Source of the DNA: Bacteroidota bacterium | GTDB lineage: Bacteria > Bacteroidota > Bacteroidia > NS11-12g > UBA9320 | Direction of reading: 5' to 3' | Length of the DNA: 64,000 nt | Assembly (NCBI GenBank): GCA_947468275.1 | Contig: CANIKO010000008.1 | Coordinates: forward strand, 1-64,000 | Shown here: positions 1 through 64,000 of the stretch, piece by piece | Position numbering within the stretch: the first letter of the stretch is position 1 | Layout of the letters: each line of letters opens with the position of its first letter | Program-made: the position numbers and the translations under genes | Notes under the pieces: generated by a model | The model's input: the letters and a program-made list of their open reading frames with translations, nothing else | Database searches by the model: none | What the model was told of the DNA's origin: nothing

Positions 1-2608
1 GATGGCTTTTAACTCAGCCTTAACCTTAACCTCAAACTCAGCCGTATCTCCCAAAGCTTCGCAACCATCGTTCACTATCAGTTGAATTTTTAAAGTCTTT
101 TTAGTTAAAAATTTCAAACTATCTGTGGTGGAAAGAACGGAATTAGATACCAAATCTTTCCACTGGTAGCGGTATTGTTTGGGTACACCGCCGCTGGCTG
201 TGGCTTTGTATTTTAAAAGGTTTCCGGTGCAAAGGGTGGTGTCGCGGTAAGTCGATTTTATTGTTACCTGTTTGCGTTGGCTGATGATTAAAAAAGCGGT
301 ATCGGATTTATTGGTGCAGCCGTCTTTTAGGATGATGGCCAGTTTTTCGATTGGGTCGCTTGGGGTATACGTTAAAGTATCTCGCAATAAATTTTGGCCA
401 CTTTTCATGGTAAACCACAATTTAGGATTGCTCACAAAATACCATTGAAACTTATAATTTACCGAGTCACCACCTGTGAAATAATACGGTACTTGCAACG
501 CTCCATCTCCGCAAACGGTGGTATCGTTAAACGCCAAAACTGTTTTCAATGCCGGCCTCACTATCACTTTTTTAAAGGCAGTATCGGGTGCTCCGCATCC
601 GCTGCTGTCGCCTATTATTATTTTGTAGGTGGTATTTTTTATTGGCCACACAATGGGTTGCCGCTTGGTGCTGTCGTCCATTCTGTATTTTGGGCTCCAC
701 GTCCATTTTGTGCCGCCGTAAGTATTTAGTTTTAGGCTGTCGCCCATGCAAATGGTTTCCGGTGGACCGGGGTTGGCTTTGTCTTTACTATAAATAAGCA
801 ATCGCAAGGTGTCGGTTACATAATAACTTTGGATTTTTGGACTGGTGCTTCGTATTCGTATTCGGTATTGTGTGGAAGTAGAAACTTGAAATAAAGGTAA
901 TGTGCCTTTTACCAAACCATCTTTATTGCTTTTTAGTCGTCCCAATTCTCTTCCCCCTCCATCAAAGTTTCCCTGCTCATTGCTTAGTTCAGCAATAAAT
1001 ACATTATTGGTATCAAATTTACCAACTAATTTATAGGGAACTTTTATGGTATCCCCCGCACAGTATGGGCCTGCACTTACCTTGCCGCGGGTAATGGAAT
1101 AGTCGGTGATTTTGGTGAGCCAACGACCAAATTTACCTGTTGTACTATCCTTTAGAGTTCCCAATTGGATTTTATCCCGAAACAACCCAGCAGCATATAC
1201 TGAACTTCCAAATTTGGTATCCATAGAATTTATAGCACCATCCCCATACGTAGCCCACAAAACATTTCCTATCGTATCGGCTTTAAACATTACTAATCCT
1301 CCAAACCAATAAGCAACTGATCGGGGAGATAGTATTGTACTATCAATTAGTATTTTATTAAAAAATTGACCACCAAAATAAAGGAAACCATCTTTGTGTT
1401 TCACAAAATTAATTCCACATGACTGATAATGATCATTGGATTGGTCGAGAATTTTTGGCTTAAAAAACCACCGAGTTTTGAAATTGGTTGAAATAGAAGC
1501 TGAATAAATTTCTAAGGCCCAATTTTTTTGTTTTTTATATGAATTTGGAGCAAATCCAGGTATGATTTTTTTGTTTCCCCATGGCAAACTATCCCTAAAA
1601 GAACCACCAAAATTTAAAAATACCCCGTCAGTTTCCAGACAATTTAGATTAAAAATATTGGAGTTATGAATTACAAATCTTTTGAGGTATTTCCCTAAAG
1701 TGTCCGTTTCTATAATAAATCCGCCTGGACTATAGAAAGTATCTTTATTTATTTTAACTATCCTTGCTGTAATTTCATTTCCAAAATCACCTGAAATATA
1801 TAACTTGTCTTTAAGTGGCAGCAGCCCTGTCAATCTGAATCCGTCGTAAAACCGAGCTGTCGGAGAATATAAATAGTTGGACCATAATATCAATCCATTT
1901 GATGGTTTAAGTTCACCATAAATACTTGTTAAGCCTGCTTTTAAGTAATAAGTAATATTACCAAATTTAGTGGTGTCTGTTGATACGCATAGAAAATAAA
2001 TATGCCCCTTATGATAAAACAATTTACTATTAGGATTCCTATCCCAATTCATAGCTTGTGCATTCTCATAATCCATATCAATTAGTTTTGAATTCCCAGT
2101 TTGCGAAGACCATTTGTAGTTTAAATTTTCATCAAATTTGCTGAATATAATACGTCCTTTTGCTGCCATAAAAGTATCCTTACCTATTACACCAATTGAA
2201 TCAAGATAGGCCATTGAATAAAAATTGCCGCTATCATCCCTACATATTTCTTTAATGCTAAAAGAACTCCATTGTTTATTAATAAATAATTTACCAACCA
2301 AGTTCAGCCTTTTTGCTTTTCCACTGCTATCAATTAACGCAATATAATAATCTACCTCAGGATAAACAGATGATATAATTTTAAACGTATCTAAAGTCAA
2401 GGAATCGCGATATCCCTGCCGACAATAAACTGGAAAAAGAATTGCCAACCCACCTCCAGGCATAGATATTGTGCTGTTAATGGATAACCCATTCGATCCA
2501 TTTGAGTTTTTAAGCGTTTTTAGCCATTCAAAATTTTGAGAATATATCGGCTTTATAAATCCAGAAAATAGTATAATTGAAAAAATATAAAACCGATATA
2601 AACTCATC
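1..2608 (-). CDS. Large secreted adhesin-like protein, 3' end beyond window, apparent frameshift near start
   Basis: The body frame is open from about 2604 to the left edge. It encodes roughly 510 residues of beta-rich sequence that I cannot assign to a family. Next comes a block starting CAGDTIKVPY and containing NNVFIAELSN, of the kind seen in very large Bacteroidota surface proteins. At least three Ig/PKD-like modules follow, opening near motifs such as CMGDSLKLN and CGDGALQVPY. The only ATG that would start a signal peptide, at 2608, is one base out of frame with the body. Seven A on the + strand (2580-2586) separate them; with six A the N-terminus reads as a signal peptide ending IYSQN. 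In the body frame a TGA lies directly upstream. The gene is therefore phase-off, broken, or affected by a sequencing error. A C-terminal sorting domain cannot be checked here. Confidence 0.75.
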
Positions 2609-2642
2609 TTTACTTCAAATGTAATTCTATTAGATTTGAAAA

Positions 2643-3113
2643 TTAGTAAATTTGAATTAAAATAACCGGATATGTGGCTCCACAAATGCTAGGAGTACCT
2701 CCTGAACAGTCTATGCTTAAGCTACAAGAACCAGAGCATGGAGGAGATAATGAGGTTGTTGGAAAACTACCACCACTTCCAAATGGAACAGTGCAGGTTC
2801 CGTCACTCACTGTAATATGGTCTACAGCAGCACCTACCCAAGAAACGCAGCCAGCATATAATATATTCCCAGAAGTAACGAGAATAGATGTATACAATAA
2901 TGTTGACGATGCGTCATAAAAATATACTCTCCAATCGCATCCACTTGGAGAACCAAGATTATTGTTTACTGTAAGATGCGCTTGTTGTGCCTTAGCCTTA
3001 AACCCAAAACTTGTAAAAGCTAAAATAGCTAATAGGATAAATGTTTTTTGAAAGAAATTTCTCGTGTTGGTGTTTTCACCAATATTGGTTGGGTTTGTTG
3101 TTTGTGTTTTCAT
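2643..3113 (-). CDS. Small Cys-rich secreted protein, unknown function
   Basis: A 156-residue protein I do not recognise. A polar N-terminal stretch of about 20 residues precedes a hydrophobic segment (FILLAILAFTSFGF) and an AKAQQA site that looks like signal peptidase I cleavage, so it is probably exported. The mature part is about 110 residues with eight cysteines, four of them in the short stretch PPCSGSCSLSIDCSGG; disulfides are likely. No catalytic motif or T9SS sorting domain is visible. It lies 149 bases downstream of the LuxR-type regulator gene, and that spacer carries dyads resembling those upstream of the regulator's operon. It is a plausible output of that two-component system, which is inference. 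Confidence 0.7.
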   Translation of the reverse strand: MKTQTTNPTNIGENTNTRNFFQKTFILLAILAFTSFGFKAKAQQAHLTVNNNLGSPSGCDWRVYFYDASSTLLYTSILVTSGNILYAGCVSWVGAAVDHITVSDGTCTVPFGSGGSFPTTSLSPPCSGSCSLSIDCSGGTPSICGATYPVILIQIY

Positions 3114-3181
3114 GTTTTTTTTAATTTGTTACTCAAACCTAACAGTATTAATTCCGTTGCACCTAACATTTAGCTCAAAAA

Positions 3182-3255
3182 TCATACCAACTAATGATAC
3201 AAATCATATGATGGTATGAGAGGTTAAAGAACACTTATACTATGATAATATGATA
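3182..3255. promoter_or_regulatory. Dyad cluster upstream of the Cys-rich secreted gene
   Basis: TCATACCA at 3182-3189 is the inverted partner of TGGTATGA at 3212-3219. Between them sits the 10-base palindrome ATCATATGAT (3203-3212). Two direct copies of TATGATA follow at 3241-3247 and 3249-3255. Related elements lie at 5671-5720. LuxR/NarL-type regulators normally bind short dyads, so this is a candidate operator for the regulator at 3263-3913. No binding evidence is available. Confidence 0.45.
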
Positions 3256-3262
3256 GAAAAAG

Positions 3263-3913
3263 TTAGGGGATGAATAACTTATGTTTTACAGCATAGTTCA
3301 TTAAACCCTGAAAACTATTGACACCCATTTTTTTCATAATATGGGCTCTGTGGGTGGCTATTGTATTATAACTTCGTGACACCTTATCGGCTACCTGATG
3401 GGCACTCAGGCCTTGGCATAGCAAACCAATTATTTCCTTCTCACGTAGGCTAAATACTGGCAAAAGCTTGTCTTGCAGGTGCATTTCGCTATTGTTATAA
3501 TTAGCCCATACATCATACACTTCCGGGGTAAAATACTTTCCGCCAATGGTTATATGGTTAATGGCTTTTATTAGTTCATTTCGGTCAGCACTTTTGAGTA
3601 TGTAGGCATCTATGCCCAGTTCTATTAGTTCTGTTACTTGTTTTCGCTCATTATACATCGAAAACATAATGATCTTTGTGTTTTTATATTCCTTCCTTAT
3701 GCGGCTTGCTGTCTCTATTCCATCCATCACTTTCATTTCTATATCCAGTATCACTATATCAAATGGCTTTTGCTCCAGTTTATCCAAAGCCATTTGCCCA
3801 TTTTCGGCCTCCTCATAATATTTAACATTATCAAGTGTCGATACAATTTTCACAACTCCTTCCCTTACCACAGCATGGTCGTCCACTATCAATATGCTTA
3901 TTAACTCCGACAT
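3263..3913 (-). CDS. LuxR/NarL-family response regulator
   Basis: A 216-residue two-component regulator. The receiver domain covers about residues 5-120, with acidic pair D11/D12, phospho-acceptor Asp57 (VILDIEM) and the conserved lysine in YILKS near residue 109. A LuxR-type helix-turn-helix covers about 150-210 (LREKEIIGLLCQGLSAHQVA and TVxTHRxxIMKKxGV-like sequence). Length is normal for the family. Its ATG lies 6 bases after the stop of the NarX-type kinase, so the two are almost certainly a cognate pair in one operon. Dyads in front of 3113 and 5585 are candidate binding sites. The assignment is firm; the signal sensed is unknown. Confidence 0.95.
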   Translation of the reverse strand: MSELISILIVDDHAVVREGVVKIVSTLDNVKYYEEAENGQMALDKLEQKPFDIVILDIEMKVMDGIETASRIRKEYKNTKIIMFSMYNERKQVTELIELGIDAYILKSADRNELIKAINHITIGGKYFTPEVYDVWANYNNSEMHLQDKLLPVFSLREKEIIGLLCQGLSAHQVADKVSRSYNTIATHRAHIMKKMGVNSFQGLMNYAVKHKLFIP

Positions 3914-3919
3914 AAATAT

Positions 3920-4663
3920 TTATCCCTCAATATTAATAATTAATACCAACCTAAACCCATAGTCACCATCCACACTCAATTGCCCATTTATAATGGCCGC
4001 CCGGGTATATATATTTTTAAACCCTATTCCATCTGTTTGGATACCATCCTTTATTCCTTTTCCATTATCGGTATAGGTGTATTCCAATCGTTTTTTTTCA
4101 TTAAAATAATATAGGTCAAGCATCGTTTCTGTAGCTTCGCTATGTTTAATGCTATTTTGTAGCAGCTCCTGAGTAATTTTATAAAGATGGAAAGCCGTTT
4201 CATTTGATATAGGAATATTCTCTCCATTATGGTTAAAATAAAACGGAATTTTTCCGGCCCAGTTATCTTCAACAAGTTTTTCGATGGTATAAACTAAACC
4301 ATATTTGTTTAATGATTGGGGCATAAGGTCGTGCGATATTTGCCGTATGGTTTTCATTGCAGTGGCAATTTTTGATTTAACCGTTTCCAGTTTTTCGCCT
4401 GTGGCCATGTTGTCAACTTCTATTTCATCCACCACATTTATTATGGATGTCAGTTCTATACCAAGCCCATCGTGAAGGTCGCGGGCTATGCGGCCACGTT
4501 CATTCTGCTGCCCTTTATAAAGATTGCTTATGGCTTCCTTTTGCTTTTGCTTTAAATTTTTGTTGTACCGCTTAAAAAATACAATAAAGAAAATACCAAG
4601 TGCCAGCAATACAGCCGACCAGGCAATAACCAAAAACACTATTAAATCCTGATTTTGTTGCAT
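3920..4663 (-). CDS. NarX/LiaS-type sensor histidine kinase
   Basis: Membrane-anchored kinase of the HisKA_3 type. With the start at 4663, residues 7-30 form one transmembrane helix, 35-55 a short linker or coiled coil, and His64 in RIARDLHDGLG is the phospho-acceptor. The C-terminal half is a HATPase domain with an N-box-like QELLQNSIKHS and a G-box (DNGKGIKDG, GIGFKNIYTRA). An in-frame ATG at 4693 would add ten residues and deepen the overlap with the upstream membrane-protein gene; 4663 puts the helix immediately at the N-terminus and is preferred. There is almost no extracytoplasmic part, so the upstream multi-helix protein may supply sensing (inference). Confidence 0.93.
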   Translation of the reverse strand: MQQNQDLIVFLVIAWSAVLLALGIFFIVFFKRYNKNLKQKQKEAISNLYKGQQNERGRIARDLHDGLGIELTSIINVVDEIEVDNMATGEKLETVKSKIATAMKTIRQISHDLMPQSLNKYGLVYTIEKLVEDNWAGKIPFYFNHNGENIPISNETAFHLYKITQELLQNSIKHSEATETMLDLYYFNEKKRLEYTYTDNGKGIKDGIQTDGIGFKNIYTRAAIINGQLSVDGDYGFRLVLIINIEG

Positions 4664-5274
4664 AAAAAACTTACCCCAAACATTATATTGCATACTATAT
4701 TGCTACTGGCATTAATAATTTTGAAAGCATTTGAAAATAACTGGTTGTTAAAACTTTCACTGCTTGCCTGAACATAAGTATAAATCGAAAAAATGGTTAA
4801 ATAATAAAACAAACGGGCGGTGGCTATCCAAAAAAAAGTATTTTGAAGCAAGCTCATATCATTGATGAGCGTAAGTAGCACATAAATACTTTGAATAATA
4901 AAATAAAGAAATAAAGCAACAAAAATTATGGCTCCGGGATAAGCAAAAAGCTGAGGCCAAATTAAAGTAATAAATCCATCGCATAGTATTAATACCAGAA
5001 AACCCAATGTAAAATGCCTGAACCAGGGTTTAAAAGTTAACCGCTTATTAAAAAGCAATGCGAAAAACAAAAAATCACTTATCAAAAACAATTTGAACAT
5101 CCAGTGATTATTAATATGACTAAAAGCTAATCCTAATGAGATGGATTCAAAAACAGCAGAAAAAAGAATAAATACCAAAAAGAAATTCAGAAGTTTTCCA
5201 TTTCTGTAATAAAAAGCAAGGCCTGCAATAAGAGGAAATAATAGTGAGGAGCTACTTACTATATCAACCAGCAT
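4642..5274 (-). CDS. Polytopic membrane protein of the sensor operon
   Basis: A 210-residue protein, almost entirely hydrophobic, with about six or seven predicted transmembrane helices and no recognisable catalytic motif. Its ATG shares one base with the TAA of the small CPPxC protein gene (TAATG), suggesting translational coupling. Its 3' end overlaps the kinase start by about 22 bases. The kinase downstream has only one helix and no sensor domain, so this protein is a good candidate for the membrane input module of the pair. I do not recognise a named family; function is inferred only from context. Confidence 0.85.
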   Translation of the reverse strand: MLVDIVSSSSLLFPLIAGLAFYYRNGKLLNFFLVFILFSAVFESISLGLAFSHINNHWMFKLFLISDFLFFALLFNKRLTFKPWFRHFTLGFLVLILCDGFITLIWPQLFAYPGAIIFVALFLYFIIQSIYVLLTLINDMSLLQNTFFWIATARLFYYLTIFSIYTYVQASSESFNNQLFSNAFKIINASSNIVCNIMFGVSFLCNKIRI

Positions 5275-5585
5275 TAAGAATTAAGTGCATTTGTTGAACC
5301 ACAACTTGGGGGACAAGCAGTTCCATACTCAGCTAACTCTCCTGGTAGTATATCATTTTCATCAGCCAATACCCCACATATTACCAGTTTGGGATTTCCA
5401 AATTCATCCTCTCCAAAATAAATACGGATACCCACGCAATCATCTTGTGCAAGAATGGCGTTAATTGCTGATTGGCCATAATAAAATCCCTGAACGGCTG
5501 ATGGGTGGTTTGATCTGTAATTGGCGGTTAAGTCGGCTGCGGCCAATACTGTAATACTGTGGTCTTCGTTTCCTGAGAATGACAT
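5274..5585 (-). CDS. Small conserved-looking protein with C-terminal CPPxC motif
   Basis: A 103-residue, acidic, probably cytoplasmic protein without signal peptide or membrane segment. It opens MSFSGNEDHSITV, has a central QDDCVGIRIYFGEDEFGNPK segment that looks like paired beta strands, and ends CPPSCGSTNALNS. I recall similar small proteins with a CPPxC tail near sensor kinases in other Bacteroidota, but I know of no established function. It is the first gene of a tightly packed four-gene operon (this protein, membrane protein, kinase, regulator). The Cys pair could bind metal or respond to redox; that is speculation. Confidence 0.75.
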   Translation of the reverse strand: MSFSGNEDHSITVLAAADLTANYRSNHPSAVQGFYYGQSAINAILAQDDCVGIRIYFGEDEFGNPKLVICGVLADENDILPGELAEYGTACPPSCGSTNALNS

Positions 5586-5670
5586 GATTTTTTTATTTAG
5601 ATTACAAGTATAGATGTATTTTAATACCGCCCTTGGCTTTTAAATTAATTCTTATTAAAAATAATTAGCT

Positions 5671-5720
5671 GGTATGATAAATAATAGAATTATTTTTCAA
5701 TTTATCATATTGCAATATGA
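5671..5720. promoter_or_regulatory. Palindromic operator candidate upstream of the sensor operon
   Basis: Contains the perfect 16-base palindrome TCATATTGCAATATGA (5705-5720), TTATCATA at 5702-5709, and GGTATGATAA at 5671-5680. The words GGTATGA and TATGATA recur in the spacer before the Cys-rich secreted gene. No T-run follows the palindrome, so it does not look like a terminator. It lies about 90-135 bases upstream of the first ATG of the operon. Autoregulation by the operon's LuxR-type regulator is a testable inference. Confidence 0.45.
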
Positions 5721-5819
5721 CAGAAAAGATAATGTATTCATTTTAAACCCTGAAAATATTTATCAATACTCTCCAATTCTTCAAGGAGCCCGGTAGAAAA
5801 AGAAAGGTAATTTCAACTA

Positions 5820-6428
5820 TTAGACTACCCCTTTTCCTTGTCTTAGTATTTGCGGAACGTTATCTGTACAATCAATAATGGTGGAAGCCACATTGCCTCC
5901 TATACCACCATCCACAACGCAATCCACAATACCGCTAAATTTTTGTTCAATTTCAAATGGGTCGGTAAGGTATTCCACAATTTCATCATCGGAGTGGATG
6001 GAAGTGGCCACCAATGGCTGCTCCAATTGTTCTAAAATAGCCTGAACAATGTCGTTATCCGGCACACGAATACCAATCGTCTTTTTATTTTCCCTAAATA
6101 AATGAGGCACCTGATGACTTGATTTTAGAATAAAAGTGAATGGCCCCGGCAATACCTGCTTCATTAATTTAAAGGTTGGATTGGAAACCGGCAACGCATA
6201 TTCCGATAGATTGGTAAAATCACGGCAAAGAATTGAATAATTCGTCTTCTTTACTTTTTTACCTAATTTTTTTGTTAAAGATTCAATCCCTCTGCTATTG
6301 GAGATTAAACAAACCGCTGCATAAATAGTATCCGTTGGAACAATGGCAACTCCCCCATTTTTCAAAACATCCACAACCTCCTTTATCTGTCGGGCATCAG
6401 GATTTTGGGAACGAATTTCGATGAGCAT
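5820..6428 (-). CDS. YrdC/Sua5/YciO-family protein, probable threonylcarbamoyl-AMP synthase
   Basis: A 202-residue single-domain protein of the YrdC fold, which in TsaC/Sua5 makes threonylcarbamoyl-AMP for tRNA t6A modification. Visible motifs include AIVPTDTIYAAVC near residue 30, KKTNYSILCRDF near 80, the LPGPFTFILK core strand and IGIRVPDN. The sequence resembles the YciO branch more than TsaC, and some YciO proteins do not replace TsaC, so the exact reaction is less certain than the fold. There is no Sua5 C-terminal domain. It ends near 5820 with a spacer of about 230 bases to the sensor operon, and is followed upstream by sucC in the same direction. Confidence 0.88.
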   Translation of the reverse strand: MLIEIRSQNPDARQIKEVVDVLKNGGVAIVPTDTIYAAVCLISNSRGIESLTKKLGKKVKKTNYSILCRDFTNLSEYALPVSNPTFKLMKQVLPGPFTFILKSSHQVPHLFRENKKTIGIRVPDNDIVQAILEQLEQPLVATSIHSDDEIVEYLTDPFEIEQKFSGIVDCVVDGGIGGNVASTIIDCTDNVPQILRQGKGVV

Positions 6429-6470
6429 TGGTAGTTGGTTATTGAGTTAGTAAGTTATTAGGGTTCAAAA

Positions 6471-6491
6471 ATTCCTAATTCCTAATTCCTA
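6471..6491. repeat. Tandem heptamer, three copies of ATTCCTA
   Basis: Three exact copies of ATTCCTA directly after the sucC stop codon region, in the spacer between sucC and the YrdC-family gene. The same heptamer, in either orientation, recurs at 9048-9075 and 9140-9153 around purA. Function unknown. Confidence 0.7.
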
Positions 6492-6492
6492 A

Positions 6493-7704
6493 TTACCTTA
6501 AAACTTCTTCTACCAAATCAGCGGCTTCCTTTAAAGCAATGGCTGATCTTACTTTTAAGCCACTTTCATCTATCAATTTTTTAGCTTCAACGGCATTGGT
6601 TCCTTGCAATCTTACAATTATTGGTACAGGTATTTCGCCAATGTTTTTATAAGCATCTACCACACCTTGTGCCACACGGTCGCAACGAACAATACCGCCA
6701 AAAATATTTATAAGAATAGCCTTTACTTTATCATCTTTCAAAATAATTCGCATGGCTTTTTCTACACGTTCGGCATTTGCAGTTCCTCCCACATCCAAAA
6801 AATTGGCCGGCTCACCACCCGATAATTTTATAATATCCATAGTGGCCATTGCCAATCCAGCACCGTTCACCATACAACCCACGTTGCCATCCAACTGAAC
6901 ATAATTTAAATCATATTCACCGGCTTCTACTTCCGCAGGGTCTTCTTCATCCAAATCTCGCAATGCCAATAAATCAGGATGACGGTATAAGGCGTTATCA
7001 TCCAATCCTACTTTTCCATCCACAGCCAATATGCGGTCATCGCTGGTTTTAAGCACAGGGTTTATTTCAAACATGGAAGCATCAATTGCATTATAAGCTG
7101 TATAAAGTGAGGTAACAAAAGCTACCATTTCTTTATTGGCTTTGCCTGTTAAGCCTAAGTTAAACGCTATTTTACGGGCTTGAAACGGTTGTAAACCTAC
7201 CAATGGGTCAATCCATTCTTTATGTATTTTTTTGGGAGAGTTATGGGCTACTTCTTCAATATCCATCCCCCCTTCGGTGGTATAAATAATTACATTTTGA
7301 GCTTTAGAACGATCCAACAAAACGCTCATGTAATATTCCTTTGGCTCTGATGCTCCCGGATAATATACATCCTGAGCTACCAACACTTTATTTACTTTTT
7401 TTCCCTTTGGGCCGGTTTGGATTGTTACCAAAACATTTCCCAAAAGATTTTTAGCTATTTCAGCCACCTGTCCATGATTTTTTGCCAAAGCCACACCACG
7501 CTGTTCGGTTCCAACAATTTTACCTTTTCCACGGCCACCGGCATGTATCTGCGATTTTAGAACCACCCAATCCGAATTGTATAATTCTTTCATTGCTTCT
7601 GCTGCTTTTACCGCTTCATCAGGGGTAGTTGCCACTTGGCCTTCCTGCACTGCTACTCCGTATTTTTTAAGTATTTCTTTAGCTTGATATTCGTGTATGT
7701 TCAT
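6493..7704 (-). CDS. sucC: Succinyl-CoA ligase (ADP-forming) subunit beta
   Basis: A 403-residue beta subunit of the TCA-cycle enzyme that interconverts succinyl-CoA and succinate with nucleotide phosphorylation. It opens MNIHEYQAKEILKKYGV and carries the ATP-grasp lysine/glycine region QIHAGGRGKGK. Conserved segments FEINPVLKT and VGCMVNGAGLAMATMD and the C-terminal ligase segment NIFGGIVRCDRVA are all present. Length is normal. The partner sucD is not adjacent in this window. A TAAATTCG box about 50 bases upstream may be its own promoter. Confidence 0.98.
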   Translation of the reverse strand: MNIHEYQAKEILKKYGVAVQEGQVATTPDEAVKAAEAMKELYNSDWVVLKSQIHAGGRGKGKIVGTEQRGVALAKNHGQVAEIAKNLLGNVLVTIQTGPKGKKVNKVLVAQDVYYPGASEPKEYYMSVLLDRSKAQNVIIYTTEGGMDIEEVAHNSPKKIHKEWIDPLVGLQPFQARKIAFNLGLTGKANKEMVAFVTSLYTAYNAIDASMFEINPVLKTSDDRILAVDGKVGLDDNALYRHPDLLALRDLDEEDPAEVEAGEYDLNYVQLDGNVGCMVNGAGLAMATMDIIKLSGGEPANFLDVGGTANAERVEKAMRIILKDDKVKAILINIFGGIVRCDRVAQGVVDAYKNIGEIPVPIIVRLQGTNAVEAKKLIDESGLKVRSAIALKEAADLVEEVLR

Positions 7705-7754
7705 TATTTAGATATGAGAATTTTAGAGTTAAGATATTAGCATTTTTGTGGCTG

Positions 7755-7762
7755 CGAATTTA
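7755..7762 (-). promoter_or_regulatory. Possible -7 box for sucC
   Basis: On the minus strand the sequence TAAATTCG matches the Bacteroidota -7 consensus TAnnTTTG at seven of eight positions and is followed by GCAGCC, giving a leader of about 45 bases to the sucC ATG at 7704. No convincing -33 TTTG was found at the usual distance, so support is limited. Confidence 0.3.
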
Positions 7763-7767
7763 AATTT

Positions 7768-9033
7768 TTAACATGGAATAGTTTCTTCCCTATCAGGACC
7801 AACGGAAATAATATTTATTTTACAATCCGAGCGTTTTGATATTTCGTTGCAGTAGCTTTTGAAGGATTCAGGCAAATCATTAAAGGTTCTAATTTTTGTT
7901 AAATCATCCTGCCATCCCGGGAAAGATTCATAGATTGGCTCAATGGTAGCGTCGCAAACATCAAACGGCATTTGTGAGGTTTCCACACCATCTACTTTGT
8001 ATGAGGTGCAAACTTTTACTTCCTCCAATCCACTCAATACATCGCTTTTCATCATCACCAATTCATTCACACCATTTATCATTACCGAATAATGCAGAGC
8101 TGGCAAATCCAACCAACCTGTACGTCTTGGTCTACCTGTAGTAGCTCCAAATTCAAAACCTTGCTGACGAATTTGTTCGCCCATATCATCATTCAATTCG
8201 GATGGAAATGGACCACTTCCTACTCGTGTGCAATATGCTTTAAAAATCCCTATTACTTTATTTATTGAACCCGGAGGTATTCCCAAACCTGTGCAAACGC
8301 CGCCGGCTGTAGTATTACTACTGGTTACAAACGGATATGACCCAAAATCAATATCCAGCAAACTTCCTTGTGCTCCTTCAGCTAATATTTTTTTACCTGC
8401 TTTAAGAGCGTTATTCAAATAATATTCACTGTCAATTAAGTTGTATTCTCTTAAAAAATCTAAAGATTGATAGAAAGGGATTTCCAACTCAGTTAAATCA
8501 AAATCAGTATAATTGAGGTTTTGAATTAATTTCAAATGCTTTTGAACCAATTCATCATAACGGCTTTTAAAATTTTGGGAGATAATATCACCTATTCTTA
8601 AACCATTTCTGCCCGTTTTGTCCATGTATGTTGGGCCAATACCGCGCAATGTGCTACCAATTTTTTTATCACCTTTAGAAGCTTCATTAGCTGCATCCAA
8701 TATGCGGTGAGTTGGTAATATGATGTGCGCTTTTTTGGAAATAAGCAAACGACTTTTTACATCCACTCCTGCGGCCATCAGCTTTTCAATTTCACCTTGC
8801 AAACGCACCGGGTCGGCTACTACACCATTGCCAATTACATTCATGCAATTATCTCTAAAAATGCCCGAAGGTATTGTGTTTAACACAAATTTTTGCCCGT
8901 TAAAATGTAAGGAATGCCCCGCATTTGGTCCGCCTTGAAAGCGAGCTACAATATCATAATTGGGGGTTAAATAATCCGCTATTTTCCCTTTCCCTTCGTC
9001 GCCCCATTGAAGGCCTAGTAATACGTCTACCAT
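7768..9033 (-). CDS. purA: Adenylosuccinate synthetase
   Basis: A 421-residue GTP-dependent enzyme joining IMP and aspartate, the first step from IMP to AMP. The N-terminal GLQWGDEGKGK loop holds the catalytic Asp and Lys. GPTYMDKTGRNGLRIGD, EGAQGSLLDIDFGSYPFVTS and the GRPRRTGWLDL segment are canonical. Length is normal. It follows the Fur-family gene, with the RelA/SpoT gene further upstream, all on the minus strand; this places purine synthesis beside stringent-response control. Heptamer repeats lie in the spacer before its ATG. Confidence 0.98.
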   Translation of the reverse strand: MVDVLLGLQWGDEGKGKIADYLTPNYDIVARFQGGPNAGHSLHFNGQKFVLNTIPSGIFRDNCMNVIGNGVVADPVRLQGEIEKLMAAGVDVKSRLLISKKAHIILPTHRILDAANEASKGDKKIGSTLRGIGPTYMDKTGRNGLRIGDIISQNFKSRYDELVQKHLKLIQNLNYTDFDLTELEIPFYQSLDFLREYNLIDSEYYLNNALKAGKKILAEGAQGSLLDIDFGSYPFVTSSNTTAGGVCTGLGIPPGSINKVIGIFKAYCTRVGSGPFPSELNDDMGEQIRQQGFEFGATTGRPRRTGWLDLPALHYSVMINGVNELVMMKSDVLSGLEEVKVCTSYKVDGVETSQMPFDVCDATIEPIYESFPGWQDDLTKIRTFNDLPESFKSYCNEISKRSDCKINIISVGPDREETIPC

Positions 9034-9047
9034 TTTTCTTTTTTAAA

Positions 9048-9075
9048 TTAGGAATTAGGAATCAGGAATTAGGAA
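9048..9075. repeat. Tandem heptamer, four copies of TTAGGAA (one variant)
   Basis: Four contiguous heptamers TTAGGAA, TTAGGAA, TCAGGAA, TTAGGAA immediately upstream of purA. Two further copies in the opposite orientation (ATTCCAG, ATTCCTA) lie at 9140-9153, beside the Fur-family stop codon. A transcript across the 122-base spacer could pair these two blocks. Whether this matters for expression is unknown. Confidence 0.7.
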
Positions 9076-9155
9076 TGGCCTATTAACTAATCTTTAAATC
9101 CCCTTGTTTATCTTATCTAACTATTTTTTTTAAATTCTTAATTCCAGATTCCTAA

Positions 9156-9644
9156 TTAAGTAGAAACCACATTATCACAATTCAAACAAATTCCGTTTTC
9201 ATCCACTTTTGGGTTTCCAAACAAATTAAGTGAATGATGTTGTATTTCAAAATTCAACAACTCTCCCATCATTATCTCAGTTTGCGATATTCTTGGATCA
9301 CAAAATTCTGTAACTTTACCACAAACATTACATATCATGTGGTCGTGTTGTTTATAACCAAATGCTTGCTCAAATTGTGCTAGGTTTTGGCCAAACTGAT
9401 GTTTTATTACTAAACCACTTTCTAATAATAAATCAAGTGTATTATATACAGTAGCTCTACTTACTTGATAGTTACGGTTTTTCATTTGAATAAAAAGAGT
9501 ATCTACATCAAAGTGCGACTTTTTACTATATATTTCATCCAAAATAGCATACCGTTCAGGGGTTCTTCTCTGTCCCTTTTTTTCAAGAAAATCTGTAAAT
9601 AATCTCTTAACTTCTCCTTTTACTAAGGCTAATGCTTTGTCCAT
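9156..9644 (-). CDS. Fur-family transcriptional repressor
   Basis: A 162-residue metal-dependent regulator. The winged-helix part (residues 20-95) contains KKGQRRTPERYAIL and QVSRATVYNTLDLL, the DNA-recognition region of Fur/PerR proteins. The C-terminal part has KQHDHMICNVCGKV and a second CxxC in GICLNCDN, a structural zinc site. Fur and PerR cannot be separated safely by eye. It lies 47 bases after the RelA/SpoT gene; a TATTTTTG sequence at 9655-9662 on the minus strand could be a -7 box giving a very short leader. Confidence 0.93.
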   Translation of the reverse strand: MDKALALVKGEVKRLFTDFLEKKGQRRTPERYAILDEIYSKKSHFDVDTLFIQMKNRNYQVSRATVYNTLDLLLESGLVIKHQFGQNLAQFEQAFGYKQHDHMICNVCGKVTEFCDPRISQTEIMMGELLNFEIQHHSLNLFGNPKVDENGICLNCDNVVST

Positions 9645-9691
9645 TGGGTAGGTTCAAAAATACTATGTATTCTACTAATAGTTTTAATCAA

Positions 9692-11932
9692 TTAATCAAC
9701 ACTATGACGTGTGACATTAATGTATTTATCTATCGATTTTATTTTATCTATTAAAACCTGTAAATGCGATGTATCTGTCAGATAAACATTCAATTTTCCA
9801 TCAAATAAGCCATCATGCGATTCAAATGATATACTTTTCATATTTACCTTCAAATCCTTCGAAATAATATCAGTAACCTTACTCACTATTCCCACTCCGT
9901 CAATACCAGTGATTCTTATCAACGTTTCATAACTATCATAAACTAAATTAGTATCACTTGCCCAATGTGTTTTAAGCACCCGATAACCGTATTGACTCAT
10001 TAACGAAATTGCATTTTTGCAATTTGTACGGTGAATTTTTATTCCTTCTCCTATGGTTATGAAACCTAAAATTTCATCGCCGGGTAAAGGCGAACAGCAT
10101 TTGGCAAGCGTATAATCCATTTCAACATTATCGTCACCAATTATTATAACTTCTGTTTTTTTATGTTCTGCCTTATTTTTGGGTACAATCGTTTGCTTAA
10201 TATTTGCAACAAGTTGCTCCCTTTGAATTATTTGTCCTTCCGTTATTATTTGTTTTATCTTTAATTTTTCTTTCCCTATTATCTCCTTGGCAATCATAAA
10301 ATAGAGATCAAGTTCACTTTGCGCCCTAAAAAAATTGGCGACTTCTAAAATATTTTCCTTTGAAAATTCGACCTTCTCATTTTTAAATTTCTTTATTAAT
10401 AAATCCTTCCCGACTTCGGCTATTTGCCTTTTTTCTTCTTTCAAAAGATATTTAATCCTTTGTTTGGCTTTACCGGTAACAATATAACCTAACCAGTCTT
10501 TATTGGGCTTTTGCTTGGCCGAAGTTAGTATTTCTACTTGGTCTCCATTTTGGAGTACATGGCTTAACGGTACAATTTTATTGTTCACTTTAGCACCAAT
10601 GCATTTAGCGCCAATGTCGGAGTGAATATCAAAGGCAAAGTCAAGGGCCGTAGCACTTATTGGCAGTTTTTTTAATTCGCCAGTGGGGGTAAAAACAAAA
10701 ACCTCTTCGGAAAGAAAATTGGTATGAAACTCCTCTACAAAATCCAAAGCATTGCTCTCCGGATTTTCAAGCATTTCGCGAATGTTATTTAACCAATTAT
10801 CATAATTGCTTATTTCCTTGGCATTTTCCTTGTATTTCCAATGGGCGGCATAACCCAATTCAGCTATTTCATCCATCCGATTGGTACGGATTTGCACTTC
10901 AACAAATCTTCCAAAGGGCCCCATCACAGTTATATGCAACGATTCGTATCCGTTTGATTTGGGGGTTGAAATCCAATCGCGAAGCCTTTCGGTATTCGGT
11001 TTATAAATACTTGTTACCACACTGTAGGCATTCCAGCAATCACGCTTTTCATTTTCGGTAGCACTCTCTAAAATAATGCGAACTGCAAATAAATCATACA
11101 CTTGCTCAAAACTCACCTGTTGCTTTTTCATTTTATTATAAATGGAAAAGATGGATTTTGGCCTGCCTTTTATTTCATACTTAACTCCCAATTCATCCAA
11201 TTCCATTTTAATAGGTTTAATAAATGAACGAATAAATTTGGCTCTGTCTTCCTTGGTTTGGCTAAGTTTTTTTGATATTTCTTTATATTTTTCAGGTTCT
11301 GTAAATTTCAAGGACAGGTCCTCTAATTCAGTTTTTATAGCATAAATACCAAGCCTATGAGCTAATGGCGCATATAGATAAAGTGTTTCTGAAGCAATTT
11401 TTAACTGAGAATTTCGGTTCATAAATTCCAGAGTTCGCATGTTGTGCAGTCGGTCGCATATTTTTATTAAAATAACCCTAACATCATCACTAAGGGTAAG
11501 CAACATTTTTCTGAAATTTTCAGCCTGAGGTGATTTTTTCTCGTCAAAAACTCCTGAAATTTTGGTCAACCCATCAATAATAGATGCTACCTGAGGACCA
11601 AATTTTTTCTTAATATAATCCAGATCTATTTCGGTGTCTTCTACCACATCATGCAACAAAGCACAAGCAATGGAAGTAGCTCCTAAACCAATTTCTTCTG
11701 CTGCTATTTGGGCAACGGCTAACGGATGAAATATATAGGGCTCTCCCGATTTTCGACGCATTTCCTTATGTGCATCCATCGAAAGCTCAAAAGCATCACG
11801 AATCAAACGCTTGTCTTCTTTGGTTTTTACACGCTTGGCTGCCCGCAACAAATGGCGATAGCGTTTAATTATTTCCTTGTTTTCAAGCTCTTCAGGCGTT
11901 AATGATACCTCTTGCCCCATAGTTAATGGCAA
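9692..11932 (-). CDS. Bifunctional (p)ppGpp synthetase/hydrolase, RelA/SpoT family
   Basis: A 746-residue long RSH enzyme controlling the stringent response. The HD hydrolase region lies near residues 60-190 (FHPLAVAQIAAEE, LLHDVVEDTE, CDRLHNMRT). The synthetase region lies near 250-380 (YDLFAVRII, TPKSNGYESLHITV, EVQIRT). A TGS domain starts around 400 (VFVFTPTGELKKLP) and a C-terminal ACT domain covers the last 80 residues. Both active sites look intact, as expected where one RSH enzyme does both jobs. Translation may start at M1 or at M5 (MGQEVSLTPEE); the ends differ by 12 bases. Confidence 0.97.
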   Translation of the reverse strand: MPLTMGQEVSLTPEELENKEIIKRYRHLLRAAKRVKTKEDKRLIRDAFELSMDAHKEMRRKSGEPYIFHPLAVAQIAAEEIGLGATSIACALLHDVVEDTEIDLDYIKKKFGPQVASIIDGLTKISGVFDEKKSPQAENFRKMLLTLSDDVRVILIKICDRLHNMRTLEFMNRNSQLKIASETLYLYAPLAHRLGIYAIKTELEDLSLKFTEPEKYKEISKKLSQTKEDRAKFIRSFIKPIKMELDELGVKYEIKGRPKSIFSIYNKMKKQQVSFEQVYDLFAVRIILESATENEKRDCWNAYSVVTSIYKPNTERLRDWISTPKSNGYESLHITVMGPFGRFVEVQIRTNRMDEIAELGYAAHWKYKENAKEISNYDNWLNNIREMLENPESNALDFVEEFHTNFLSEEVFVFTPTGELKKLPISATALDFAFDIHSDIGAKCIGAKVNNKIVPLSHVLQNGDQVEILTSAKQKPNKDWLGYIVTGKAKQRIKYLLKEEKRQIAEVGKDLLIKKFKNEKVEFSKENILEVANFFRAQSELDLYFMIAKEIIGKEKLKIKQIITEGQIIQREQLVANIKQTIVPKNKAEHKKTEVIIIGDDNVEMDYTLAKCCSPLPGDEILGFITIGEGIKIHRTNCKNAISLMSQYGYRVLKTHWASDTNLVYDSYETLIRITGIDGVGIVSKVTDIISKDLKVNMKSISFESHDGLFDGKLNVYLTDTSHLQVLIDKIKSIDKYINVTRHSVD

Positions 11933-12011
11933 AGGTAGTTATTTGAAGGGAATTGGTAAATGGAGATTTAGGGGATTTTTTAGTGTTTGGTTTTTTGCAA
12001 ATCCTCGCAAA

Positions 12012-12704
12012 CTATTGATTGTATATTTCAATCGCCTTTTTTGCTTTATTAATACTTGCATCACGTCCGGCTTGTGCTACGAAAAACAATATTATACCTA
12101 ATGGGGCTGCAACATAATTGAGAACTGGATTATCATAGGTTTCTTTAACGGCAGTTTTTATTCCAAAAGCAAATACAATTGCACTTACTGGATAGAGTAT
12201 AATTCGTGCTGTCCTTATATTTCTATATTTTTTAAGAACTTTGTTGCAATTAACATTATCTCCCAAATCCCTTTTTAAGTTTTTATATTTAGCTTTCTTT
12301 AAACGTTCCATTCCCTTATTGTAAAAAACATATTCAGTGGTTTCTGTATATGCAGGTTTATAACTTCCGTTAGACCAACTTCCATTTTTAGATGCGGTAA
12401 TTTCTAAACTGTAAATATTAACTGGTCCTGTTTTTGAGGCTTTCAAAAAATATGTTGCTCCTCTTTTCTTAAAATGTTTGGCATTGGCAAATGAACCTTC
12501 GGCATTTCTATATAAAGAAACATCATCTTCATTATATTTTTTATCACCTGCATGAAAATACGAATTCTTATAAGTGACCACATCTGATTGAATTATCTTG
12601 CCCGAATACAACACAATATAATCTCCACTGATTGTATCGGATTGAGCTTTGGATTGTGTAAAAAGAATAAATGTGCAGCACAGGATGGTTAATATTTTTC
12701 TCAT
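12012..12704 (-). CDS. Secreted or membrane protein of unknown function
   Basis: A 230-residue protein with a clear signal peptide (MRKILTILCCTFILF, cleavage near SKAQS). A soluble middle part of about 130 residues contains the phrase YIVLYSGKIIQSDVV. Two hydrophobic segments follow near residues 165-210 (IILYPVSAIVFAFGI and APLGIILFFVAQAG), so the C-terminus may be membrane anchored. I do not recognise a family. An AAT trinucleotide run begins ten bases upstream of the ATG. Confidence 0.75.
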   Translation of the reverse strand: MRKILTILCCTFILFTQSKAQSDTISGDYIVLYSGKIIQSDVVTYKNSYFHAGDKKYNEDDVSLYRNAEGSFANAKHFKKRGATYFLKASKTGPVNIYSLEITASKNGSWSNGSYKPAYTETTEYVFYNKGMERLKKAKYKNLKRDLGDNVNCNKVLKKYRNIRTARIILYPVSAIVFAFGIKTAVKETYDNPVLNYVAAPLGIILFFVAQAGRDASINKAKKAIEIYNQ

Positions 12705-12713
12705 AATGTGGGG

Positions 12714-12734
12714 AATAATAATAATAATAATAAT
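12714..12734. repeat. AAT trinucleotide microsatellite, seven copies
   Basis: Seven exact AAT units in the 5' leader of the secreted-protein gene that starts at 12704 on the minus strand. Changes in copy number would alter the spacing between promoter and start codon, as in known contingency loci, but no variation can be seen from one sequence. Confidence 0.8.
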
Positions 12735-12797
12735 AGCACTTTCAGCTTAATCTTATAAAGAATTGTGCTATTTAAAACTTGTCTAAAGTTTATTTTA

Positions 12798-12831
12798 AAC
12801 TTTTCGAGGGTTATAAACCCCTCGAAAAGTT
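12798..12831 (-). terminator. Hairpin whose loop holds the glycosyltransferase stop codon
   Basis: Arms AACTTTTCGAGGG (12798-12810) and CCCTCGAAAAGTT (12819-12831) pair perfectly over 13 bases. The loop contains the TAA at 12811-12813, so the right arm is coding sequence. A second, AT-only dyad (AAAGTTTA/TAAACTTT) follows in the direction of transcription, but there is no clean T-run, so efficiency is uncertain. Confidence 0.6.
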
Positions 12832-13899
12832 GTCGAAAATTTCAGTCAATTTCCCCTCCTCATTTTCCCAAGTCAATACCCTTCCAGCTTTTTCAGCATT
12901 GTCTTTCAAAGAATTATAAAGCTTTTCATCTTCCAATAATCGGTTCACAGTTTTCACTATTTCTTCAGAACTTAAACCCACAATCATCCCAAAATTCCAT
13001 TCCTCATTTAGTTTTTGATATTCGGGAAAATCAGGCATTAACTGAGGTATGCCGGCTTGCATATAATCAAAGGTTTTATTGCTTAACGAATAGTAATAAC
13101 TTAGACTGCATTTTTCCAATAAATTATACCCCAACCAAGCATTAGCGGTTATTTTTTCTAATTCATCAGGAACAAGTTTACCTAAAAATTCCACATTAGC
13201 ATTGGCTTGTTTTTTTAAGGTTTCTGCAATGTCGCCATCTCCGGCCATTTTTATTTTTATATCTAAACTTTTACCAGCTTCTATCAGTTGTTCCAAGCCT
13301 CGGCCTTCGTTTAAGGCTCCTTGATAAAGGATGTATTTTTCAGTAGTGTTTGCATCTGAATAAGTTTTTGAACGAGAGATATTCCTAATAACTTCAAAAG
13401 GTTTAGTGTATATAGAGGAATAATAATTGGCCACACTTTCAGATACTGTGATCCTTACATCCGATTTTAAAATTATACGCTTTTCAATCCATTGCCAAAT
13501 ACGTTTTATCATGCCTCTATTTTGCAATTCAGGCACTTCCGAGAACAATTCATGAGCATCAAAAATTAGTTTGGTTTTTAAAAGCTTTTTAGTCCAAATT
13601 CCTGCCAAAGCCGTATCAGCATCTACTGTATAAACAATGTCGGGTTTGGTGGCCAGCAAATAAAACAAGAGACGAATATTTAATGCAACATAAAATAAAG
13701 GCCCTTTTTTAAACAACAGTTTTAATCGGCTTTGTTGGTATTCTTTTGCCCCAAGTTGAAATGAATTAGGCAATCGTCTTCCTACTATTTCCACCTCAAA
13801 ACCCATGGCAACCAATGTCGAACAAATCCGCTCCATTCGCTGGTCGGTCACAATATCATTAGAAACGGTTACTGTTATTTTTTTGCCGTTTCGTGCCAT
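12811..13899 (-). CDS. Glycosyltransferase, GT4-like (group 1) family
   Basis: A 362-residue GT-B type protein. The N-terminal half has a Rossmann-like start (KITVTVSNDIVTDQRM) and KPDIVYTVDADTALAG. The C-terminal half has YILYQGALNEGRGLEQLIEA, the usual nucleotide-sugar domain opening, and an acidic region around NKTFDYMQAGIPQLMPD. It probably transfers a sugar during surface glycan synthesis; donor and acceptor are unknown. Its ATG lies 25 bases inside the end of recQ, which suggests coupled translation although the functions look unrelated. Its stop codon sits in the loop of a 13-bp hairpin. Confidence 0.88.
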   Translation of the reverse strand: MARNGKKITVTVSNDIVTDQRMERICSTLVAMGFEVEIVGRRLPNSFQLGAKEYQQSRLKLLFKKGPLFYVALNIRLLFYLLATKPDIVYTVDADTALAGIWTKKLLKTKLIFDAHELFSEVPELQNRGMIKRIWQWIEKRIILKSDVRITVSESVANYYSSIYTKPFEVIRNISRSKTYSDANTTEKYILYQGALNEGRGLEQLIEAGKSLDIKIKMAGDGDIAETLKKQANANVEFLGKLVPDELEKITANAWLGYNLLEKCSLSYYYSLSNKTFDYMQAGIPQLMPDFPEYQKLNEEWNFGMIVGLSSEEIVKTVNRLLEDEKLYNSLKDNAEKAGRVLTWENEEGKLTEIFDNFSRGL

Positions 13900-15773
13900 A
13901 TATAGTTTCCTTCTTTGTTCTTTTTCAATTGCCCAGTATCCATTAAAAAACGTAATGCTTCTAAATTTTTCGATTGGTTGCCCACTTGTTCTATAATGGT
14001 TTCAAATGAACAATAGTTTTGCGAAAAATATTTTGATAAAACCTCTTTTACTGACTCCAACACACTGCCCATTGTTTTTTTCTTTGCCCTGCAAACATCG
14101 CATTTACCGCACAGGTGATTGTCGGTTTCGCCAAAATATTTTGAAATTAATTCTTGTCTGCATTCGTTGGCAGTAGCATAATTAAACACAGCTTTAAGTC
14201 TATCTAATGCCGCTTGCTTCAAAAATTTCCAACGAGTACTATCGTAAGGAATAATTTCAGGCCGAGGCATTAATAAAGTAACGGCAGGTTTTTCATTCTG
14301 GGGCAAATAGTCAAACAATTGCATTTTCGTAAGCCTTTCCAAACCTTCCTTTACTCTATCCAATGGAATTTTAAGGTTTTTAGCAATTTCAAATTCGGAG
14401 ATATGAATGTAATTATCAAAAATACCGCCATACATTCTCAAGATAGTTTTTATAAATAATTCAAAAGTGGGATTGGCTAAATAAAATTTATACAAAGCCA
14501 TATTATCTACCAATATCCTTAGCCGCGAAGGATTGACATAAGAATCAGATAATTTAAGGACTCCTTCCTTTTGCAACATTCCTAAAGCGGTTTGAATCTC
14601 AGGCAATTGAAAATTATACTTTTTGGCAAGTCCAATAGTATCTAATTCAAAGGTCTCATCAAATCCACAATTGTAGGCCATTTGGAGCTGATTGCACAAC
14701 GCATTAAAAAATGTCTGGACCGTTTTTTTATCCAAATATTTGGAGTTTAAAAGCTTTTCAGCACTTATTTTATCAGGATTGCAATACAATAGCACGCACC
14801 AACTTTCTTCCCCGTCGCGGCCTGCACGACCGGCTTCCTGATAATAGGCTTCCAAACTTTCGGGCATATCATAATGCACCACAAACCGCACATTGCTTTT
14901 GTCTATTCCCATCCCAAATGCATTGGTGCAAACAATCACTCGTGTAAATCCTTTTTGCCACGATTGTTGTTTTAAATGTCTGTTTTCCAACTCCAAACCA
15001 GCATGGTAAAAATCAGCCACCACACCATTTTTATTTAATAATGAGGCTAAGAGAACGGTAGTTTTACGATTTTTAGCATATATAATTCCAGTACCTTTTA
15101 GTTTAGTTGCAATTTTCAGAAGCCGTTCATTTTTGTTTTCATCGTCCAAAACCACGTAATTAAGGTTAGGCCTTATAGTGGTTTGTTTAAATGCTTTTGA
15201 TTGGGCATTAAATAAAAGAAATTCCTTTATATCCTTTTCTACTTGCGGTGTGGCCGAAGCCGTAAGAGCAATGCAAGGAACACCTTTTAATATTTCACGC
15301 AATTCGGAAATCAATAAATATTCAGGCCTGAAATCATAGCCCCATTGCGAAATACAATGGGCTTCGTCGACTGCAATCAGTTTTATTGGAGTTTCAGCTA
15401 TTACTTCTTTAAAAAGCTCTGTTTTTATCCTCTCAGGTGAAACATACACAAACTTATACTTGCCGTTTTTTATATTGGTATATTCTATGGCAGCCTCGCG
15501 TTTTGTTATGCCCGAATGAAAAGCTATAGCTGAAATATCTCTTTTTTTAAGGTTTTCTACCTGATCGTTCATCAATGCGATGAGCGGTGAAACCACCAAG
15601 GTTATTCCTTCAAAATAAAGCCCAGGAATTTGAAAGCATACAGATTTTCCTCCACCAGTGGGCAATATGGCTAATGTATCATATTTAGAAATAACAGCAT
15701 TTATAATTTCCTCCTGCAAAGGCCGAAAGGCCTTATGGTCCCAGTAATTTTGAAGGATTGCTAATGGATTCAA
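13875..15773 (-). CDS. recQ: RecQ-type ATP-dependent DNA helicase
   Basis: A 632-residue superfamily 2 helicase with 3'-5' activity expected from the family. Motif 0/I is visible in FRPLQEEII and LPTGGGKSVCFQ, motif II in VDEAHCISQWGYDFRPEY, and motif VI in YYQEAGRAGRDG. The RecQ-C zinc site is formed by ECRQEL and CGKCDVC near residues 545-570, and a winged helix follows. A classical HRDC domain is not evident at the C-terminus, making it one of the shorter RecQ forms. A possible -7 box (TATTTTTG, 15778-15785, minus strand) lies only four bases before the ATG. Confidence 0.95.
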   Translation of the reverse strand: MNPLAILQNYWDHKAFRPLQEEIINAVISKYDTLAILPTGGGKSVCFQIPGLYFEGITLVVSPLIALMNDQVENLKKRDISAIAFHSGITKREAAIEYTNIKNGKYKFVYVSPERIKTELFKEVIAETPIKLIAVDEAHCISQWGYDFRPEYLLISELREILKGVPCIALTASATPQVEKDIKEFLLFNAQSKAFKQTTIRPNLNYVVLDDENKNERLLKIATKLKGTGIIYAKNRKTTVLLASLLNKNGVVADFYHAGLELENRHLKQQSWQKGFTRVIVCTNAFGMGIDKSNVRFVVHYDMPESLEAYYQEAGRAGRDGEESWCVLLYCNPDKISAEKLLNSKYLDKKTVQTFFNALCNQLQMAYNCGFDETFELDTIGLAKKYNFQLPEIQTALGMLQKEGVLKLSDSYVNPSRLRILVDNMALYKFYLANPTFELFIKTILRMYGGIFDNYIHISEFEIAKNLKIPLDRVKEGLERLTKMQLFDYLPQNEKPAVTLLMPRPEIIPYDSTRWKFLKQAALDRLKAVFNYATANECRQELISKYFGETDNHLCGKCDVCRAKKKTMGSVLESVKEVLSKYFSQNYCSFETIIEQVGNQSKNLEALRFLMDTGQLKKNKEGNYIWHETAKK

Positions 15774-15842
15774 ATTGCAAAAATATAATCCTGCAATTTA
15801 GAATTAATGATTGTTTAAAAAATGAAAGAAATCAGGAAAAAA

Positions 15843-18800
15843 TTACTTTAATAAAAGTAAGCCGCCATTAATGTTATAGAACTTCTTATCTTCACTGCTT
15901 TTAAAATTGATGGTATAAATATAGTTGCCATCCTGCATTACTTTCCCATGATACATTCCATCCCATTTAGCATACGGATCAGAAGTTTCAAATAATTTTT
16001 CGCCCCAAGTGCTGTAAATACGCAATGAATAGTTTTCACAATTAATAAGAATCGGTACAAATTCGTCATTTATCATATCCCCGTTGGGACTAAACGAAGT
16101 TGGAATAAACCATTTGCTTTTGCAGTCGTCTTTTACCCGCATATCATCTTTGCCAAAGCAACCGTTGGCATCAGTCACAGTAACTTTATAAATCACTTGT
16201 TTATTGGCCACAATGCTTTGAGTGGTTTCGCCGGTTGGTTCCCAATAGTAGGCTAATCCGGGGTTTCCGGCATCCAATGGTAAATTAAAATAACCGCACA
16301 AGGCAGTATCCGGACCAATAGTTACCGTTGGACTTATCACCACACTTATCATCATGGTGTCGCTTGCTGTACCGCATTTATTTGTAATTTTTACCCAATG
16401 TTTGCCTGCGGTGCTAAATGAATTTAAAGTAGTATTTTTTGAATCACTCCATAAAAACGTTTCGGCATTAGCTGTCTTACCCACCATGAGAGAAACAGGG
16501 CTTACATTATCACAGAAAATATAATCCTTTCCAAGGTTAGCAGTTGGTGTGGTAATCATTGTAAAATAAACTGAATCTTTAACCGTGCCGCAGAAATTGG
16601 TAATGGAAGCCCAAACTTTTTCAGGCTTGGTAGAAGTATATGTTTTATTACCCGAACCATCGTTCCATTTATAAACGGCATCAATATCAGGTTGGGTTAT
16701 ATCCAATGATTTAGAAACCGAATTACAAAATACTGAATCATTTCCTAAATCAATTTTTAAACTATTTTTCTGGGTAAACACTATGGAATCTAAAACCTCA
16801 CCACATATATTTTTAATTTTTGCCCAATATATTCCAACTTTGGTAATGGATTGTGAATTGGTGGTATTGGTTGTATTCCAAGTATAGAATTCATCATTTC
16901 CGGCCAACCCAACTTTTATCAGTTTGTTAATTGAATTGCAATACACCGAATCTTTCCCAAGATTTAATTTGGGTGAAAGACGTTGACTAACTTTCATTGA
17001 ATCAATAGCTGTTCCGCAACCATTCTTTACCGAAATACCCCATAAACCTGGAGCAGTAATAGTAAAGGTATCTTTTATTCCGTATCCAACTTTATTAATT
17101 GGATCATACCAAAAATAGTATTCAGCATTGTTAGGTTTACCTACTTTATAATGTAAGGCAAATAAATCACAAACAGTGGTATCTTTTGGAAGATTTACAA
17201 CTGGTGTGTTTAGCAACATCGTTTTAAATTTAACGGAATCATCACCACAATAATTTTTAACTTTCAATGAATAATTACCCACTTTAGTAATATTGGTAAA
17301 TAGTCCTGTATCTGCGGTACTCCAATAATAACTAGTTCCAGGACCTAATGAATCGGTTTTTACTAACCAATTTATTTTATCACAAAACAAGGAATCTTTG
17401 ATATTTGAAAGTCTGGGCTTTTTAAGAAATTTAATAACTGTTGAATCCGTTACCGATCCACAATTTGGTGTACTTACCGTAACAAAAAATAAACCTGGTT
17501 TTTTTACAACTATGGTTTGCGTTGTATCCTTTGTGCTCCATAAATATTTTCGCAAAATAGTGTCATTTTTAGCATCAAGAATAAGGCCGCTCGTGTTATT
17601 ACAAATGGTGGTATCCGGAGTTAAATTAAGTTGGGGAGAATATTGTAATTTTATTTTTATGGTGTCACTAACTGTATCACAACCATAAGTAGCCCTCACC
17701 CAAAATGTTCCTGTATCTTGAATTATAAGTGTTTGCCTCTTTGATCCATCACTCCACAAATATTGTGCTCCACGATTTTTGGCGTCCAATATCTCATAGG
17801 CCAAATCGCATTCAATAAAATTATCTTTAAAACCAATAGGTTCAGTATACAAGGTATCACGAAACCTCGACATAAATCCTTGATAATACCAACTTGAACC
17901 GGTTTTTCCTTTTTCATGAAATACACCTTTTGTAGTTGGATAGTCGCTGGATAAAGTGATACCGCCATACAAAATACTACTCATACAGCTAATTTTTTTA
18001 ACTTTTAATACCGTTGGATATTCGTAGTAAGAACCGCCAAAATAAGTCCCATAAAGTATTTTGGTGCCATCATAATTAAGTTTGGTAATTGCCAAATTTG
18101 TTGCCCACGTATTTCCTTTAGCTTTATTCGTTTTTTGGAGAGCATCGGAAGTAACTGGATAATTAGTAGATTTGGTAGCACCGCCAATAATGGCTTCATC
18201 TTTTACATTGGCACAAATCCGGATATTTGAATTCCAAAACCAACCCACATAAAAGTAATCGTCAGAACCACCTCCTAAATAAGTTGAATAATAAACATTG
18301 GTTCCTGCTTTATTCATCTTTACAATTACATGGTCATACCCACCCGCATTTGCAGGTTGAACAACACCTGAAGTTGTATAAAAATTACTTGAATTAGAAA
18401 AACCTCCAATATATAATTCATCATTTGAGTTTACATATAAGCCTTCAAAATAATCGAGTCCTGATCCGCCCATCATTTTACTCCAAAGTAATTTTTTACC
18501 ATCTTTTTGAATTCGGGCTACAAATCCATCCATTGCGTCTGAATTAGTATATTTAAAAGGCCCTTGGGCACCTGTAGTTAGCGGAAAATTTGAATTTGAA
18601 GTTGAGCCCACTAAATAAACATCTTCAGCCGCATTCACACTTAAGTCAGCAGCTTTATCATCCCCTGTTCCTCCAAAATAAGTTGAATATATTAATTTGG
18701 AACCATCTGAACTTAGTCGTGTTAAAAATGCGTCATTGGCCCCACCGCCATAAGTACTTTGCATACAACCGGCGGTAGTTGGAAAATCTTGAGCACTAGT

Positions 18801-20099
18801 ATTTCCAGTAAAAACAACATCACCATTGGTAGCAAGTTGCATACTTTGAATTATGGTACCCCAGCTATTTGATTTACCAAAATATGTCGAATAAATTAGT
18901 TTCTTAAAATCTGTAGAAAATTTAGTTATAAACCCCCGATACCCGCTACCTGAACCACCTGTTTTATCATAGGCCCCTGAAGTAATTGGGTAATCATTGG
19001 AATAAGTAAAACCTGATATTACAGGTTCTTTTTGAGCATTGACAGATACGGATAATATATACTCATAACTACTTCCTCCTATATAGGTAAACATAAGCAG
19101 CGAATCGGCGTTTAAAGACATTTTTGCTAAAAATCCTTCGTAGTTAAATGTTGAGCCCATCGAAGTATCATACGTTCCAACTTTTGTCGGAAATGCTTCT
19201 GTGGTCATTCCAACTGCATAAACATAATTATCCTTATCAATATCCATGTCTAACAAATAGGTAAACCCCCAACCACTGCCACTAATTATCTTACCATAAA
19301 AATAAGTACTCCAATCCAACATCATTGGGTCAATGATGAGGGTTGCATTGGCTAATAATTGAGAATTGCAATGATAAGTCAGCGTATTACCTTGAACCAC
19401 ATAATTTATGTCTACAGGCACTTTTCCTGTAGGGGTCATTTGCCAAGAAATTGGCTTGCTTTCTTTTATTTTATTGCCCCAAGGTGTTATTAGTGTTAAA
19501 TTACCTTTTTTATCGGTTTTAAGATTTTTTAACCCATTATATTTTAATTTTATATTCGAATAATCGCCACCAGGATTCACAATAAAATCATATTTTAAGG
19601 TTTGCTTTTTATCCAAATAAAATACTAAATCTATATTTTCATAAATATTTTTATAAGTCAATTTACCAAAATCTTCTAATTCAATTGACACATCACTTGT
19701 GGCCTTATATTGATTAAATCGTGAAGGAAATTGCTCGCTAGCAATAGTGACAATTTCGGGATTCATATTTTCAAAACTCATTTCCCAAACTGAAAAAGCG
19801 ATGCTTCCCAATTCAGTTCTACTTTTCATTTTTTGTTTTCCTTGCTTTCGCAATCCAAATTGAACCTTGTTTTTATAAAAAGCAATTGAAGTTTGCCCAC
19901 TTGTCATCCGATATAAAATGTCTTTATCGTATTGTCCTGAATTTTCCCTAAAAACAGGTTTACCAATTTCAGAAGAAACTTTCGAGCTTATATCGCCTGT
20001 AATTACTGGATTAGAAACAGTTTGGCTATTTGAAAAAAAAGAAATTGTTAAAAAAAATAGAACAAGAATACGTTTTGTCATGCTTAAATAAGAAGTCAA
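15843..20099 (-). CDS. Giant secreted protein with SBBP propeller, Ig-like modules and gliding-associated C-terminal domain
   Basis: A 1418-residue exported protein (signal peptide to about residue 25, ending FFSNSQ). Residues 45-260 form the N-terminal domain usual before SBBP repeats (FRENSGQYDKDILYR). Residues 270-770 hold repeated KLIYSTYFGGTGDD-like units, the SBBP beta-propeller signature. About eight Ig/PKD-like modules of roughly 75 residues follow, several opening LGKDSVYCN or similar. The last 90 residues (IPTSFSPNGDMINDEFVP, WDGMYHGKVMQDGNYIY) are the gliding-motility-associated type B sorting domain, so it is a predicted T9SS substrate. Role inferred as adhesin or surface filament. 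Confidence 0.93.
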   Translation of the reverse strand: MTSYLSMTKRILVLFFLTISFFSNSQTVSNPVITGDISSKVSSEIGKPVFRENSGQYDKDILYRMTSGQTSIAFYKNKVQFGLRKQGKQKMKSRTELGSIAFSVWEMSFENMNPEIVTIASEQFPSRFNQYKATSDVSIELEDFGKLTYKNIYENIDLVFYLDKKQTLKYDFIVNPGGDYSNIKLKYNGLKNLKTDKKGNLTLITPWGNKIKESKPISWQMTPTGKVPVDINYVVQGNTLTYHCNSQLLANATLIIDPMMLDWSTYFYGKIISGSGWGFTYLLDMDIDKDNYVYAVGMTTEAFPTKVGTYDTSMGSTFNYEGFLAKMSLNADSLLMFTYIGGSSYEYILSVSVNAQKEPVISGFTYSNDYPITSGAYDKTGGSGSGYRGFITKFSTDFKKLIYSTYFGKSNSWGTIIQSMQLATNGDVVFTGNTSAQDFPTTAGCMQSTYGGGANDAFLTRLSSDGSKLIYSTYFGGTGDDKAADLSVNAAEDVYLVGSTSNSNFPLTTGAQGPFKYTNSDAMDGFVARIQKDGKKLLWSKMMGGSGLDYFEGLYVNSNDELYIGGFSNSSNFYTTSGVVQPANAGGYDHVIVKMNKAGTNVYYSTYLGGGSDDYFYVGWFWNSNIRICANVKDEAIIGGATKSTNYPVTSDALQKTNKAKGNTWATNLAITKLNYDGTKILYGTYFGGSYYEYPTVLKVKKISCMSSILYGGITLSSDYPTTKGVFHEKGKTGSSWYYQGFMSRFRDTLYTEPIGFKDNFIECDLAYEILDAKNRGAQYLWSDGSKRQTLIIQDTGTFWVRATYGCDTVSDTIKIKLQYSPQLNLTPDTTICNNTSGLILDAKNDTILRKYLWSTKDTTQTIVVKKPGLFFVTVSTPNCGSVTDSTVIKFLKKPRLSNIKDSLFCDKINWLVKTDSLGPGTSYYWSTADTGLFTNITKVGNYSLKVKNYCGDDSVKFKTMLLNTPVVNLPKDTTVCDLFALHYKVGKPNNAEYYFWYDPINKVGYGIKDTFTITAPGLWGISVKNGCGTAIDSMKVSQRLSPKLNLGKDSVYCNSINKLIKVGLAGNDEFYTWNTTNTTNSQSITKVGIYWAKIKNICGEVLDSIVFTQKNSLKIDLGNDSVFCNSVSKSLDITQPDIDAVYKWNDGSGNKTYTSTKPEKVWASITNFCGTVKDSVYFTMITTPTANLGKDYIFCDNVSPVSLMVGKTANAETFLWSDSKNTTLNSFSTAGKHWVKITNKCGTASDTMMISVVISPTVTIGPDTALCGYFNLPLDAGNPGLAYYWEPTGETTQSIVANKQVIYKVTVTDANGCFGKDDMRVKDDCKSKWFIPTSFSPNGDMINDEFVPILINCENYSLRIYSTWGEKLFETSDPYAKWDGMYHGKVMQDGNYIYTINFKSSEDKKFYNINGGLLLLK

Positions 20100-20225
20100 A
20101 TATAACTATATAGACTACACAAACATTTAAACGTTGCATTTAAGTTTCATTTTTTGCGCAAATATGATAAATTGACAATTCAATTTTTGTTGATATCAAA
20201 ATAATCTTTAATTTGTAATGTAATA

Positions 20226-20576
20226 ATGGACATTGAACTATACCGTAATTATTGCCTTGCAAAACTTGGAGTTACAGAAGAATTCCCATTTGACAAAAGA
20301 ATACTTGTATTCAAGGTAGGTAGAAAAATTTTTTCACTTATGGATATAGAATCTTTTGACTCGATAAATCTTAAATGTGACCCTGAAAAAGCTATTCAAT
20401 TGCGGGAGCATCATTCTGGTGTAATTCCAGGTTATCATATGAACAAAAGACATTGGAATACTGTGAGCTGTGATGGCTCAATTGCTGATAAATTAATACT
20501 TGAATGGACCAACGATTCCTATAATTTAGTTCTAAATTCGCTGCCGCTTAGAGTTAGGAAGGAGTTATTGGGTTAG
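20226..20576 (+). CDS. MmcQ/YjbR-family protein
   Basis: A 116-residue single-domain protein. Family features include the N-terminal YRNYCLAKLGVTEEFPFD, the central VFKVGRKIFSLMDIE, the middle segment VIPGYHMNKRHWNTV and the C-terminal SYNLVLNSLPLRVRKEL. Members have a small DNA-binding-like fold, but their biological role is poorly defined. It is divergent from the giant secreted gene across 126 bases. A TTAATTTG sequence at 20208-20215, 18 bases after TTTG at 20186-20189, is a possible promoter that would leave almost no leader. Confidence 0.88.
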   Translation: MDIELYRNYCLAKLGVTEEFPFDKRILVFKVGRKIFSLMDIESFDSINLKCDPEKAIQLREHHSGVIPGYHMNKRHWNTVSCDGSIADKLILEWTNDSYNLVLNSLPLRVRKELLG

Positions 20577-20620
20577 TAGGTTATTGGGCTAATAGTTATT
20601 GGTTATTTTAAAAAAATATT

Positions 20621-20998
20621 ATGAATTCATTTGAAGAATTGGAGGGTTGGAAAGAATGCCGACAATTAAAAATCTATATCTCAAAATTATCTAAAACGTT
20701 TTCATTGGATGAAAAATATAGATTAACAGATCAAATTATTAGAAGTTCAAGGTCTATAACAGCAAATATTGCAGAAGGTTTTGGACGATTTCATTTTCAG
20801 GAAAATATTCAATATTGCAGACAAGCAAGAGGTTCATTATTTGAAACCCTTGAGCATTTTTACACCGCATTTGATGAAAATTATATCGACGATAAAGTAG
20901 TTCTAGAATTTAAAGGTTTATTTGAAAAATGTTTAAAATTACTTAATGGATATATTGCTTATTTGTTAAAAGCTAAGTTAGGAAACAATAACAAATAA
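20621..20998 (+). CDS. Four-helix-bundle protein (23S rRNA intervening-sequence protein family)
   Basis: A 125-residue all-helical protein. The signature IRSSRSITANIAEGFGR near residues 46-65, followed by a helix rich in Arg (YCRQARGSLFETLEHF), identifies the TIGR02436-type bundle first noticed in proteins encoded by rRNA intervening sequences. In Bacteroidota, copies are common as free-standing genes, and the function is unknown. It lies 44 bases after the YjbR gene; spacers on both sides carry GGTTATTGGG-like short repeats. Confidence 0.9.
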   Translation: MNSFEELEGWKECRQLKIYISKLSKTFSLDEKYRLTDQIIRSSRSITANIAEGFGRFHFQENIQYCRQARGSLFETLEHFYTAFDENYIDDKVVLEFKGLFEKCLKLLNGYIAYLLKAKLGNNNK

Positions 20999-21030
20999 CT
21001 AAATAACCAATAACTCAATTATCAAAACCC

Positions 21031-22602
21031 ATGATTAACATCCAATTTCAAAACATAAACAACCAATTTAATACTCGGGTAAGAAGAACTCCCGGTAATT
21101 TAATACCATTTCTTTTACTAATTATTTGTGCCTTTATTTTCACAAAACTCTATCAAGGATATGAGGGAGATTTTAGGCCCCAAGGTATTCATTTTTGGGC
21201 ACAAGCGGATAGGTTCAGTATTGCCAGAAATTATTACGATAATGGTTTAAATCTATTTGAGCCTCAAACCAATTACCTTGAATTTAGTGATGGAAAAACC
21301 GGTGTTGAATTTCCGGCAGTTCAATATTTAACTGCTTTAATTGCGAAGCCTTTTGGTGCTAGAGATAATTTATTCTTAATTTATAGAACTCTGTGTTTCA
21401 TTTTTTTAAGTCTCGGCGCTTTCTTTTTGTTAAAAACAGTAAAAATGCACGGTGGCAATGGGTTTCAACAAATATTGATTCCTGTATTTTTCATTCTTTC
21501 ACCAGTATTACTTTTTTATGGTTTTAATCTTTTACCCGATGTTCCAGCCTTTTCATTGATTTTAGTAAGCTATTATTACTTTGAAAAGTTTAGAATAAAG
21601 CTAAGTAACAATGCCATATACTATTCACTGATTTGGGGCTGTGCCGCTGCTTTGCTAAAACTTACTTCTGCCATTTTTCCAGTAGCATTTATCACTTGGT
21701 TCTTAGTAGAGGCCCTTTTTATCGACAAACAAATTACGCGAAACAAAATTATAAAGGTTCTAGCTGGATTTTTTTTAAGTTTTAGTCTGTGTATTGGCAT
21801 CAATTATTATTTCACGGTTAGAGCGAATGCCGTTTACCAATCGTCGGTTTTTTTAAGTATGTCAAGACACATTAATCAATGGACTGATTTTAGTGATATA
21901 TGGGAAAACGTGGTTTGCTGGCATCGTGAATATTTCCGAGAAACCCAATATTGGGTAATTTTGGTCGCTTTTATTGTGTCGGTAAATTCGAAGTTCAGAC
22001 AAAAAGGGGTTTTACTATTTAAAGGTATTTTGCTACTTGGCTTTATTTGCTTTGTTCTGCTTATGGGCAAACAACTGATCAATCATGATTATTACGCCAT
22101 TTGCACCATTATTCCGGTTATAATTATGTTGAGTTTGGATGGACTTATGTTACTATCACAGGGGTGCTTCGGAGGAATTATACTTTTTTATATTGTTTAC
22201 AATTTGGCACCACTTAGCCTTAATCAATCCTATAAACGCCAAGCTGAGGTATATAATTTACCTTGTCGTGAAATTTGGGATTACCGAGGTTATATGGTGG
22301 AAGGAGCCAATTGGTTGGAAAATAAACATATCCCAAAAACTGAAAAAATATTTGTGCTTTACGATTATCCTCTAAATACTCCTTTGGTATATTTAGACAG
22401 AAAGGGAATGGTAATTGACCATTATAAAATGAAAGATAGAACCTTAGTTGACCGTTGGTTTAACCTACACCAACCTAATTACCTGATAATTCCTTTACCT
22501 TGGAAACCTTGCCTTTATGAAGATCAACCCGATATGGCTAAACGCTTGGAATTACTTTATGAAGGAAAACAGGTTTTGGTTTATAAATACAATTGGAATT
22601 AA
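21031..22602 (+). CDS. Integral membrane glycosyltransferase, PMT/ArnT-like (GT39/GT83 type)
   Basis: A 523-residue protein with roughly ten to twelve transmembrane helices. After the first helix there is a loop with HFWAQADRFSIARNYY and GKTGVEFPAVQYL, which resembles the acidic catalytic loop of polyprenyl-phosphate sugar transferases. The C-terminal 130 residues are soluble and likely periplasmic. It probably moves a sugar from a lipid carrier to lipid, glycan or protein; the acceptor is unknown. Its stop overlaps the convergent methyltransferase stop by four bases. Confidence 0.8.
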   Translation: MINIQFQNINNQFNTRVRRTPGNLIPFLLLIICAFIFTKLYQGYEGDFRPQGIHFWAQADRFSIARNYYDNGLNLFEPQTNYLEFSDGKTGVEFPAVQYLTALIAKPFGARDNLFLIYRTLCFIFLSLGAFFLLKTVKMHGGNGFQQILIPVFFILSPVLLFYGFNLLPDVPAFSLILVSYYYFEKFRIKLSNNAIYYSLIWGCAAALLKLTSAIFPVAFITWFLVEALFIDKQITRNKIIKVLAGFFLSFSLCIGINYYFTVRANAVYQSSVFLSMSRHINQWTDFSDIWENVVCWHREYFRETQYWVILVAFIVSVNSKFRQKGVLLFKGILLLGFICFVLLMGKQLINHDYYAICTIIPVIIMLSLDGLMLLSQGCFGGIILFYIVYNLAPLSLNQSYKRQAEVYNLPCREIWDYRGYMVEGANWLENKHIPKTEKIFVLYDYPLNTPLVYLDRKGMVIDHYKMKDRTLVDRWFNLHQPNYLIIPLPWKPCLYEDQPDMAKRLELLYEGKQVLVYKYNWN

Positions 22603-23732
22603 TATCGGTTGACCGCTTGCAACTCCGCTATAAATAAATTATCGGCTTTTTTTCCATAACCATATACCATTTCAGCTGAAATAACCTTTACGAGGCCTGA
22701 ATCTTCTAATTCTTTTAAAACTCCGTAATTTTCTTTTTCAAAAACAGAACAGGTGATGTAATACAATTTGCCACCATGCTTTAAAAATCGCAATGTATTT
22801 TTAACAATATTAACCTGGCGTACAACCATTTCATCAATTTTTTCGGGGTTAAAAAAGGTTAAATTTTCCGGTTCCCGACCCCATGTACCTGATCCACTGC
22901 AAGGCACATCAGCTATTATCACATCAAAGGAATCTCTTCCGATAATTTCGCCACTAAAATTAATTTTCTCAGGTTTCTTATTTAAATCGGATGTTGCAAT
23001 TTTTGGAACGGGTAATCGGTTTTGCTTAAACCTAGTTTTTAAATTTTCAAGTATAGTAGGCCTTACATCCGAAACAAAAAGCTTGGCACTTTTAAACATT
23101 TCAGATATAAAAAGTGACTTACCGCCTGCCCCACTGCAACAATCCCAAACCTTCATTCCATCTTTAACCACAATTTTAGAACTTACAACTTGCGATGATA
23201 AATCCTGCACCTCAATAGGAAATACATCTGGCTGAATAACCGTGTTATTTTTCATCCCAAATGCTATATACTTTTCATTAATGTTGCTTTCTTCAAAAAT
23301 TTCAGATAAATATTTCTCTTTAAATTTTAAAGCATTTGAATGATTTACCCTTACCCAAACTAACGGCTGCACTTGCAAACTTGAGTAATATTCATCTGAT
23401 TGTAAATCACTAATTAAATAGTTTGAAAACGGATATTCAAAGGTGATATCCATTTCTAACTGTTCCAATTCTACATAAAAGGATTTCAATAATTCATCCG
23501 CATCATTAGTGTTGGGCAGTAAAAAAAGTTCCTCTATAGGTATCTGTTTCCATGAGGGACCAAGTCGGTATATACTATAAATTATTTCTCTTAAAATCCT
23601 ACGATCCTTGGAACCTAACGCAGTATTAAATTTACAATATTTCTTAAAGAAATAGTGAAACGGTAAATTACCATCATACGTGGTTATGAGGGTTTTGAAA
23701 TGATTAAAAATAAAGGTTTGTCTTGAATTCAT
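22599..23732 (-). CDS. RsmB/RsmF-like rRNA (cytosine-C5) methyltransferase
   Basis: A 377-residue NOL1/NOP2/Sun-type enzyme. The AdoMet site is WDCCSGAGGKSLFISE. The two catalytic cysteines appear in ADVPCSGSGTWGREPE and ITCSVFEKENYGVL. The N-terminal 130 residues (KDRRILREIIYSIYRLGPSW) resemble the NusB-like helper region of RsmB. The substrate is probably 16S rRNA m5C, but the exact position cannot be decided. A perfect 12-bp terminator hairpin lies 32 bases upstream of its ATG and belongs to the preceding operon. Confidence 0.9.
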   Translation of the reverse strand: MNSRQTFIFNHFKTLITTYDGNLPFHYFFKKYCKFNTALGSKDRRILREIIYSIYRLGPSWKQIPIEELFLLPNTNDADELLKSFYVELEQLEMDITFEYPFSNYLISDLQSDEYYSSLQVQPLVWVRVNHSNALKFKEKYLSEIFEESNINEKYIAFGMKNNTVIQPDVFPIEVQDLSSQVVSSKIVVKDGMKVWDCCSGAGGKSLFISEMFKSAKLFVSDVRPTILENLKTRFKQNRLPVPKIATSDLNKKPEKINFSGEIIGRDSFDVIIADVPCSGSGTWGREPENLTFFNPEKIDEMVVRQVNIVKNTLRFLKHGGKLYYITCSVFEKENYGVLKELEDSGLVKVISAEMVYGYGKKADNLFIAELQAVNRY

Positions 23733-23763
23733 CTTATGTTATTTCGCCATTAAATCTAAAAAA

Positions 23764-23798
23764 ACAAAATCCCACTAAAATGCATTGTGGGATTTTGT
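23764..23798 (-). terminator. Rho-independent terminator after the guaA/PBP1 operon
   Basis: Arms ACAAAATCCCAC (23764-23775) and GTGGGATTTTGT (23787-23798) are perfectly complementary over 12 bases with an 11-base loop. On the minus strand the hairpin is followed by a T-rich run (TTTTTTT). It sits 24 bases beyond the stop of the PBP1-like gene. Confidence 0.9.
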
Positions 23799-23821
23799 GC
23801 CTTCATTATTTTTGGCATTTT

Positions 23822-25003
23822 TCAGTATTTTATTTCTTCTAAAAATTCAGTATCAGATATTTTCAGAATAAATAATCCTTTGTTCTGATTACAATGAGGA
23901 TCTTTTTTAAATAAAAATTTTGTAGCGTAATACTGGTGAATATCACCTGTAAAATCATTGGCTCTAAATCGATCATACTTCAAAAATATTTCTGAAATAA
24001 AACTGGCTTGATCATGACCAATTACTGAATACCGACTTGGATTAAGATTACTTATTAATCTGTAATTGGATTTAAAATCTCTCATCACAATTGCACTATC
24101 CAAAGGGTTTGTAAAATCTGAAGATATTATTTTCATTTCATACTTTTTACGTTTCACCTCCGGAATAGATTTTAATATTAAAGGTTTATAATCGCCGACA
24201 ATTTCAAAAAGTGCCTTTTGTTTGTCTAAAAAGATGGTTAAGGTTTTAACTGTTTTTGGATTTTCGCTGCTATGGTATACGATATACTCTTTCCATTTTG
24301 GTAAAAAATTACTGTCGGCCATTGATATTTCTTCAGAAGTAATAACCCTATAATCAATATTTTTTTTTGTTTCTAATAATTTAACGAGTTCAGGACCAAA
24401 TCCTTTTGCCCAATCCGCATCATTTTTTATTATCAGTATAATCTTGTTGGGATTTGTTTTACGGTAATAATCATAAAAAAACTCAGCCTTTGTTCGCTGT
24501 GCCGGTGCGGCATTAAAAAAAAGCGGATTATTTGGATAAAGACTATCAGCTGCGGTAAATGGCGAAAATACGGGTATCTGATATTTACATGAAAAATGGT
24601 TGATTATATATAGATGCTCATGCAATATGGGCGCTATTATCAAATCCATTTTCTTCATTTCAGGCTTTTCTAATATGGCTTTGGTTTTAGCCGTATCATG
24701 TTCATTATCGTATAAATAAACTTTTATTTTTAAACCCTGCGATTCGAATTCTTTTAAACCTAAATAGAATCCTTGATAGTAATCAAGCATTATATTTGTC
24801 CTGTTCACGTTTGGCCCATTATAATTATAGAGGTGTAAAGGTAAAATCATGGCAACTCTATAACTGCTGTCGCTCTTAATTTTAAATGCACTGCTCTCGG
24901 GAATTGAATTAACAAACCCTAAAACAAATAACAGAACTTTTAAAAATAGTCCTTTATTCCCACTCAATAGTGGCCGGTGGTTTTGAGCTAATATCATATA
25001 CAA
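23822..25003 (-). CDS. Periplasmic-binding-protein type 1 (LivK-like) protein next to guaA
   Basis: A 393-residue exported protein with a hydrophobic signal segment ([18 protein letters not shown]). The mature part has the PBP1 fold: [33 protein letters not shown], a ligand region [12 protein letters not shown], and [15 protein letters not shown]. Such proteins bind amino acids for ABC transport, but no transporter genes are adjacent. My recollection is that relatives next to guaA in Bacteroidota often carry LysM repeats; none are seen here. The start lies 50 bases inside guaA. No later in-frame ATG would keep the signal segment, so the overlap seems real. Confidence 0.82.
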
Positions 25004-26483
25004 CCCTATTTATTCCTTTTACTTTATTAATTATATCGCTAGAAGTTTTAACTAAAAAATCGCGGGGTAAATCAGCCCAATCGGCTGTCATTCCGTCCAC
25101 TGAAGTAACCGCTCTTAAGCAAATCACATGCTGGTAGGTTCTTTCGTCCCCCATTACTCCCACTGACCTTACGGGCAAAAAAATGGCCCCTGCCTGCCAA
25201 ACCTTGTCATATTGGCCAAATTCTTTAAGGTTTGTAGTAAAAATATGGTCGGCTTCTTGCAAAATAGCTACTTTCTCAGGAGTAATATCATCAATAATTC
25301 GTATAGCCAAACCAGGCCCTGGAAAAGGGTGACGCTGTAATATAGCGTCCGGCAAATTTAATGCTTTACCTACCCGTCTTACTTCATCCTTAAATAATGA
25401 ATTAATTGGTTCTAAAACCTTCAAATGCATTTTTTCAGGTAATCCCCCTACGTTATGATGTGACTTAATAGTAGCCGATGGCCCATTGATGCTTACCGAT
25501 TCGATTACATCCGGGTAAATAGTTCCCTGTCCTAGCCATTTTGCTCCTTCCACTTTTTTTGATTCTTCTTCAAAAACTTCTACAAATACCCGGCCAATGG
25601 CTTTGCGTTTTGTTTCAGGGTCTGATATTCCAGCTAGCTGTGATAAAAATTTATCACCAGCACGGATAGGCACGATATTAAAGCCTAAATGTTTATAGGC
25701 CTCTAATACATCCTCATATTCATTTTTGCGAAGCAATCCATTATCAATAAAAATACAAACTAATTGCTCGCCAATGGCGTCCTGTATAAGTTTGGCAGCT
25801 ACAGTGCTATCTACTCCACCAGATAAACCCATAATAACAACGTCTTTTCCCACTTTTTCTTTTATTGCATCAACCGTTGTATGAATAAAATTATCGGGTG
25901 TCCATGATTGAGAGCAACCACACACATCTACCACAAAGTTTTGAACTATGGTTTTACCTTCTTCGCTGTGCGTTACCTCAGGGTGAAACTGCAATCCGAA
26001 AATTGTTTTATCTTTAACTTTAAAGGCTGCTAAAGCCCCGTTTTCTGTTGTGGCATGAGGTTCAAAATCGGAAGGTAATTTTGTGATAGTATCGCCGTGA
26101 CTCATCCATACTACCGAAGTTTGCGATACATTGTTAAATAAAACCGAATTGCTGTGTTTGGCTAATGGAGACCTTCCATACTCGCGATGGGCCGAAGCAG
26201 AAACTTCGCCGCCAAAATTTTTAGCTAACCATTGGGCTCCATAGCATAATCCTAAAATAGGAATTTTTAACCCCAAAACATCCAAATCGGGAAACGGGGC
26301 ATCTTTATCATTTACCGAACAAGGGCTACCTGACAAAATTATGCCTTTGTACGAATCATCAATTACAGGAATTTTATTAAAGGGATGAATTTCGGAATAG
26401 ACATTTAACTCCCTGATTCTGCGTGCAATTAATTGTGTAAACTGTGAACCAAAATCAAGGATTAAAATTTTTTCTATCATCAT
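24954..26483 (-). CDS. guaA: GMP synthase (glutamine-hydrolysing)
   Basis: A 509-residue enzyme converting XMP to GMP. The class I amidotransferase half shows SGSPCSVND, the nucleophile region [15 protein letters not shown] and [15 protein letters not shown]. The ATP-pyrophosphatase half has [14 protein letters not shown], and the C-terminal dimerisation part ends [14 protein letters not shown]. All key residues are present and the length is normal. Start may be the first or second of two adjacent ATGs. A minus-strand TACTTTTG box lies just upstream. The last 50 bases also encode the start of the PBP1-like gene. Confidence 0.98.
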
Positions 26484-26496
26484 TTATTAAGCGGGG

Positions 26497-26504
26497 CAAA
26501 AGTA
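26497..26504 (-). promoter_or_regulatory. Candidate -7 box for guaA
   Basis: On the minus strand TACTTTTG matches the TAnnTTTG consensus exactly and is followed by CCCCGC, leaving a leader of about ten bases to the guaA ATG. No matching -33 TTTG lies at the usual spacing. The 268-base spacer 26484-26751 otherwise holds AT-rich sequence in which I see no gene. Confidence 0.45.
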
Positions 26505-26751
26505 ATAAATATAAAAATGTGACGGGAGATTATTTGCACTTAAAAATATCTGTGTTTTGGAATTTTAGGCCAACAGGTATTTTATATTCAATTTCGATAT
26601 TTGATGATCGTTTAGTAGTAATAAATCGCTTACCAAAATAGTGTTCAAATGAAGAATCATAATTATTTTAAAAAAGAGAAAATTTTAATAAATAATCGAA
26701 TAAAATTTTAAAATAACAGTGAAGTTCTTGGGGTTTTAAATTAAACTAGCT

Positions 26752-27132
26752 TTAATTATAATTCTCTTTCCCCTCGCCTGTTTTTCTGGTAAAAGAGTCG
26801 TCTAAAATTGATGAATCACCAATGGCTTGAATACCCTTTGGATTATCTCCAAACTCATTTTGACCCGCATGACCGCTTTGAAATATAAGCCACAATCCAT
26901 ATAATGGAATGATTTGCCACCATCCGCTATTTCCTAAATCATGACACCTTTTGGCACCTTGAGCCCATAAAAACCATAACATTGGGATATATGCAAATAT
27001 TAATACAATAAAATTTAAACTCGATTCTAAAACCAAGTTAATTATCGCTGCGGCTATTACATAACAAATTAGACTCAAGCCGTATTCAGTTCTTCTAATG
27101 CGACCTTCAAATGAAAATGGTTTATTAAACAT
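26752..27132 (-). CDS. DUF805 membrane protein
   Basis: A 126-residue inner-membrane protein of the YhaH-like DUF805 family. The opening FSFEGRIRRTEYGLSLI is the family hallmark (FxGRxxRxEYW-like). Three or four transmembrane helices follow, with the family motif RCHDLGNSGWW near residue 77. The tail after GDNPKG is polar and unusually long. Its function is unknown in the family. It lies 24 bases downstream of the OmpR-type regulator and may be co-transcribed with it. Confidence 0.92.
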   Translation of the reverse strand: MFNKPFSFEGRIRRTEYGLSLICYVIAAAIINLVLESSLNFIVLIFAYIPMLWFLWAQGAKRCHDLGNSGWWQIIPLYGLWLIFQSGHAGQNEFGDNPKGIQAIGDSSILDDSFTRKTGEGKENYN

Positions 27133-27156
27133 GATATTTTTTTACTAATAAATCCT

Positions 27157-27855
27157 TTAAGACTCATTAAACTTATACCCAACACCTCTTAATGATTTGA
27201 AATGAATTGGGTTTCGGGGGTCTGTTTCAAAATATTTGCGGAACGCCAATACAAAATTATCAATGGTGCGGGTGGATGGATAAACGGAATAGCCCCAAAC
27301 AGTTTGCAATATTTTTTCACGGCTCACTACTTCGTTTTTATTTTCGATAAGCAGTTTTAAAAGTAGAGATTCTTTTTTGGTTAAGGTAAAGTGGCCATTA
27401 GGTCCTTTCGCTTCATAACTGTCAAAATTTATATAATTATCACCAAAGGTATATTCATTAAAGTTAGTTTTAACAGGGTTTACTTCATTACGGCTTAATA
27501 ATTTTTTTATTCTTAAAAGCAATTCCTCTAGGTTAAATGGCTTGGTCATATAATCATCACCACCCTTTTTCAATCCTAATATACGGTCTTCAGCGGTACC
27601 TTTGGCTGAAAGAAAAAGTATTGGAATTTTAGTATCATTCAATCGTATACTTTCAGCCACACCAATTCCATCAATGCTAGGAACCATAATATCTAAAATA
27701 GCCAAATCAAATTTCTCTTCTTTAAACCTAGCAATGGCTAACTGTCCGTCGCCAACAACAACGGGATTATAACCTTCCATTTCAAGATTTAATTTTAAAG
27801 TTTCAGCTAGGTGTTTTTCGTCTTCAAGCAGCAGGATTCTTTTTTTCATTTTCAT
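27157..27855 (-). CDS. OmpR/PhoB-family response regulator
   Basis: A 232-residue regulator. The receiver domain has the acidic pair in LLEDEKHLAET, a phospho-Asp in LAILDIMVPSIDG and the lysine in DDYMTKPFNLEE. The C-terminal winged helix shows LTKKESLLLKLLIEN and VWGYSVYPSTRTIDNFV. It resembles RprY-type regulators of Bacteroidota. It sits after its kinase gene with an 89-base spacer that has its own possible promoter, so regulator levels may be set separately from kinase levels. Confidence 0.96.
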   Translation of the reverse strand: MKMKKRILLLEDEKHLAETLKLNLEMEGYNPVVVGDGQLAIARFKEEKFDLAILDIMVPSIDGIGVAESIRLNDTKIPILFLSAKGTAEDRILGLKKGGDDYMTKPFNLEELLLRIKKLLSRNEVNPVKTNFNEYTFGDNYINFDSYEAKGPNGHFTLTKKESLLLKLLIENKNEVVSREKILQTVWGYSVYPSTRTIDNFVLAFRKYFETDPRNPIHFKSLRGVGYKFNES

Positions 27856-27880
27856 TTAATTTAAAATTTGACCGACCTTA

Positions 27881-27910
27881 CAAATATGATGTTAATAATT
27901 ACTTCGACAA
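27881..27910 (-). promoter_or_regulatory. Possible promoter inside the kinase-regulator spacer
   Basis: Minus-strand CATATTTG (27881-27888) matches TAnnTTTG at seven of eight positions, and TTG (27908-27910) lies 19 bases upstream, the usual spacing. It would give the OmpR-type regulator a private transcript with a leader of about 20 bases. Confidence 0.4.
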
Positions 27911-27944
27911 CTACCCTATCGTTTAATGATAATAAATTGACCTA

Positions 27945-29078
27945 CTAAATTGCAGGGAAATTAAGGGTAAAGATAGTGCCATTTGGAATATTATCATTAA
28001 TCGATATTTTTCCTTTGTGCTTTTCCACCGCTTGTTTTACAATAAACAACCCCAAACCACTTCCTTTGGTCTCGCGGGTTTCTTCATCTTCCACACGGTA
28101 AAATTTCTTAAACACTTTCTTTCTATATTCAGGTTTTATCCCTACACCGTTGTCTTTTACCTCTATTGTCAATTGCCCATTTTGTTGAAAAAGATTTAAC
28201 TCAATAGGTTTGTTATCGGAATATTTAATGGCGTTTTCTACAAGATTATTTAAAGTCATTTTCATCAAAACGGGATCACCATAATACATAATATTACTCT
28301 GCACATCTCCCTTAATTTCATTCTTAATAGAAAAATTTTTCTTTACCTCTTCTACTATTTCCGACAGATTTATTTCCTCTTTACGAATATTATAACGGTT
28401 GTTTTCCATTTGCATAGCGGTTAACATATTTTCAGTCATATCCTGCAACCGGCTTGCATTTTCCAATATATTTTCCATTAATTCAGCTGTCTTTTCAGCT
28501 GGCAAAACCCGTCGTTTCATAGTTTCTCCCATTAGCTTAATGGCAGCAATCGGAGTTTTAAGTTCATGGGTTACCGATAGTAAAAAATTGTTTTGCTGTT
28601 TATTCAAGTCAAAAATAAAACTGACACTAAAATACACCCCAAAAATTCCGGCAGCTATAAGTAAAGTAAGTAAAATAGCTTCGTAAGCAAAACTTCGTTT
28701 CTTTGATTTCAAATCGTAAACCAGCAGATTTTGTGAGGCCTTATTTATTTCTATTTTAGCATAATTGGTACTTTCATTATGAGAAAATTCAATCAGATAC
28801 CTTCCCGAAAACGTATTATTCACATACTTTCTAACCAATACACTATCCATTACTACATTGATATCATTGAGGTTGAAAGTATCTGCTTGGGGTGATAAAA
28901 ATTTATTGGAACGGGCTGCTTCGGCTACTTTCAATTCACAGGTTTGTTTGCCGGTTTTTAGCAATTGGCTTTTTAGCTTAAACTCATTGTTGCTAAATTG
29001 TATTAACGAATACGACCACCAGCCAAACCCAGCTATTACGTATAAAATGATTAATACAAATAGAAATTTCAACTTCAT
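27945..29078 (-). CDS. Sensor histidine kinase (RprX-like)
   Basis: A 377-residue membrane kinase. One helix near residues 4-26 and a second near 135-155 flank a periplasmic region of about 110 residues with no named domain. HisKA follows with the phospho-acceptor in LLSVTHELKTPIAAIK (about residue 172). HATPase motifs are NNLVENAIKYSDN (N box), VKDNGVGIKPEYR and GSGLGLFIVKQAVEKH. There is no HAMP domain. It is upstream of and paired with the OmpR-type regulator. Confidence 0.95.
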   Translation of the reverse strand: MKLKFLFVLIILYVIAGFGWWSYSLIQFSNNEFKLKSQLLKTGKQTCELKVAEAARSNKFLSPQADTFNLNDINVVMDSVLVRKYVNNTFSGRYLIEFSHNESTNYAKIEINKASQNLLVYDLKSKKRSFAYEAILLTLLIAAGIFGVYFSVSFIFDLNKQQNNFLLSVTHELKTPIAAIKLMGETMKRRVLPAEKTAELMENILENASRLQDMTENMLTAMQMENNRYNIRKEEINLSEIVEEVKKNFSIKNEIKGDVQSNIMYYGDPVLMKMTLNNLVENAIKYSDNKPIELNLFQQNGQLTIEVKDNGVGIKPEYRKKVFKKFYRVEDEETRETKGSGLGLFIVKQAVEKHKGKISINDNIPNGTIFTLNFPAI

Positions 29079-29094
29079 CTAGTGAGAATTAAAC

Positions 29095-31422
29095 CTATAA
29101 TTTTTCTAACCGCTGCGAATAAACTTGCTTAGAAGAAATAATCCTTACCCAATAAATTCCTTTCTTTAAATTTTCCATATTTAGCAAAATAGTATCTAAA
29201 TAAGGCGATTCAAGTTCCAATACATTTTTACCCTCAATATCATATATTTTAATTAAAACTTCTCCTGAATGGAATAAGTTTTCCAAATGAAATATCGCGA
29301 TTGCATTAACAGGATTTGGAATAATCACAAGTTTTGATTGTCCTCCGATTTTTTCCTTAATGCCCAAATTTTTAAAGTACAATGAATCTGAAAGTTTTGA
29401 CCAACACCCTTTTTCTGCTATCTGAACCTGAAAATATCCGCTATTTTTTGAATAGATGGAAATAGTGGTATCGATTAATTCAAAAGAATTGCGAAACCAT
29501 TTATACCTCCCTGCGGTGGTATTACTTTTAAGGCTATCCTTAGTTCCCATTATCACCTTCGGCTGCGGAGGAATAGGATTTACAGTAATCGTTACCATAT
29601 CCGACCAAATACTAAAACAGCCATTATTACCTCCTACTTTCAATCTGTAATTTCCACTTTTTACAATTGTATTTTCCTTTGTTTTAATACTGTCCGTCCA
29701 TAAATATCCCGAGAAGGTAGCCGGTGCTGATAATTTAATATTTCCACCTTCACAAAACGTGGTAGCCCCATTAACGATTACAGTTGGTTTAGCAGGAATT
29801 GTTAATACATCCAAATAAAGCGGATTGGAAACCGAGCTAAAACAATTGTTATTGTCTTTTACATACACACTATAAATAGTAGCTTTTTTAACAATTCGTT
29901 TAGCACTCCCAATCCCATCCTGCCAAATGTATTGCACATAACCCGGAGTAACATTTAATATCAAACTATCGCCATCACAAATTGTAGAATTGCCGGTATA
30001 CTGAATAACCGGAGTTGCCGGCAAATTATGAACCACCACTTTCATCGTATCTGATACAGGACTTACACATCCATTCACATCGGTTACTTTAAGGGTTAAA
30101 TTATTTGTTTTATTTACATAAATGCTTTGAATTTTATTACCATTCGACCAATTATAAATTGAATAACTTCCCGGACCTTCCAACCTCACGCTATCTCCTT
30201 TGCATAGCGATAAATTGCCAACAATATTAATTTTAGGCTTTACCGGATTTTTATTTACTACAATATTTATGGTATCGGTATTAAAACATTTAGCAGCCGA
30301 AGTTACCAAAACCATATATTTTCCTGTTGAATCAACAGTAATTGTGTTGGATGAAGAAATTCCAGTTCCCTTAGGCATAAGTTTCCATTGGTAGGTATTC
30401 GTCATATCCGTACCTGCCATTAATTTAAGAGAATTCCCCTTGCAAAAAGCGGTATCCTTGCCAATATTTACTATGGGCATTGGTAAATAAGTTAGGATAA
30501 TACTATCTCCACCAACACACCCATTTCGGTCAGTTACTTTTACCCAAACTATTTTTTTACCCGTTCCTAAAGTAGTAGCATCTATTAATTCAAAAGGTAA
30601 TTTATTTCCGGTTGACCATTGATAATTAATATATCCTGTTCCGGCATTTAGGCTTACAGAATAATTAGCACAAAGTGTTGTATCCCTTCCCAAATTTATT
30701 TTTGGAGGATTGACTACACAAGGGTCTATACTACCAATTTTTGCAATATCCTTTGCCGAAAGGCAGGTATCAAAAATAGCTACTGAGGCGACATCAATAG
30801 TATCATCTTCCTTATTATCATCAGCAAAAAAAAGAATATTTGGAAGCAAGGCAAATCGTTTATCCACTTGCTGGGTATCCCCTTCTAACCATAGTTTTCC
30901 ATTAATATAGTATCTATAAAAATTATTCAGATTAACTGAAATTATAAGCCTATACCATTTTTTGGCAAAGATAGAATCATTGGTGTATCCAGTAGAAGCT
31001 ACACCTATTCTTGCAGGTTTTGAACCCGTGTTGGGGCGAACAAAACATTCGCCATCATTAGTATTAGTAGAATCTGTTTGAAAGAAAGTATGCCATTGTT
31101 TAAAATTTAAAACTTTAAAATCAAACATCAATGTATATCGATTTACAGAATCGCCACCTCCATTTGGGGCAACATTATGAGCACATTTATAATAACTTCC
31201 CACCCCAATTCGTATAGCTGTATCACCATAAGCCGGCCCAGTTATCTGTTGATGTGTGCCAACTAAAGTTAATTTATTTCCAACAGTGGCTTTTGTTAAA
31301 TTCTTAACATCCTGATATTTCCAATACCCCTTAAGATGCGGCCAGTCTTTTGGAATAAGGTCTTGTGCAATAACAGTAAGGCTAGAAATGCAGATGATAA
31401 TGACCGAAAAGATAACTCTCAT
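29095..31422 (-). CDS. Secreted LamG/PKD-like protein with T9SS type A sorting domain
   Basis: A 775-residue exported protein (signal peptide ending SSLTVIAQD). Residues about 50-235 look like a concanavalin/LamG-type domain (VGSYYKCAHNV, LWLEGDTQQVDKRFALLPN). Five PKD/Ig-like modules follow, each opening around GKDTAFCKGNSLKL-type motifs. The C-terminal 80 residues hold IPNPVNAIAIFHLE, IYDIEGKNVLEL and LKKGIYWVRIISS, the type A T9SS sorting domain. A surface or extracellular role, perhaps in glycan binding, is inferred. It lies 16 bases before the kinase gene and may be transcribed with it. Confidence 0.92.
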   Translation of the reverse strand: MRVIFSVIIICISSLTVIAQDLIPKDWPHLKGYWKYQDVKNLTKATVGNKLTLVGTHQQITGPAYGDTAIRIGVGSYYKCAHNVAPNGGGDSVNRYTLMFDFKVLNFKQWHTFFQTDSTNTNDGECFVRPNTGSKPARIGVASTGYTNDSIFAKKWYRLIISVNLNNFYRYYINGKLWLEGDTQQVDKRFALLPNILFFADDNKEDDTIDVASVAIFDTCLSAKDIAKIGSIDPCVVNPPKINLGRDTTLCANYSVSLNAGTGYINYQWSTGNKLPFELIDATTLGTGKKIVWVKVTDRNGCVGGDSIILTYLPMPIVNIGKDTAFCKGNSLKLMAGTDMTNTYQWKLMPKGTGISSSNTITVDSTGKYMVLVTSAAKCFNTDTINIVVNKNPVKPKINIVGNLSLCKGDSVRLEGPGSYSIYNWSNGNKIQSIYVNKTNNLTLKVTDVNGCVSPVSDTMKVVVHNLPATPVIQYTGNSTICDGDSLILNVTPGYVQYIWQDGIGSAKRIVKKATIYSVYVKDNNNCFSSVSNPLYLDVLTIPAKPTVIVNGATTFCEGGNIKLSAPATFSGYLWTDSIKTKENTIVKSGNYRLKVGGNNGCFSIWSDMVTITVNPIPPQPKVIMGTKDSLKSNTTAGRYKWFRNSFELIDTTISIYSKNSGYFQVQIAEKGCWSKLSDSLYFKNLGIKEKIGGQSKLVIIPNPVNAIAIFHLENLFHSGEVLIKIYDIEGKNVLELESPYLDTILLNMENLKKGIYWVRIISSKQVYSQRLEKL

Positions 31423-31542
31423 AACTTGGAAATTAGTTTTTCAATGTTAGATTTTTATTGGGATTAATTCAAGATTATTTGAAATAAAAACATTTTCAGG
31501 CCTTCGTAGCGGCCTCTTTTTTTCTAAAAATTTACCCCAAAC

Positions 31543-31570
31543 AAAAAGGGAAGCCTAAACTTCCCTTTTT
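31543..31570 (-). terminator. Strong hairpin terminator after the M16 protease gene
   Basis: Arms AAAAAGGGAAG (31543-31553) and CTTCCCTTTTT (31560-31570) are perfect over 11 bases with a six-base loop, with A and T runs on the two ends so that it could work in both directions. It lies 26 bases beyond the stop of the M16 gene. A smaller AGGCC/GGCCT hairpin (31498-31515), followed by T on the + strand, lies beside it. Confidence 0.88.
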
Positions 31571-31596
31571 GTTATTATATGATAATTTAATAAATT

Positions 31597-34422
31597 TTAA
31601 TCCATGGATATTTCTTTCACTTTACCATAACCTAATTTGTTTAATGATTCACGAATTTTATAGGCGTGGCCTACAACAATTATAGTCATTGTTTCAGGGT
31701 GCAACATTTTTTGAGCCGTGGCATCTACATCAGCTTTAGTCATGCCTTCAATTAGTTTCAATTGCTCATTTACATAGTTTTTAGGCAAATTGTATGTAAT
31801 TATTCTGTTCAAGAAATTAGCCTTTTGATTCGGTGATTCATATTTTAATGCATCTGCCAATAACAATGAGCTTTTGGTGAATTTCAATTCATCTTCGGTT
31901 ATACCGTTCTTTTTGTAATTAACAATTTCTTTCATTACCTCACGAATGGCACTATCTGTAGCATTGGTTCTAATATCACCTTGCCAAAAGAAAGAACCAT
32001 ACTGTTTATTACCAATAAAAGCAGATTGAGGGCTATAAGCAAAACCATGTTCCTCACGAATATTCATGGTAAGTCGGCTATTAAAATTTCCTCCTAATGG
32101 AAAATACATAACATTGGTTTTAAAGAAATCGCCATTATAATCGTATGGGATATGACTTTGAGCCACGGTAACAACTGACTGAGGTGCATAAGGCTTATCA
32201 ATTAAATAAATCTGAACTTTATCCGAAACTGGTAATACACCTATGCTTGGAATTACAACGGGCTTACTTGTCCATTTATTTAAAAAACTCAATTTATTAA
32301 TAGCGTCTTCCTTTGATATATCGCCTGATATTACCAAAGAAGTAACTGATGGTGAGTAGTTTTTATTGTAATAATCTTTAACGTTGTCTAATGATATTTT
32401 TTTGATGGATTTATAAGTTCCTGTATTGGCCTCTTCTATTAATGTCCCCTTAAATAAAATCCGGTTATAGGCAATATCCGACATATTAGATGGATTTTTC
32501 TTATTGCTTTGAACGGATTCTAAGGTTTGTTTTTTCAATCTTTTAAAATCAGCGGCATCAAAACGTGGGGTCATCAAAGCTCCTTCTAACAAGCTAAGTG
32601 TTTTGTCAAGATTTTCTTTCAAACAACTGACATAGCAGTTAGTTCCAGTTTCAGAGCTACCAAAACCAATATTACTACCTAGTTTATCTAATTCATTTTG
32701 AAATTCTTCTGAAGTTAATGAAGTTGTTCCCTCTGTCATTAAAGCAGCGGTCATTGCCGCTGTACCTGTAGGATACTTACCGGTTTCTACCAATTGGCCA
32801 CCTTCAATATTAAAAGAAAGAATAACCTTAGGGCTTTCGCTAGTTTGAGTACCGATAAGCCTTAAGCCATTATCTAAAGTCATTTGATAGTATTCTGGTA
32901 AATTAACCGATGAAACAGGCTTTAGATTTGGTTTTTGAGATCTGTCAAAATTGTCAATAGGTGCTTCATAAGTTAAACCATCATATTGAGGATCGTTTAT
33001 CTTTTGCTCATAAGCATGAGGATTTACACTTTTACCTTTGGCGGTGTCTTCATTTTCTTTTGCTTGAGGAACCACATTAATAATAAGACATTTTTTATCT
33101 TTGATATAGGTTCTATAAACACGCATTACATCATCCGTTGTTACTGCTTCAATGTCGGCAAGTTCATTGTTTAAATTATAGCTTTTGTTAAGCATCATGC
33201 TCCAATGACTCAATTTTAAAGCCTTAGCTTGAACACCATCCATTACATTAATAGCACTCGTCTTAAAAACAGTTTTTGCTTTGTTCAAATCTTCAAGGGA
33301 ACATCCTTTAGTTTCAAATTCCGTCAATACTTCACGAATTTTGGTTTCAACTTCTTTTGTTGTCAGTCCGCCATAAGCAGCTACGGCATCTATTTCCATC
33401 ATACCGGCTAATTCTAATGATGTATTACCTGAAGATACCTGAACAGCATCTTCAGTTTTTACTAATTTTTTGTATAATGGCGAACTGTTATTACCGGCAA
33501 TTACATAAGCCAGAATATCTAAAGCATTTTGATCCTTATGAAATTCAGGAACAGTAGGCCAAGCCATTAAAGTTAGCGGCAAATAGATATTATCAGGTAT
33601 TTCTACATACTGATCATATGGTAAAATTGGAGGAGCCATTTTCATTTTACGAACCGGTTTTCCTTTGGCAATTGTACCATAGTATTTATTAACCCATTCT
33701 TTTACTTCTGCAGGATTCACATCTCCTGAAACTACTACCGTAGCGTTATTTGGCTTATACCACCTTAGAAAGAATTTACGTAAATCATCATAAGTTGCAA
33801 TATCTAAATCATCTGTAAAACCTATTGGTGTCCACTCATAAGTATTATTGGCAAACATCGTTTTAAACATTACTTCGCTTAACATACCATAAGGTCGGTT
33901 GTCATAGCTTTGTTTCTTCTCATTTTTAACTGCATTACGTTGACTTTCAAATTTTGCCTGTGTAAATCCATCCAGTAAGGTTGACATCCTATCGGCCTCC
34001 ATCCATAGCATAGTTTCGGTAAAATTGCTTGGCGCCGTATTAATATAAACGGTTTTATCAAAAGCAGTAAAAGCATTGTTAGTACCACCGGCTTTTGAAA
34101 TGAGTTTAAAATGTTCCTCATCAGCAATATTTTTTGAACCCTGAAACATCATATGCTCAAAGAAATGCGCAAAACCACTATTACGAATACTTTCACGGGC
34201 CGAACCTACGTGATAAGCTACTTCGACATGGACAATAGGGTCAGAATGGTCTTCGTGAATAATTAAGGTAAGATCATTACTTGTAAGTTTATACTTTTCA
34301 AAAGCGATAACAGGTTTACCTGGCTGCGGATCTACTTTTTCCAATAACTCAAACTGGCCGTAGGCTGCAGAGGTAATTACAAAAAAAGCAAGAACTAAAA
34401 TAGATTTGAATTTATTTATCAT
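31597..34422 (-). CDS. M16-family zinc metalloprotease, two-domain form
   Basis: A 941-residue exported protein (signal peptide ending TSAAYGQ). The first M16 half carries the inverted zinc motif HFFEH in SGFAHFFEHMMFQGS near residue 87, with the downstream glutamate region ESQRNAVKNEKKQSYDN. The second half (from about 500) has the same fold without HxxEH (PTGTAAMTAALMTEGT), as is normal for the non-catalytic half. Probably a periplasmic or surface peptidase that degrades peptides or processes exported proteins. A weak TTAATTTG box is visible upstream. It ends before a strong terminator. Confidence 0.95.
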   Translation of the reverse strand: MINKFKSILVLAFFVITSAAYGQFELLEKVDPQPGKPVIAFEKYKLTSNDLTLIIHEDHSDPIVHVEVAYHVGSARESIRNSGFAHFFEHMMFQGSKNIADEEHFKLISKAGGTNNAFTAFDKTVYINTAPSNFTETMLWMEADRMSTLLDGFTQAKFESQRNAVKNEKKQSYDNRPYGMLSEVMFKTMFANNTYEWTPIGFTDDLDIATYDDLRKFFLRWYKPNNATVVVSGDVNPAEVKEWVNKYYGTIAKGKPVRKMKMAPPILPYDQYVEIPDNIYLPLTLMAWPTVPEFHKDQNALDILAYVIAGNNSSPLYKKLVKTEDAVQVSSGNTSLELAGMMEIDAVAAYGGLTTKEVETKIREVLTEFETKGCSLEDLNKAKTVFKTSAINVMDGVQAKALKLSHWSMMLNKSYNLNNELADIEAVTTDDVMRVYRTYIKDKKCLIINVVPQAKENEDTAKGKSVNPHAYEQKINDPQYDGLTYEAPIDNFDRSQKPNLKPVSSVNLPEYYQMTLDNGLRLIGTQTSESPKVILSFNIEGGQLVETGKYPTGTAAMTAALMTEGTTSLTSEEFQNELDKLGSNIGFGSSETGTNCYVSCLKENLDKTLSLLEGALMTPRFDAADFKRLKKQTLESVQSNKKNPSNMSDIAYNRILFKGTLIEEANTGTYKSIKKISLDNVKDYYNKNYSPSVTSLVISGDISKEDAINKLSFLNKWTSKPVVIPSIGVLPVSDKVQIYLIDKPYAPQSVVTVAQSHIPYDYNGDFFKTNVMYFPLGGNFNSRLTMNIREEHGFAYSPQSAFIGNKQYGSFFWQGDIRTNATDSAIREVMKEIVNYKKNGITEDELKFTKSSLLLADALKYESPNQKANFLNRIITYNLPKNYVNEQLKLIEGMTKADVDATAQKMLHPETMTIIVVGHAYKIRESLNKLGYGKVKEISMD

Positions 34423-34523
34423 GAAATATAATTTTCCGCAAATTAAATCCTAAAGTTTCAAATACTTCAAAAAGGTTTCGATAAACTAGAACAAATTATA
34501 GGATAGACGATCCTATAAAAAAA

Positions 34524-34547
34524 TAACCTTTCGGTTAGGAAAGGCTA
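34524..34547 (-). terminator. Terminator after the DUF4399 lipoprotein gene
   Basis: On the minus strand TAGCCTTTC pairs with GAAAGGTTA (one G-T pair) around a six-base loop and is followed by seven T. A second perfect hairpin, TATAGGAT/ATCCTATA (34497-34517), follows at once. Together they close the tRNA-His/lipoprotein transcript. Confidence 0.85.
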
Positions 34548-34579
34548 TCTTCTTTAATCTTTATTTAACGTTAGCTAAT

Positions 34580-35053
34580 TTATTTCTTAACTTTAACAGT
34601 AATGGTTTTACTCCATCTTGGCCCATAAGAAGAATGCACTCCATTGCCAAATTGCAGGGTGATGGTGTGATAACCCGGAGTAAGTTTTAATTCCGTTTCG
34701 GTTTGACCTTTTCCAAAATGAAGATGGGTCTCATCCAACATTACGGGTTGACCTTCAGGAGTATACTCTCCATCTACAATAATATGATGATGTCCTTTTA
34801 ATTCACTAATGGCTCCTGCATTTTCAATTTCCATTCCTTTTACTCCCATTTTCACTAAAAAAGGGCTTTTAACTTCCTGACTGTCTTTTAAATCAACAAA
34901 AAACACTCCTTTTCCACCTATAGTATCCAATACATCAACAGTTTTTGTTTCACTAATGGCTGTTGAATCAGCCTCAGTTGAGGCAGAATTGTCTTTGGAT
35001 TGAGTGCAGGAAAACAACGCACAAATAACAGAGATTAATAATACATTTTTCAT
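34580..35053 (-). CDS. DUF4399 lipoprotein
   Basis: A 157-residue lipoprotein: signal peptide MKNVLLISVICALFSC with a lipobox cysteine at residue 16, a Ser/Thr-rich linker, then a DUF4399 domain. Domain motifs are GVFFVDLKDSQEVKSPFLVK, LKGHHHIIVDGE, FGKGQTETELKLTPGYHT and LQFGNGVHSSYGPRWS. The His-rich motif might bind metal, but the family is uncharacterised. An in-frame extension upstream to 35134 only translates the tRNA-His gene and is rejected. The ATG falls one base after the tRNA CCA end, so the two share a transcript. Confidence 0.93.
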   Translation of the reverse strand: MKNVLLISVICALFSCTQSKDNSASTEADSTAISETKTVDVLDTIGGKGVFFVDLKDSQEVKSPFLVKMGVKGMEIENAGAISELKGHHHIIVDGEYTPEGQPVMLDETHLHFGKGQTETELKLTPGYHTITLQFGNGVHSSYGPRWSKTITVKVKK

Positions 35054-35054
35054 T

Positions 35055-35131
35055 TGGGGTGAAAGACGGGGCTCGAACCCGCGACCTCTTGAACCACAAT
35101 CAAGCGCTCTAACCAACTGAGCTACAACCAC
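35055..35131 (-). tRNA. tRNA-His (GTG anticodon), CCA encoded
   Basis: Cloverleaf visible on the minus strand: D arm GCTC/GAGC, anticodon arm CTTGA-TTGTGGT-TCAAG with anticodon GTG, T arm GCGGG-TTCGAGC-CCCGT, then C73 and encoded CCA. A G at position -1 (35132) opposite C73 is the histidine identity element. The acceptor stem is GTGGTTG against CTTTCAC, giving four Watson-Crick pairs, one G-U and two U-U mismatches, which is weaker than usual. A consensus promoter lies about 50 bases upstream. Confidence 0.93.
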
Positions 35132-35180
35132 CATTTTATTAACATTATTAAGTTTTAAAACCTATTAATATTAAGGAGTG

Positions 35181-35211
35181 CAAAAATAGTAAAATTACCA
35201 TTCAACTCAAA
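35181..35211 (-). promoter_or_regulatory. Consensus Bacteroidota promoter for tRNA-His
   Basis: On the minus strand TTTG (35208-35211), exactly 19 bases, then TATTTTTG (35181-35188) matches the TTTG-N19-TAnnTTTG consensus at every fixed position. Transcription would start near 35174, about 43 bases before the mature tRNA. Confidence 0.75.
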
Positions 35212-35221
35212 TTCTTTTTTA

Positions 35222-35229
35222 TAGATTTG
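35222..35229 (+). promoter_or_regulatory. -7 box for the flippase gene
   Basis: TAGATTTG matches TAnnTTTG exactly. The start of transcription would fall close to 35236, right at the TTG start codon (35238), leaving either a leaderless message or use of the ATG at 35277. No clear -33 element is seen. It is divergent from the tRNA-His promoter. Confidence 0.45.
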
Positions 35230-35237
35230 TCACGCAA

Positions 35238-36560
35238 TTGGTAAAACGATTTTTTGATAGAATAAAAGGGGTATTAATGCAAAGCGAAGGGCTTGGTTAT
35301 TTACAAATATACAACCTTATGAAAACGGCTGGAATTGTAGTCGTATCTATTATTTTCGCAAAACTAATTCCTAACCCACTAATAATTAATAATTGGGAAA
35401 CAACCTTATTACTAGGAACTGGTTTTACTTTTTTTTATGTTTCTGGCCTAGGTTATACCTTAATCAGCTTTATTAAACAATATAAAAATGAGCACTGGCC
35501 GGTTATTTTTAAAAACACTTTTGTTCTTTTATTAATTTTCAGTTGCTTTTCAATTATTCTTATCCTATTAACTGCCAATTATGTTCCTAGTATTTCACTT
35601 CCTTTTTCAGTGCTAATATTTTTTTGCATATATATTATTGGTAATGTGTGCAGCACTGTAGTTGAATATATTTATTTTTTAAACAAAAGCTATGAAAAAC
35701 TGCTTGCTTGGGGTGTCTTCAATTTTATTATGTTTGTTTTAGCTCCAACCGTTCCGCTAATTTTAGGATACAGCTTTATTTATTCAATGTATGCTTTGGC
35801 TGCATTTGGAATTTTTAAGTTTGGAATAACGTTGCGTCTAATAGGCTTGTCATTTAATTACAAGCAACTTAGCTATTTAAAACCACTATTGATTTTTAAT
35901 TGGCCAGTTATTATTTCATTACTTTTTGGAACAGGGTATATATACTGTGCCAACTTTATTTTAAAAACTACTGTATCTGTGACTGATTTCAACTTGTTTA
36001 GATATGGCAGCCGCGAATTTCCTTTGTTTATTGTGATGGCCAATTCTTTCAGCATAGTGCTAGGTGGCATCACCGCCGAAAAATTTAACAACCTAAATTA
36101 TTGGGAGGAAATCAAAAAATATCATCTCCGGTTAATGCACCAATTATTTCCATTGGCTTGTGTTTTAATGCTTAGTTCTAAATATGTTTTCCAATTAGTA
36201 TATTCTGACAGTTTTATTCCGGCATACACAATTTTCAACATTCTTATGCTTACAATTATTGCCCGGGTTTTGTTCCCACAATCATTACTTATGGGGAAAG
36301 GCAAAACCAGATATGCCTTTTATTCAGCTTTGGTAGAGTTTATTATTGGAATAGCTTTAGTATTTATTTTAACCCCAAAATATGGAATAACCGGAGCCGC
36401 TTGTGCACTTGTCTTAGCCTATATTACTGAAAAAATTATTCTAATTATTTTCTGCTATCACCAAAAAATATCGTTTCATAAAAGTTTAAATATAAAATGG
36501 TTAGTGGTATATATTTTACTTCTAATTATATGTTTTGGGGTCAGCTTGCTTTTTAATTAA
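35238..36560 (+). CDS. Polysaccharide flippase, Wzx/MOP superfamily
   Basis: A membrane protein of about 440 residues with around twelve transmembrane helices, typical of O-antigen or capsule-unit flippases. Opening VKRFFDRIKGVLMQSEGLGYL resembles the amphipathic N-terminus of this family, which favours the TTG start. The ATG at 35277 would remove those 13 residues. The C-terminal half has ILMLTIIARVLFPQSLLMGKGKTRYAF and KYGITGAACALVLAYI, common in Wzx proteins. No glycan gene cluster surrounds it, so the substrate is unknown. Confidence 0.85.
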   Translation: MVKRFFDRIKGVLMQSEGLGYLQIYNLMKTAGIVVVSIIFAKLIPNPLIINNWETTLLLGTGFTFFYVSGLGYTLISFIKQYKNEHWPVIFKNTFVLLLIFSCFSIILILLTANYVPSISLPFSVLIFFCIYIIGNVCSTVVEYIYFLNKSYEKLLAWGVFNFIMFVLAPTVPLILGYSFIYSMYALAAFGIFKFGITLRLIGLSFNYKQLSYLKPLLIFNWPVIISLLFGTGYIYCANFILKTTVSVTDFNLFRYGSREFPLFIVMANSFSIVLGGITAEKFNNLNYWEEIKKYHLRLMHQLFPLACVLMLSSKYVFQLVYSDSFIPAYTIFNILMLTIIARVLFPQSLLMGKGKTRYAFYSALVEFIIGIALVFILTPKYGITGAACALVLAYITEKIILIIFCYHQKISFHKSLNIKWLVVYILLLIICFGVSLLFN

Positions 36561-36614
36561 ATTTAGAATTAATACCTTTTTTGATTTTTAAATATTATTT
36601 TCGAATAAAAAAAT

Positions 36615-37055
36615 ATGAAAAAACTTAAATATTTACTTCTAGTAAGCTTGTTCATTTCTTGGTTTGCTTATTCTCAAAAAAATGCAGATGATATAGTTGG
36701 AACATGGTACAATGGTGAAAAAAGTTCAAAAATTAAGATTGAAAAATGTGGAAATAAATACTGTGGTAAGATTGTTTGGTTAAAAAAAGATAAGGAAGAT
36801 AATGGTGGGCCAAGAATCGACAAGAACAATCCTGATTCTAAAAAACGCAAGAATCTTATGATAGGTTTAGAAATTCTTAATTCCTTTAAATATTACAAAA
36901 ATGATAAAGTTTGGGATGATGGAAGTATTTATGATCCTAAAAATGGAAAAACATACAGTTGTACTATAAATCGAATAGGAAAAACCCTAGAGGTGAGAGG
37001 TTATGTTGGCATTAGTATGTTTGGGCGCACCGATGTGTGGACCCTAGCTGAATAA
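36615..37055 (+). CDS. DUF2147 secreted protein
   Basis: A 146-residue exported protein: signal peptide MKKLKYLLLVSLFISWFAYS, then one DUF2147 domain. Family signatures include DIVGTWYNGEKSSKIKIEKC, YCGKIVWLKK, the NLMIGLEILNSFKY segment, GSIYDPKNGKTYSC and LEVRGYVGISMFGRTDVW. The domain resembles lipocalin-like beta barrels, but its function is not established. It sits alone between the flippase and the universal stress protein. Confidence 0.93.
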   Translation: MKKLKYLLLVSLFISWFAYSQKNADDIVGTWYNGEKSSKIKIEKCGNKYCGKIVWLKKDKEDNGGPRIDKNNPDSKKRKNLMIGLEILNSFKYYKNDKVWDDGSIYDPKNGKTYSCTINRIGKTLEVRGYVGISMFGRTDVWTLAE

Positions 37056-37136
37056 TTTGGAATGATTCAATCTTTCATTTAATGATTGAGTTAATCAACA
37101 ATTTTATTTATCTTCGAATCAAAATCCAAACATACT

Positions 37137-37946
37137 ATGGACTATAAATTCAAAAAAATCCTGATTGGCTTTGATAACTCGGCCTCCTCCGTAATCGCAC
37201 TTCAAAAAGCACTCCATACTTGCAAAATTTTCAATACACCCTTGTATGTTGTAAATGTAAAAGACCCAAAATCCAATGCCAAAGGATACAATATAAATAT
37301 TCAGGAAGTGGCGGATACATTTGGTGTGCCCATTCATTACATGGAAAAAACCGGTAATGTGAGCCGCGAAATTCATGCCACTGAAAAGGAGATAAAAGCT
37401 GACCTGATATTTATGGGGGCTCATGGTTTAAATGGTTTCCAGCCTTATTGGATTGGGAGCAATGCGCTTAGAGTTATATCTGCTTCTAATTGCCCGGTAA
37501 TTACTGTTCAAGCTGATTCATCGCAAACTGATTTTAAAAATATTATTTTACCGCTCGACAATAGCTCGGAAACCCGCCAAAAAGTGCCTTATGCAGCGGT
37601 GATGGCTTTAGCATTTGGTGCTACAATTCATATTTTGGCCGTGAGCAAAGACAAAACTGAAGAAACCCGCAATCGATTAGAAATTTATGGCAAACAAACC
37701 TTAAAATATTTAACAGATTTGGGAATTAAAGTTACTTATGATTTAAGACAAGGCAGCAGTGTAGCCCAAACTTGTATTGATTACGCCATCGAACGCAATG
37801 CCGGACTGATAATGATGATGACCGAAACCGAAAGTAATAATTGGTTTATGGGCACAGTAGCCCAACAATTGGTAAATCATTCACCGGTGCCAATTATTTC
37901 AATTCATAGCCGCGATTTATACTTGACAGGTGACGCCGGGTATTAA
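37137..37946 (+). CDS. Universal stress protein, tandem UspA domains
   Basis: A 269-residue cytoplasmic protein with two UspA domains. The first (residues 1-130) has KKILIGFDNSASS and the nucleotide motif GAHG, nine residues, then GSNA, so it probably binds ATP. The second (140-265) begins FKNIILPLDNSSETRQKVP and lacks the full G-x2-G motif (MMTETESNNWFMGTVA), so it may be degenerate. A weak promoter, TTG-N20-TATCTTCG, lies at 37086-37116. The next gene starts eight bases later. Confidence 0.95.
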   Translation: MDYKFKKILIGFDNSASSVIALQKALHTCKIFNTPLYVVNVKDPKSNAKGYNINIQEVADTFGVPIHYMEKTGNVSREIHATEKEIKADLIFMGAHGLNGFQPYWIGSNALRVISASNCPVITVQADSSQTDFKNIILPLDNSSETRQKVPYAAVMALAFGATIHILAVSKDKTEETRNRLEIYGKQTLKYLTDLGIKVTYDLRQGSSVAQTCIDYAIERNAGLIMMMTETESNNWFMGTVAQQLVNHSPVPIISIHSRDLYLTGDAGY

Positions 37947-37954
37947 TTTTATTA

Positions 37955-38866
37955 ATGAAAAGGATATTTACCTTTTTCTCATTAAGTTTTCTTTTAGTAT
38001 CTAATCTATTTGCGCAATCCTTTTTTGAAAAAGATACAAAATATGTGCTTTGGCGAACTCAAGGTACAGAATCTTCAGGATACCATGCTTTTGAGGAAGT
38101 TTTTTTAGATTCGGTTATTTCAGGAACTGAGTATTATCATTCGTTGTTTTGGATTGGTAATAATGCTTTTAAAAAATATTATAAAGTTCAAAATAATAAG
38201 GTATACCTTATCTCTTATATTTTTAAATACCGAAAAAATGAATATCACTTAGTATATGATTTTAACTTATTGAAAGGTGACAGTTTAAATATTGATACTG
38301 TATTCTCTAACCAAGTTTTTAAGTATAAAGTAGACTCGGTTTCTAAAATTTCAATTAAATATAAAGAAAAAAAAGTACAATTTATGAGTGTAAAATCAAC
38401 TCAAAAGGGATTTGCATATTCATTTGGAAAATTTACTTTTATTGAAGGTATTGGAAGCTTAGAAGCCGGCCTTTCATTTTTTGAACAATTGCCTTATACA
38501 GATTGGCAGGAATGGCAATGTCTTAGAATATGCATGAAAGACTCTGCCTATTTACCCATCCTAAATAGCAATAGATTACAATTTTTCTCAACACCTTGCA
38601 TGGACTCAGCCTATCAACACATGGTTGAGATTAAAAATCCTTATCAATCAGAACCTTTTATTTTTCCAAACCCAATAAATGACCTCTTAAATATTAATAA
38701 TTTTAAAGGAAACATTGCACTCTTTGATTTTAAAGGTTCTATAGTGTTGGAAGAAACAATAGCAAGCCAAACCCAACTAGATGTTCGGTTTTTGCCAAAA
38801 GGAATTTATTATCTAAAACTGTATAACAATAAAGGCTCGGATGTCAGGAAAATTTTGAAACTTTAA
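37955..38866 (+). CDS. Secreted protein with T9SS type A sorting domain
   Basis: A 303-residue exported protein (signal peptide MKRIFTFFSLSFLLVSNLFA). The mature N-terminal 200 residues match no family I recognise; they include EDTKYVLWRTQGTESSGY-like and GFAYSFGKFTFIEGIGS segments, the latter typical of small Bacteroidota cargo proteins. The last 75 residues (FIFPNPINDLLNINN, LFDFKGSIVLEE, FLPKGIYYLKLY) form the type A sorting domain, so it is predicted to pass through the T9SS. It lies eight bases after the stress protein gene. Confidence 0.88.
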   Translation: MKRIFTFFSLSFLLVSNLFAQSFFEKDTKYVLWRTQGTESSGYHAFEEVFLDSVISGTEYYHSLFWIGNNAFKKYYKVQNNKVYLISYIFKYRKNEYHLVYDFNLLKGDSLNIDTVFSNQVFKYKVDSVSKISIKYKEKKVQFMSVKSTQKGFAYSFGKFTFIEGIGSLEAGLSFFEQLPYTDWQEWQCLRICMKDSAYLPILNSNRLQFFSTPCMDSAYQHMVEIKNPYQSEPFIFPNPINDLLNINNFKGNIALFDFKGSIVLEETIASQTQLDVRFLPKGIYYLKLYNNKGSDVRKILKL

Positions 38867-38987
38867 ATTTTAATTAACCGAATACCTCAATAACTCAATA
38901 ACCAATACCTACCCCTAATTGTACAAATAATTAGAATCCCCACCCCCACTGTTCAGAATTATTACTTAGGCTCATACACTTAACCTC

Positions 38988-38995
38988 TAAATTTG
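38988..38995 (+). promoter_or_regulatory. -7 box for the large TPR gene
   Basis: TAAATTTG is an exact match to TAnnTTTG, followed by CCG. The expected start of transcription, near 39002, coincides with the first ATG (39003). The in-frame ATG at 39012, which begins a compact signal peptide, may therefore be the true start. Confidence 0.5.
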
Positions 38996-39002
38996 CCGTT
39001 TA

Positions 39003-42000
39003 ATGAATATTATGCGCAAGTTTTTTTTATTGGTATCGGTTGCAATTGCCGGAATTGTTCAGGCACAAAAAACTCAGGTTTATTCCAACCCCGATTACTA
39101 TTATAATTATGCTTTAGAACTATTTCAAAAAGAGCTATACGGCCCGGCCATACAGCAATTTTCAACTTATATTTCTTTATCTACCGATCCGCTTAAAAAA
39201 AGCGATGCAGAAATATATCGCGCCGTTGGCCATCTTAAATCAGGCCACGAAAATGCTGAAATCACCTTAGAAGAAATGCTTGAAAAGCATCCTGAAAATG
39301 CTTTAAATAATCTGGTATATTTTGAATTGGGCAATTACTATTTTGATAACAACAAGTTTAAACGAGCGGCGGGATATTATGCTAAAACCGATATTTCAGG
39401 ATTAAGTGAAGAAAAAACAGATGAAATGAATTTTAAAATGGGCTATTCTTTCTTAAAAGCCAAAAAGAACGATTTAGCTAAATCTCATTTTGAAAGCTTG
39501 CGAAACAAACCCGGTGAATATTATGCACGTACCAATTACTACTATGGCTACATGTGCTATATGGATAAGCAGTATGATTGTGCCCTTAAAAGCTTTGAAA
39601 AAATTAAAGACGAAGGATTTGAGTCCATCCCGATTTTTATTGCTCAAATGTATTATGCCAAAGCTGAATACCAAAAAGCTATTGATTACAGCAATAAAAT
39701 AAGTAAGGAGAAATATGCCAACGACTTGAATTTAATCAAAGGAAAATCAAATTTTCAGTTGGGAAAATATGACGAGGCCAATAAATATTTTAGCAAATGT
39801 GACCTTACCAACTTAAAGCCAACCGATGAAGAACGCTATGAAATAGGCTACACCGCATACACCCAAAAGAAATATGAAGATGCCAATTCACAGTTTATAA
39901 AACTTACGGCTTTGGATTCTCCACTTGGGCAAATCTCTAGTTTTTATTTAGGTCAATCGTTTTTAAAACTTAATAAAAAACAAAATGCCTACAATGCCTT
40001 TGGCGAAGCCAAAAGGATGAATCATAACAATGAGGTTAAAGAATCAGCTCATTTTAATTATGCTAAACTGGCTGTGGAATTGGGCTACTCCAATGTTGCT
40101 CTAAAATCTATTCAAGATTTTATTACCGATTTTCCAAAATCTGAATTTAATGATGATGCCAAAGGATTATTGGCCGAATTATTATTGCAAACCAAAAACT
40201 ACAAACAAGCCTGCGAAATACTTTCAGACCTTAAATCATACAATGCCCAAAGCAAAACAGCTTACCAAATGGTTCATTTTCACTATGCTGAAATATTATA
40301 CGACAACAAAGAATATGCAGAAGCGGAAAGTTATTTTAAGAAGTCGTTAAAATATGTTTCTGATAAAAGACTAGAAGGTGAAGCTTGGTATTGGTTGGGC
40401 GAATTGGCTTATAAAAACGAAAAATATTCCGATGCCATCAATAATTTTAATCGGTTTATAAATATGAGCGATGGCAGCCAAAGTACCTTGTTTAACAATA
40501 CCTACTATAACATCGGTTATTGCTATTACATGGACAAAAACTACACCCAGGCTCTTAATTATTTTAAAAAATATAAAGACGAAAGTAGCTTTGTTCCTTC
40601 CAATACCGACCGATATATTGACAATATGCTGCGCTTGGCAGATAGTTATTTCATAACTAGTCAATATGAAAAAGCAGCCGAAAGCTATGGTTTTGTAAGT
40701 AGCAAAAAAGTTAACACCAGCGACTATGCCATATTTCAACAAGGAATTATTTATGGTTTGCTGGATAAGCGCGATTTAAAAATTGCAACGCTTCGCAATA
40801 TTCCTCAAAGTTACCCTAAGAGCATTTATATTGACGATGCTATTTATGAATTAGGTGCTGAATATTTAGAAGCTGAAAACTATAGTACTGCCGAAGGTTT
40901 CTTTAAAAAACTATTAACAGAACATCCGTTAAGTCCTCATATTGCTGATGCTTATCTCAAATTAGGTTTACTAAATTATAACCAAAAGAAAGAAAGTCAG
41001 GCAATCAGTTATTATCAGGAAGTGATTAAACGGTTTCCAAAAACTACGGAATCAGAAGTGGCTTTGGATGCTTTGGAAATCATTTATGTTCAGGCTGGAC
41101 GTGGCGATGAGTACTTGGATATGTTGAGCACCATTCCCGGGGCAAAGGTTCGATTATCTTATCAGGATTCGCTTTTATACGAATCGGCCATTACTAATTA
41201 TCGTGAAGGAAATTGTGTGAAAGCTATCGCCGGATTTAAAAACTATTTGACCAAATTTGGTTTGAATGCTTTCTTTTACATTCCGGCCAACTATATGAAA
41301 GCTGAGTGTGAATACAAGGACAAAAAATACGACGATGCATTACCTAACTTTAAAATAGTGGCCGAAGCCGGACGAAATGAATACACTGAAAAAGCAGCCT
41401 TGCGTGCGGCTCGTATTTATTACATAAGAAAGGATTATAAAGCGGCTCTGCCATATTATGAAATACTAAATAAAAACGCCAGCACTAAGGATAATACGGT
41501 TGAATCATTACTAGGACTGATGCGATGCAATTACCAAACTGCAAATTATAGCGAAGCCAAACGCCACGCAATTGACCTGCTTTCGCAAACCAATGTGCCA
41601 AAAGATGTATTGGTTGAAACCAATATGAACTTAGGCCGAATAGCCGTGATGGACAAAAACTGGCGAACAGCTCAATTCCATTTTAATTATGTGCTTAAAG
41701 AAAACAAAACTGCTTTGGGGGCTGAAGCCCTTTATAACAAAGCGGATATAGCCTATAACATGTCAAAGCGTGATTCATGTAAAAGTTTAGTATTTAAGTT
41801 AAATGATAATTTTGCTTCTTACGAAAATTGGGTAGTAAAAGGCTTTATTTTATTAAGCGATGTATACCGCGATGAAAAGGATTATTTCCAAGCTAGAGCT
41901 ACTTTACAAAGTATTATTGACAACACCGAGATTAAGGAATTATTGGAAATTGCCAAACGAAAACTGGAAGAATTAAATGCTTTGGAAAAAGCTAGCAGCG

Positions 42001-42029
42001 AAGGAGTGAAAGAGGAAAAGGACGAGTAA
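39003..42029 (+). CDS. Large periplasmic TPR protein
   Basis: A protein of about 1000 residues made almost wholly of tetratricopeptide repeats after a signal peptide (RKFFLLVSVAIAGIVQAQ). Repeats show the usual 34-residue rhythm, for example YYFDNNKFKRAAGYYAKTD, YYYGYMCYMDKQYDCALKSF and YYNIGYCYYMDKNYTQALNYF. Such proteins act as protein-interaction scaffolds in the cell envelope; no partner is evident here. Start may be 39003 or 39012 (see the promoter entry). The C-terminal end is charged. It converges on the outer-membrane barrel gene nine bases away without a visible terminator. Confidence 0.93.
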   Translation: MNIMRKFFLLVSVAIAGIVQAQKTQVYSNPDYYYNYALELFQKELYGPAIQQFSTYISLSTDPLKKSDAEIYRAVGHLKSGHENAEITLEEMLEKHPENALNNLVYFELGNYYFDNNKFKRAAGYYAKTDISGLSEEKTDEMNFKMGYSFLKAKKNDLAKSHFESLRNKPGEYYARTNYYYGYMCYMDKQYDCALKSFEKIKDEGFESIPIFIAQMYYAKAEYQKAIDYSNKISKEKYANDLNLIKGKSNFQLGKYDEANKYFSKCDLTNLKPTDEERYEIGYTAYTQKKYEDANSQFIKLTALDSPLGQISSFYLGQSFLKLNKKQNAYNAFGEAKRMNHNNEVKESAHFNYAKLAVELGYSNVALKSIQDFITDFPKSEFNDDAKGLLAELLLQTKNYKQACEILSDLKSYNAQSKTAYQMVHFHYAEILYDNKEYAEAESYFKKSLKYVSDKRLEGEAWYWLGELAYKNEKYSDAINNFNRFINMSDGSQSTLFNNTYYNIGYCYYMDKNYTQALNYFKKYKDESSFVPSNTDRYIDNMLRLADSYFITSQYEKAAESYGFVSSKKVNTSDYAIFQQGIIYGLLDKRDLKIATLRNIPQSYPKSIYIDDAIYELGAEYLEAENYSTAEGFFKKLLTEHPLSPHIADAYLKLGLLNYNQKKESQAISYYQEVIKRFPKTTESEVALDALEIIYVQAGRGDEYLDMLSTIPGAKVRLSYQDSLLYESAITNYREGNCVKAIAGFKNYLTKFGLNAFFYIPANYMKAECEYKDKKYDDALPNFKIVAEAGRNEYTEKAALRAARIYYIRKDYKAALPYYEILNKNASTKDNTVESLLGLMRCNYQTANYSEAKRHAIDLLSQTNVPKDVLVETNMNLGRIAVMDKNWRTAQFHFNYVLKENKTALGAEALYNKADIAYNMSKRDSCKSLVFKLNDNFASYENWVVKGFILLSDVYRDEKDYFQARATLQSIIDNTEIKELLEIAKRKLEELNALEKASSEGVKEEKDE

Positions 42030-42038
42030 TAGCAACTT

Positions 42039-42719
42039 CTAAAATTTAATATTCAAGGTCAAACCACCTATTCTGTTAAGGGTAATATTAAAATCTTTAC
42101 TTTTTTGATGATCCCATTCTGTGCCATCATAAGCGTCAAGAGTCTTTGTGGTCCAATTGTTAAAAATAAATCTTGCACGTGTTTCAAAAGATAAGGATAC
42201 CAATTTGGTAAATTTATATTCAAATCCTATAGCGGGCATCAACCCAAAACCAAAACCACTTGATACTTGTCTTTTACTAAGTGATGCAAAAACACCTTTG
42301 CTTTCTGTTATAAAATCAGAATAAGTTCTTAAGCCAGCCACATCAAGGGCTAAGTATGGTCTAACTTTGCTTTTTATGGCAATTCCTTTTTCTATACCTA
42401 ACCGCACTATACCTTCATTAAAGTAACCGCTAACATCACTGCCAAAGTCTATTCGCTTGCTAGGCATATTGTTAATAGTTATATATTCAATTCCTACTCG
42501 TGCGGTAAAACTTTCAAAGTGTTGTTTTAGTGTAACCCCATTAAAATAATTTTGAGAAACATGTGGTCCACCCAAATAGTTATAATAATTCCATTCATTT
42601 ATTAAGATTGCCCCAATGGTCCATTGAGGTTTCTTTGTTTTAGATTTTTCAACTTGGGCAAAGGCAGAATTATTAACTAGAAGAAAAATTACAAAACTAA
42701 AAAGCTTTAATTTTTTCAT
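42039..42719 (-). CDS. Outer membrane beta-barrel protein
   Basis: A 226-residue protein with a signal peptide (LKLFSFVIFLLVNNSAFAQ) and a mature part of alternating hydrophobic strands ending in GGLTLNIKF, a typical terminal aromatic barrel strand. Segments such as FTARVGIEYITIN and LVSLSFETRARFIFNNW fit an eight-stranded porin-like barrel. No enzymatic motif is seen. A TAAATTTG sequence on the minus strand (42754-42761) could be its -7 box. Confidence 0.85.
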   Translation of the reverse strand: MKKLKLFSFVIFLLVNNSAFAQVEKSKTKKPQWTIGAILINEWNYYNYLGGPHVSQNYFNGVTLKQHFESFTARVGIEYITINNMPSKRIDFGSDVSGYFNEGIVRLGIEKGIAIKSKVRPYLALDVAGLRTYSDFITESKGVFASLSKRQVSSGFGFGLMPAIGFEYKFTKLVSLSFETRARFIFNNWTTKTLDAYDGTEWDHQKSKDFNITLNRIGGLTLNIKF

Positions 42720-42801
42720 AGATTTTTATAAATGAGAAACATAATAACTCGAACAAATTTAAACCATTAAATTTAAGATATGAAAATTTATTATGAGTAA
42801 C

Positions 42802-43365
42802 CTACTCAAACTTAAAACTCCGAATCATATGATTGATGTCTTGCTTAATAAATTCAATTACAGGACCTACGGAGTCAATGGTGGTATAGCTATTAAAATA
42901 CAAAGCCCCTCTAAAAAATTTAGACTTATTATCGGTTAGATAAAAATTATAAGGAGTAGCGGTTTCACCATCAATTAAAAAATACATGCCGCTGCGGCCA
43001 TTGCTGTCTGTAATTTCAGCGTCAATAATATCACTGGCCTTTACAGTGTGTTTGTAAACTAGGTTTCGACTGTCATGAATAAGGGTATCCAACTCCAATG
43101 AATTTTTAAAGGTTTTATAACTAAGATGCATAGTAGCATCAAATGGCAGATAGGTTAAATTATACCAATTTGACCCAGCTGTATCGATTTCCATAATACT
43201 GTAAACCGGTTTTTCAAACGAATAAGGAACCCCTTCACTTTGCCAAAGTTTGTAATCATGTTTAGGAAAATCAAGTCGAGGATAGGCGTGCTGCTTAGGC
43301 AACAAAGTTTCTGTACATGAGTAAATACTAAAAATAAGAAAACTATATATTATTAATCTTCTCAT
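42802..43365 (-). CDS. gldD: Gliding motility lipoprotein GldD
   Basis: A 187-residue lipoprotein with lipobox FSIYSC. The mature sequence matches the GldD family: PRLDFPKHDYKLW, a central VEKPVYS-like segment (SFEKPVYSIMEID), WYNLTYLPFDATMHLSY, and the C-terminal GALYFNSYTTIDSVGPVIEF. GldD is required for gliding and T9SS function in Flavobacterium-type bacteria. Its ATG is two bases after the gldE stop, and gldE-ssb-mutY lie upstream, the usual order in this phylum. Confidence 0.95.
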   Translation of the reverse strand: MRRLIIYSFLIFSIYSCTETLLPKQHAYPRLDFPKHDYKLWQSEGVPYSFEKPVYSIMEIDTAGSNWYNLTYLPFDATMHLSYKTFKNSLELDTLIHDSRNLVYKHTVKASDIIDAEITDSNGRSGMYFLIDGETATPYNFYLTDNKSKFFRGALYFNSYTTIDSVGPVIEFIKQDINHMIRSFKFE

Positions 43366-43367
43366 AA

Positions 43368-44723
43368 TTAAACTTCAACTTTTTCAGGATTAATAATAGT
43401 TTTTACCCTATTAATTTTTCTACGGTCGGCACTTTCTATGATGAAGGTAAAAATACCATATTCAATTTTATCACCTATAGAAGGAATATTTTGGGTTATT
43501 TCCATTATCAATCCCGCCAATGAATCTGATTCTCCTTTCACATCATCAAAATAACCCGCCTCGGCTTCCGTAATCTTTATAAAATCATTGATTGAAATTT
43601 TTCCTTCAAATACATAATTAAAAGCATCCAACTTGGAATAGGTCATTTCATCCTCATCAAATTCGTCTTTTATCTCACCAAATATTTCCTCTAAAATATC
43701 CTCTAAAGTTACTATTCCCAAGGTTCCGCCATATTCATCAATAACTACCGCCATGTGAATATGCTTTTCTTGAAATTCACTTAACAGGTCATCAATTTTT
43801 TTAAATTCAGGAACAAAAAAGGCTGGCCTAATTAATGTGTTCCAATCTAAATCGGCATGGTTGTTAACGTATGGCAACAAATCTTTGATATACAAAACGC
43901 CGGTAATGCTGTCGAAAGATTCTTCATATACAGGAATCCGGGAATAGCCCCATTCATTTACCTTAAGCATCAATTCATCAAACGATATACTTTGCTCTAC
44001 AGCCATCACATCCAAACGGGATTTCATAATCTGTTTTACACTAATATTACCAAAATTTACAAGACTTTTTAATATATTTTTTTCGTCGGTAAGATCTTCG
44101 TCCGAGGTTATTTCAATGGCATGATTAAGCTCTTCTAGAGAAACCGTATGTTGTTTGGTTTCAAAATATTTATCTAAAAAATTAGAACTTTTGGTAAGTA
44201 TCCAAATAAAAGGTTTTAATAATTTTTGAGAATAATATAGCGGTATAGACATTCGATGCACCACATTCACAGCATTCTGAGTTGCATAAATTTTTGGAGT
44301 TACTTCGCTTATTAATACAATAACAAAAGTGATAAGTACCACTTCAAATAAAAAACCAGCTATTGGATACAATTCGAGTTGAAACAGCATACTAAGCAAC
44401 AAGGAAGATCCTATAACAACAAAAATATTTGTAAAATTATTGATCAATAAAATACTTGCTAGCAATGTTTTTCCCGCCTCCTCTTCATCAGGTTCCCGTA
44501 ATAGTTTTATTGCAAACTGAGCCGATTTTTTTTCATCTTCTTTAAGTTCAGCTATGTCCGATGGATTTAAGGAGAAAAAGGCATTTTCAGCTGCTGAAGT
44601 AATGGTGGAAATACTTAACATTATTAAAATAACAATGAACAGTATTATAATTAATCCCAAATTTGCCGACCAATTTGGATTAATAAATAGAAGTGTTAAA
44701 TAATTTTTCGGGTCAGGGTCCAA
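43368..44723 (-). CDS. gldE: Gliding-associated protein GldE, CNNM/CBS hemolysin-C type
   Basis: A 451-residue membrane protein. A DUF21/CNNM transmembrane domain covers about residues 20-200 (LSISTITSAAENAFFSLNPSDI). A CBS pair covers 215-345 (VKQIMKSRLDVMAVEQ, GYSRIPVYEESFDSITGV, MAVVIDEYGGTLGIVTLEDI), and a CorC_HlyC domain closes the protein. GldE is thought to support GldD in gliding; its biochemical role, possibly ion related, is unproven. It overlaps nothing but is tightly spaced with ssb and gldD. Confidence 0.95.
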   Translation of the reverse strand: MDPDPKNYLTLLFINPNWSANLGLIIILFIVILIMLSISTITSAAENAFFSLNPSDIAELKEDEKKSAQFAIKLLREPDEEEAGKTLLASILLINNFTNIFVVIGSSLLLSMLFQLELYPIAGFLFEVVLITFVIVLISEVTPKIYATQNAVNVVHRMSIPLYYSQKLLKPFIWILTKSSNFLDKYFETKQHTVSLEELNHAIEITSDEDLTDEKNILKSLVNFGNISVKQIMKSRLDVMAVEQSISFDELMLKVNEWGYSRIPVYEESFDSITGVLYIKDLLPYVNNHADLDWNTLIRPAFFVPEFKKIDDLLSEFQEKHIHMAVVIDEYGGTLGIVTLEDILEEIFGEIKDEFDEDEMTYSKLDAFNYVFEGKISINDFIKITEAEAGYFDDVKGESDSLAGLIMEITQNIPSIGDKIEYGIFTFIIESADRRKINRVKTIINPEKVEV

Positions 44724-44747
44724 TTTATATTAGATTTTATGCTTGTA

Positions 44748-45188
44748 TTATGAAAGTTCTCCTTCATGAAATTCGTCGTCAGAAAAAGATTCATTTAATC
44801 CTTCATTTAATTCATCCCCCTTATTATCAGCAGGTAGGTTTTCATTTTCAAACCTATTTTTTTCTTTATTAACAATAGTTATACTTATTCCTCGTATTTT
44901 TTTTTGACTACGGCTTACACCTTCTTTATCTGTCCAATTATCTGTTCTTATTTTCCCTTCGAGATAAATAGTGTACCCTTTTTTAAGGTATTTCTCAGCT
45001 ATTTTAGCCAAGCTGTCCCAAAGTTCAATATTATGCCATTCTGTTTGTCTTACTCTATTATTTTTTCTATCGGTATAAACCTCATTGGTGGCCAATGGAA
45101 ATGTAGCTACCACTCTATTATTATCAAGATATCGAACATCAGGATCTCTGCCTAAATTACCTAACAAAATAACTTTATTTACAGACAT
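44748..45188 (-). CDS. ssb: Single-stranded DNA-binding protein
   Basis: A 146-residue SSB. The OB fold covers residues 1-105: MSVNKVILLGNLGRDPDVRY, ATNEVYTDRKN, EWHNIELWDSLAKIAEKYL and TIYLEGKIRTDNW. The C-terminal tail is acidic but ends EFHEGELS instead of the classical DDDIPF-like peptide, as often happens in this phylum. It lies between mutY (2 bases) and gldE (24 bases) in one transcription unit. Confidence 0.96.
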   Translation of the reverse strand: MSVNKVILLGNLGRDPDVRYLDNNRVVATFPLATNEVYTDRKNNRVRQTEWHNIELWDSLAKIAEKYLKKGYTIYLEGKIRTDNWTDKEGVSRSQKKIRGISITIVNKEKNRFENENLPADNKGDELNEGLNESFSDDEFHEGELS

Positions 45189-45190
45189 AA

Positions 45191-46354
45191 TTATAGAAAA
45201 TAATTTTTTACTTCTTTGCTTTCCATATACTTAGTAATAAGTCTTGGAAGTGAATAAAACTCCGTTAAACTTTTAATTTCAACTTCAAAGGTATTATTTT
45301 TTTTAGATGTAACTTTATATTTATTTTTAACATCCAAAGGAATGCTTTGGTCAAAATTATCGGATGAAATGGATTCAGAAACATAATAAGGTCTTTCATT
45401 TTGCTGATTTTCCGTTTGATCGATTAAATAAAAAGTAGCTTCAATTATTCTGTGACTTAATACGTGTTTAAGACATAATATGTTAATTAATTTAAAGTCT
45501 CCAAAATCATCCTTTAACACTTGAAAAAAATCGATTTCTTTGGTTTCACCTTCCATTTCATACAAGGGAAAGGTATACATATTTTTCCAAATGTTATTTA
45601 AAATCCTCTTGGTTATAAGGGTTTTACTTTGTCCTAAAAGCGTAACAACAAAATTGAAGTAGAGTTTTTTCGCAGTCGTTTTTTTAGATTTAACAGGAAA
45701 CAATAGCATTGTATTGTCACTTCTAGAAAGACAAAAGGATTCGAGTGGACAATTAAGACAATCAGGATTTTGGGGCCGACAAACCAAAGAACCCAATTCC
45801 ATCATAGCCTGATTATGGGTGGCTGGATTATTTTTATCTAAAATTTGATGGGCTAATTCCTTTATTATTTTAACACCTTTTGAAGTATCTACTAGTTCAT
45901 TTATTTTAAATAACCTAGAAATAACCCGCATTACATTTCCATCTACCACAGCCACCAATTCGTCATAAGCGAAAGAAGCAATGGCCGCCGCAGTATATTC
46001 TCCTACCCCTTTTAGCTTAAGTAATTCATTATAATTTTTCGGAAAAATTCCGTTTAATTCCAACTGTATGTATTTAGCTGTTTGCAAAAGATTCCTAGCT
46101 CTAGAATAATAACCAAGACCTTGCCATAGTTTCAAAACCTTGTCTTCCGATGATTCAGCAAGATTTTTAAGTATTGGAAATTCCTTTATAAATTTATCGA
46201 AATACGGAGTACCTTGTATTACTTGGGTTTGTTGTAAAATAATTTCAGAAAGCCAAATAGTATATGCATCTTTAGTTCTTCTCCATGGCATTTGCCGATG
46301 GTTAGCATTATACCATTGGGCAAGTTCAAAACTAAGCGGCGAGACGTCTTCCAA
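45191..46354 (-). CDS. mutY: A/G-specific adenine DNA glycosylase
   Basis: A 387-residue base-excision repair enzyme removing adenine opposite 8-oxoguanine. The catalytic Glu lies in WLSEIILQQTQV. The helix-hairpin-helix reads LLKLKGVGEYTAAAIASF, followed by the catalytic Asp in AVVDGNVMRVISR. The iron-sulfur cluster cysteines are in CRPQNPDCLNCPLESFC. The C-terminal 150 residues are NUDIX-like and recognise 8-oxoG. All key residues are intact. Confidence 0.97.
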   Translation of the reverse strand: MEDVSPLSFELAQWYNANHRQMPWRRTKDAYTIWLSEIILQQTQVIQGTPYFDKFIKEFPILKNLAESSEDKVLKLWQGLGYYSRARNLLQTAKYIQLELNGIFPKNYNELLKLKGVGEYTAAAIASFAYDELVAVVDGNVMRVISRLFKINELVDTSKGVKIIKELAHQILDKNNPATHNQAMMELGSLVCRPQNPDCLNCPLESFCLSRSDNTMLLFPVKSKKTTAKKLYFNFVVTLLGQSKTLITKRILNNIWKNMYTFPLYEMEGETKEIDFFQVLKDDFGDFKLINILCLKHVLSHRIIEATFYLIDQTENQQNERPYYVSESISSDNFDQSIPLDVKNKYKVTSKKNNTFEVEIKSLTEFYSLPRLITKYMESKEVKNYFL

Positions 46355-46419
46355 TTAACAATTAAAATATTACGATTAATAAATTTATAAGCCTTTACAT
46401 ATCATCAAAAGCTTAGAAA

Positions 46420-48993
46420 TTAATGTTTCAATACTATGATTTTTTGCTTAAAGATAGCCTCACTTGTTTTTAAATTTATAAAATATAATCCTCCAGGATG
46501 TTTACTTAGATCTAGTAATTGCTGACCAATCTCCAAAACTCCTGCTTGAATTACTTGGCCAGAAACATCAGTCAAAGTAAATAAACCACGTCCATTATGA
46601 TTCTCAATATAAACCATCCCTTCCGATGGATTTGGATAAATATTCAATCGATTTTCACCATCTGAAGGTTTGATTCCTGATGTTAGGCAAGTAATATTTC
46701 GGGTATTGCAATAGGTAGTATCGCAACTGTGACATGTATCAGTAACTTTTATACAAACTGTGTAGGTGCCATTTTGAGTTATAGGAAAGTTCATAACATA
46801 ACCGTTACCAGCCTTGTAGCCATTTACAGTCCATTGGTATTTCATACAGTTTTTATTACTGAATGAAATATAACCATTTAGTGAATAGGTATAATGTTTT
46901 CCGGTGCAGCTATCCCAGAAATAATAACCTGGTTTTTGTCCTTTCCAATTACATCCTGATTTTACACACGTAATGTATCGAGTACTGCAGAAAGTCGTAT
47001 CACAATTAGAGCAGGTATCAATTACCTTCATGCATAAACTATATGTGCCATTTTTGGTTATTGAATAATTAAAGAATCTGCTAGTTGAAACTAATGCGCT
47101 ATTCACATACCAATTGTACTTATAACAACCACCGGATGGACCAATATAACCATTCAATGAATATTTTCCGGTTTTGGTATTGCAACTATCCCAGGCAGAG
47201 AAATACATCCCTTTGGTTACCCAATTACAGTGACTTATGCATGTAATACCTCTGCTTGAGCAATAAGTAGTATCACAATTATTGCAGGTATCAGTTACTT
47301 TCACACACACTGAATATTTACCGTTTGCAGTTATTGGATAATTCATAACATAACCATTGCCAGCATTGGTTCCATTTACAGTCCATTGGTATTTGAAACA
47401 TGATTTACTGCTAAATGAAATATACGCATTAAGTGAGTATCTTTTTTTTGATGTATTGCAAGTATCCCAGAAATAGGCATACGCTGAACGGCTTTTCCAA
47501 TTGCATTTACTTGAACTTACACAGGTAATAGTTCTTGTGGTGCAATACGTTGTATCGCAATTATTACAAGTATCTGTTACCTTTACACATATAGAGTAAT
47601 TCCCATTTGTTGTAATTGGATAGTTATTCATAAGGTCTGCGGTTCCAGCATTATTTCCATTAACTGTCCATTGATATTTTAGGCAGGATTTATAATAATA
47701 ACTGGTATAATAAATATAAGCATTTAAAGAATATTTATTCTTTTTACCGGTACAAGTATCCCAATAACCAACTGCAGGATAGCGGCTAGCCCAATTGCAG
47801 TTGTTGCCTTTTACACAAGTAATATTTCTGGTGCTGCAAAAAGTTGTATCACAATTATTGCATGTATCTATTACTTTCATACATAAATTATAAGTACCAT
47901 TTTTAGTTATCGAATAATTTAAACCCCTGCTGGTGGAAACTAGGGCACTATTAACATACCAATTGTATTTATAACAACCAACCAAGGGACCTATATAACC
48001 ATTTAAAGCGTATTTATTGGTTTTGGTATTACAACTATCCCCAGCTGTAAAATACATACCTCTGGTTTTCCAATTGCAAGTATTAGTTACACATGTAATG
48101 GTTCTGGTGCTGCAATAAGTAGTATCGCAATAACCACAAGTGTCAGAAACCTTTACACAAACTGAATATGTTCCATTTTTGGTAATTGGATAGTTCATAA
48201 TATAGCCTGTTCCTGCATTTACACTATTAACTGTCCATTGATATTTTAGACAACTTTTGCTACCAAATGAAATGTAAGCATTTACAGAATATTTATTTTT
48301 CTTTCCAGTGCAGCTATCCCAAAAGTAAGAACCCATTTTTTGACCATTCCAATTACAGGCATTTTTAATACACGTGATTGTTCGTGTACTACAATAAGTG
48401 GTATCACAATTATTGCAAGTGTCACTAACTTTTACACAAACTGAATATGTACCGTTTTGGGTAATTGGATAATTCATTACATATCCAGTTCCTGCCGATG
48501 CACTGTTTACAGTCCACTGATATTTTAAACAACTTTTACTACTAAATGAAATATAGGCATTAAGCGAGTATCTTTTCTTTGTGGCATTGCAACTATCCCA
48601 AAAAGCATATCCTGCACTAAAATTACAGCTATTTTTAATACAGGTTATCGTTCTTGTGCTGCAATAGGTTGTATCACAATTATTGCAGGTATCAGTAACC
48701 TTTACACACACATTATAAGTACCATTTTTTGTAATGGCATAATGCATTACATATCCGGTTCCAGCGTTGGCACTATTTATAGTCCATTGGTATTTTAAAC
48801 AACTTTTACTGCTAAAAGAAATATAGCCATTAACCGAAGTACCCGATTTACTGGTATTACAACTATCCCAAAAATAGTAACCTGCTTTCAAATTTTTCCA
48901 ATTACACTTAGCAGCGTATGCCTTTTCCAAAGGCATGCTTGCTATAAAAAGAAATACCAAAATTTGAAAAATAATTGTGTAGAGTTTTTTCAT
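46420..48993 (-). CDS. Cys-rich repeat protein (eight PKD-like repeats) with T9SS type A sorting domain
   Basis: An 857-residue exported protein: signal peptide to about residue 28 (EKAYAA), eight tandem repeats of about 93 residues (30-772), then a type A sorting domain (LNIYPNPSEGMVYIEN, KHPGGLYFINLKTSE). Each repeat follows the plan CNW, DSC, SCLKYQWTVN, NGTYSVCVKV, DTCNNCDTTYC, ITC, with about eight cysteines, so there are roughly 60 in all and probably many disulfides. The fold resembles PKD/Ig modules. It is a predicted T9SS surface protein. It lies between mutY and the divergent HU gene, and the spacer upstream carries a 46-base inverted repeat. Confidence 0.92.
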   Translation of the reverse strand: MKKLYTIIFQILVFLFIASMPLEKAYAAKCNWKNLKAGYYFWDSCNTSKSGTSVNGYISFSSKSCLKYQWTINSANAGTGYVMHYAITKNGTYNVCVKVTDTCNNCDTTYCSTRTITCIKNSCNFSAGYAFWDSCNATKKRYSLNAYISFSSKSCLKYQWTVNSASAGTGYVMNYPITQNGTYSVCVKVSDTCNNCDTTYCSTRTITCIKNACNWNGQKMGSYFWDSCTGKKNKYSVNAYISFGSKSCLKYQWTVNSVNAGTGYIMNYPITKNGTYSVCVKVSDTCGYCDTTYCSTRTITCVTNTCNWKTRGMYFTAGDSCNTKTNKYALNGYIGPLVGCYKYNWYVNSALVSTSRGLNYSITKNGTYNLCMKVIDTCNNCDTTFCSTRNITCVKGNNCNWASRYPAVGYWDTCTGKKNKYSLNAYIYYTSYYYKSCLKYQWTVNGNNAGTADLMNNYPITTNGNYSICVKVTDTCNNCDTTYCTTRTITCVSSSKCNWKSRSAYAYFWDTCNTSKKRYSLNAYISFSSKSCFKYQWTVNGTNAGNGYVMNYPITANGKYSVCVKVTDTCNNCDTTYCSSRGITCISHCNWVTKGMYFSAWDSCNTKTGKYSLNGYIGPSGGCYKYNWYVNSALVSTSRFFNYSITKNGTYSLCMKVIDTCSNCDTTFCSTRYITCVKSGCNWKGQKPGYYFWDSCTGKHYTYSLNGYISFSNKNCMKYQWTVNGYKAGNGYVMNFPITQNGTYTVCIKVTDTCHSCDTTYCNTRNITCLTSGIKPSDGENRLNIYPNPSEGMVYIENHNGRGLFTLTDVSGQVIQAGVLEIGQQLLDLSKHPGGLYFINLKTSEAIFKQKIIVLKH
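46678..48906 (-). repeat. Eight in-gene tandem repeats of about 279 bp
   Basis: The coding repeats of the Cys-rich protein. Repeats four and seven share a distinct subtype (GYIGP, GCYKYNWYVNSALVSTSR), and repeats five and eight both begin with a DTCTGK/DSCTGK form, so the array appears to have grown partly by duplicating a block of three. Recombination between copies could change the length. Confidence 0.88.
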
Positions 48994-49041
48994 CTTAAAT
49001 TTGATTATACTTTATAGACTTATTTTGATTATAATAAGTTG

Positions 49042-49087
49042 CAATCTATTTTAAATATTTTACAGTAGTTATATTTAAAATAGATTG
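49042..49087. repeat. 46-base perfect inverted repeat in a divergent spacer
   Basis: CAATCTATTTTAAATAT (49042-49058) and ATATTTAAAATAGATTG (49071-49087) are exact reverse complements of 17 bases around a 12-base loop. It lies 48 bases upstream of the Cys-rich repeat gene and 114 bases upstream of HU, both reading away from it, so it is not at a gene end. Operator, structured leader or remnant of a small mobile element are the alternatives. Confidence 0.85.
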
Positions 49088-49162
49088 TGTTTAACTATTA
49101 CTTAAAAATGTTTTAAAATAATATCTAAACTTAATCATTATGGCTTGTTTATTAGTAATTTT

Positions 49163-49170
49163 TATATTTG
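49163..49170 (+). promoter_or_regulatory. -7 box for the HU operon
   Basis: TATATTTG matches TAnnTTTG exactly, with an expected start of transcription near 49177 and a 25-base leader to the HU ATG at 49202. This start excludes the longer in-frame version beginning at 49145. No -33 TTTG lies at the standard distance. Confidence 0.5.
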
Positions 49171-49201
49171 GTTTGCACCCCTATTAAAAAAAGAAAAAGA
49201 T

Positions 49202-49510
49202 ATGACCAAAGCAGATGTAATCAATGAGATAACAGAAAAAACCGGAATAGAAAAAATCGCGGTTCAAGAAACTGTAGAAAGCTTTTTTAAAGTAATTAAA
49301 AACGCTATGAACGATGGTGAAAATGTATATTTCAGAGGTTTTGGCAGCTTTATTCTAAAAAAACGAGCAACTAAAGTAGCACGAAATATCTCCAAAAATA
49401 CTCAACTTACAATACCTGAGCATTTTATACCAAAATTTAAACCTGCTAAAGTTTTTGTTGAAAAAATCAAGAAAAGCGAGAAGGTTAAAAGTAAAGCAGC
49501 CTCAGCATAA
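49202..49510 (+). CDS. HU/IHF-family DNA-binding protein
   Basis: A 102-residue nucleoid protein starting MTKADVINEITEKTGIEK. Family motifs are VQETVESFFKVIKNAM, GENVYFRGFGSFILKKRATK and ARNISKNTQLTIPEHFIPKF, the last covering the DNA-binding arm. The C-terminal tail is Lys-rich. An upstream in-frame extension of 19 residues would start inside the probable promoter and is rejected. It is the first gene of a run through the RNase E/G gene. Confidence 0.96.
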   Translation: MTKADVINEITEKTGIEKIAVQETVESFFKVIKNAMNDGENVYFRGFGSFILKKRATKVARNISKNTQLTIPEHFIPKFKPAKVFVEKIKKSEKVKSKAASA

Positions 49511-49524
49511 TTAGGAAATTCCAA

Positions 49525-50256
49525 TTGTTTTTAAGTAAAAATTCTAAACGTCAACTAGCACTTTCATTGGTAATTGCCGTATTGTTAGGTGCCATAACTT
49601 GGTTTGGCTTAAATTTCAATACAGCGAAGTATGATAAACCCATAGCAGCCCAAAATGAAACCAGCGGGAAGATTGATATTATTGCACTACTACAACGATT
49701 TTCTGGAACTGACAAGGAATTAAATACACTAATAAATAATCTTAAAAAGGATTCATTAAATCCTGCTAATATTAAAGCCTTACAAAACTTTGGCACCAAA
49801 ATACCGGTAGATGTTTATTCTGCTTATGCGCTTTATCTACAAGGTATAAATGAAAATAATAATGCTTTTCTACAGCAGTCTGCAAGCTTATTTTTTGAAT
49901 CTGGAACGCACGATCCCGATTCACTAGCGGACAAAACTACATACAGTGTTTATTCAATTAGAGCCTGTGACAGAATTTTAAAAACAGACCCTAAAAATTT
50001 AGCTGCACTTACATCAAAAGGAATAGCAATAGTATATTTTGGAGGAGCAATAATGGAAGGAGTTGGTATTTTAAAACAAGTTGAAAGTATAGATTCAAAC
50101 TATGTTGATGCACAACATCATCTAATGATTTTAGACTTACAAAGTGGTCAATTCAAAAAAGCAGAAAAACGTGTGAAAAAATTATTACATTTGCAGCCCG
50201 AAAATCAGCAATATGCTGAGATATTATTAAAATTAGAAACTCAACAAATTAAGTAA
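49525..50256 (+). CDS. Membrane-anchored TPR protein
   Basis: A 243-residue protein with a TTG start 14 bases after the HU stop. One N-terminal helix (LALSLVIAVLLGAITWFGL) anchors it, probably facing the periplasm. TPR-like helices follow, for example YSAYALYLQGINENNNAFLQ, NLAALTSKGIAIVYFGGAIM and YVDAQHHLMILDLQSGQFKK. Its position between HU and RNase E/G genes appears conserved in related bacteria as far as I recall; its role is unknown. Confidence 0.85.
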   Translation: MFLSKNSKRQLALSLVIAVLLGAITWFGLNFNTAKYDKPIAAQNETSGKIDIIALLQRFSGTDKELNTLINNLKKDSLNPANIKALQNFGTKIPVDVYSAYALYLQGINENNNAFLQQSASLFFESGTHDPDSLADKTTYSVYSIRACDRILKTDPKNLAALTSKGIAIVYFGGAIMEGVGILKQVESIDSNYVDAQHHLMILDLQSGQFKKAEKRVKKLLHLQPENQQYAEILLKLETQQIK

Positions 50257-50265
50257 AAAATATTT

Positions 50266-50355
50266 ATGCCAAGCGGAAAGAAAAGAAAACGTCACAAGAT
50301 TGCTACTCACAAGCGTAAAAAACGTCTAAGAAAAAATAGACATAAGAAAAAGTAA
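50266..50355 (+). CDS. 29-residue basic ribosomal-type protein (AURKAIP1/COX24-like, bS22/mS38 type)
   Basis: A very short gene: MPSGKKRKRHKIATHKRKKR followed by LRKNRHKKK and TAA. Over half the residues are Lys or Arg, and the spacing of basic residues resembles the AURKAIP1/COX24 domain of mitochondrial mS38 and small bacterial ribosomal proteins. It is placed nine bases after the TPR gene and 16 bases before the RNase E/G gene, so it is surely co-transcribed. The reading frame and context make a real gene likely; the precise ribosomal assignment is from memory of the family and uncertain. Confidence 0.85.
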   Translation: MPSGKKRKRHKIATHKRKKRLRKNRHKKK

Positions 50356-50371
50356 TTTTTAATTCAAATTA

Positions 50372-51922
50372 GTGGCTAACGAACTTTATATTGAAGTAAC
50401 GCCGCAGGATGAAAAAATTGCCTTTTTACAAGACAAGCGACTTAATGAATTTTACCAAGAAAAAAAAGGTAAAAACATTGTCGTTGGTGATATTTTTGTA
50501 GGTACAGTCAGGAAAATCCTTCCTGGAAATAATGCTGCATTTGTTAATATAGGATTGGATAAGGACGCATTTGTTCATTATTCAGACTTAGGACCAAATA
50601 TCAAGTCTTTTTCGAAATTTTCAAGAACAGGTTTACAAGGTGGTTTGACCGGCAACGGTTTACAAAAGTTTCAATTTGAACCTGAAACATTAAAAACCGG
50701 AAACGTTTCGGAAGTACTTAAACGTAACCAACAAATTCTTGTCCAGATTTTAAAGGAACCCATTTCATCCAAGGGCCCTCGTGCTACTGCAGAAATTACG
50801 GTAGCGGGATCTTACTGTATTTTAATTCCATTCTACCATCATGTAAATATTTCTAAAAAAATAATTGAACGTGCTGAAAGAAATAGATTAAAGGCTATAG
50901 TTCACGATTTAAAACCTGAAAATTTTGGAGTTGTAATTAGAACCGCAGCAAAAAATGTAGGAGAAGATGTACTAAAAAAAGATCTTGAAGAGCTATTGAT
51001 CCGTTGGAACAGCATGGTTAATCTTTTAAAACATGCTAAGCAAGGAGATAAAGTTTTGGGTGAACCTTCATTTGCAATTTCCATCGTTAGAGATTATCTA
51101 TCAATGGATCTCTCAGGTATTTATACGAATGATCCTGAAAACTTCAAACAACTTGAAAAATATCTTGAAAATTCGCAATCAAATGCTGCGAAATCTCTTA
51201 GACTCCATAAGGGGCAAGTATCCCTATTTGAACATTATGGAATAAATAAACAGCTAAAAACCAGTTTTGGCAAAACCGTTTCCTTCTCGGGTGGCGCTTA
51301 TTTAGTTATTGAGCATACCGAAGCATTGCACGTGATAGACGTCAATAGTGGATCCAATCACAATAAGGAAAACAGTCAAGAAGAAAATGCCTTACTGGTA
51401 AACCTAGAAGCTGCCAAGGAAATAGCTAGGCAAGTAAAATTGCGCGATATGGGAGGCATTATTGTGATTGATTTTATTGATACTAAAGAGAGTAATCATA
51501 AAAAACAAATATTAAATGAGCTTCAAGATGCTATGAAATCCGACAAGGCTAGTCATAATATTTTACCAATGAGCAAATTTTGCTTAGTTCAACTTACTCG
51601 AGAAAGAGTGAGACCTGAAACAAATATAATTACGGAAGAAAATTGCCCAATGTGCAAGGGTACTGGAGATGTAACCTCATCTCAAAATATCGAAGATGAT
51701 ATTGAAGCTACTGTTAAATATCTAGCACATAGTCTCAATTTTAAAAATGTAAAAATCGTAACTCATCCCTTTATCGCTGCTTATTTTAAAAAAGGAATAA
51801 TTTCAAAACGATTTAAATGGAGAACTAATTTTAAAATAAATGTAAATATTGTTGCCGATCCATCACTTCATTATGGAGAATTTCATATTTTTGATGACCA
51901 TGACGAAGAAATTAAACTTTAA
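50372..51922 (+). CDS. rng: Ribonuclease E/G family protein
   Basis: A 516-residue endoribonuclease with a GTG start. The S1 domain near residues 35-130 is interrupted by an insertion (GDIFVGTVRKILPGNNAAFV, DAFVHYSDLG). The catalytic region has two Asp-containing motifs, LHVIDVNSGS and GGIIVIDFID. The zinc link CPMCKGTG sits near residue 430. There is no long degradosome-type C-terminal tail, so it is closer to RNase G. It processes rRNA and mRNA. Upstream neighbours are the 29-residue ribosomal-type peptide, a TPR protein and HU. Confidence 0.95.
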   Translation: MANELYIEVTPQDEKIAFLQDKRLNEFYQEKKGKNIVVGDIFVGTVRKILPGNNAAFVNIGLDKDAFVHYSDLGPNIKSFSKFSRTGLQGGLTGNGLQKFQFEPETLKTGNVSEVLKRNQQILVQILKEPISSKGPRATAEITVAGSYCILIPFYHHVNISKKIIERAERNRLKAIVHDLKPENFGVVIRTAAKNVGEDVLKKDLEELLIRWNSMVNLLKHAKQGDKVLGEPSFAISIVRDYLSMDLSGIYTNDPENFKQLEKYLENSQSNAAKSLRLHKGQVSLFEHYGINKQLKTSFGKTVSFSGGAYLVIEHTEALHVIDVNSGSNHNKENSQEENALLVNLEAAKEIARQVKLRDMGGIIVIDFIDTKESNHKKQILNELQDAMKSDKASHNILPMSKFCLVQLTRERVRPETNIITEENCPMCKGTGDVTSSQNIEDDIEATVKYLAHSLNFKNVKIVTHPFIAAYFKKGIISKRFKWRTNFKINVNIVADPSLHYGEFHIFDDHDEEIKL

Positions 51923-51937
51923 TAAAAAAATATTATT

Positions 51938-52939
51938 ATGTTAAAAATACAAAGACTTACCTTATTTTTTTTAACAATCATTACCTTCTATTCATGTGTT
52001 CCTCAGCGCAAATTTGCCGAAATGGAAACAAAATATAATAATTTAATAGTTGACAAAAAAGCTAGTGACTCTATTAATTTAGAATATGAAAAAAATATAT
52101 TAAAATTAAAATCTGAATTAGAAAAAACCAAGGAGGAATTTTCAAAACTATCATCTAATTATACTGAGATGGAAGCTTTATATAATCGCGTAAAAAAATC
52201 TTACGATGAACTTACTTTAACGTATGAAAAAAGGTTGGCGAGTGAATCACTAACCAAGGATGAATTAAAGACAAGTTTACGTGAGCTAGAAAGCAAACTA
52301 GTTAAAAAAGAATTAGAACTAAATGAAAAGGAAGCTAATTTGATTAAAAAGGAAGAAGAAGCCAAAAAACTAAATGAAGATTTTTCTAAAATAGAAAAAA
52401 GCTTAAAAGAACGTGAGGGAAAAGTAAAGGAACTGGAGGCACTCATAAAACAAAAAGATGAAAGTGTCAATAAACTTAAAGAAACACTCACAAATGCTTT
52501 ACTAGGATATAAAGAAAGTGGATTAAACGTAACTTCAAAGGATGGTAAAGTTTATGTTTCTGTAGATGAGAAGTTACTTTTTCAATCGGGCAAAGTTGAT
52601 GTAGACCCCATTGGTAAAAAAGCTTTATTAAAACTATGTGAGGCTTTAAAAAATAATACTGAATTTGATATTTTGATTGAAGGACATACCGACAATGTGC
52701 CAATAAAAACTGCACGATTTGAGGATAATTGGGATTTGAGTGTTTTAAGGGCCACTGCGATTACAAGGATTATGACAAAAGAAGGGAAAATTGATACTAA
52801 AAAAATAATACCTGCCGGCAGAGGAGAAAATTTTCCAGTGGATGCTACAGATTCAAAAGAGGCTAGAGCAAAAAACAGAAGAATTGAAATCATATTAAGC
52901 CCAAGCCTAAAAGAAATAATGAACATTCTTAATAAATAA
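51938..52939 (+). CDS. OmpA-family lipoprotein with long coiled coil
   Basis: A 333-residue outer-membrane lipoprotein. Lipobox FYSC at about residue 20, then a charged coiled coil (residues 35-190) of Glu/Lys heptads. A C-terminal OmpA domain follows: LLFQSGKVDVDPIGKKALL, ILIEGHTDNVPIKT, DLSVLRATAITRIM and RAKNRRIEIILSP, the peptidoglycan-binding residues. It probably links the outer membrane to peptidoglycan. It lies 15 bases after the RNase gene and five bases before rlmH. Confidence 0.94.
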   Translation: MLKIQRLTLFFLTIITFYSCVPQRKFAEMETKYNNLIVDKKASDSINLEYEKNILKLKSELEKTKEEFSKLSSNYTEMEALYNRVKKSYDELTLTYEKRLASESLTKDELKTSLRELESKLVKKELELNEKEANLIKKEEEAKKLNEDFSKIEKSLKEREGKVKELEALIKQKDESVNKLKETLTNALLGYKESGLNVTSKDGKVYVSVDEKLLFQSGKVDVDPIGKKALLKLCEALKNNTEFDILIEGHTDNVPIKTARFEDNWDLSVLRATAITRIMTKEGKIDTKKIIPAGRGENFPVDATDSKEARAKNRRIEIILSPSLKEIMNILNK

Positions 52940-52944
52940 TTTTA

Positions 52945-53418
52945 TTGAAAGTAAAACTTATTACGATTGGTAAAACAAATGGAGATTGGTTAATAAAAGG
53001 TATTAAAGAATATCAAAACCGATTGACTCATTATACCAGTTTTGAATTTATTGAGATACCCGATATAAAAAACAAAGGAAATATTCCAATTGAAAAATTA
53101 AAAGAAGCAGAACTAACAGAAATTGAAAAATATTTAGATAAAGACTCCTTCGTTATATGCTTGGACGAAAACGGCAAGGAATATTCATCAGAAGATTTTT
53201 CTACCTTTATCGAAAAAAAAATGGTTTCAGGAACAAAACACCTCATTTTTGTGGTCGGAGGAGCATTTGGGATATCAGATTATTTACTAAACCATTGCAA
53301 TGACAAAATAGCACTTTCACTTATGACTTTTTCGCACCAGATGGTTCGTTTAATTTTCATGGAACAACTTTATAGATCATTTACGATCCTTAAAAATGAG
53401 AAATACCATCACAAATAA
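52945..53418 (+). CDS. rlmH: 23S rRNA (pseudouridine1915-N3) methyltransferase RlmH
   Basis: A 157-residue SPOUT-class enzyme modifying helix 69 of 23S rRNA. Family motifs are the start MKVKLITIGKTNG (TTG codon), FVICLDENGKEYSSEDF, the knot segment FVVGGAFGISDYLL, LMTFSHQMVRLIFMEQLYRS and the terminal NEKYHHK. The usual GGPxG appears as GGAFG, a mild variation. It follows the OmpA lipoprotein by five bases. Confidence 0.96.
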   Translation: MKVKLITIGKTNGDWLIKGIKEYQNRLTHYTSFEFIEIPDIKNKGNIPIEKLKEAELTEIEKYLDKDSFVICLDENGKEYSSEDFSTFIEKKMVSGTKHLIFVVGGAFGISDYLLNHCNDKIALSLMTFSHQMVRLIFMEQLYRSFTILKNEKYHHK

Positions 53419-53466
53419 GTCATAAATAAAGTGTGAATAAGTTCTGAATAACTAGTTGGCAACAAT

Positions 53467-53498
53467 TTTGCTTTCAGAACGTTATAATTTTAGGTTTG
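53467..53498 (+). promoter_or_regulatory. Promoter of the 80-residue protein gene
   Basis: TTTG (53467-53470), 20 bases, then TAGGTTTG (53491-53498) fits the Bacteroidota consensus with one extra spacer base. The predicted start of transcription near 53505 leaves a 40-base AT-rich leader before the ATG at 53545. Confidence 0.65.
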
Positions 53499-53544
53499 AA
53501 CTGATTAAATTAGAATAAATTAAATTAAGAATATTATAAATATT

Positions 53545-53787
53545 ATGGCAAAAGTTATTGACGAAAAAGGAAAAGTAGGGAGGCCTTCAACTAAGCCGGT
53601 TGAAAAGAAAAAAGCATATTATGTTAATGTAGTTGTTAAAAACCCACATTTAGGAACAGTGAGCAATGTATTGGTTAGCAGAGATTCAAAAAGTGAGGCC
53701 ATGTTTTTACTAAGAAGAAGTTCACAAGGGAGTGATTACCTCGGCTATTGGGATGGCAAATCATATGTAAAGGAAAATCTGAATTAA
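53545..53787 (+). CDS. Small basic protein of unknown function
   Basis: An 80-residue protein I cannot assign. It begins MAKVIDEKGKVGRPSTKPVE, with a GRPS segment like AT-hook or minor-groove binding peptides, then alternating beta-like sequence (AYYVNVVVKNPHLG, NVLVSRDSKSEAMFLLRRS). It is bracketed by a good promoter and a perfect terminator, so it is its own one-gene transcript and probably well expressed. DNA or RNA binding is a guess from the Lys/Arg content and GRP motif. Confidence 0.78.
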   Translation: MAKVIDEKGKVGRPSTKPVEKKKAYYVNVVVKNPHLGTVSNVLVSRDSKSEAMFLLRRSSQGSDYLGYWDGKSYVKENLN

Positions 53788-53794
53788 AAAACAT

Positions 53795-53818
53795 AAAGCA
53801 CCTAAGGGTGCTTTTTTT
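53795..53818 (+). terminator. Rho-independent terminator directly before the MFS gene
   Basis: Perfect eight-base stem AAAGCACC (53795-53802) and GGTGCTTT (53807-53814), loop TAAG, with a run of seven T starting at 53812 and continuing past the stem. The T-run ends five bases before the TTG start of the MFS transporter. Confidence 0.93.
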
Positions 53819-53823
53819 ATACA

Positions 53824-54996
53824 TTGAATAATACACTTTACACCCCGCTATTCTTCAAATTAACATTCGGTTCGTTATTGTTTTTTGGAAGTATGAATAT
53901 GATTCTTCCTGAATTACCAGATTATCTTGATTCAATGGGAGGTAAAGACTATAAAGGAGCAATTATAGGATTATTTACTCTTACCGCTTGCATTTCTAGA
54001 CCATTCAGCGGCCGACTGGCTGATACTGTCGGGCGTATCCCAGTAATTCTATTTGGTACAATTATAGCAATAATTACTAACTCATTATATATTTTAGCGC
54101 CTACCATTTTAGGATTTTTAATACTCCGACTCATACATGGTTTAACCGTTGGATTTAATTCAACAGGCGCTACTGCATATATCAGCGATATTGTTCCCAG
54201 CGAAAAAAGAGGCGAAGCAATGGGATTTTTTGGGTTGATGAATAATTTTGGTGCTGGATTGGCACCGCTGCTTGGCAGCTATATAACCAAATCCTATGGA
54301 ATTAATTACATGTTTCTTACAGCCTCAGTATTGGCTTCAGGCTCCGCACTAACTTTTTGGAAAATCAATGAAACATTAATAAATAAACAGCCATTTAAAT
54401 TAAAATTATTAAATCTTCACAAGCAAGATTTAGCAGAAAAAAGGGTTTGGCTTCCAGCAGTTATAATGTTTTTAATGGTATTTTCCTTTGGAACAATTCT
54501 AACAGTTGGCTTTGATTTAGCAGAACAGCTCAAGGCCTCTAACAAAGGAATAATTTTGATGATAATGACTTTATCCTCCATTTTAATAAGGGTTATCGCC
54601 GGTAAATTCTCTGACCGTTTTGGTCGTAAAACCGCAATGCTTTTCGGCTTATCAACTTTAACAACAGGTCTTTTAATCATGGCAAATGCCAAAGATTTAA
54701 ATCACTTATATATTGGGACTTTTATTGTTGGGTTAGCCAACGGAATGAATAATCCTACAATTTTTGCGTGGGTAGCTGATTGGGGAAACCCTAAGAATAA
54801 AGGTCGGGCTATTTCCACATTATTTATTTCCCTTGAGATTGGCGTTGGTATTGGTTCATTTATTTCCGCAGAACTATACAAAAATAAATTATCAAATATT
54901 CCTATTGCTTTTTATATGGCAGCGACATTGGCATTTATTGCAGCCGCTATTTTAGTGGCTACTTGGAAATACAGACCTAAAATTATGTTTGAATAA
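53824..54996 (+). CDS. Major facilitator superfamily transporter
   Basis: A 390-residue transporter with about twelve transmembrane helices. MFS motifs are visible in the loop after helix two (RPFSGRLADTVGRIPVI) and its copy in the second half (IAGKFSDRFGRKTAMLF). The pattern resembles drug or small-molecule exporters, but the substrate cannot be told. The start is TTG at 53824, because later ATGs would remove helix one. The start sits five bases after a strong terminator T-run, so expression needs readthrough or an internal start. Confidence 0.93.
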   Translation: MNNTLYTPLFFKLTFGSLLFFGSMNMILPELPDYLDSMGGKDYKGAIIGLFTLTACISRPFSGRLADTVGRIPVILFGTIIAIITNSLYILAPTILGFLILRLIHGLTVGFNSTGATAYISDIVPSEKRGEAMGFFGLMNNFGAGLAPLLGSYITKSYGINYMFLTASVLASGSALTFWKINETLINKQPFKLKLLNLHKQDLAEKRVWLPAVIMFLMVFSFGTILTVGFDLAEQLKASNKGIILMIMTLSSILIRVIAGKFSDRFGRKTAMLFGLSTLTTGLLIMANAKDLNHLYIGTFIVGLANGMNNPTIFAWVADWGNPKNKGRAISTLFISLEIGVGIGSFISAELYKNKLSNIPIAFYMAATLAFIAAAILVATWKYRPKIMFE

Positions 54997-55001
54997 TATT
55001 T

Positions 55002-55814
55002 TTAATACTCTAACGAAATTCTATAGCCTGAATGACTTCGGATGTTAAATACAAAACTGTTATCAATCATCCAATATTGCCCTTTTATTCCCGTTAGCGT
55101 TCCTTCGATTTCAGGGTTCGTATCCAATTTCAAACTTTTTACTTTTTCAGGATAACCTAGGATTGGATATTTTATGCTTATTTCTTCAGAATCAGTAATC
55201 AACCATTGTTTTAATTCTTCAGGAAGAAAGTTGGCAAAATGGTTTCTTTCATTTATTAAATCAAATGGATCGCCATCCGATTTTAACATTTTTTGCCAAT
55301 TGGTTTTATCGGCTAAATGATTTTTTAATGCCATTTCAATTAGTCCTGCGGCTTGTCTGTATGGTGTTTTGGCCAAAACTATGGCTTGCGAAGCGCCCTG
55401 ATCAATCCAGCGGGTTGGAACTTGAGTAGTCCTAGTTACTCCAATTTTCAATCCACTTGTATTACTTAAATATGCGTAATGCGGCTGCATATGGTGTTCC
55501 ATTTCCCATTCATAATCACGCAATGCAACGCCTTCATGAATGCGGCTCAGTTCAGGCCTAATAATACTAGGTGAGGCCTCTGGCGAATTCATAAAAGCAT
55601 CATAACTCATTCCATCACCAAACGTTTTATTTATCTTTTTTCCGGATATCACACAATGGATAGCACTTTCAAATGTAATACGTATCTTTTGACCTACCAG
55701 TTCATTTAATGGAATGTAATGATTAGGGGATAAAATATCATACAGAGGCAGTTGGTATTGCACCACATCTGCCAAAGCTGATTTCATTTTTCTTATATTT
55801 CCTGAGAGTTTCAT
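55002..55814 (-). CDS. DUF2797 protein
   Basis: A 270-residue cytoplasmic protein of the DUF2797 family. Typical segments include ESAIHCVISGKKINKTFGDG, LSRIHEGVALRDYEWEMEHH, YLSNTSGLKIGVTR and RWIDQGASQAIVLAKTPYRQ. A Cys and several His suggest a metal site, although the family function is unknown. It converges with the MFS gene five bases away. Confidence 0.92.
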   Translation of the reverse strand: MKLSGNIRKMKSALADVVQYQLPLYDILSPNHYIPLNELVGQKIRITFESAIHCVISGKKINKTFGDGMSYDAFMNSPEASPSIIRPELSRIHEGVALRDYEWEMEHHMQPHYAYLSNTSGLKIGVTRTTQVPTRWIDQGASQAIVLAKTPYRQAAGLIEMALKNHLADKTNWQKMLKSDGDPFDLINERNHFANFLPEELKQWLITDSEEISIKYPILGYPEKVKSLKLDTNPEIEGTLTGIKGQYWMIDNSFVFNIRSHSGYRISLEY

Positions 55815-55933
55815 TTATTTTTAAATTGCATTTATAACTAAATTCATCCCCCTACCCCCCTTCAAAGAGGGACAGCGACTCCTGCAAAATTTTGTCCTCA
55901 ATTTTCAAAATGTGTCATTTTCAAATCTCCAAA

Positions 55934-57697
55934 TTATTTGATCCAAAAATCATAAAGCACCTTTTGCTCTTCCGTCACATTTTCCATTTTCACCAACTTA
56001 TAATTCACCGTCGGATCTTTTTCCGGAACCACCTTTAAAGTTAGTAATTTTCCCATTCTGCTAATAATCATTTCGGCTTCTATTCCTTCCTTTAATCTTG
56101 AAGTAAATTCATCAATATCACCATTTACACGGTATCCGTTAATTGCTATTATTTCATCGTTCACACTAAGTCCTGCTTTGCTTGCCGGGCGATTTACTTC
56201 AACAAATTTTACAACGGTTTTACCATTTTCCAATTTTGTATTTATTCCCAAAGGCATTTTGCTCGAAGGTTGATTTTTAAGTTCCACACCCACATATTCC
56301 AAATATTTACCATAATCAATAGGACTTGTCGTATAAACCATAGTTTGTAATAACTCCGTGAATGAAGAACCGGCTACTGTTTCCAATGCTTTAGCAAATT
56401 CATCTTCAGTAAATCCTCTCTTTTTGGTTTTATAAAAATCAGTATAAAGCAATCGCATCACATCGTCCATTTTCTTTTTGCCATTCGTGCGTTTTATTAT
56501 TTCCAAATCAATAATCATGGAAGCCAACATTCCTTTTTGATAATAACTTATGGTGCTGTTATCACTGTTTTCATCGGGCAAATAAAATTTTATCCAAGCA
56601 TCAAAACTACTTGCTGCCAAAGTTTGAACTTTTGCTCCCGGCAAATTTTCCATTTTGGTTATGGCAGTAGCTACTATTGCCAAATATTCTTCATCTTTAT
56701 AAATTTCACAACGCTTTAAAAATAAATCATCAAAGTAGGATGTAATTCCTTCCATTATCCAAAGCATATTGGTATAGTTTTCTTTGGTGTAATCAAATGG
56801 CCCCAACTCAATGGGACGAATCCGTTTCACATTCCAAAGGTGAAAATATTCATGAGCTATGAGTCCTAAAAAGCTTTTATATTTTGCTTCGTTGCTATAA
56901 GCCCAGCGTTGAATCACCGAAGTTTGGCTATTCAAATGTTCCAATCCTCCCCCACCCGATTCCACATTTTGGATAAAAATAACATACTCAGGCGATGGAT
57001 GTTCTACCATCATGGCTACTTCTTTTTCAATTATTTTGGTAAAGTCGGCTTTAATTTTTCCAACATCGTAATTACCTTCGCCAAGCATAGCCACGCGGTG
57101 TTTTACTCCAGCTACTTCAAAATTTATAAGTTCATGATTGCCTAATGCAAAAGGGCTATCGGCTAATAAATCGTAGTTATCGGCCATAAATGTATTACTG
57201 GCTAATGCTGGCAATGCCACAGTTATATTTTTCCATGAGTCAGGTTTGTCAAAACTTATTTTACACTTTTGGTTTTGATAACCTTCGGCATACATAAATA
57301 CCGAAACCCCATGAAGAAAAGCACAAAACTGATCTACATAACTGGTTCTAACGCCTTGCTCAAATGCATAAACTTTATAGGAAACTGTAAGTTTTGATAT
57401 TCCTTTATTAAAATTTACATGCCAAGTATATTTGTTTGTTTTTTCAACGCTCAGTTTTTTGTTATCAGAATTTGCTTCAAATAACTCAACATTTCTTGCA
57501 AACTCACGAACCTTATAGGAGCCCGGAGTCCATACCGGCATAATAAAATCGGTAAATGTTCCGGAAGGTTTTTCAATTTCCATTTCTACTTCAACATAAT
57601 GACTTTCCGGCTTTGGAAACGAAACCTTGTAAATAACTTCTCCCTGCATAAATGTGGCGGTGATTAATAATAGTGTTAAAAGTGTAAGCCTTTTCAT
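55934..57697 (-). CDS. M61-family peptidase (glycyl aminopeptidase type) with PDZ domain
   Basis: A 587-residue exported metallopeptidase (signal peptide LTLLTLLLITATFMQG). The N-terminal beta domain (residues 20-190) is followed by the thermolysin-like domain with the zinc motif HEYFH in LIAHEYFHLWNVKRIRP near residue 287. A C-terminal PDZ domain covers about 465-560 (VNRPASKAGLSVNDEIIAING). It probably trims peptides in the periplasm. Five tandem octamers lie just upstream of the ATG. Confidence 0.95.
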   Translation of the reverse strand: MKRLTLLTLLLITATFMQGEVIYKVSFPKPESHYVEVEMEIEKPSGTFTDFIMPVWTPGSYKVREFARNVELFEANSDNKKLSVEKTNKYTWHVNFNKGISKLTVSYKVYAFEQGVRTSYVDQFCAFLHGVSVFMYAEGYQNQKCKISFDKPDSWKNITVALPALASNTFMADNYDLLADSPFALGNHELINFEVAGVKHRVAMLGEGNYDVGKIKADFTKIIEKEVAMMVEHPSPEYVIFIQNVESGGGGLEHLNSQTSVIQRWAYSNEAKYKSFLGLIAHEYFHLWNVKRIRPIELGPFDYTKENYTNMLWIMEGITSYFDDLFLKRCEIYKDEEYLAIVATAITKMENLPGAKVQTLAASSFDAWIKFYLPDENSDNSTISYYQKGMLASMIIDLEIIKRTNGKKKMDDVMRLLYTDFYKTKKRGFTEDEFAKALETVAGSSFTELLQTMVYTTSPIDYGKYLEYVGVELKNQPSSKMPLGINTKLENGKTVVKFVEVNRPASKAGLSVNDEIIAINGYRVNGDIDEFTSRLKEGIEAEMIISRMGKLLTLKVVPEKDPTVNYKLVKMENVTEEQKVLYDFWIK

Positions 57698-57722
57698 GGC
57701 AGGGCGAAAATAAGAAATTGTA

Positions 57723-57762
57723 TTGGAAATTTGGAGATTTGGAGATTTGGAAATTTGGAAAT
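57723..57762. repeat. Tandem octamer, five copies of TTGGAAAT/TTGGAGAT
   Basis: Five contiguous eight-base units, TTGGAAAT, TTGGAGAT, TTGGAGAT, TTGGAAAT, TTGGAAAT, 25 bases upstream of the M61 peptidase ATG. A shorter stretch of the same word lies just beyond the other end of that gene (around 55919-55934). Function unknown. Confidence 0.8.
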
Positions 57763-57788
57763 GAAATGCAATTTCGAATCCTAAATAA

Positions 57789-58056
57789 CTAATCTGCTAT
57801 TCGCGAACTATGCAAAATAGCCTCTATTGTAACACCTTCATCATGAACGGTAAATGCAATTACCCAGTCATTAAAATTCAGACAACGTAATTCAAGCTTA
57901 TTAAACAATTGGTTATTGCAAAATTTAAAAGACAATGGACTTAAAAACGAGTTTACCAAAAAATCCTCAAACCTTGCCAACTGGATATTCCGCGTAAATT
58001 GTATTTTTTGATTCTATAAAATTCACAACATTTATTAATGAAGTGAAAGCATCCAT
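57789..58056 (-). pseudogene. RelE/ParE-like toxin, frameshifted
   Basis: Two frames together encode a toxin of about 86 residues. The first, from the ATG at 58056, reads MDAFTSLINVVNFIES and then runs to a TGA. The second, open down to 57789, continues KIQFTRNIQLARFEDFL and ends WVIAFTVHDEGVTIEAILHS then SRIAD, a C-terminus like ParE/RelE toxins. Removing one T from the six-T run at 58004-58009 (+ strand) joins them. The gene starts seven bases after the antitoxin stop, the normal module order. The break is either a real inactivation or a homopolymer error. Confidence 0.6.
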
Positions 58057-58063
58057 AGTATAG

Positions 58064-58300
58064 TTAATCTGCATTAAAATTATTTCGGATAAAGTGATGG
58101 GCATCTTTCATAGAAATTGTCCCACTTTGCCGGCTTGACTCAATCATGCTTTTAAGTTGCAAGTCCGATAATGGTTTGCCAGGTAATGAAGCAGTGTTAC
58201 TCGTATCATCAATAATTGACAAATTAAGATTTAATTTATTAGCAAAATCAATCAATTTCATCACATTTTCTTTATTTGTGTTCTCTAATTTTAAAAGCAT
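58064..58300 (-). CDS. Putative antitoxin of a type II toxin-antitoxin pair
   Basis: A 78-residue protein. The N-terminal half (LKLENTNKENVMKLIDFANK) looks like a small DNA-binding or dimerisation segment. The C-terminal half (LSDLQLKSMIESSRQSGTIS and MKDAHHFIRNNF) is amphipathic and resembles toxin-binding tails of Bacteroidota antitoxins. Its size and its position directly before a ParE-like reading frame support the assignment, although the family is not one I can name precisely. If the toxin is really broken, the antitoxin is an orphan. Confidence 0.65.
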   Translation of the reverse strand: MLLKLENTNKENVMKLIDFANKLNLNLSIIDDTSNTASLPGKPLSDLQLKSMIESSRQSGTISMKDAHHFIRNNFNAD

Positions 58301-58384
58301 GTGATAAATTTACAAAAGTTGATTTAAAAAACAATTCTCCTATCGAAGCTAAATGATAATTTATTATTAGAATGAAGGATTACA

Positions 58385-58392
58385 TACTTTTG
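58385..58392 (+). promoter_or_regulatory. -7 box for the GNAT gene
   Basis: TACTTTTG matches TAnnTTTG exactly, 20 bases before the ATG at 58412. There is no recognisable -33 box at the standard distance. Confidence 0.4.
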
Positions 58393-58411
58393 TTTTCAAT
58401 ATTCGTCAACA

Positions 58412-58885
58412 ATGCTCATCCGCCCTTACACCCCTGCCGACCGCCAACCCTGCATCGAAATTTTCAAAAGCAATATGCCCAATTTTTTTGCGCCACACGA
58501 GTTAGGAGATTTTGAAAATTGGTTAACGGCCAAAGACAATACCCAAATTGCTTATAAATCCAACGAATCAGAATATTATTATGTGGTAGAACTGGATAAA
58601 CAAATAGTAGGATGTGGTGGTTTCTATATCCCAAAAAGTAATGCAGAAGCCCGTATGGCCTGGGGAATGGTTGAAAACAGGTTTCATAAAAAAGGAATAG
58701 GTCGTGCGTTTTTGGAATACCGTATAAATCAAATACGATTGATAAATCCAGAAATAAGCATTGCGCTTGACACCACCCAGCACTCCTTTCCTTTTTTTGA
58801 AAAAATTGGGTTTAAAGTAACTAAAATCCAGAAGGATACTTACGCCCCGGGGTTGGACAGATATGATATGGTTCAGGTTACATAA
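58412..58885 (+). CDS. GNAT-family N-acetyltransferase
   Basis: A 157-residue acetyl-CoA dependent transferase. The fold is recognised by LIRPYTPADRQPCIEIFKSN at the N-terminus, the strand YVVELDKQIVGCGGFYI, the acetyl-CoA loop VENRFHKKGIGRAFLEYRI near residues 88-106, and FFEKIGFKVTKIQKD at the end. The acceptor (small molecule, drug or protein) is unknown. It is divergent from the antitoxin gene. Confidence 0.92.
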   Translation: MLIRPYTPADRQPCIEIFKSNMPNFFAPHELGDFENWLTAKDNTQIAYKSNESEYYYVVELDKQIVGCGGFYIPKSNAEARMAWGMVENRFHKKGIGRAFLEYRINQIRLINPEISIALDTTQHSFPFFEKIGFKVTKIQKDTYAPGLDRYDMVQVT

Positions 58886-58928
58886 ATATTAAAATAGAAC
58901 GATTAATCAATACTTTTGCTAAAGCTAT

Positions 58929-59021
58929 TTGATTGATATTTCTGAATTATATGCAAGTACTGATATTATTAAAGTGGAAGAATTGAACGGGAAGTTTGTA
59001 AAATATCGAACATTTATTTAG
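58929..59021 (+). other. Possible gene remnant of about 30 codons
   Basis: Between the GNAT and Mrr-like genes an open stretch reads LIDISELYASTDIIKVEELN and then GKFVKYRTFI before TAG. It has the composition of real protein, unlike the AT-rich surroundings, but no start other than TTG and no upstream body (a TAA precedes it by six bases). It may be the tail of a deleted gene or a small gene; low confidence. Confidence 0.2.
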
Positions 59022-59056
59022 GCAAAATATTAGACTTAATTTTAAAGATAAACAAA

Positions 59057-59953
59057 ATGAAAAATTTAGAAATACCGAAATTTCATGAAACCTTTAATCC
59101 AATTTTGGAAGTATTAAGTAATGGAGAAACGATTCATTCAAGAGAATTACAAAGATTAGTTATTGAGAAATATTACTCGCATTTGTCGAATGAATTGTTA
59201 AACGAAAAGACAAAATCTGGTGAAAATCTAATAAATAATAGAATTGCCTGGGGTAAATCTTACCTTAAGAAAGGAGGATATATCGTATATCCAGAAAGAG
59301 GGCTTGTTAAAATCTCTGAAAAAGGTTTAAATCATAAGTCTAGGCTAACTTTAAGAGAAGTGGAAGATGACTCAAATATTTTAAATTTTTATACTGAAGA
59401 AAACACAAAAAAGAAAACAGAAATTAAGGATTTAAAGGAAATTCAAAATGCTTCACCTCAAGATTTAATTGATTCAGGATTTTCGCAAATTGAAATCGAG
59501 GTCAAAAATGATTTATTAGAAAAACTAAACAATATCGACCCTTATTATTTTGAAAAAGTAATTTTAATTCTACTAAAAAAAATGGGTTATGGGGATTTTG
59601 TGGAAACATCAAAATCGGCAGATGGGGGAATAGATGGAATAATAAATGAAGACAAATTAGGATTAGATAAAATTTACATTCAAGCCAAAAGATTTACAGA
59701 AAATAAAGTTCGAGAAAAAGATATAAGGAATTTTATTGGTGCCATGAGCGGTGATACGAATAAAGGTGTGTTTGTAACAACATCATTATTTGATAAAGGT
59801 GCTATAGAAAAGGCAAAAGACGCTCATCATAAAATCATTCTCATTGATGGAATTAAATTAGTTGATTTAATGCATGAATTTAATGTTGGAGTTCAGATAA
59901 AATCAGTTTATGAAGTTAAACAACTTGACGAAGACTTTTTTGTTGAACAATAG
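59057..59953 (+). CDS. Mrr-like restriction endonuclease
   Basis: A 298-residue nuclease of the type IV restriction group. The N-terminal 100 residues are a winged-helix Mrr_N domain (ILEVLSNGETIHSRELQRLV, RIAWGKSYLKKGGYI). The C-terminal catalytic domain (about 165-280) has the PD-(D/E)xK core: FEKVILILLKKMGYGDF, the Asp in ADGGIDGIIN and the QAK of KIYIQAKRF, then GAMSGDTNKGVFVTTS. Mrr proteins cut modified DNA; the specificity here is unknown. No methyltransferase or other defence gene is adjacent, so it is a stand-alone gene. Confidence 0.92.
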   Translation: MKNLEIPKFHETFNPILEVLSNGETIHSRELQRLVIEKYYSHLSNELLNEKTKSGENLINNRIAWGKSYLKKGGYIVYPERGLVKISEKGLNHKSRLTLREVEDDSNILNFYTEENTKKKTEIKDLKEIQNASPQDLIDSGFSQIEIEVKNDLLEKLNNIDPYYFEKVILILLKKMGYGDFVETSKSADGGIDGIINEDKLGLDKIYIQAKRFTENKVREKDIRNFIGAMSGDTNKGVFVTTSLFDKGAIEKAKDAHHKIILIDGIKLVDLMHEFNVGVQIKSVYEVKQLDEDFFVEQ

Positions 59954-59985
59954 AATAATTCTATTAACCAAAAACTTTAATCCCA

Positions 59986-60513
59986 ATGAAAAAAACTCTC
60001 TCACTAATTCTTGCATTCGTTATCACATTCAGCCTTGGCTTTGCTTTTAGTTCCATACTCACAAAAAACAGTAATAATGAGCCAATCCTAAAAAAAGCAA
60101 CCGGTATAGGTGGCATATTTTTTAAGTGCAAAGATCCTAAAAAAATGCGGGAATGGTATGCCACCAATCTGGGTCTTATTACCAATCAGTATGGGGCGGT
60201 TTTTGAATGGCGACAAGGAGCCGACACCACCAAAAAAGGGTTTACCCAATGGAGTCCGTTCAATGAAAAAACCAAATATTTTGAGCCTTCCACCAAAGAT
60301 TTTATGATTAATTACCGGGTAGAAAACATGGAAAAACTTATGGTGCAGCTAAAAAACAATGGGGTAACCATTAATGATACCATTGAAACTGCGGAATACG
60401 GGAAGTTTGTGCACATCATGGACATTGAAGGCAACAAAATAGAATTATGGGAACCCAATGATATTGAATATGAAAAACTTGGAAAACTGATGGGCACCAA
60501 GACAACAAAATAA
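59986..60513 (+). CDS. VOC (glyoxalase/bleomycin-resistance) family protein, membrane anchored
   Basis: A 175-residue protein with an N-terminal signal or anchor segment (LSLILAFVITFSLGFAFSS), unusual because most VOC proteins are cytoplasmic. The VOC domain follows: TGIGGIFFKCKDPKKMREWY, VFEWRQGAD, KDFMINYRVENMEKLM and VHIMDIEGNKIELWEPND, with the conserved Glu near the end. The position usually occupied by the first metal ligand is Phe or Lys, so metal binding may be altered. Substrate unknown. Confidence 0.88.
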   Translation: MKKTLSLILAFVITFSLGFAFSSILTKNSNNEPILKKATGIGGIFFKCKDPKKMREWYATNLGLITNQYGAVFEWRQGADTTKKGFTQWSPFNEKTKYFEPSTKDFMINYRVENMEKLMVQLKNNGVTINDTIETAEYGKFVHIMDIEGNKIELWEPNDIEYEKLGKLMGTKTTK

Positions 60514-60521
60514 GATATTAT

Positions 60522-61094
60522 CTATGATACGAATAAATCTTTAAATTTTGATTCTGCAACAAATCTGCTTTTACGCTGAAGTAAAATTGGATACAGATTA
60601 AAAAGAATTGAGAAAATTGACAAGCTAATAAAATCGAGGTACTTGCCATTTAAGAGATATTGAAATTGCACAAAAATCGTGATGATTAAAGTAAATAAAT
60701 GAGATGTTTCCGACCGTTTGGTTTCTTCGTAAAACACTTTTACATACTCTCCTCCACGCCCCTTTAGGTAAACGCGTTGATTTAAATGTTAAAAAAAAGA
60801 ATGAACTAAAATGTGCCTAAATCTTTCAACCCCTAGGTTTTTAAAATAATTTTCTCTCTCAAATTGCTTTAGTTTATAGTATACTTTTGGGAGCCTAAAG
60901 TACTTGAATATTTTGAAAAAGAAGTACCCGAATAAAATTATAACCCAAACATTTATAAACTGAATAACTATACTCATCAGTGTTGAATTATCATTTATTG
61001 AAACCTTATAAATATTAATTTCAATAAAGTAAATACAGCTAAATATAATTATTAGTGCGATTAATTTAACAGCAAAACTGTTTTTCTGTAGCAT
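60522..61094 (-). pseudogene. CrtO-like membrane acyltransferase-family gene interrupted by an in-frame stop
   Basis: One frame runs from the ATG at 61094 to 60522 and is cut only by a TAA at 60789-60791. The first part (101 residues) has two membrane helices and ends YYKLKQFERENYFKNLGVER then FRHILVHSFF. The rest continues HLNQRVYLKGRGGEYVKVFY, EETKRSETSH, two more helices and NLYPILLQRKSR. The ETKRxExxH and YPILLQR motifs resemble staphylococcal CrtO and its Bacteroidota relatives. The joined length (about 190 residues) fits the family. A single T-to-A change (TAA to AAA, Lys) would restore the gene. The stop abuts an eight-A run on the + strand. Confidence 0.7.
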
Positions 61095-61195
61095 AGGATT
61101 CTATATAAATTCAACCTTTATTTGTTTGGGTTGACTTCAAATTTAACTACAATGCTTATAAAATTTTGAGAAAGGATTATAAATAGTTTACAACA

Positions 61196-63616
61196 CTATA
61201 ATTTAAGAATCTTATAGTTATAAACGGAATTATTGATGGTGAGCTGCATCATGTAAATTCCGTTTGAAATATGGGATATATCAAGTGAAGATTTTGAACC
61301 AATACTATTTCCAAAAACCAAATTACCTAAAGAATTATAAAGCTGAACGGTAGCATTCAACGATTTATTATCATCTCCCAAAGTAAGGTTTAAATAAGTT
61401 TCTATCGGATTATTAAAGGCAACCTTTGGTGCACTAATAGTATTTTTCCCAATGCTTCCGGTAGGCAAATAATTTTTAAATTGAGACCTAAAAACTCCAC
61501 GGCCATGGGTAAATATATAGATAACGCCGGAGTTGGGTTGCGTCACTATTTTATAAATAGGAACATTAGGTACTGCCGTTTCTTTATACCAATTAATGCC
61601 GCCATCTGTGGTAGTATACATTCCAAAATCAGTTCCTGCCACTATCACATTGCTATCCTGTGGATTTACCTCTACGTTATTAACAGGTAATGATGCGGGC
61701 AAATTGCCACTAATATTAATCCAGGTCGGATTATTGGATTCAACACTATTCAATTTCCAAACTCTTGGTTTTGCATTAATATCCGACATGGAAATATAAA
61801 TAGTATTAGGATTGGTATGATTTACTTTAATGCAATTGATAACCGAACCTTTAGCCAATATTGGTGCAGTGGCTGTTAAATCAACTTCGTTTAATGAAAG
61901 AGTATATGCGTTTGAACATTTATATAAGGCACTTCCACCACCTCCAAAATATATGGTAGGGTCTTTTTCATAGCTAATTCCCAGCGATAACACTGTTTTA
62001 TTAAGTGAAGCGGTCAATTCTTTCCAGCTATTTCCAGCATTATTTGAAGCTAATATTTTTGTTTTAGATAAAATATAAACCTGATTGCCATCCAAAGGAT
62101 TAACCACAAATGGATTAATAAAATAATAAGAATAATTGCCAACAGGTTTTATATTAACCTCATTATTAAAAAATTGATCCATTCTACGTATTTCTCCATT
62201 TTGAGAAGAAGCATACGTATAATAGGGTGCTGTGGAAGAAAACGAGCAATAAGCACCATCTCCTCCCAATACATGTGATTCAATTATCCCATCAGAATAA
62301 TAAGTTCCATTATCTTGCGAGCCACCTATAAATTCAAACCGGTTTAATGGATTATAATTTCCGGTATAAAATTGGGTAATATTTAAACCTTGATTTAAAG
62401 AAATATTGAATGAAAATGCCGTTTTATTATTCATTAAATAAACCCCACCATCACTTCCAATTAAAAAATTTCTGCCAGAAGAATAGAAAAAACTGGTGTG
62501 AAAATCAGAATGACCGCTACTCATCTCTGTCCAGTTGGCTCCCCCATCAGTGGAAGCCATACTTTTAACCGAAATTGCCAATACAAAATTGGTATCAATT
62601 GAACTTATATTCGTATTTAAACAATACCATGCCCAAGAATAAACATTACTTGAAGGTGAGGTTATTTTTTTCCAGCTCAATCCATGATTAGATGTTTTAT
62701 AAATACCGGTTAATGCATTACCAGAGGTATTTAACATCTGACAATACGCTACGTTTGGAAATCGTTTACAGTAATTCATACTGATACGACCAATGCCACT
62801 TGTGGGTATTCCATTGCTTAAACGTGTAAATTTCATAATGCTGTCTTCAGTAGCTTTAATTAATCCGTAAGCTTCCAAGCCAAACCAAATTGTGGAATCC
62901 TTATAAGTAACAATTTCCTGAATTGCTTTTGAAGATTGATAAGTTGCTTTAAAAGTTGCTCCGTTGTCAGTAGTTCTAAAAAGACCACCGTTGGCCACAC
63001 CTACATAAAAAGTTGAACTGTCAGTTTTTGAAAATTCAATATCCCAAATAGCTGCAAAAGAACTTAATGAAGCAGTAGCAGGCAATTGAGAAAATGTCTT
63101 CCCGCCATCAGTGGACTTAAAAATTCCCGCCCCATCTAATCCTATAGTATTATTCATTTGTTCTCCGGTACCATAATAAATTTCATTTGGGTTAAATGGA
63201 TTTTGAGTAATACAAGTAACAGCCATTGATAGGTTTTGATCATTAACTGTAGCCCACGTTTGTCCACCATTATTGCTTACCCACAATCCTCCTGAAACTC
63301 CTCCTGCAAAAATATGGGTACTATCAGCCGCATCAATTAATAGTGCTCTTACTCTACCGGCTACATTATTGGGGCCCATTTCCGTTATAAAATTTAAAGC
63401 ATCTGAGCTTTTCTTGTTCAAAGCATCTCGCCGTGCCCAGCTATTACGAAGGCCATAATAATTTAACCCATCCACAAGATTTTTCATTTCATTGTATTGT
63501 TCCTCCCAGCCAGGATTTTGGATCAATTTATGGGTTTGTGGTGCTCTAAGATTTAAAAGAAAAAGTCCAATTAGTGAAAAGCTAAAAAAAAATAATGTGG
63601 GTTTATAAAAATTCAT
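61196..63616 (-). CDS. BNR/sortilin-type repeat protein with T9SS type A sorting domain
   Basis: An 806-residue exported protein (signal segment KPTLFFFSFSLIGLFLLN). Residues about 75-720 contain at least seven Asp-box (BNR) motifs such as VSNNGGQTW, KSTDGGKTF, STDGGANW and TTDGGINW, as in beta-propeller sortilin/Vps10-like proteins. The last 85 residues (KVAFNNPIETYLNLTLGD, VQLYNSLGNLVFG, ISNGIYMMQLTINN) form the type A sorting domain. Secretion by the T9SS is predicted; Asp-box proteins include glycosidases, but no catalytic residues are evident. Confidence 0.93.
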   Translation of the reverse strand: MNFYKPTLFFFSFSLIGLFLLNLRAPQTHKLIQNPGWEEQYNEMKNLVDGLNYYGLRNSWARRDALNKKSSDALNFITEMGPNNVAGRVRALLIDAADSTHIFAGGVSGGLWVSNNGGQTWATVNDQNLSMAVTCITQNPFNPNEIYYGTGEQMNNTIGLDGAGIFKSTDGGKTFSQLPATASLSSFAAIWDIEFSKTDSSTFYVGVANGGLFRTTDNGATFKATYQSSKAIQEIVTYKDSTIWFGLEAYGLIKATEDSIMKFTRLSNGIPTSGIGRISMNYCKRFPNVAYCQMLNTSGNALTGIYKTSNHGLSWKKITSPSSNVYSWAWYCLNTNISSIDTNFVLAISVKSMASTDGGANWTEMSSGHSDFHTSFFYSSGRNFLIGSDGGVYLMNNKTAFSFNISLNQGLNITQFYTGNYNPLNRFEFIGGSQDNGTYYSDGIIESHVLGGDGAYCSFSSTAPYYTYASSQNGEIRRMDQFFNNEVNIKPVGNYSYYFINPFVVNPLDGNQVYILSKTKILASNNAGNSWKELTASLNKTVLSLGISYEKDPTIYFGGGGSALYKCSNAYTLSLNEVDLTATAPILAKGSVINCIKVNHTNPNTIYISMSDINAKPRVWKLNSVESNNPTWINISGNLPASLPVNNVEVNPQDSNVIVAGTDFGMYTTTDGGINWYKETAVPNVPIYKIVTQPNSGVIYIFTHGRGVFRSQFKNYLPTGSIGKNTISAPKVAFNNPIETYLNLTLGDDNKSLNATVQLYNSLGNLVFGNSIGSKSSLDISHISNGIYMMQLTINNSVYNYKILKL

Positions 63617-63691
63617 TTGATGTACAAAGTTATTAAAAAAATTCTAGAGGGATGGTTCCCTAAGATTGAATTTTAAAGTATTACAATTAAA

Positions 63692-64000
63692 CTATTCTTT
63701 GAACTGAACTTCGCTAAGATGCCGGTATGAATTTTCGACCATAACAATTCCATCGTCTACAATTACGCTTATGGCCAAAGCAATTCCTGTTAGCGACATT
63801 ATGTTAGACGAAAACCCAAATGCATTTAATAAAATAAAAGCAGATGCAACGGCAATCGGAATTTGTATTAGTATTATTAATGCGCTTCGCCAATGGAAAA
63901 GGAAAATTAAAATAACCATAGATACACTTATAAACACCTCGAGTAAAGTGCCTTTTATTGAACCGATGGCCTCCTCAATCAATCCACTTCGGTCATAATC
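63692..64000 (-). CDS. RND efflux permease, 5' part beyond window, C-terminally truncated
   Basis: The fragment reads YDRSGLIEEAIGSIKGTLLE, VFISVSMVILIFLFHWRSAL, and SNIMSLTGIALAISVIVDDG followed by IVMVENSYRHL, the transmembrane helix 2-4 region of AcrB/CusA-type proton-driven efflux pumps. It then stops after SEVQFKE. A full pump needs about 600 more residues after this point; none are encoded before the next gene 75 bases on. The product would lack half its membrane domain, so this is probably the remnant of a deleted pump gene. The 5' end lies off the right edge. Confidence 0.85.
   Translation of the reverse strand, partial: DYDRSGLIEEAIGSIKGTLLEVFISVSMVILIFLFHWRSALIILIQIPIAVASAFILLNAFGFSSNIMSLTGIALAISVIVDDGIVMVENSYRHLSEVQFKE

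Follow-up and report, generated by a model that had tools for sequence, protein, structure and literature searches.

A conserved four-gene cassette of Bacteroidota, probably a split-sensor two-component system

NarL sites are known to be 16-bp inverted heptamers with a 7-2-7 spacing (PMC7419079, PMC4549865). The four-gene cassette analysed here, comprising CPP, MEM, HK and RR, resembles NarX-NarL and other HisKA_3/GerE systems in its kinase and regulator domains and, in the window's genus, in putative 7-2-7 sites, but its kinase lacks periplasmic sensor, HAMP and cofactor domains, and two extra proteins accompany the pair. In the LiaFSR and VraTSR systems of Bacillota, an accessory membrane protein likewise lies beside a NarX-type kinase with little sensor domain, and the LuxR-type regulator is autoregulated; however, those systems belong to another phylum and have no CPP-like protein, and LiaF has Pfam families of its own, none of which is matched by MEM in Pfam and NCBIfam searches that included its alignment members. 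In LytS-type BtsS, a seven-helix sensor unit drives the histidine kinase (PMC10653868). The cassette shares the combination of a seven-helix unit and a histidine kinase with BtsS and the 7TMR families, where, in contrast, the helices belong to the kinase polypeptide itself and are known domains; MEM is a separate and unrelated protein, with no match to the LytS 5TMR or 7TMR-DISM receptor domains in Pfam searches of the protein and its family alignment members. The agr and ComQXPA operons also unite a small protein, a polytopic membrane protein, a kinase and a regulator, but the cassette contains no AgrB, AgrD, ComQ or ComX homologue (Pfam), and CPP is a folded protein of 100-130 aa. The most fitting label for the cassette is a split-sensor variant, as yet undescribed, of NarX/NarL-type two-component systems; a literature search, with subscription journals outside its coverage, found no description of it.

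Locus and protein families

The window is the whole 64,000-nt stretch of Bacteroidota DNA that was analysed. Its relevant features are the following.

1 to 2607, minus strand: giant secreted protein, partner gene of CYS; its 3′ end is lost at the contig end
2643 to 3113, minus strand: CYS, 156 aa, secreted and Cys-rich; probable RR target
3182 to 3197, plus strand: 16-bp element TCATACCAACTAATGA ahead of CYS; putative RR site
3204 to 3219, minus strand: 7-2-7 element TCATACCATCATATGA ahead of CYS; putative RR site
3263 to 3913, minus strand: RR, response regulator of the NarL/LuxR type, 216 aa, Response_reg and GerE domains
3920 to 4663, minus strand: HK, sensor histidine kinase with HisKA_3 and HATPase_c domains and one N-terminal helix
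4642 to 5274, minus strand: MEM, 210 aa, seven-helix membrane protein of an undescribed family
5274 to 5585, minus strand: CPP, 103 aa, first gene of the operon, with the tail CPPSCGSTNALNS and no signal peptide; undescribed family
5662 to 5677, minus strand: 16-bp element TCATACCAGCTAATTA ahead of CPP, within the operon promoter; putative RR site
5705 to 5720, no strand assigned: perfect 7-2-7 palindrome TCATATTGCAATATGA in the same promoter; putative RR site

CPP, MEM, HK, RR and CYS all lie on the minus strand, at the position given in the original prediction. The tight packing claimed for the first four genes is also confirmed: the CPP stop and the MEM start have one base in common (TAATG), HK and RR are separated by 6 bp, and HK begins within MEM, giving an overlap of 22 bp from ATG 4663, the start used by paralogues (247 aa), or of 52 bp from the alternative ATG 4693 (257 aa). 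The spacing from RR to CYS is 149 bp. The regulator has Pfam scores of 97.4 bits for Response_reg and 45.9 bits for GerE, and those of the kinase lie at or above the Pfam cut-offs (HisKA_3 36 bits, HATPase_c 26.4 bits). These two are the only HK domains in Pfam and NCBIfam, they accompany a single hydrophobic helix, and a sensor domain is absent from both searches, in agreement with the one-helix, sensorless kinase originally described. CYS has a signal peptide and many Cys residues. CPP, MEM and CYS have zero matches in Pfam and NCBIfam, the alignment members of CPP and MEM gave scattered chance matches only, and a defence-system library returned weak generic matches of HK and RR alone.

MEM had been described as a membrane protein of an unnamed family with six or seven helices; the family indeed has no name in Pfam or NCBIfam, and the structural model has seven helices (pLDDT 90, pTM 0.87). 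Judging from the loop charges, its N-terminus would be outside and its Arg/Lys-rich end inside. Foldseek found no significant match (E of at least 0.6), and VIA-align superposed MEM on heptahelical receptors with Z scores of 11-12.4 and an rmsd of 4-5 over about 200 residues, which is the range of unrelated helical bundles. For a helical bundle, such a receptor-like arrangement is no evidence of kinship. The candidate identification of MEM as a retinal protein or microbial rhodopsin was rejected, as it has no Pfam match and its helix-7 Lys is not conserved, being replaced by Ala or other residues in the closest relatives of the window's MEM.

The CPP model is a small alpha/beta domain (pLDDT 86). 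Its fold comparison found no known relative (best Z 3.3), a missing match that is no proof of a new fold. Across 78 CPP homologues, Tyr56, Gly71 and Pro92 are conserved in 97% and Cys50 in 79%; within the CPPxC tail, the first Pro is conserved in 97% and the two Cys in 82% and 74%. The tail is thus present in the window's CPP, as originally noted, and common among its relatives, but it is not a fixed signature: 20 of the 78 homologues miss at least one of the two tail Cys in their last 26 residues, and the tail is therefore unlikely to be an obligatory site for metal or redox chemistry. In most CPPs, including that of the window, no export signal can be recognised, and these are folded proteins of 100-130 aa. 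Export signals are clear in six homologues, as membrane-anchor-like N-terminal stretches in four (L105, L112, L115 and L119) and as lipoprotein-like signals in two (L131 and L139); the sequence of the L114 CPP probably contains an N-terminal anchor too.

Conservation of the cassette

The window's genome (3.3 Mb, 99% complete) has four CPP genes, each followed by MEM, HK and RR. CPP is present in 33 of the 108 genomes of the window's order; across the phylum Bacteroidota, sampled evenly, it occurs in 37 of 395 genomes and 22 of 171 genera. Neighbourhoods were read by profiles on stop-to-stop frames, and the counts refer to the 75 CPP loci whose downstream sequence extends for 2.5 kb or more. 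The HisKA_3 kinase is found at 71 of these loci, the regulator at 69, both at 68, and a MEM profile match at 70. The order CPP>MEM>HK>RR holds at every complete locus found within the window's order and at nearly all loci in the phylum sample; in Flavobacterium, the gene order is identical in 18 of 18 loci, mostly from named species, and F. omnivorum and F. limicola are among the species that have the cassette. Most loci without a MEM profile match (L103, L109, L110 and L132) have a protein of the same size with 4-7 helices at the MEM position. Four loci gave no HK match. In three of them (L111, L115 and L112), MEM is followed by a PAS-HisKA kinase, and the kinase at L112 has a receiver domain as well; in the fourth, L133, the stretch that was read contains no kinase. 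Further, the pairwise distances of the four proteins across 29 order-level cassettes are correlated with r from 0.74 to 0.94, a level that 0 of 2000 permutations reach and that partly reflects shared host descent in a set including paralogues within one genome.

From the block conservation and the correlated distances, it follows that the CPP>MEM>HK>RR cassette behaves as a single unit across Bacteroidota, as the original prediction held for its four genes. It had been recognised that CPPxC and membrane proteins occurring mostly without the kinase would speak against such a unit, and the outcome of that examination, with a kinase at nearly all loci, favours it. Two families outside Pfam and NCBIfam are thereby steady companions of one kinase class in many Bacteroidota, named Flavobacterium species included. 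CPP and MEM are the cassette's most constant pair, staying together even with another kinase class, and they are doubled as CPP-MEM-CPP-MEM at L104 and L120.

Four loci have MEM or MEM-like genes without CPP. L189, in the window's genome, contains a fifth MEM in a block ordered RR>MEM>HK; at L190 (G005), MEM>HK>RR is preceded by a 243-aa protein that ends in CPPDCNI and has no CPP profile match; L192 (G105) has two MEM>HK>RR blocks; and L191 (G049) has a weaker MEM-like gene and no kinase. Because MEM-HK-RR blocks occur without it, CPP usually leads the cassette but is not obligatory, and the core is MEM-HK-RR.

Promoter elements and predicted targets

Dyads common to the operon promoter and the Cys-rich gene had been claimed, and they are present: TCATACCARCTAATKA has exactly two perfect matches in the 3.3-Mb genome, TCATACCAACTAATGA in the CYS promoter and TCATACCAGCTAATTA in the CPP promoter, and none with one mismatch. 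Such motifs are derived from the sites that they find, and the informative part is the sharing of the element together with its absence elsewhere. Considered alone, the window pair is not beyond chance, as its best shared 16-mer agrees at 14/16 positions and shuffles of this AT-rich DNA reach 15/16; 16-mer identity between promoters is, moreover, too blunt a measure for degenerate dyads in AT-rich DNA, and the type A cassettes fail it. The window pair is convincing because other cassettes of the genus repeat the arrangement with different elements. Each cassette of the window's genus has 16-bp 7-2-7 inverted repeats before CPP and matching ones before the gene after RR: TCATACC-AG-CTAATTA and TCATACC-AA-CTAATGA in the window, TAGTACC-CT-GGTACTA and TAGTACC-AC-AGCACTA in the C17 cassette, TAATAGT-TT-ACTATTA and TAATAGT-AA-ACTATGA in C21, TAGTAGT-TT-ACTACTA in both promoters of C9, and TCCCACT-TT-CTAATGA in both promoters of the G006 cassette. 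The elements agree within a cassette and differ among cassettes.

Genome-wide, perfect copies of the C21 element occur at four places, all of them within its own pair of promoters. The C9 element is present four times in its two promoters, once with a single mismatch, and a fifth time 30 kb from there on the same contig, before another operon. The type A (C17) element has five perfect places, ahead of the C17 CPP, the 642-aa gene after C17 and three CYS genes. The type B element TCATTAGAAANNGGGA has four perfect places in the genome, all ahead of CYS genes; it is the element of the G006 cassette, which is orthologous to the window's by its identical position and neighbouring genes. Across 76 CPP promoters of the phylum, the 7-2-7 spacing is weakly and not specifically enriched: spacer 2 occurs 14 times against 4.9 in shuffles, and spacers 10 and 12 exceed the shuffles too, leading to the rejection of a phylum-wide enrichment specific to 7-2-7. 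The Flavobacterium CPP promoters have a conserved promoter-like stretch and no clear dyad. Support for autoregulation is therefore confined to the window's genus.

The CYS family has eight dispersed members in the window's genome, most of which combine a near-identical promoter and signal peptide with a variable Cys-rich mature part. A giant secreted protein follows each member whose surroundings were read, and two tested giant proteins, from homologous pairs elsewhere, contain PKD and T9SS sorting domains. Six of the eight CYS genes have elements (the window's, three of type A and two of type B), and the two most divergent have none; because the CYS promoters and signal peptides are near-copies, these shared elements are not independent events. 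CYS had been proposed as a fifth member of the unit, a role that was rejected: it adjoins the cassette only in the window's genus, the neighbouring gene of other cassettes is something else, and it is one of a dispersed family of targets. As for the output, the elements indicate that in the window's genus RR probably controls its own operon and the neighbouring CYS gene, as originally suggested; the predicted output is probably a group of surface proteins that are secreted, the adjacent CYS among them.

Proposed signalling and alternatives

It is probable that the cassette is a phylum-wide split-sensor two-component system, with MEM and CPP feeding a NarX-type kinase and RR acting on 7-2-7 repeats. 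In such a system, MEM would act as a stand-alone receptor-like protein of seven helices, associated with the one-helix kinase and governing the autophosphorylation of the latter; MEM would receive a signal or the CPP protein and so steer the sensorless kinase, and CPP would be the dedicated partner of MEM, as a ligand or a regulator of the complex. HK would phosphorylate the LuxR/NarL-type RR, which would bind the inverted repeats before CPP, resulting in autoregulation; in the window's genus, it would also bind before the adjacent CYS and before dispersed pairs of CYS and giant protein genes, and would raise the expression of its own operon and of the target surface proteins. Sensory input through MEM plus CPP, the reading originally offered, is plausible because the kinase has no sensor domain, but CPP is dispensable in some relatives. 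Sensorless kinases of Bacteroidota may obtain their input from a separate seven-helix protein.

The role of CPP admits other accounts. It could act in the cytoplasm on MEM or the kinase, as an adaptor or inhibitor, or it could be a soluble sensor of a cofactor or metabolite, with MEM only anchoring or tuning the kinase in a LiaF-LiaS-like manner; this is possible but somewhat doubtful. The missing signal peptide of most CPPs, the nearly invariant Tyr56, Gly71 and Pro92 with the frequent Cys50, and the accessory status implied by MEM-HK-RR without CPP are consistent with it, whereas the export signals of several lineages argue against a cytoplasmic location and the frequent loss of the paired tail Cys makes a fixed metal or redox site unlikely. 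An autoinducer circuit, in which CPP is an exported signal or its precursor, MEM its receptor or maturation or export factor, and HK-RR a positive feedback on the operon, much as agr and ComQXPA work with other proteins, appears unlikely, even though the order of small protein, polytopic membrane protein, kinase and regulator, the putative RR elements in the operon's own promoter, the signals on the exported homologues and the duplication of CPP-MEM as a pair or in tandem units would all suit it. Most CPPs are folded and without an export signal, rather than short peptides, and the operon has no protease or exporter gene. Moreover, secreted signal peptides usually vary fast, and between paralogues the CPP sequence is more conserved than that of MEM. 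It is similarly improbable that an exported CPP is read by a stand-alone MEM driving the sensorless kinase, as a form of cell-cell or envelope signalling whose insulated paralogues lead to variable surface proteins.

Two further explanations dispense with a dedicated signalling unit or with its sites. HK and RR both belong to common types, and an ordinary NarXL-like system co-transcribed by chance with two unrelated small genes would account for them; yet the phylum-wide block conservation refutes chance linkage, all four proteins diverge in correlation, and CPP and MEM remain together where the kinase class differs, making this explanation very hard to credit. The shared promoter elements might also serve a different regulator or be left over from promoter duplication, as the near-identity of the CYS promoters over more than 100 bp could suggest, but this is rather unlikely, since CPP and CYS promoters have only the 16-bp elements in common, with different flanks, and the elements agree within each cassette while differing between them.

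Under the split-sensor reading, the different repeats of the paralogous cassettes would let each address its own targets, and the promoter elements predict which surface proteins each cassette controls. With four paralogues in a single genome, each having its own elements, the cassette offers a natural test case for the divergence of signalling specificity. The half-site CTAATGA is common to the type B and window elements, and the window's RR may therefore also serve the type B CYS genes.

Variants of the leader and membrane protein genes

In genome G005 (C13, L190:5351-6082), the position of the small leader protein (CPP) before the genes for the seven-helix membrane protein (MEM), histidine kinase (HK) and response regulator (RR) is occupied by a 243-aa protein with the tail CPPDCNI. 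The CPP profile did not match this protein, which looks as though nothing of CPP but the tail had been retained. In G204 (C18, L113), a single 250-aa protein consisting of two fused CPP domains lies upstream of MEM-HK-RR. CPP is absent from the fifth MEM-kinase pair of the window's own genome (G000:C2, L189:4198-6262), where the gene order is regulator, MEM and kinase, and from both MEM-HK-RR blocks in G105 (C15, L192:1-15001), which are surrounded by small lipoproteins that belong to a single family and are arranged in tandem.

A second operon with C9 elements

The inverted-repeat elements of C9, a G000 cassette, also occur upstream of another operon (L226:5740-9600), which follows a DUF6603 gene and has a DNA/RNA non-specific endonuclease among its products. 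The operon downstream of the cassette itself likewise reaches a DUF6603 gene.

Secreted Cys-containing proteins

Pairs of a secreted Cys-rich protein and a giant secreted protein are dispersed across the genome (L193-L200; window 1-3113), with near-identical promoters and signal peptides and variable mature Cys-rich parts; they are a multigene surface family. Elsewhere in the window (46420-48993), an 857-aa secreted protein is built of many similar Cys-containing repeats (CNWK...WDSC...).
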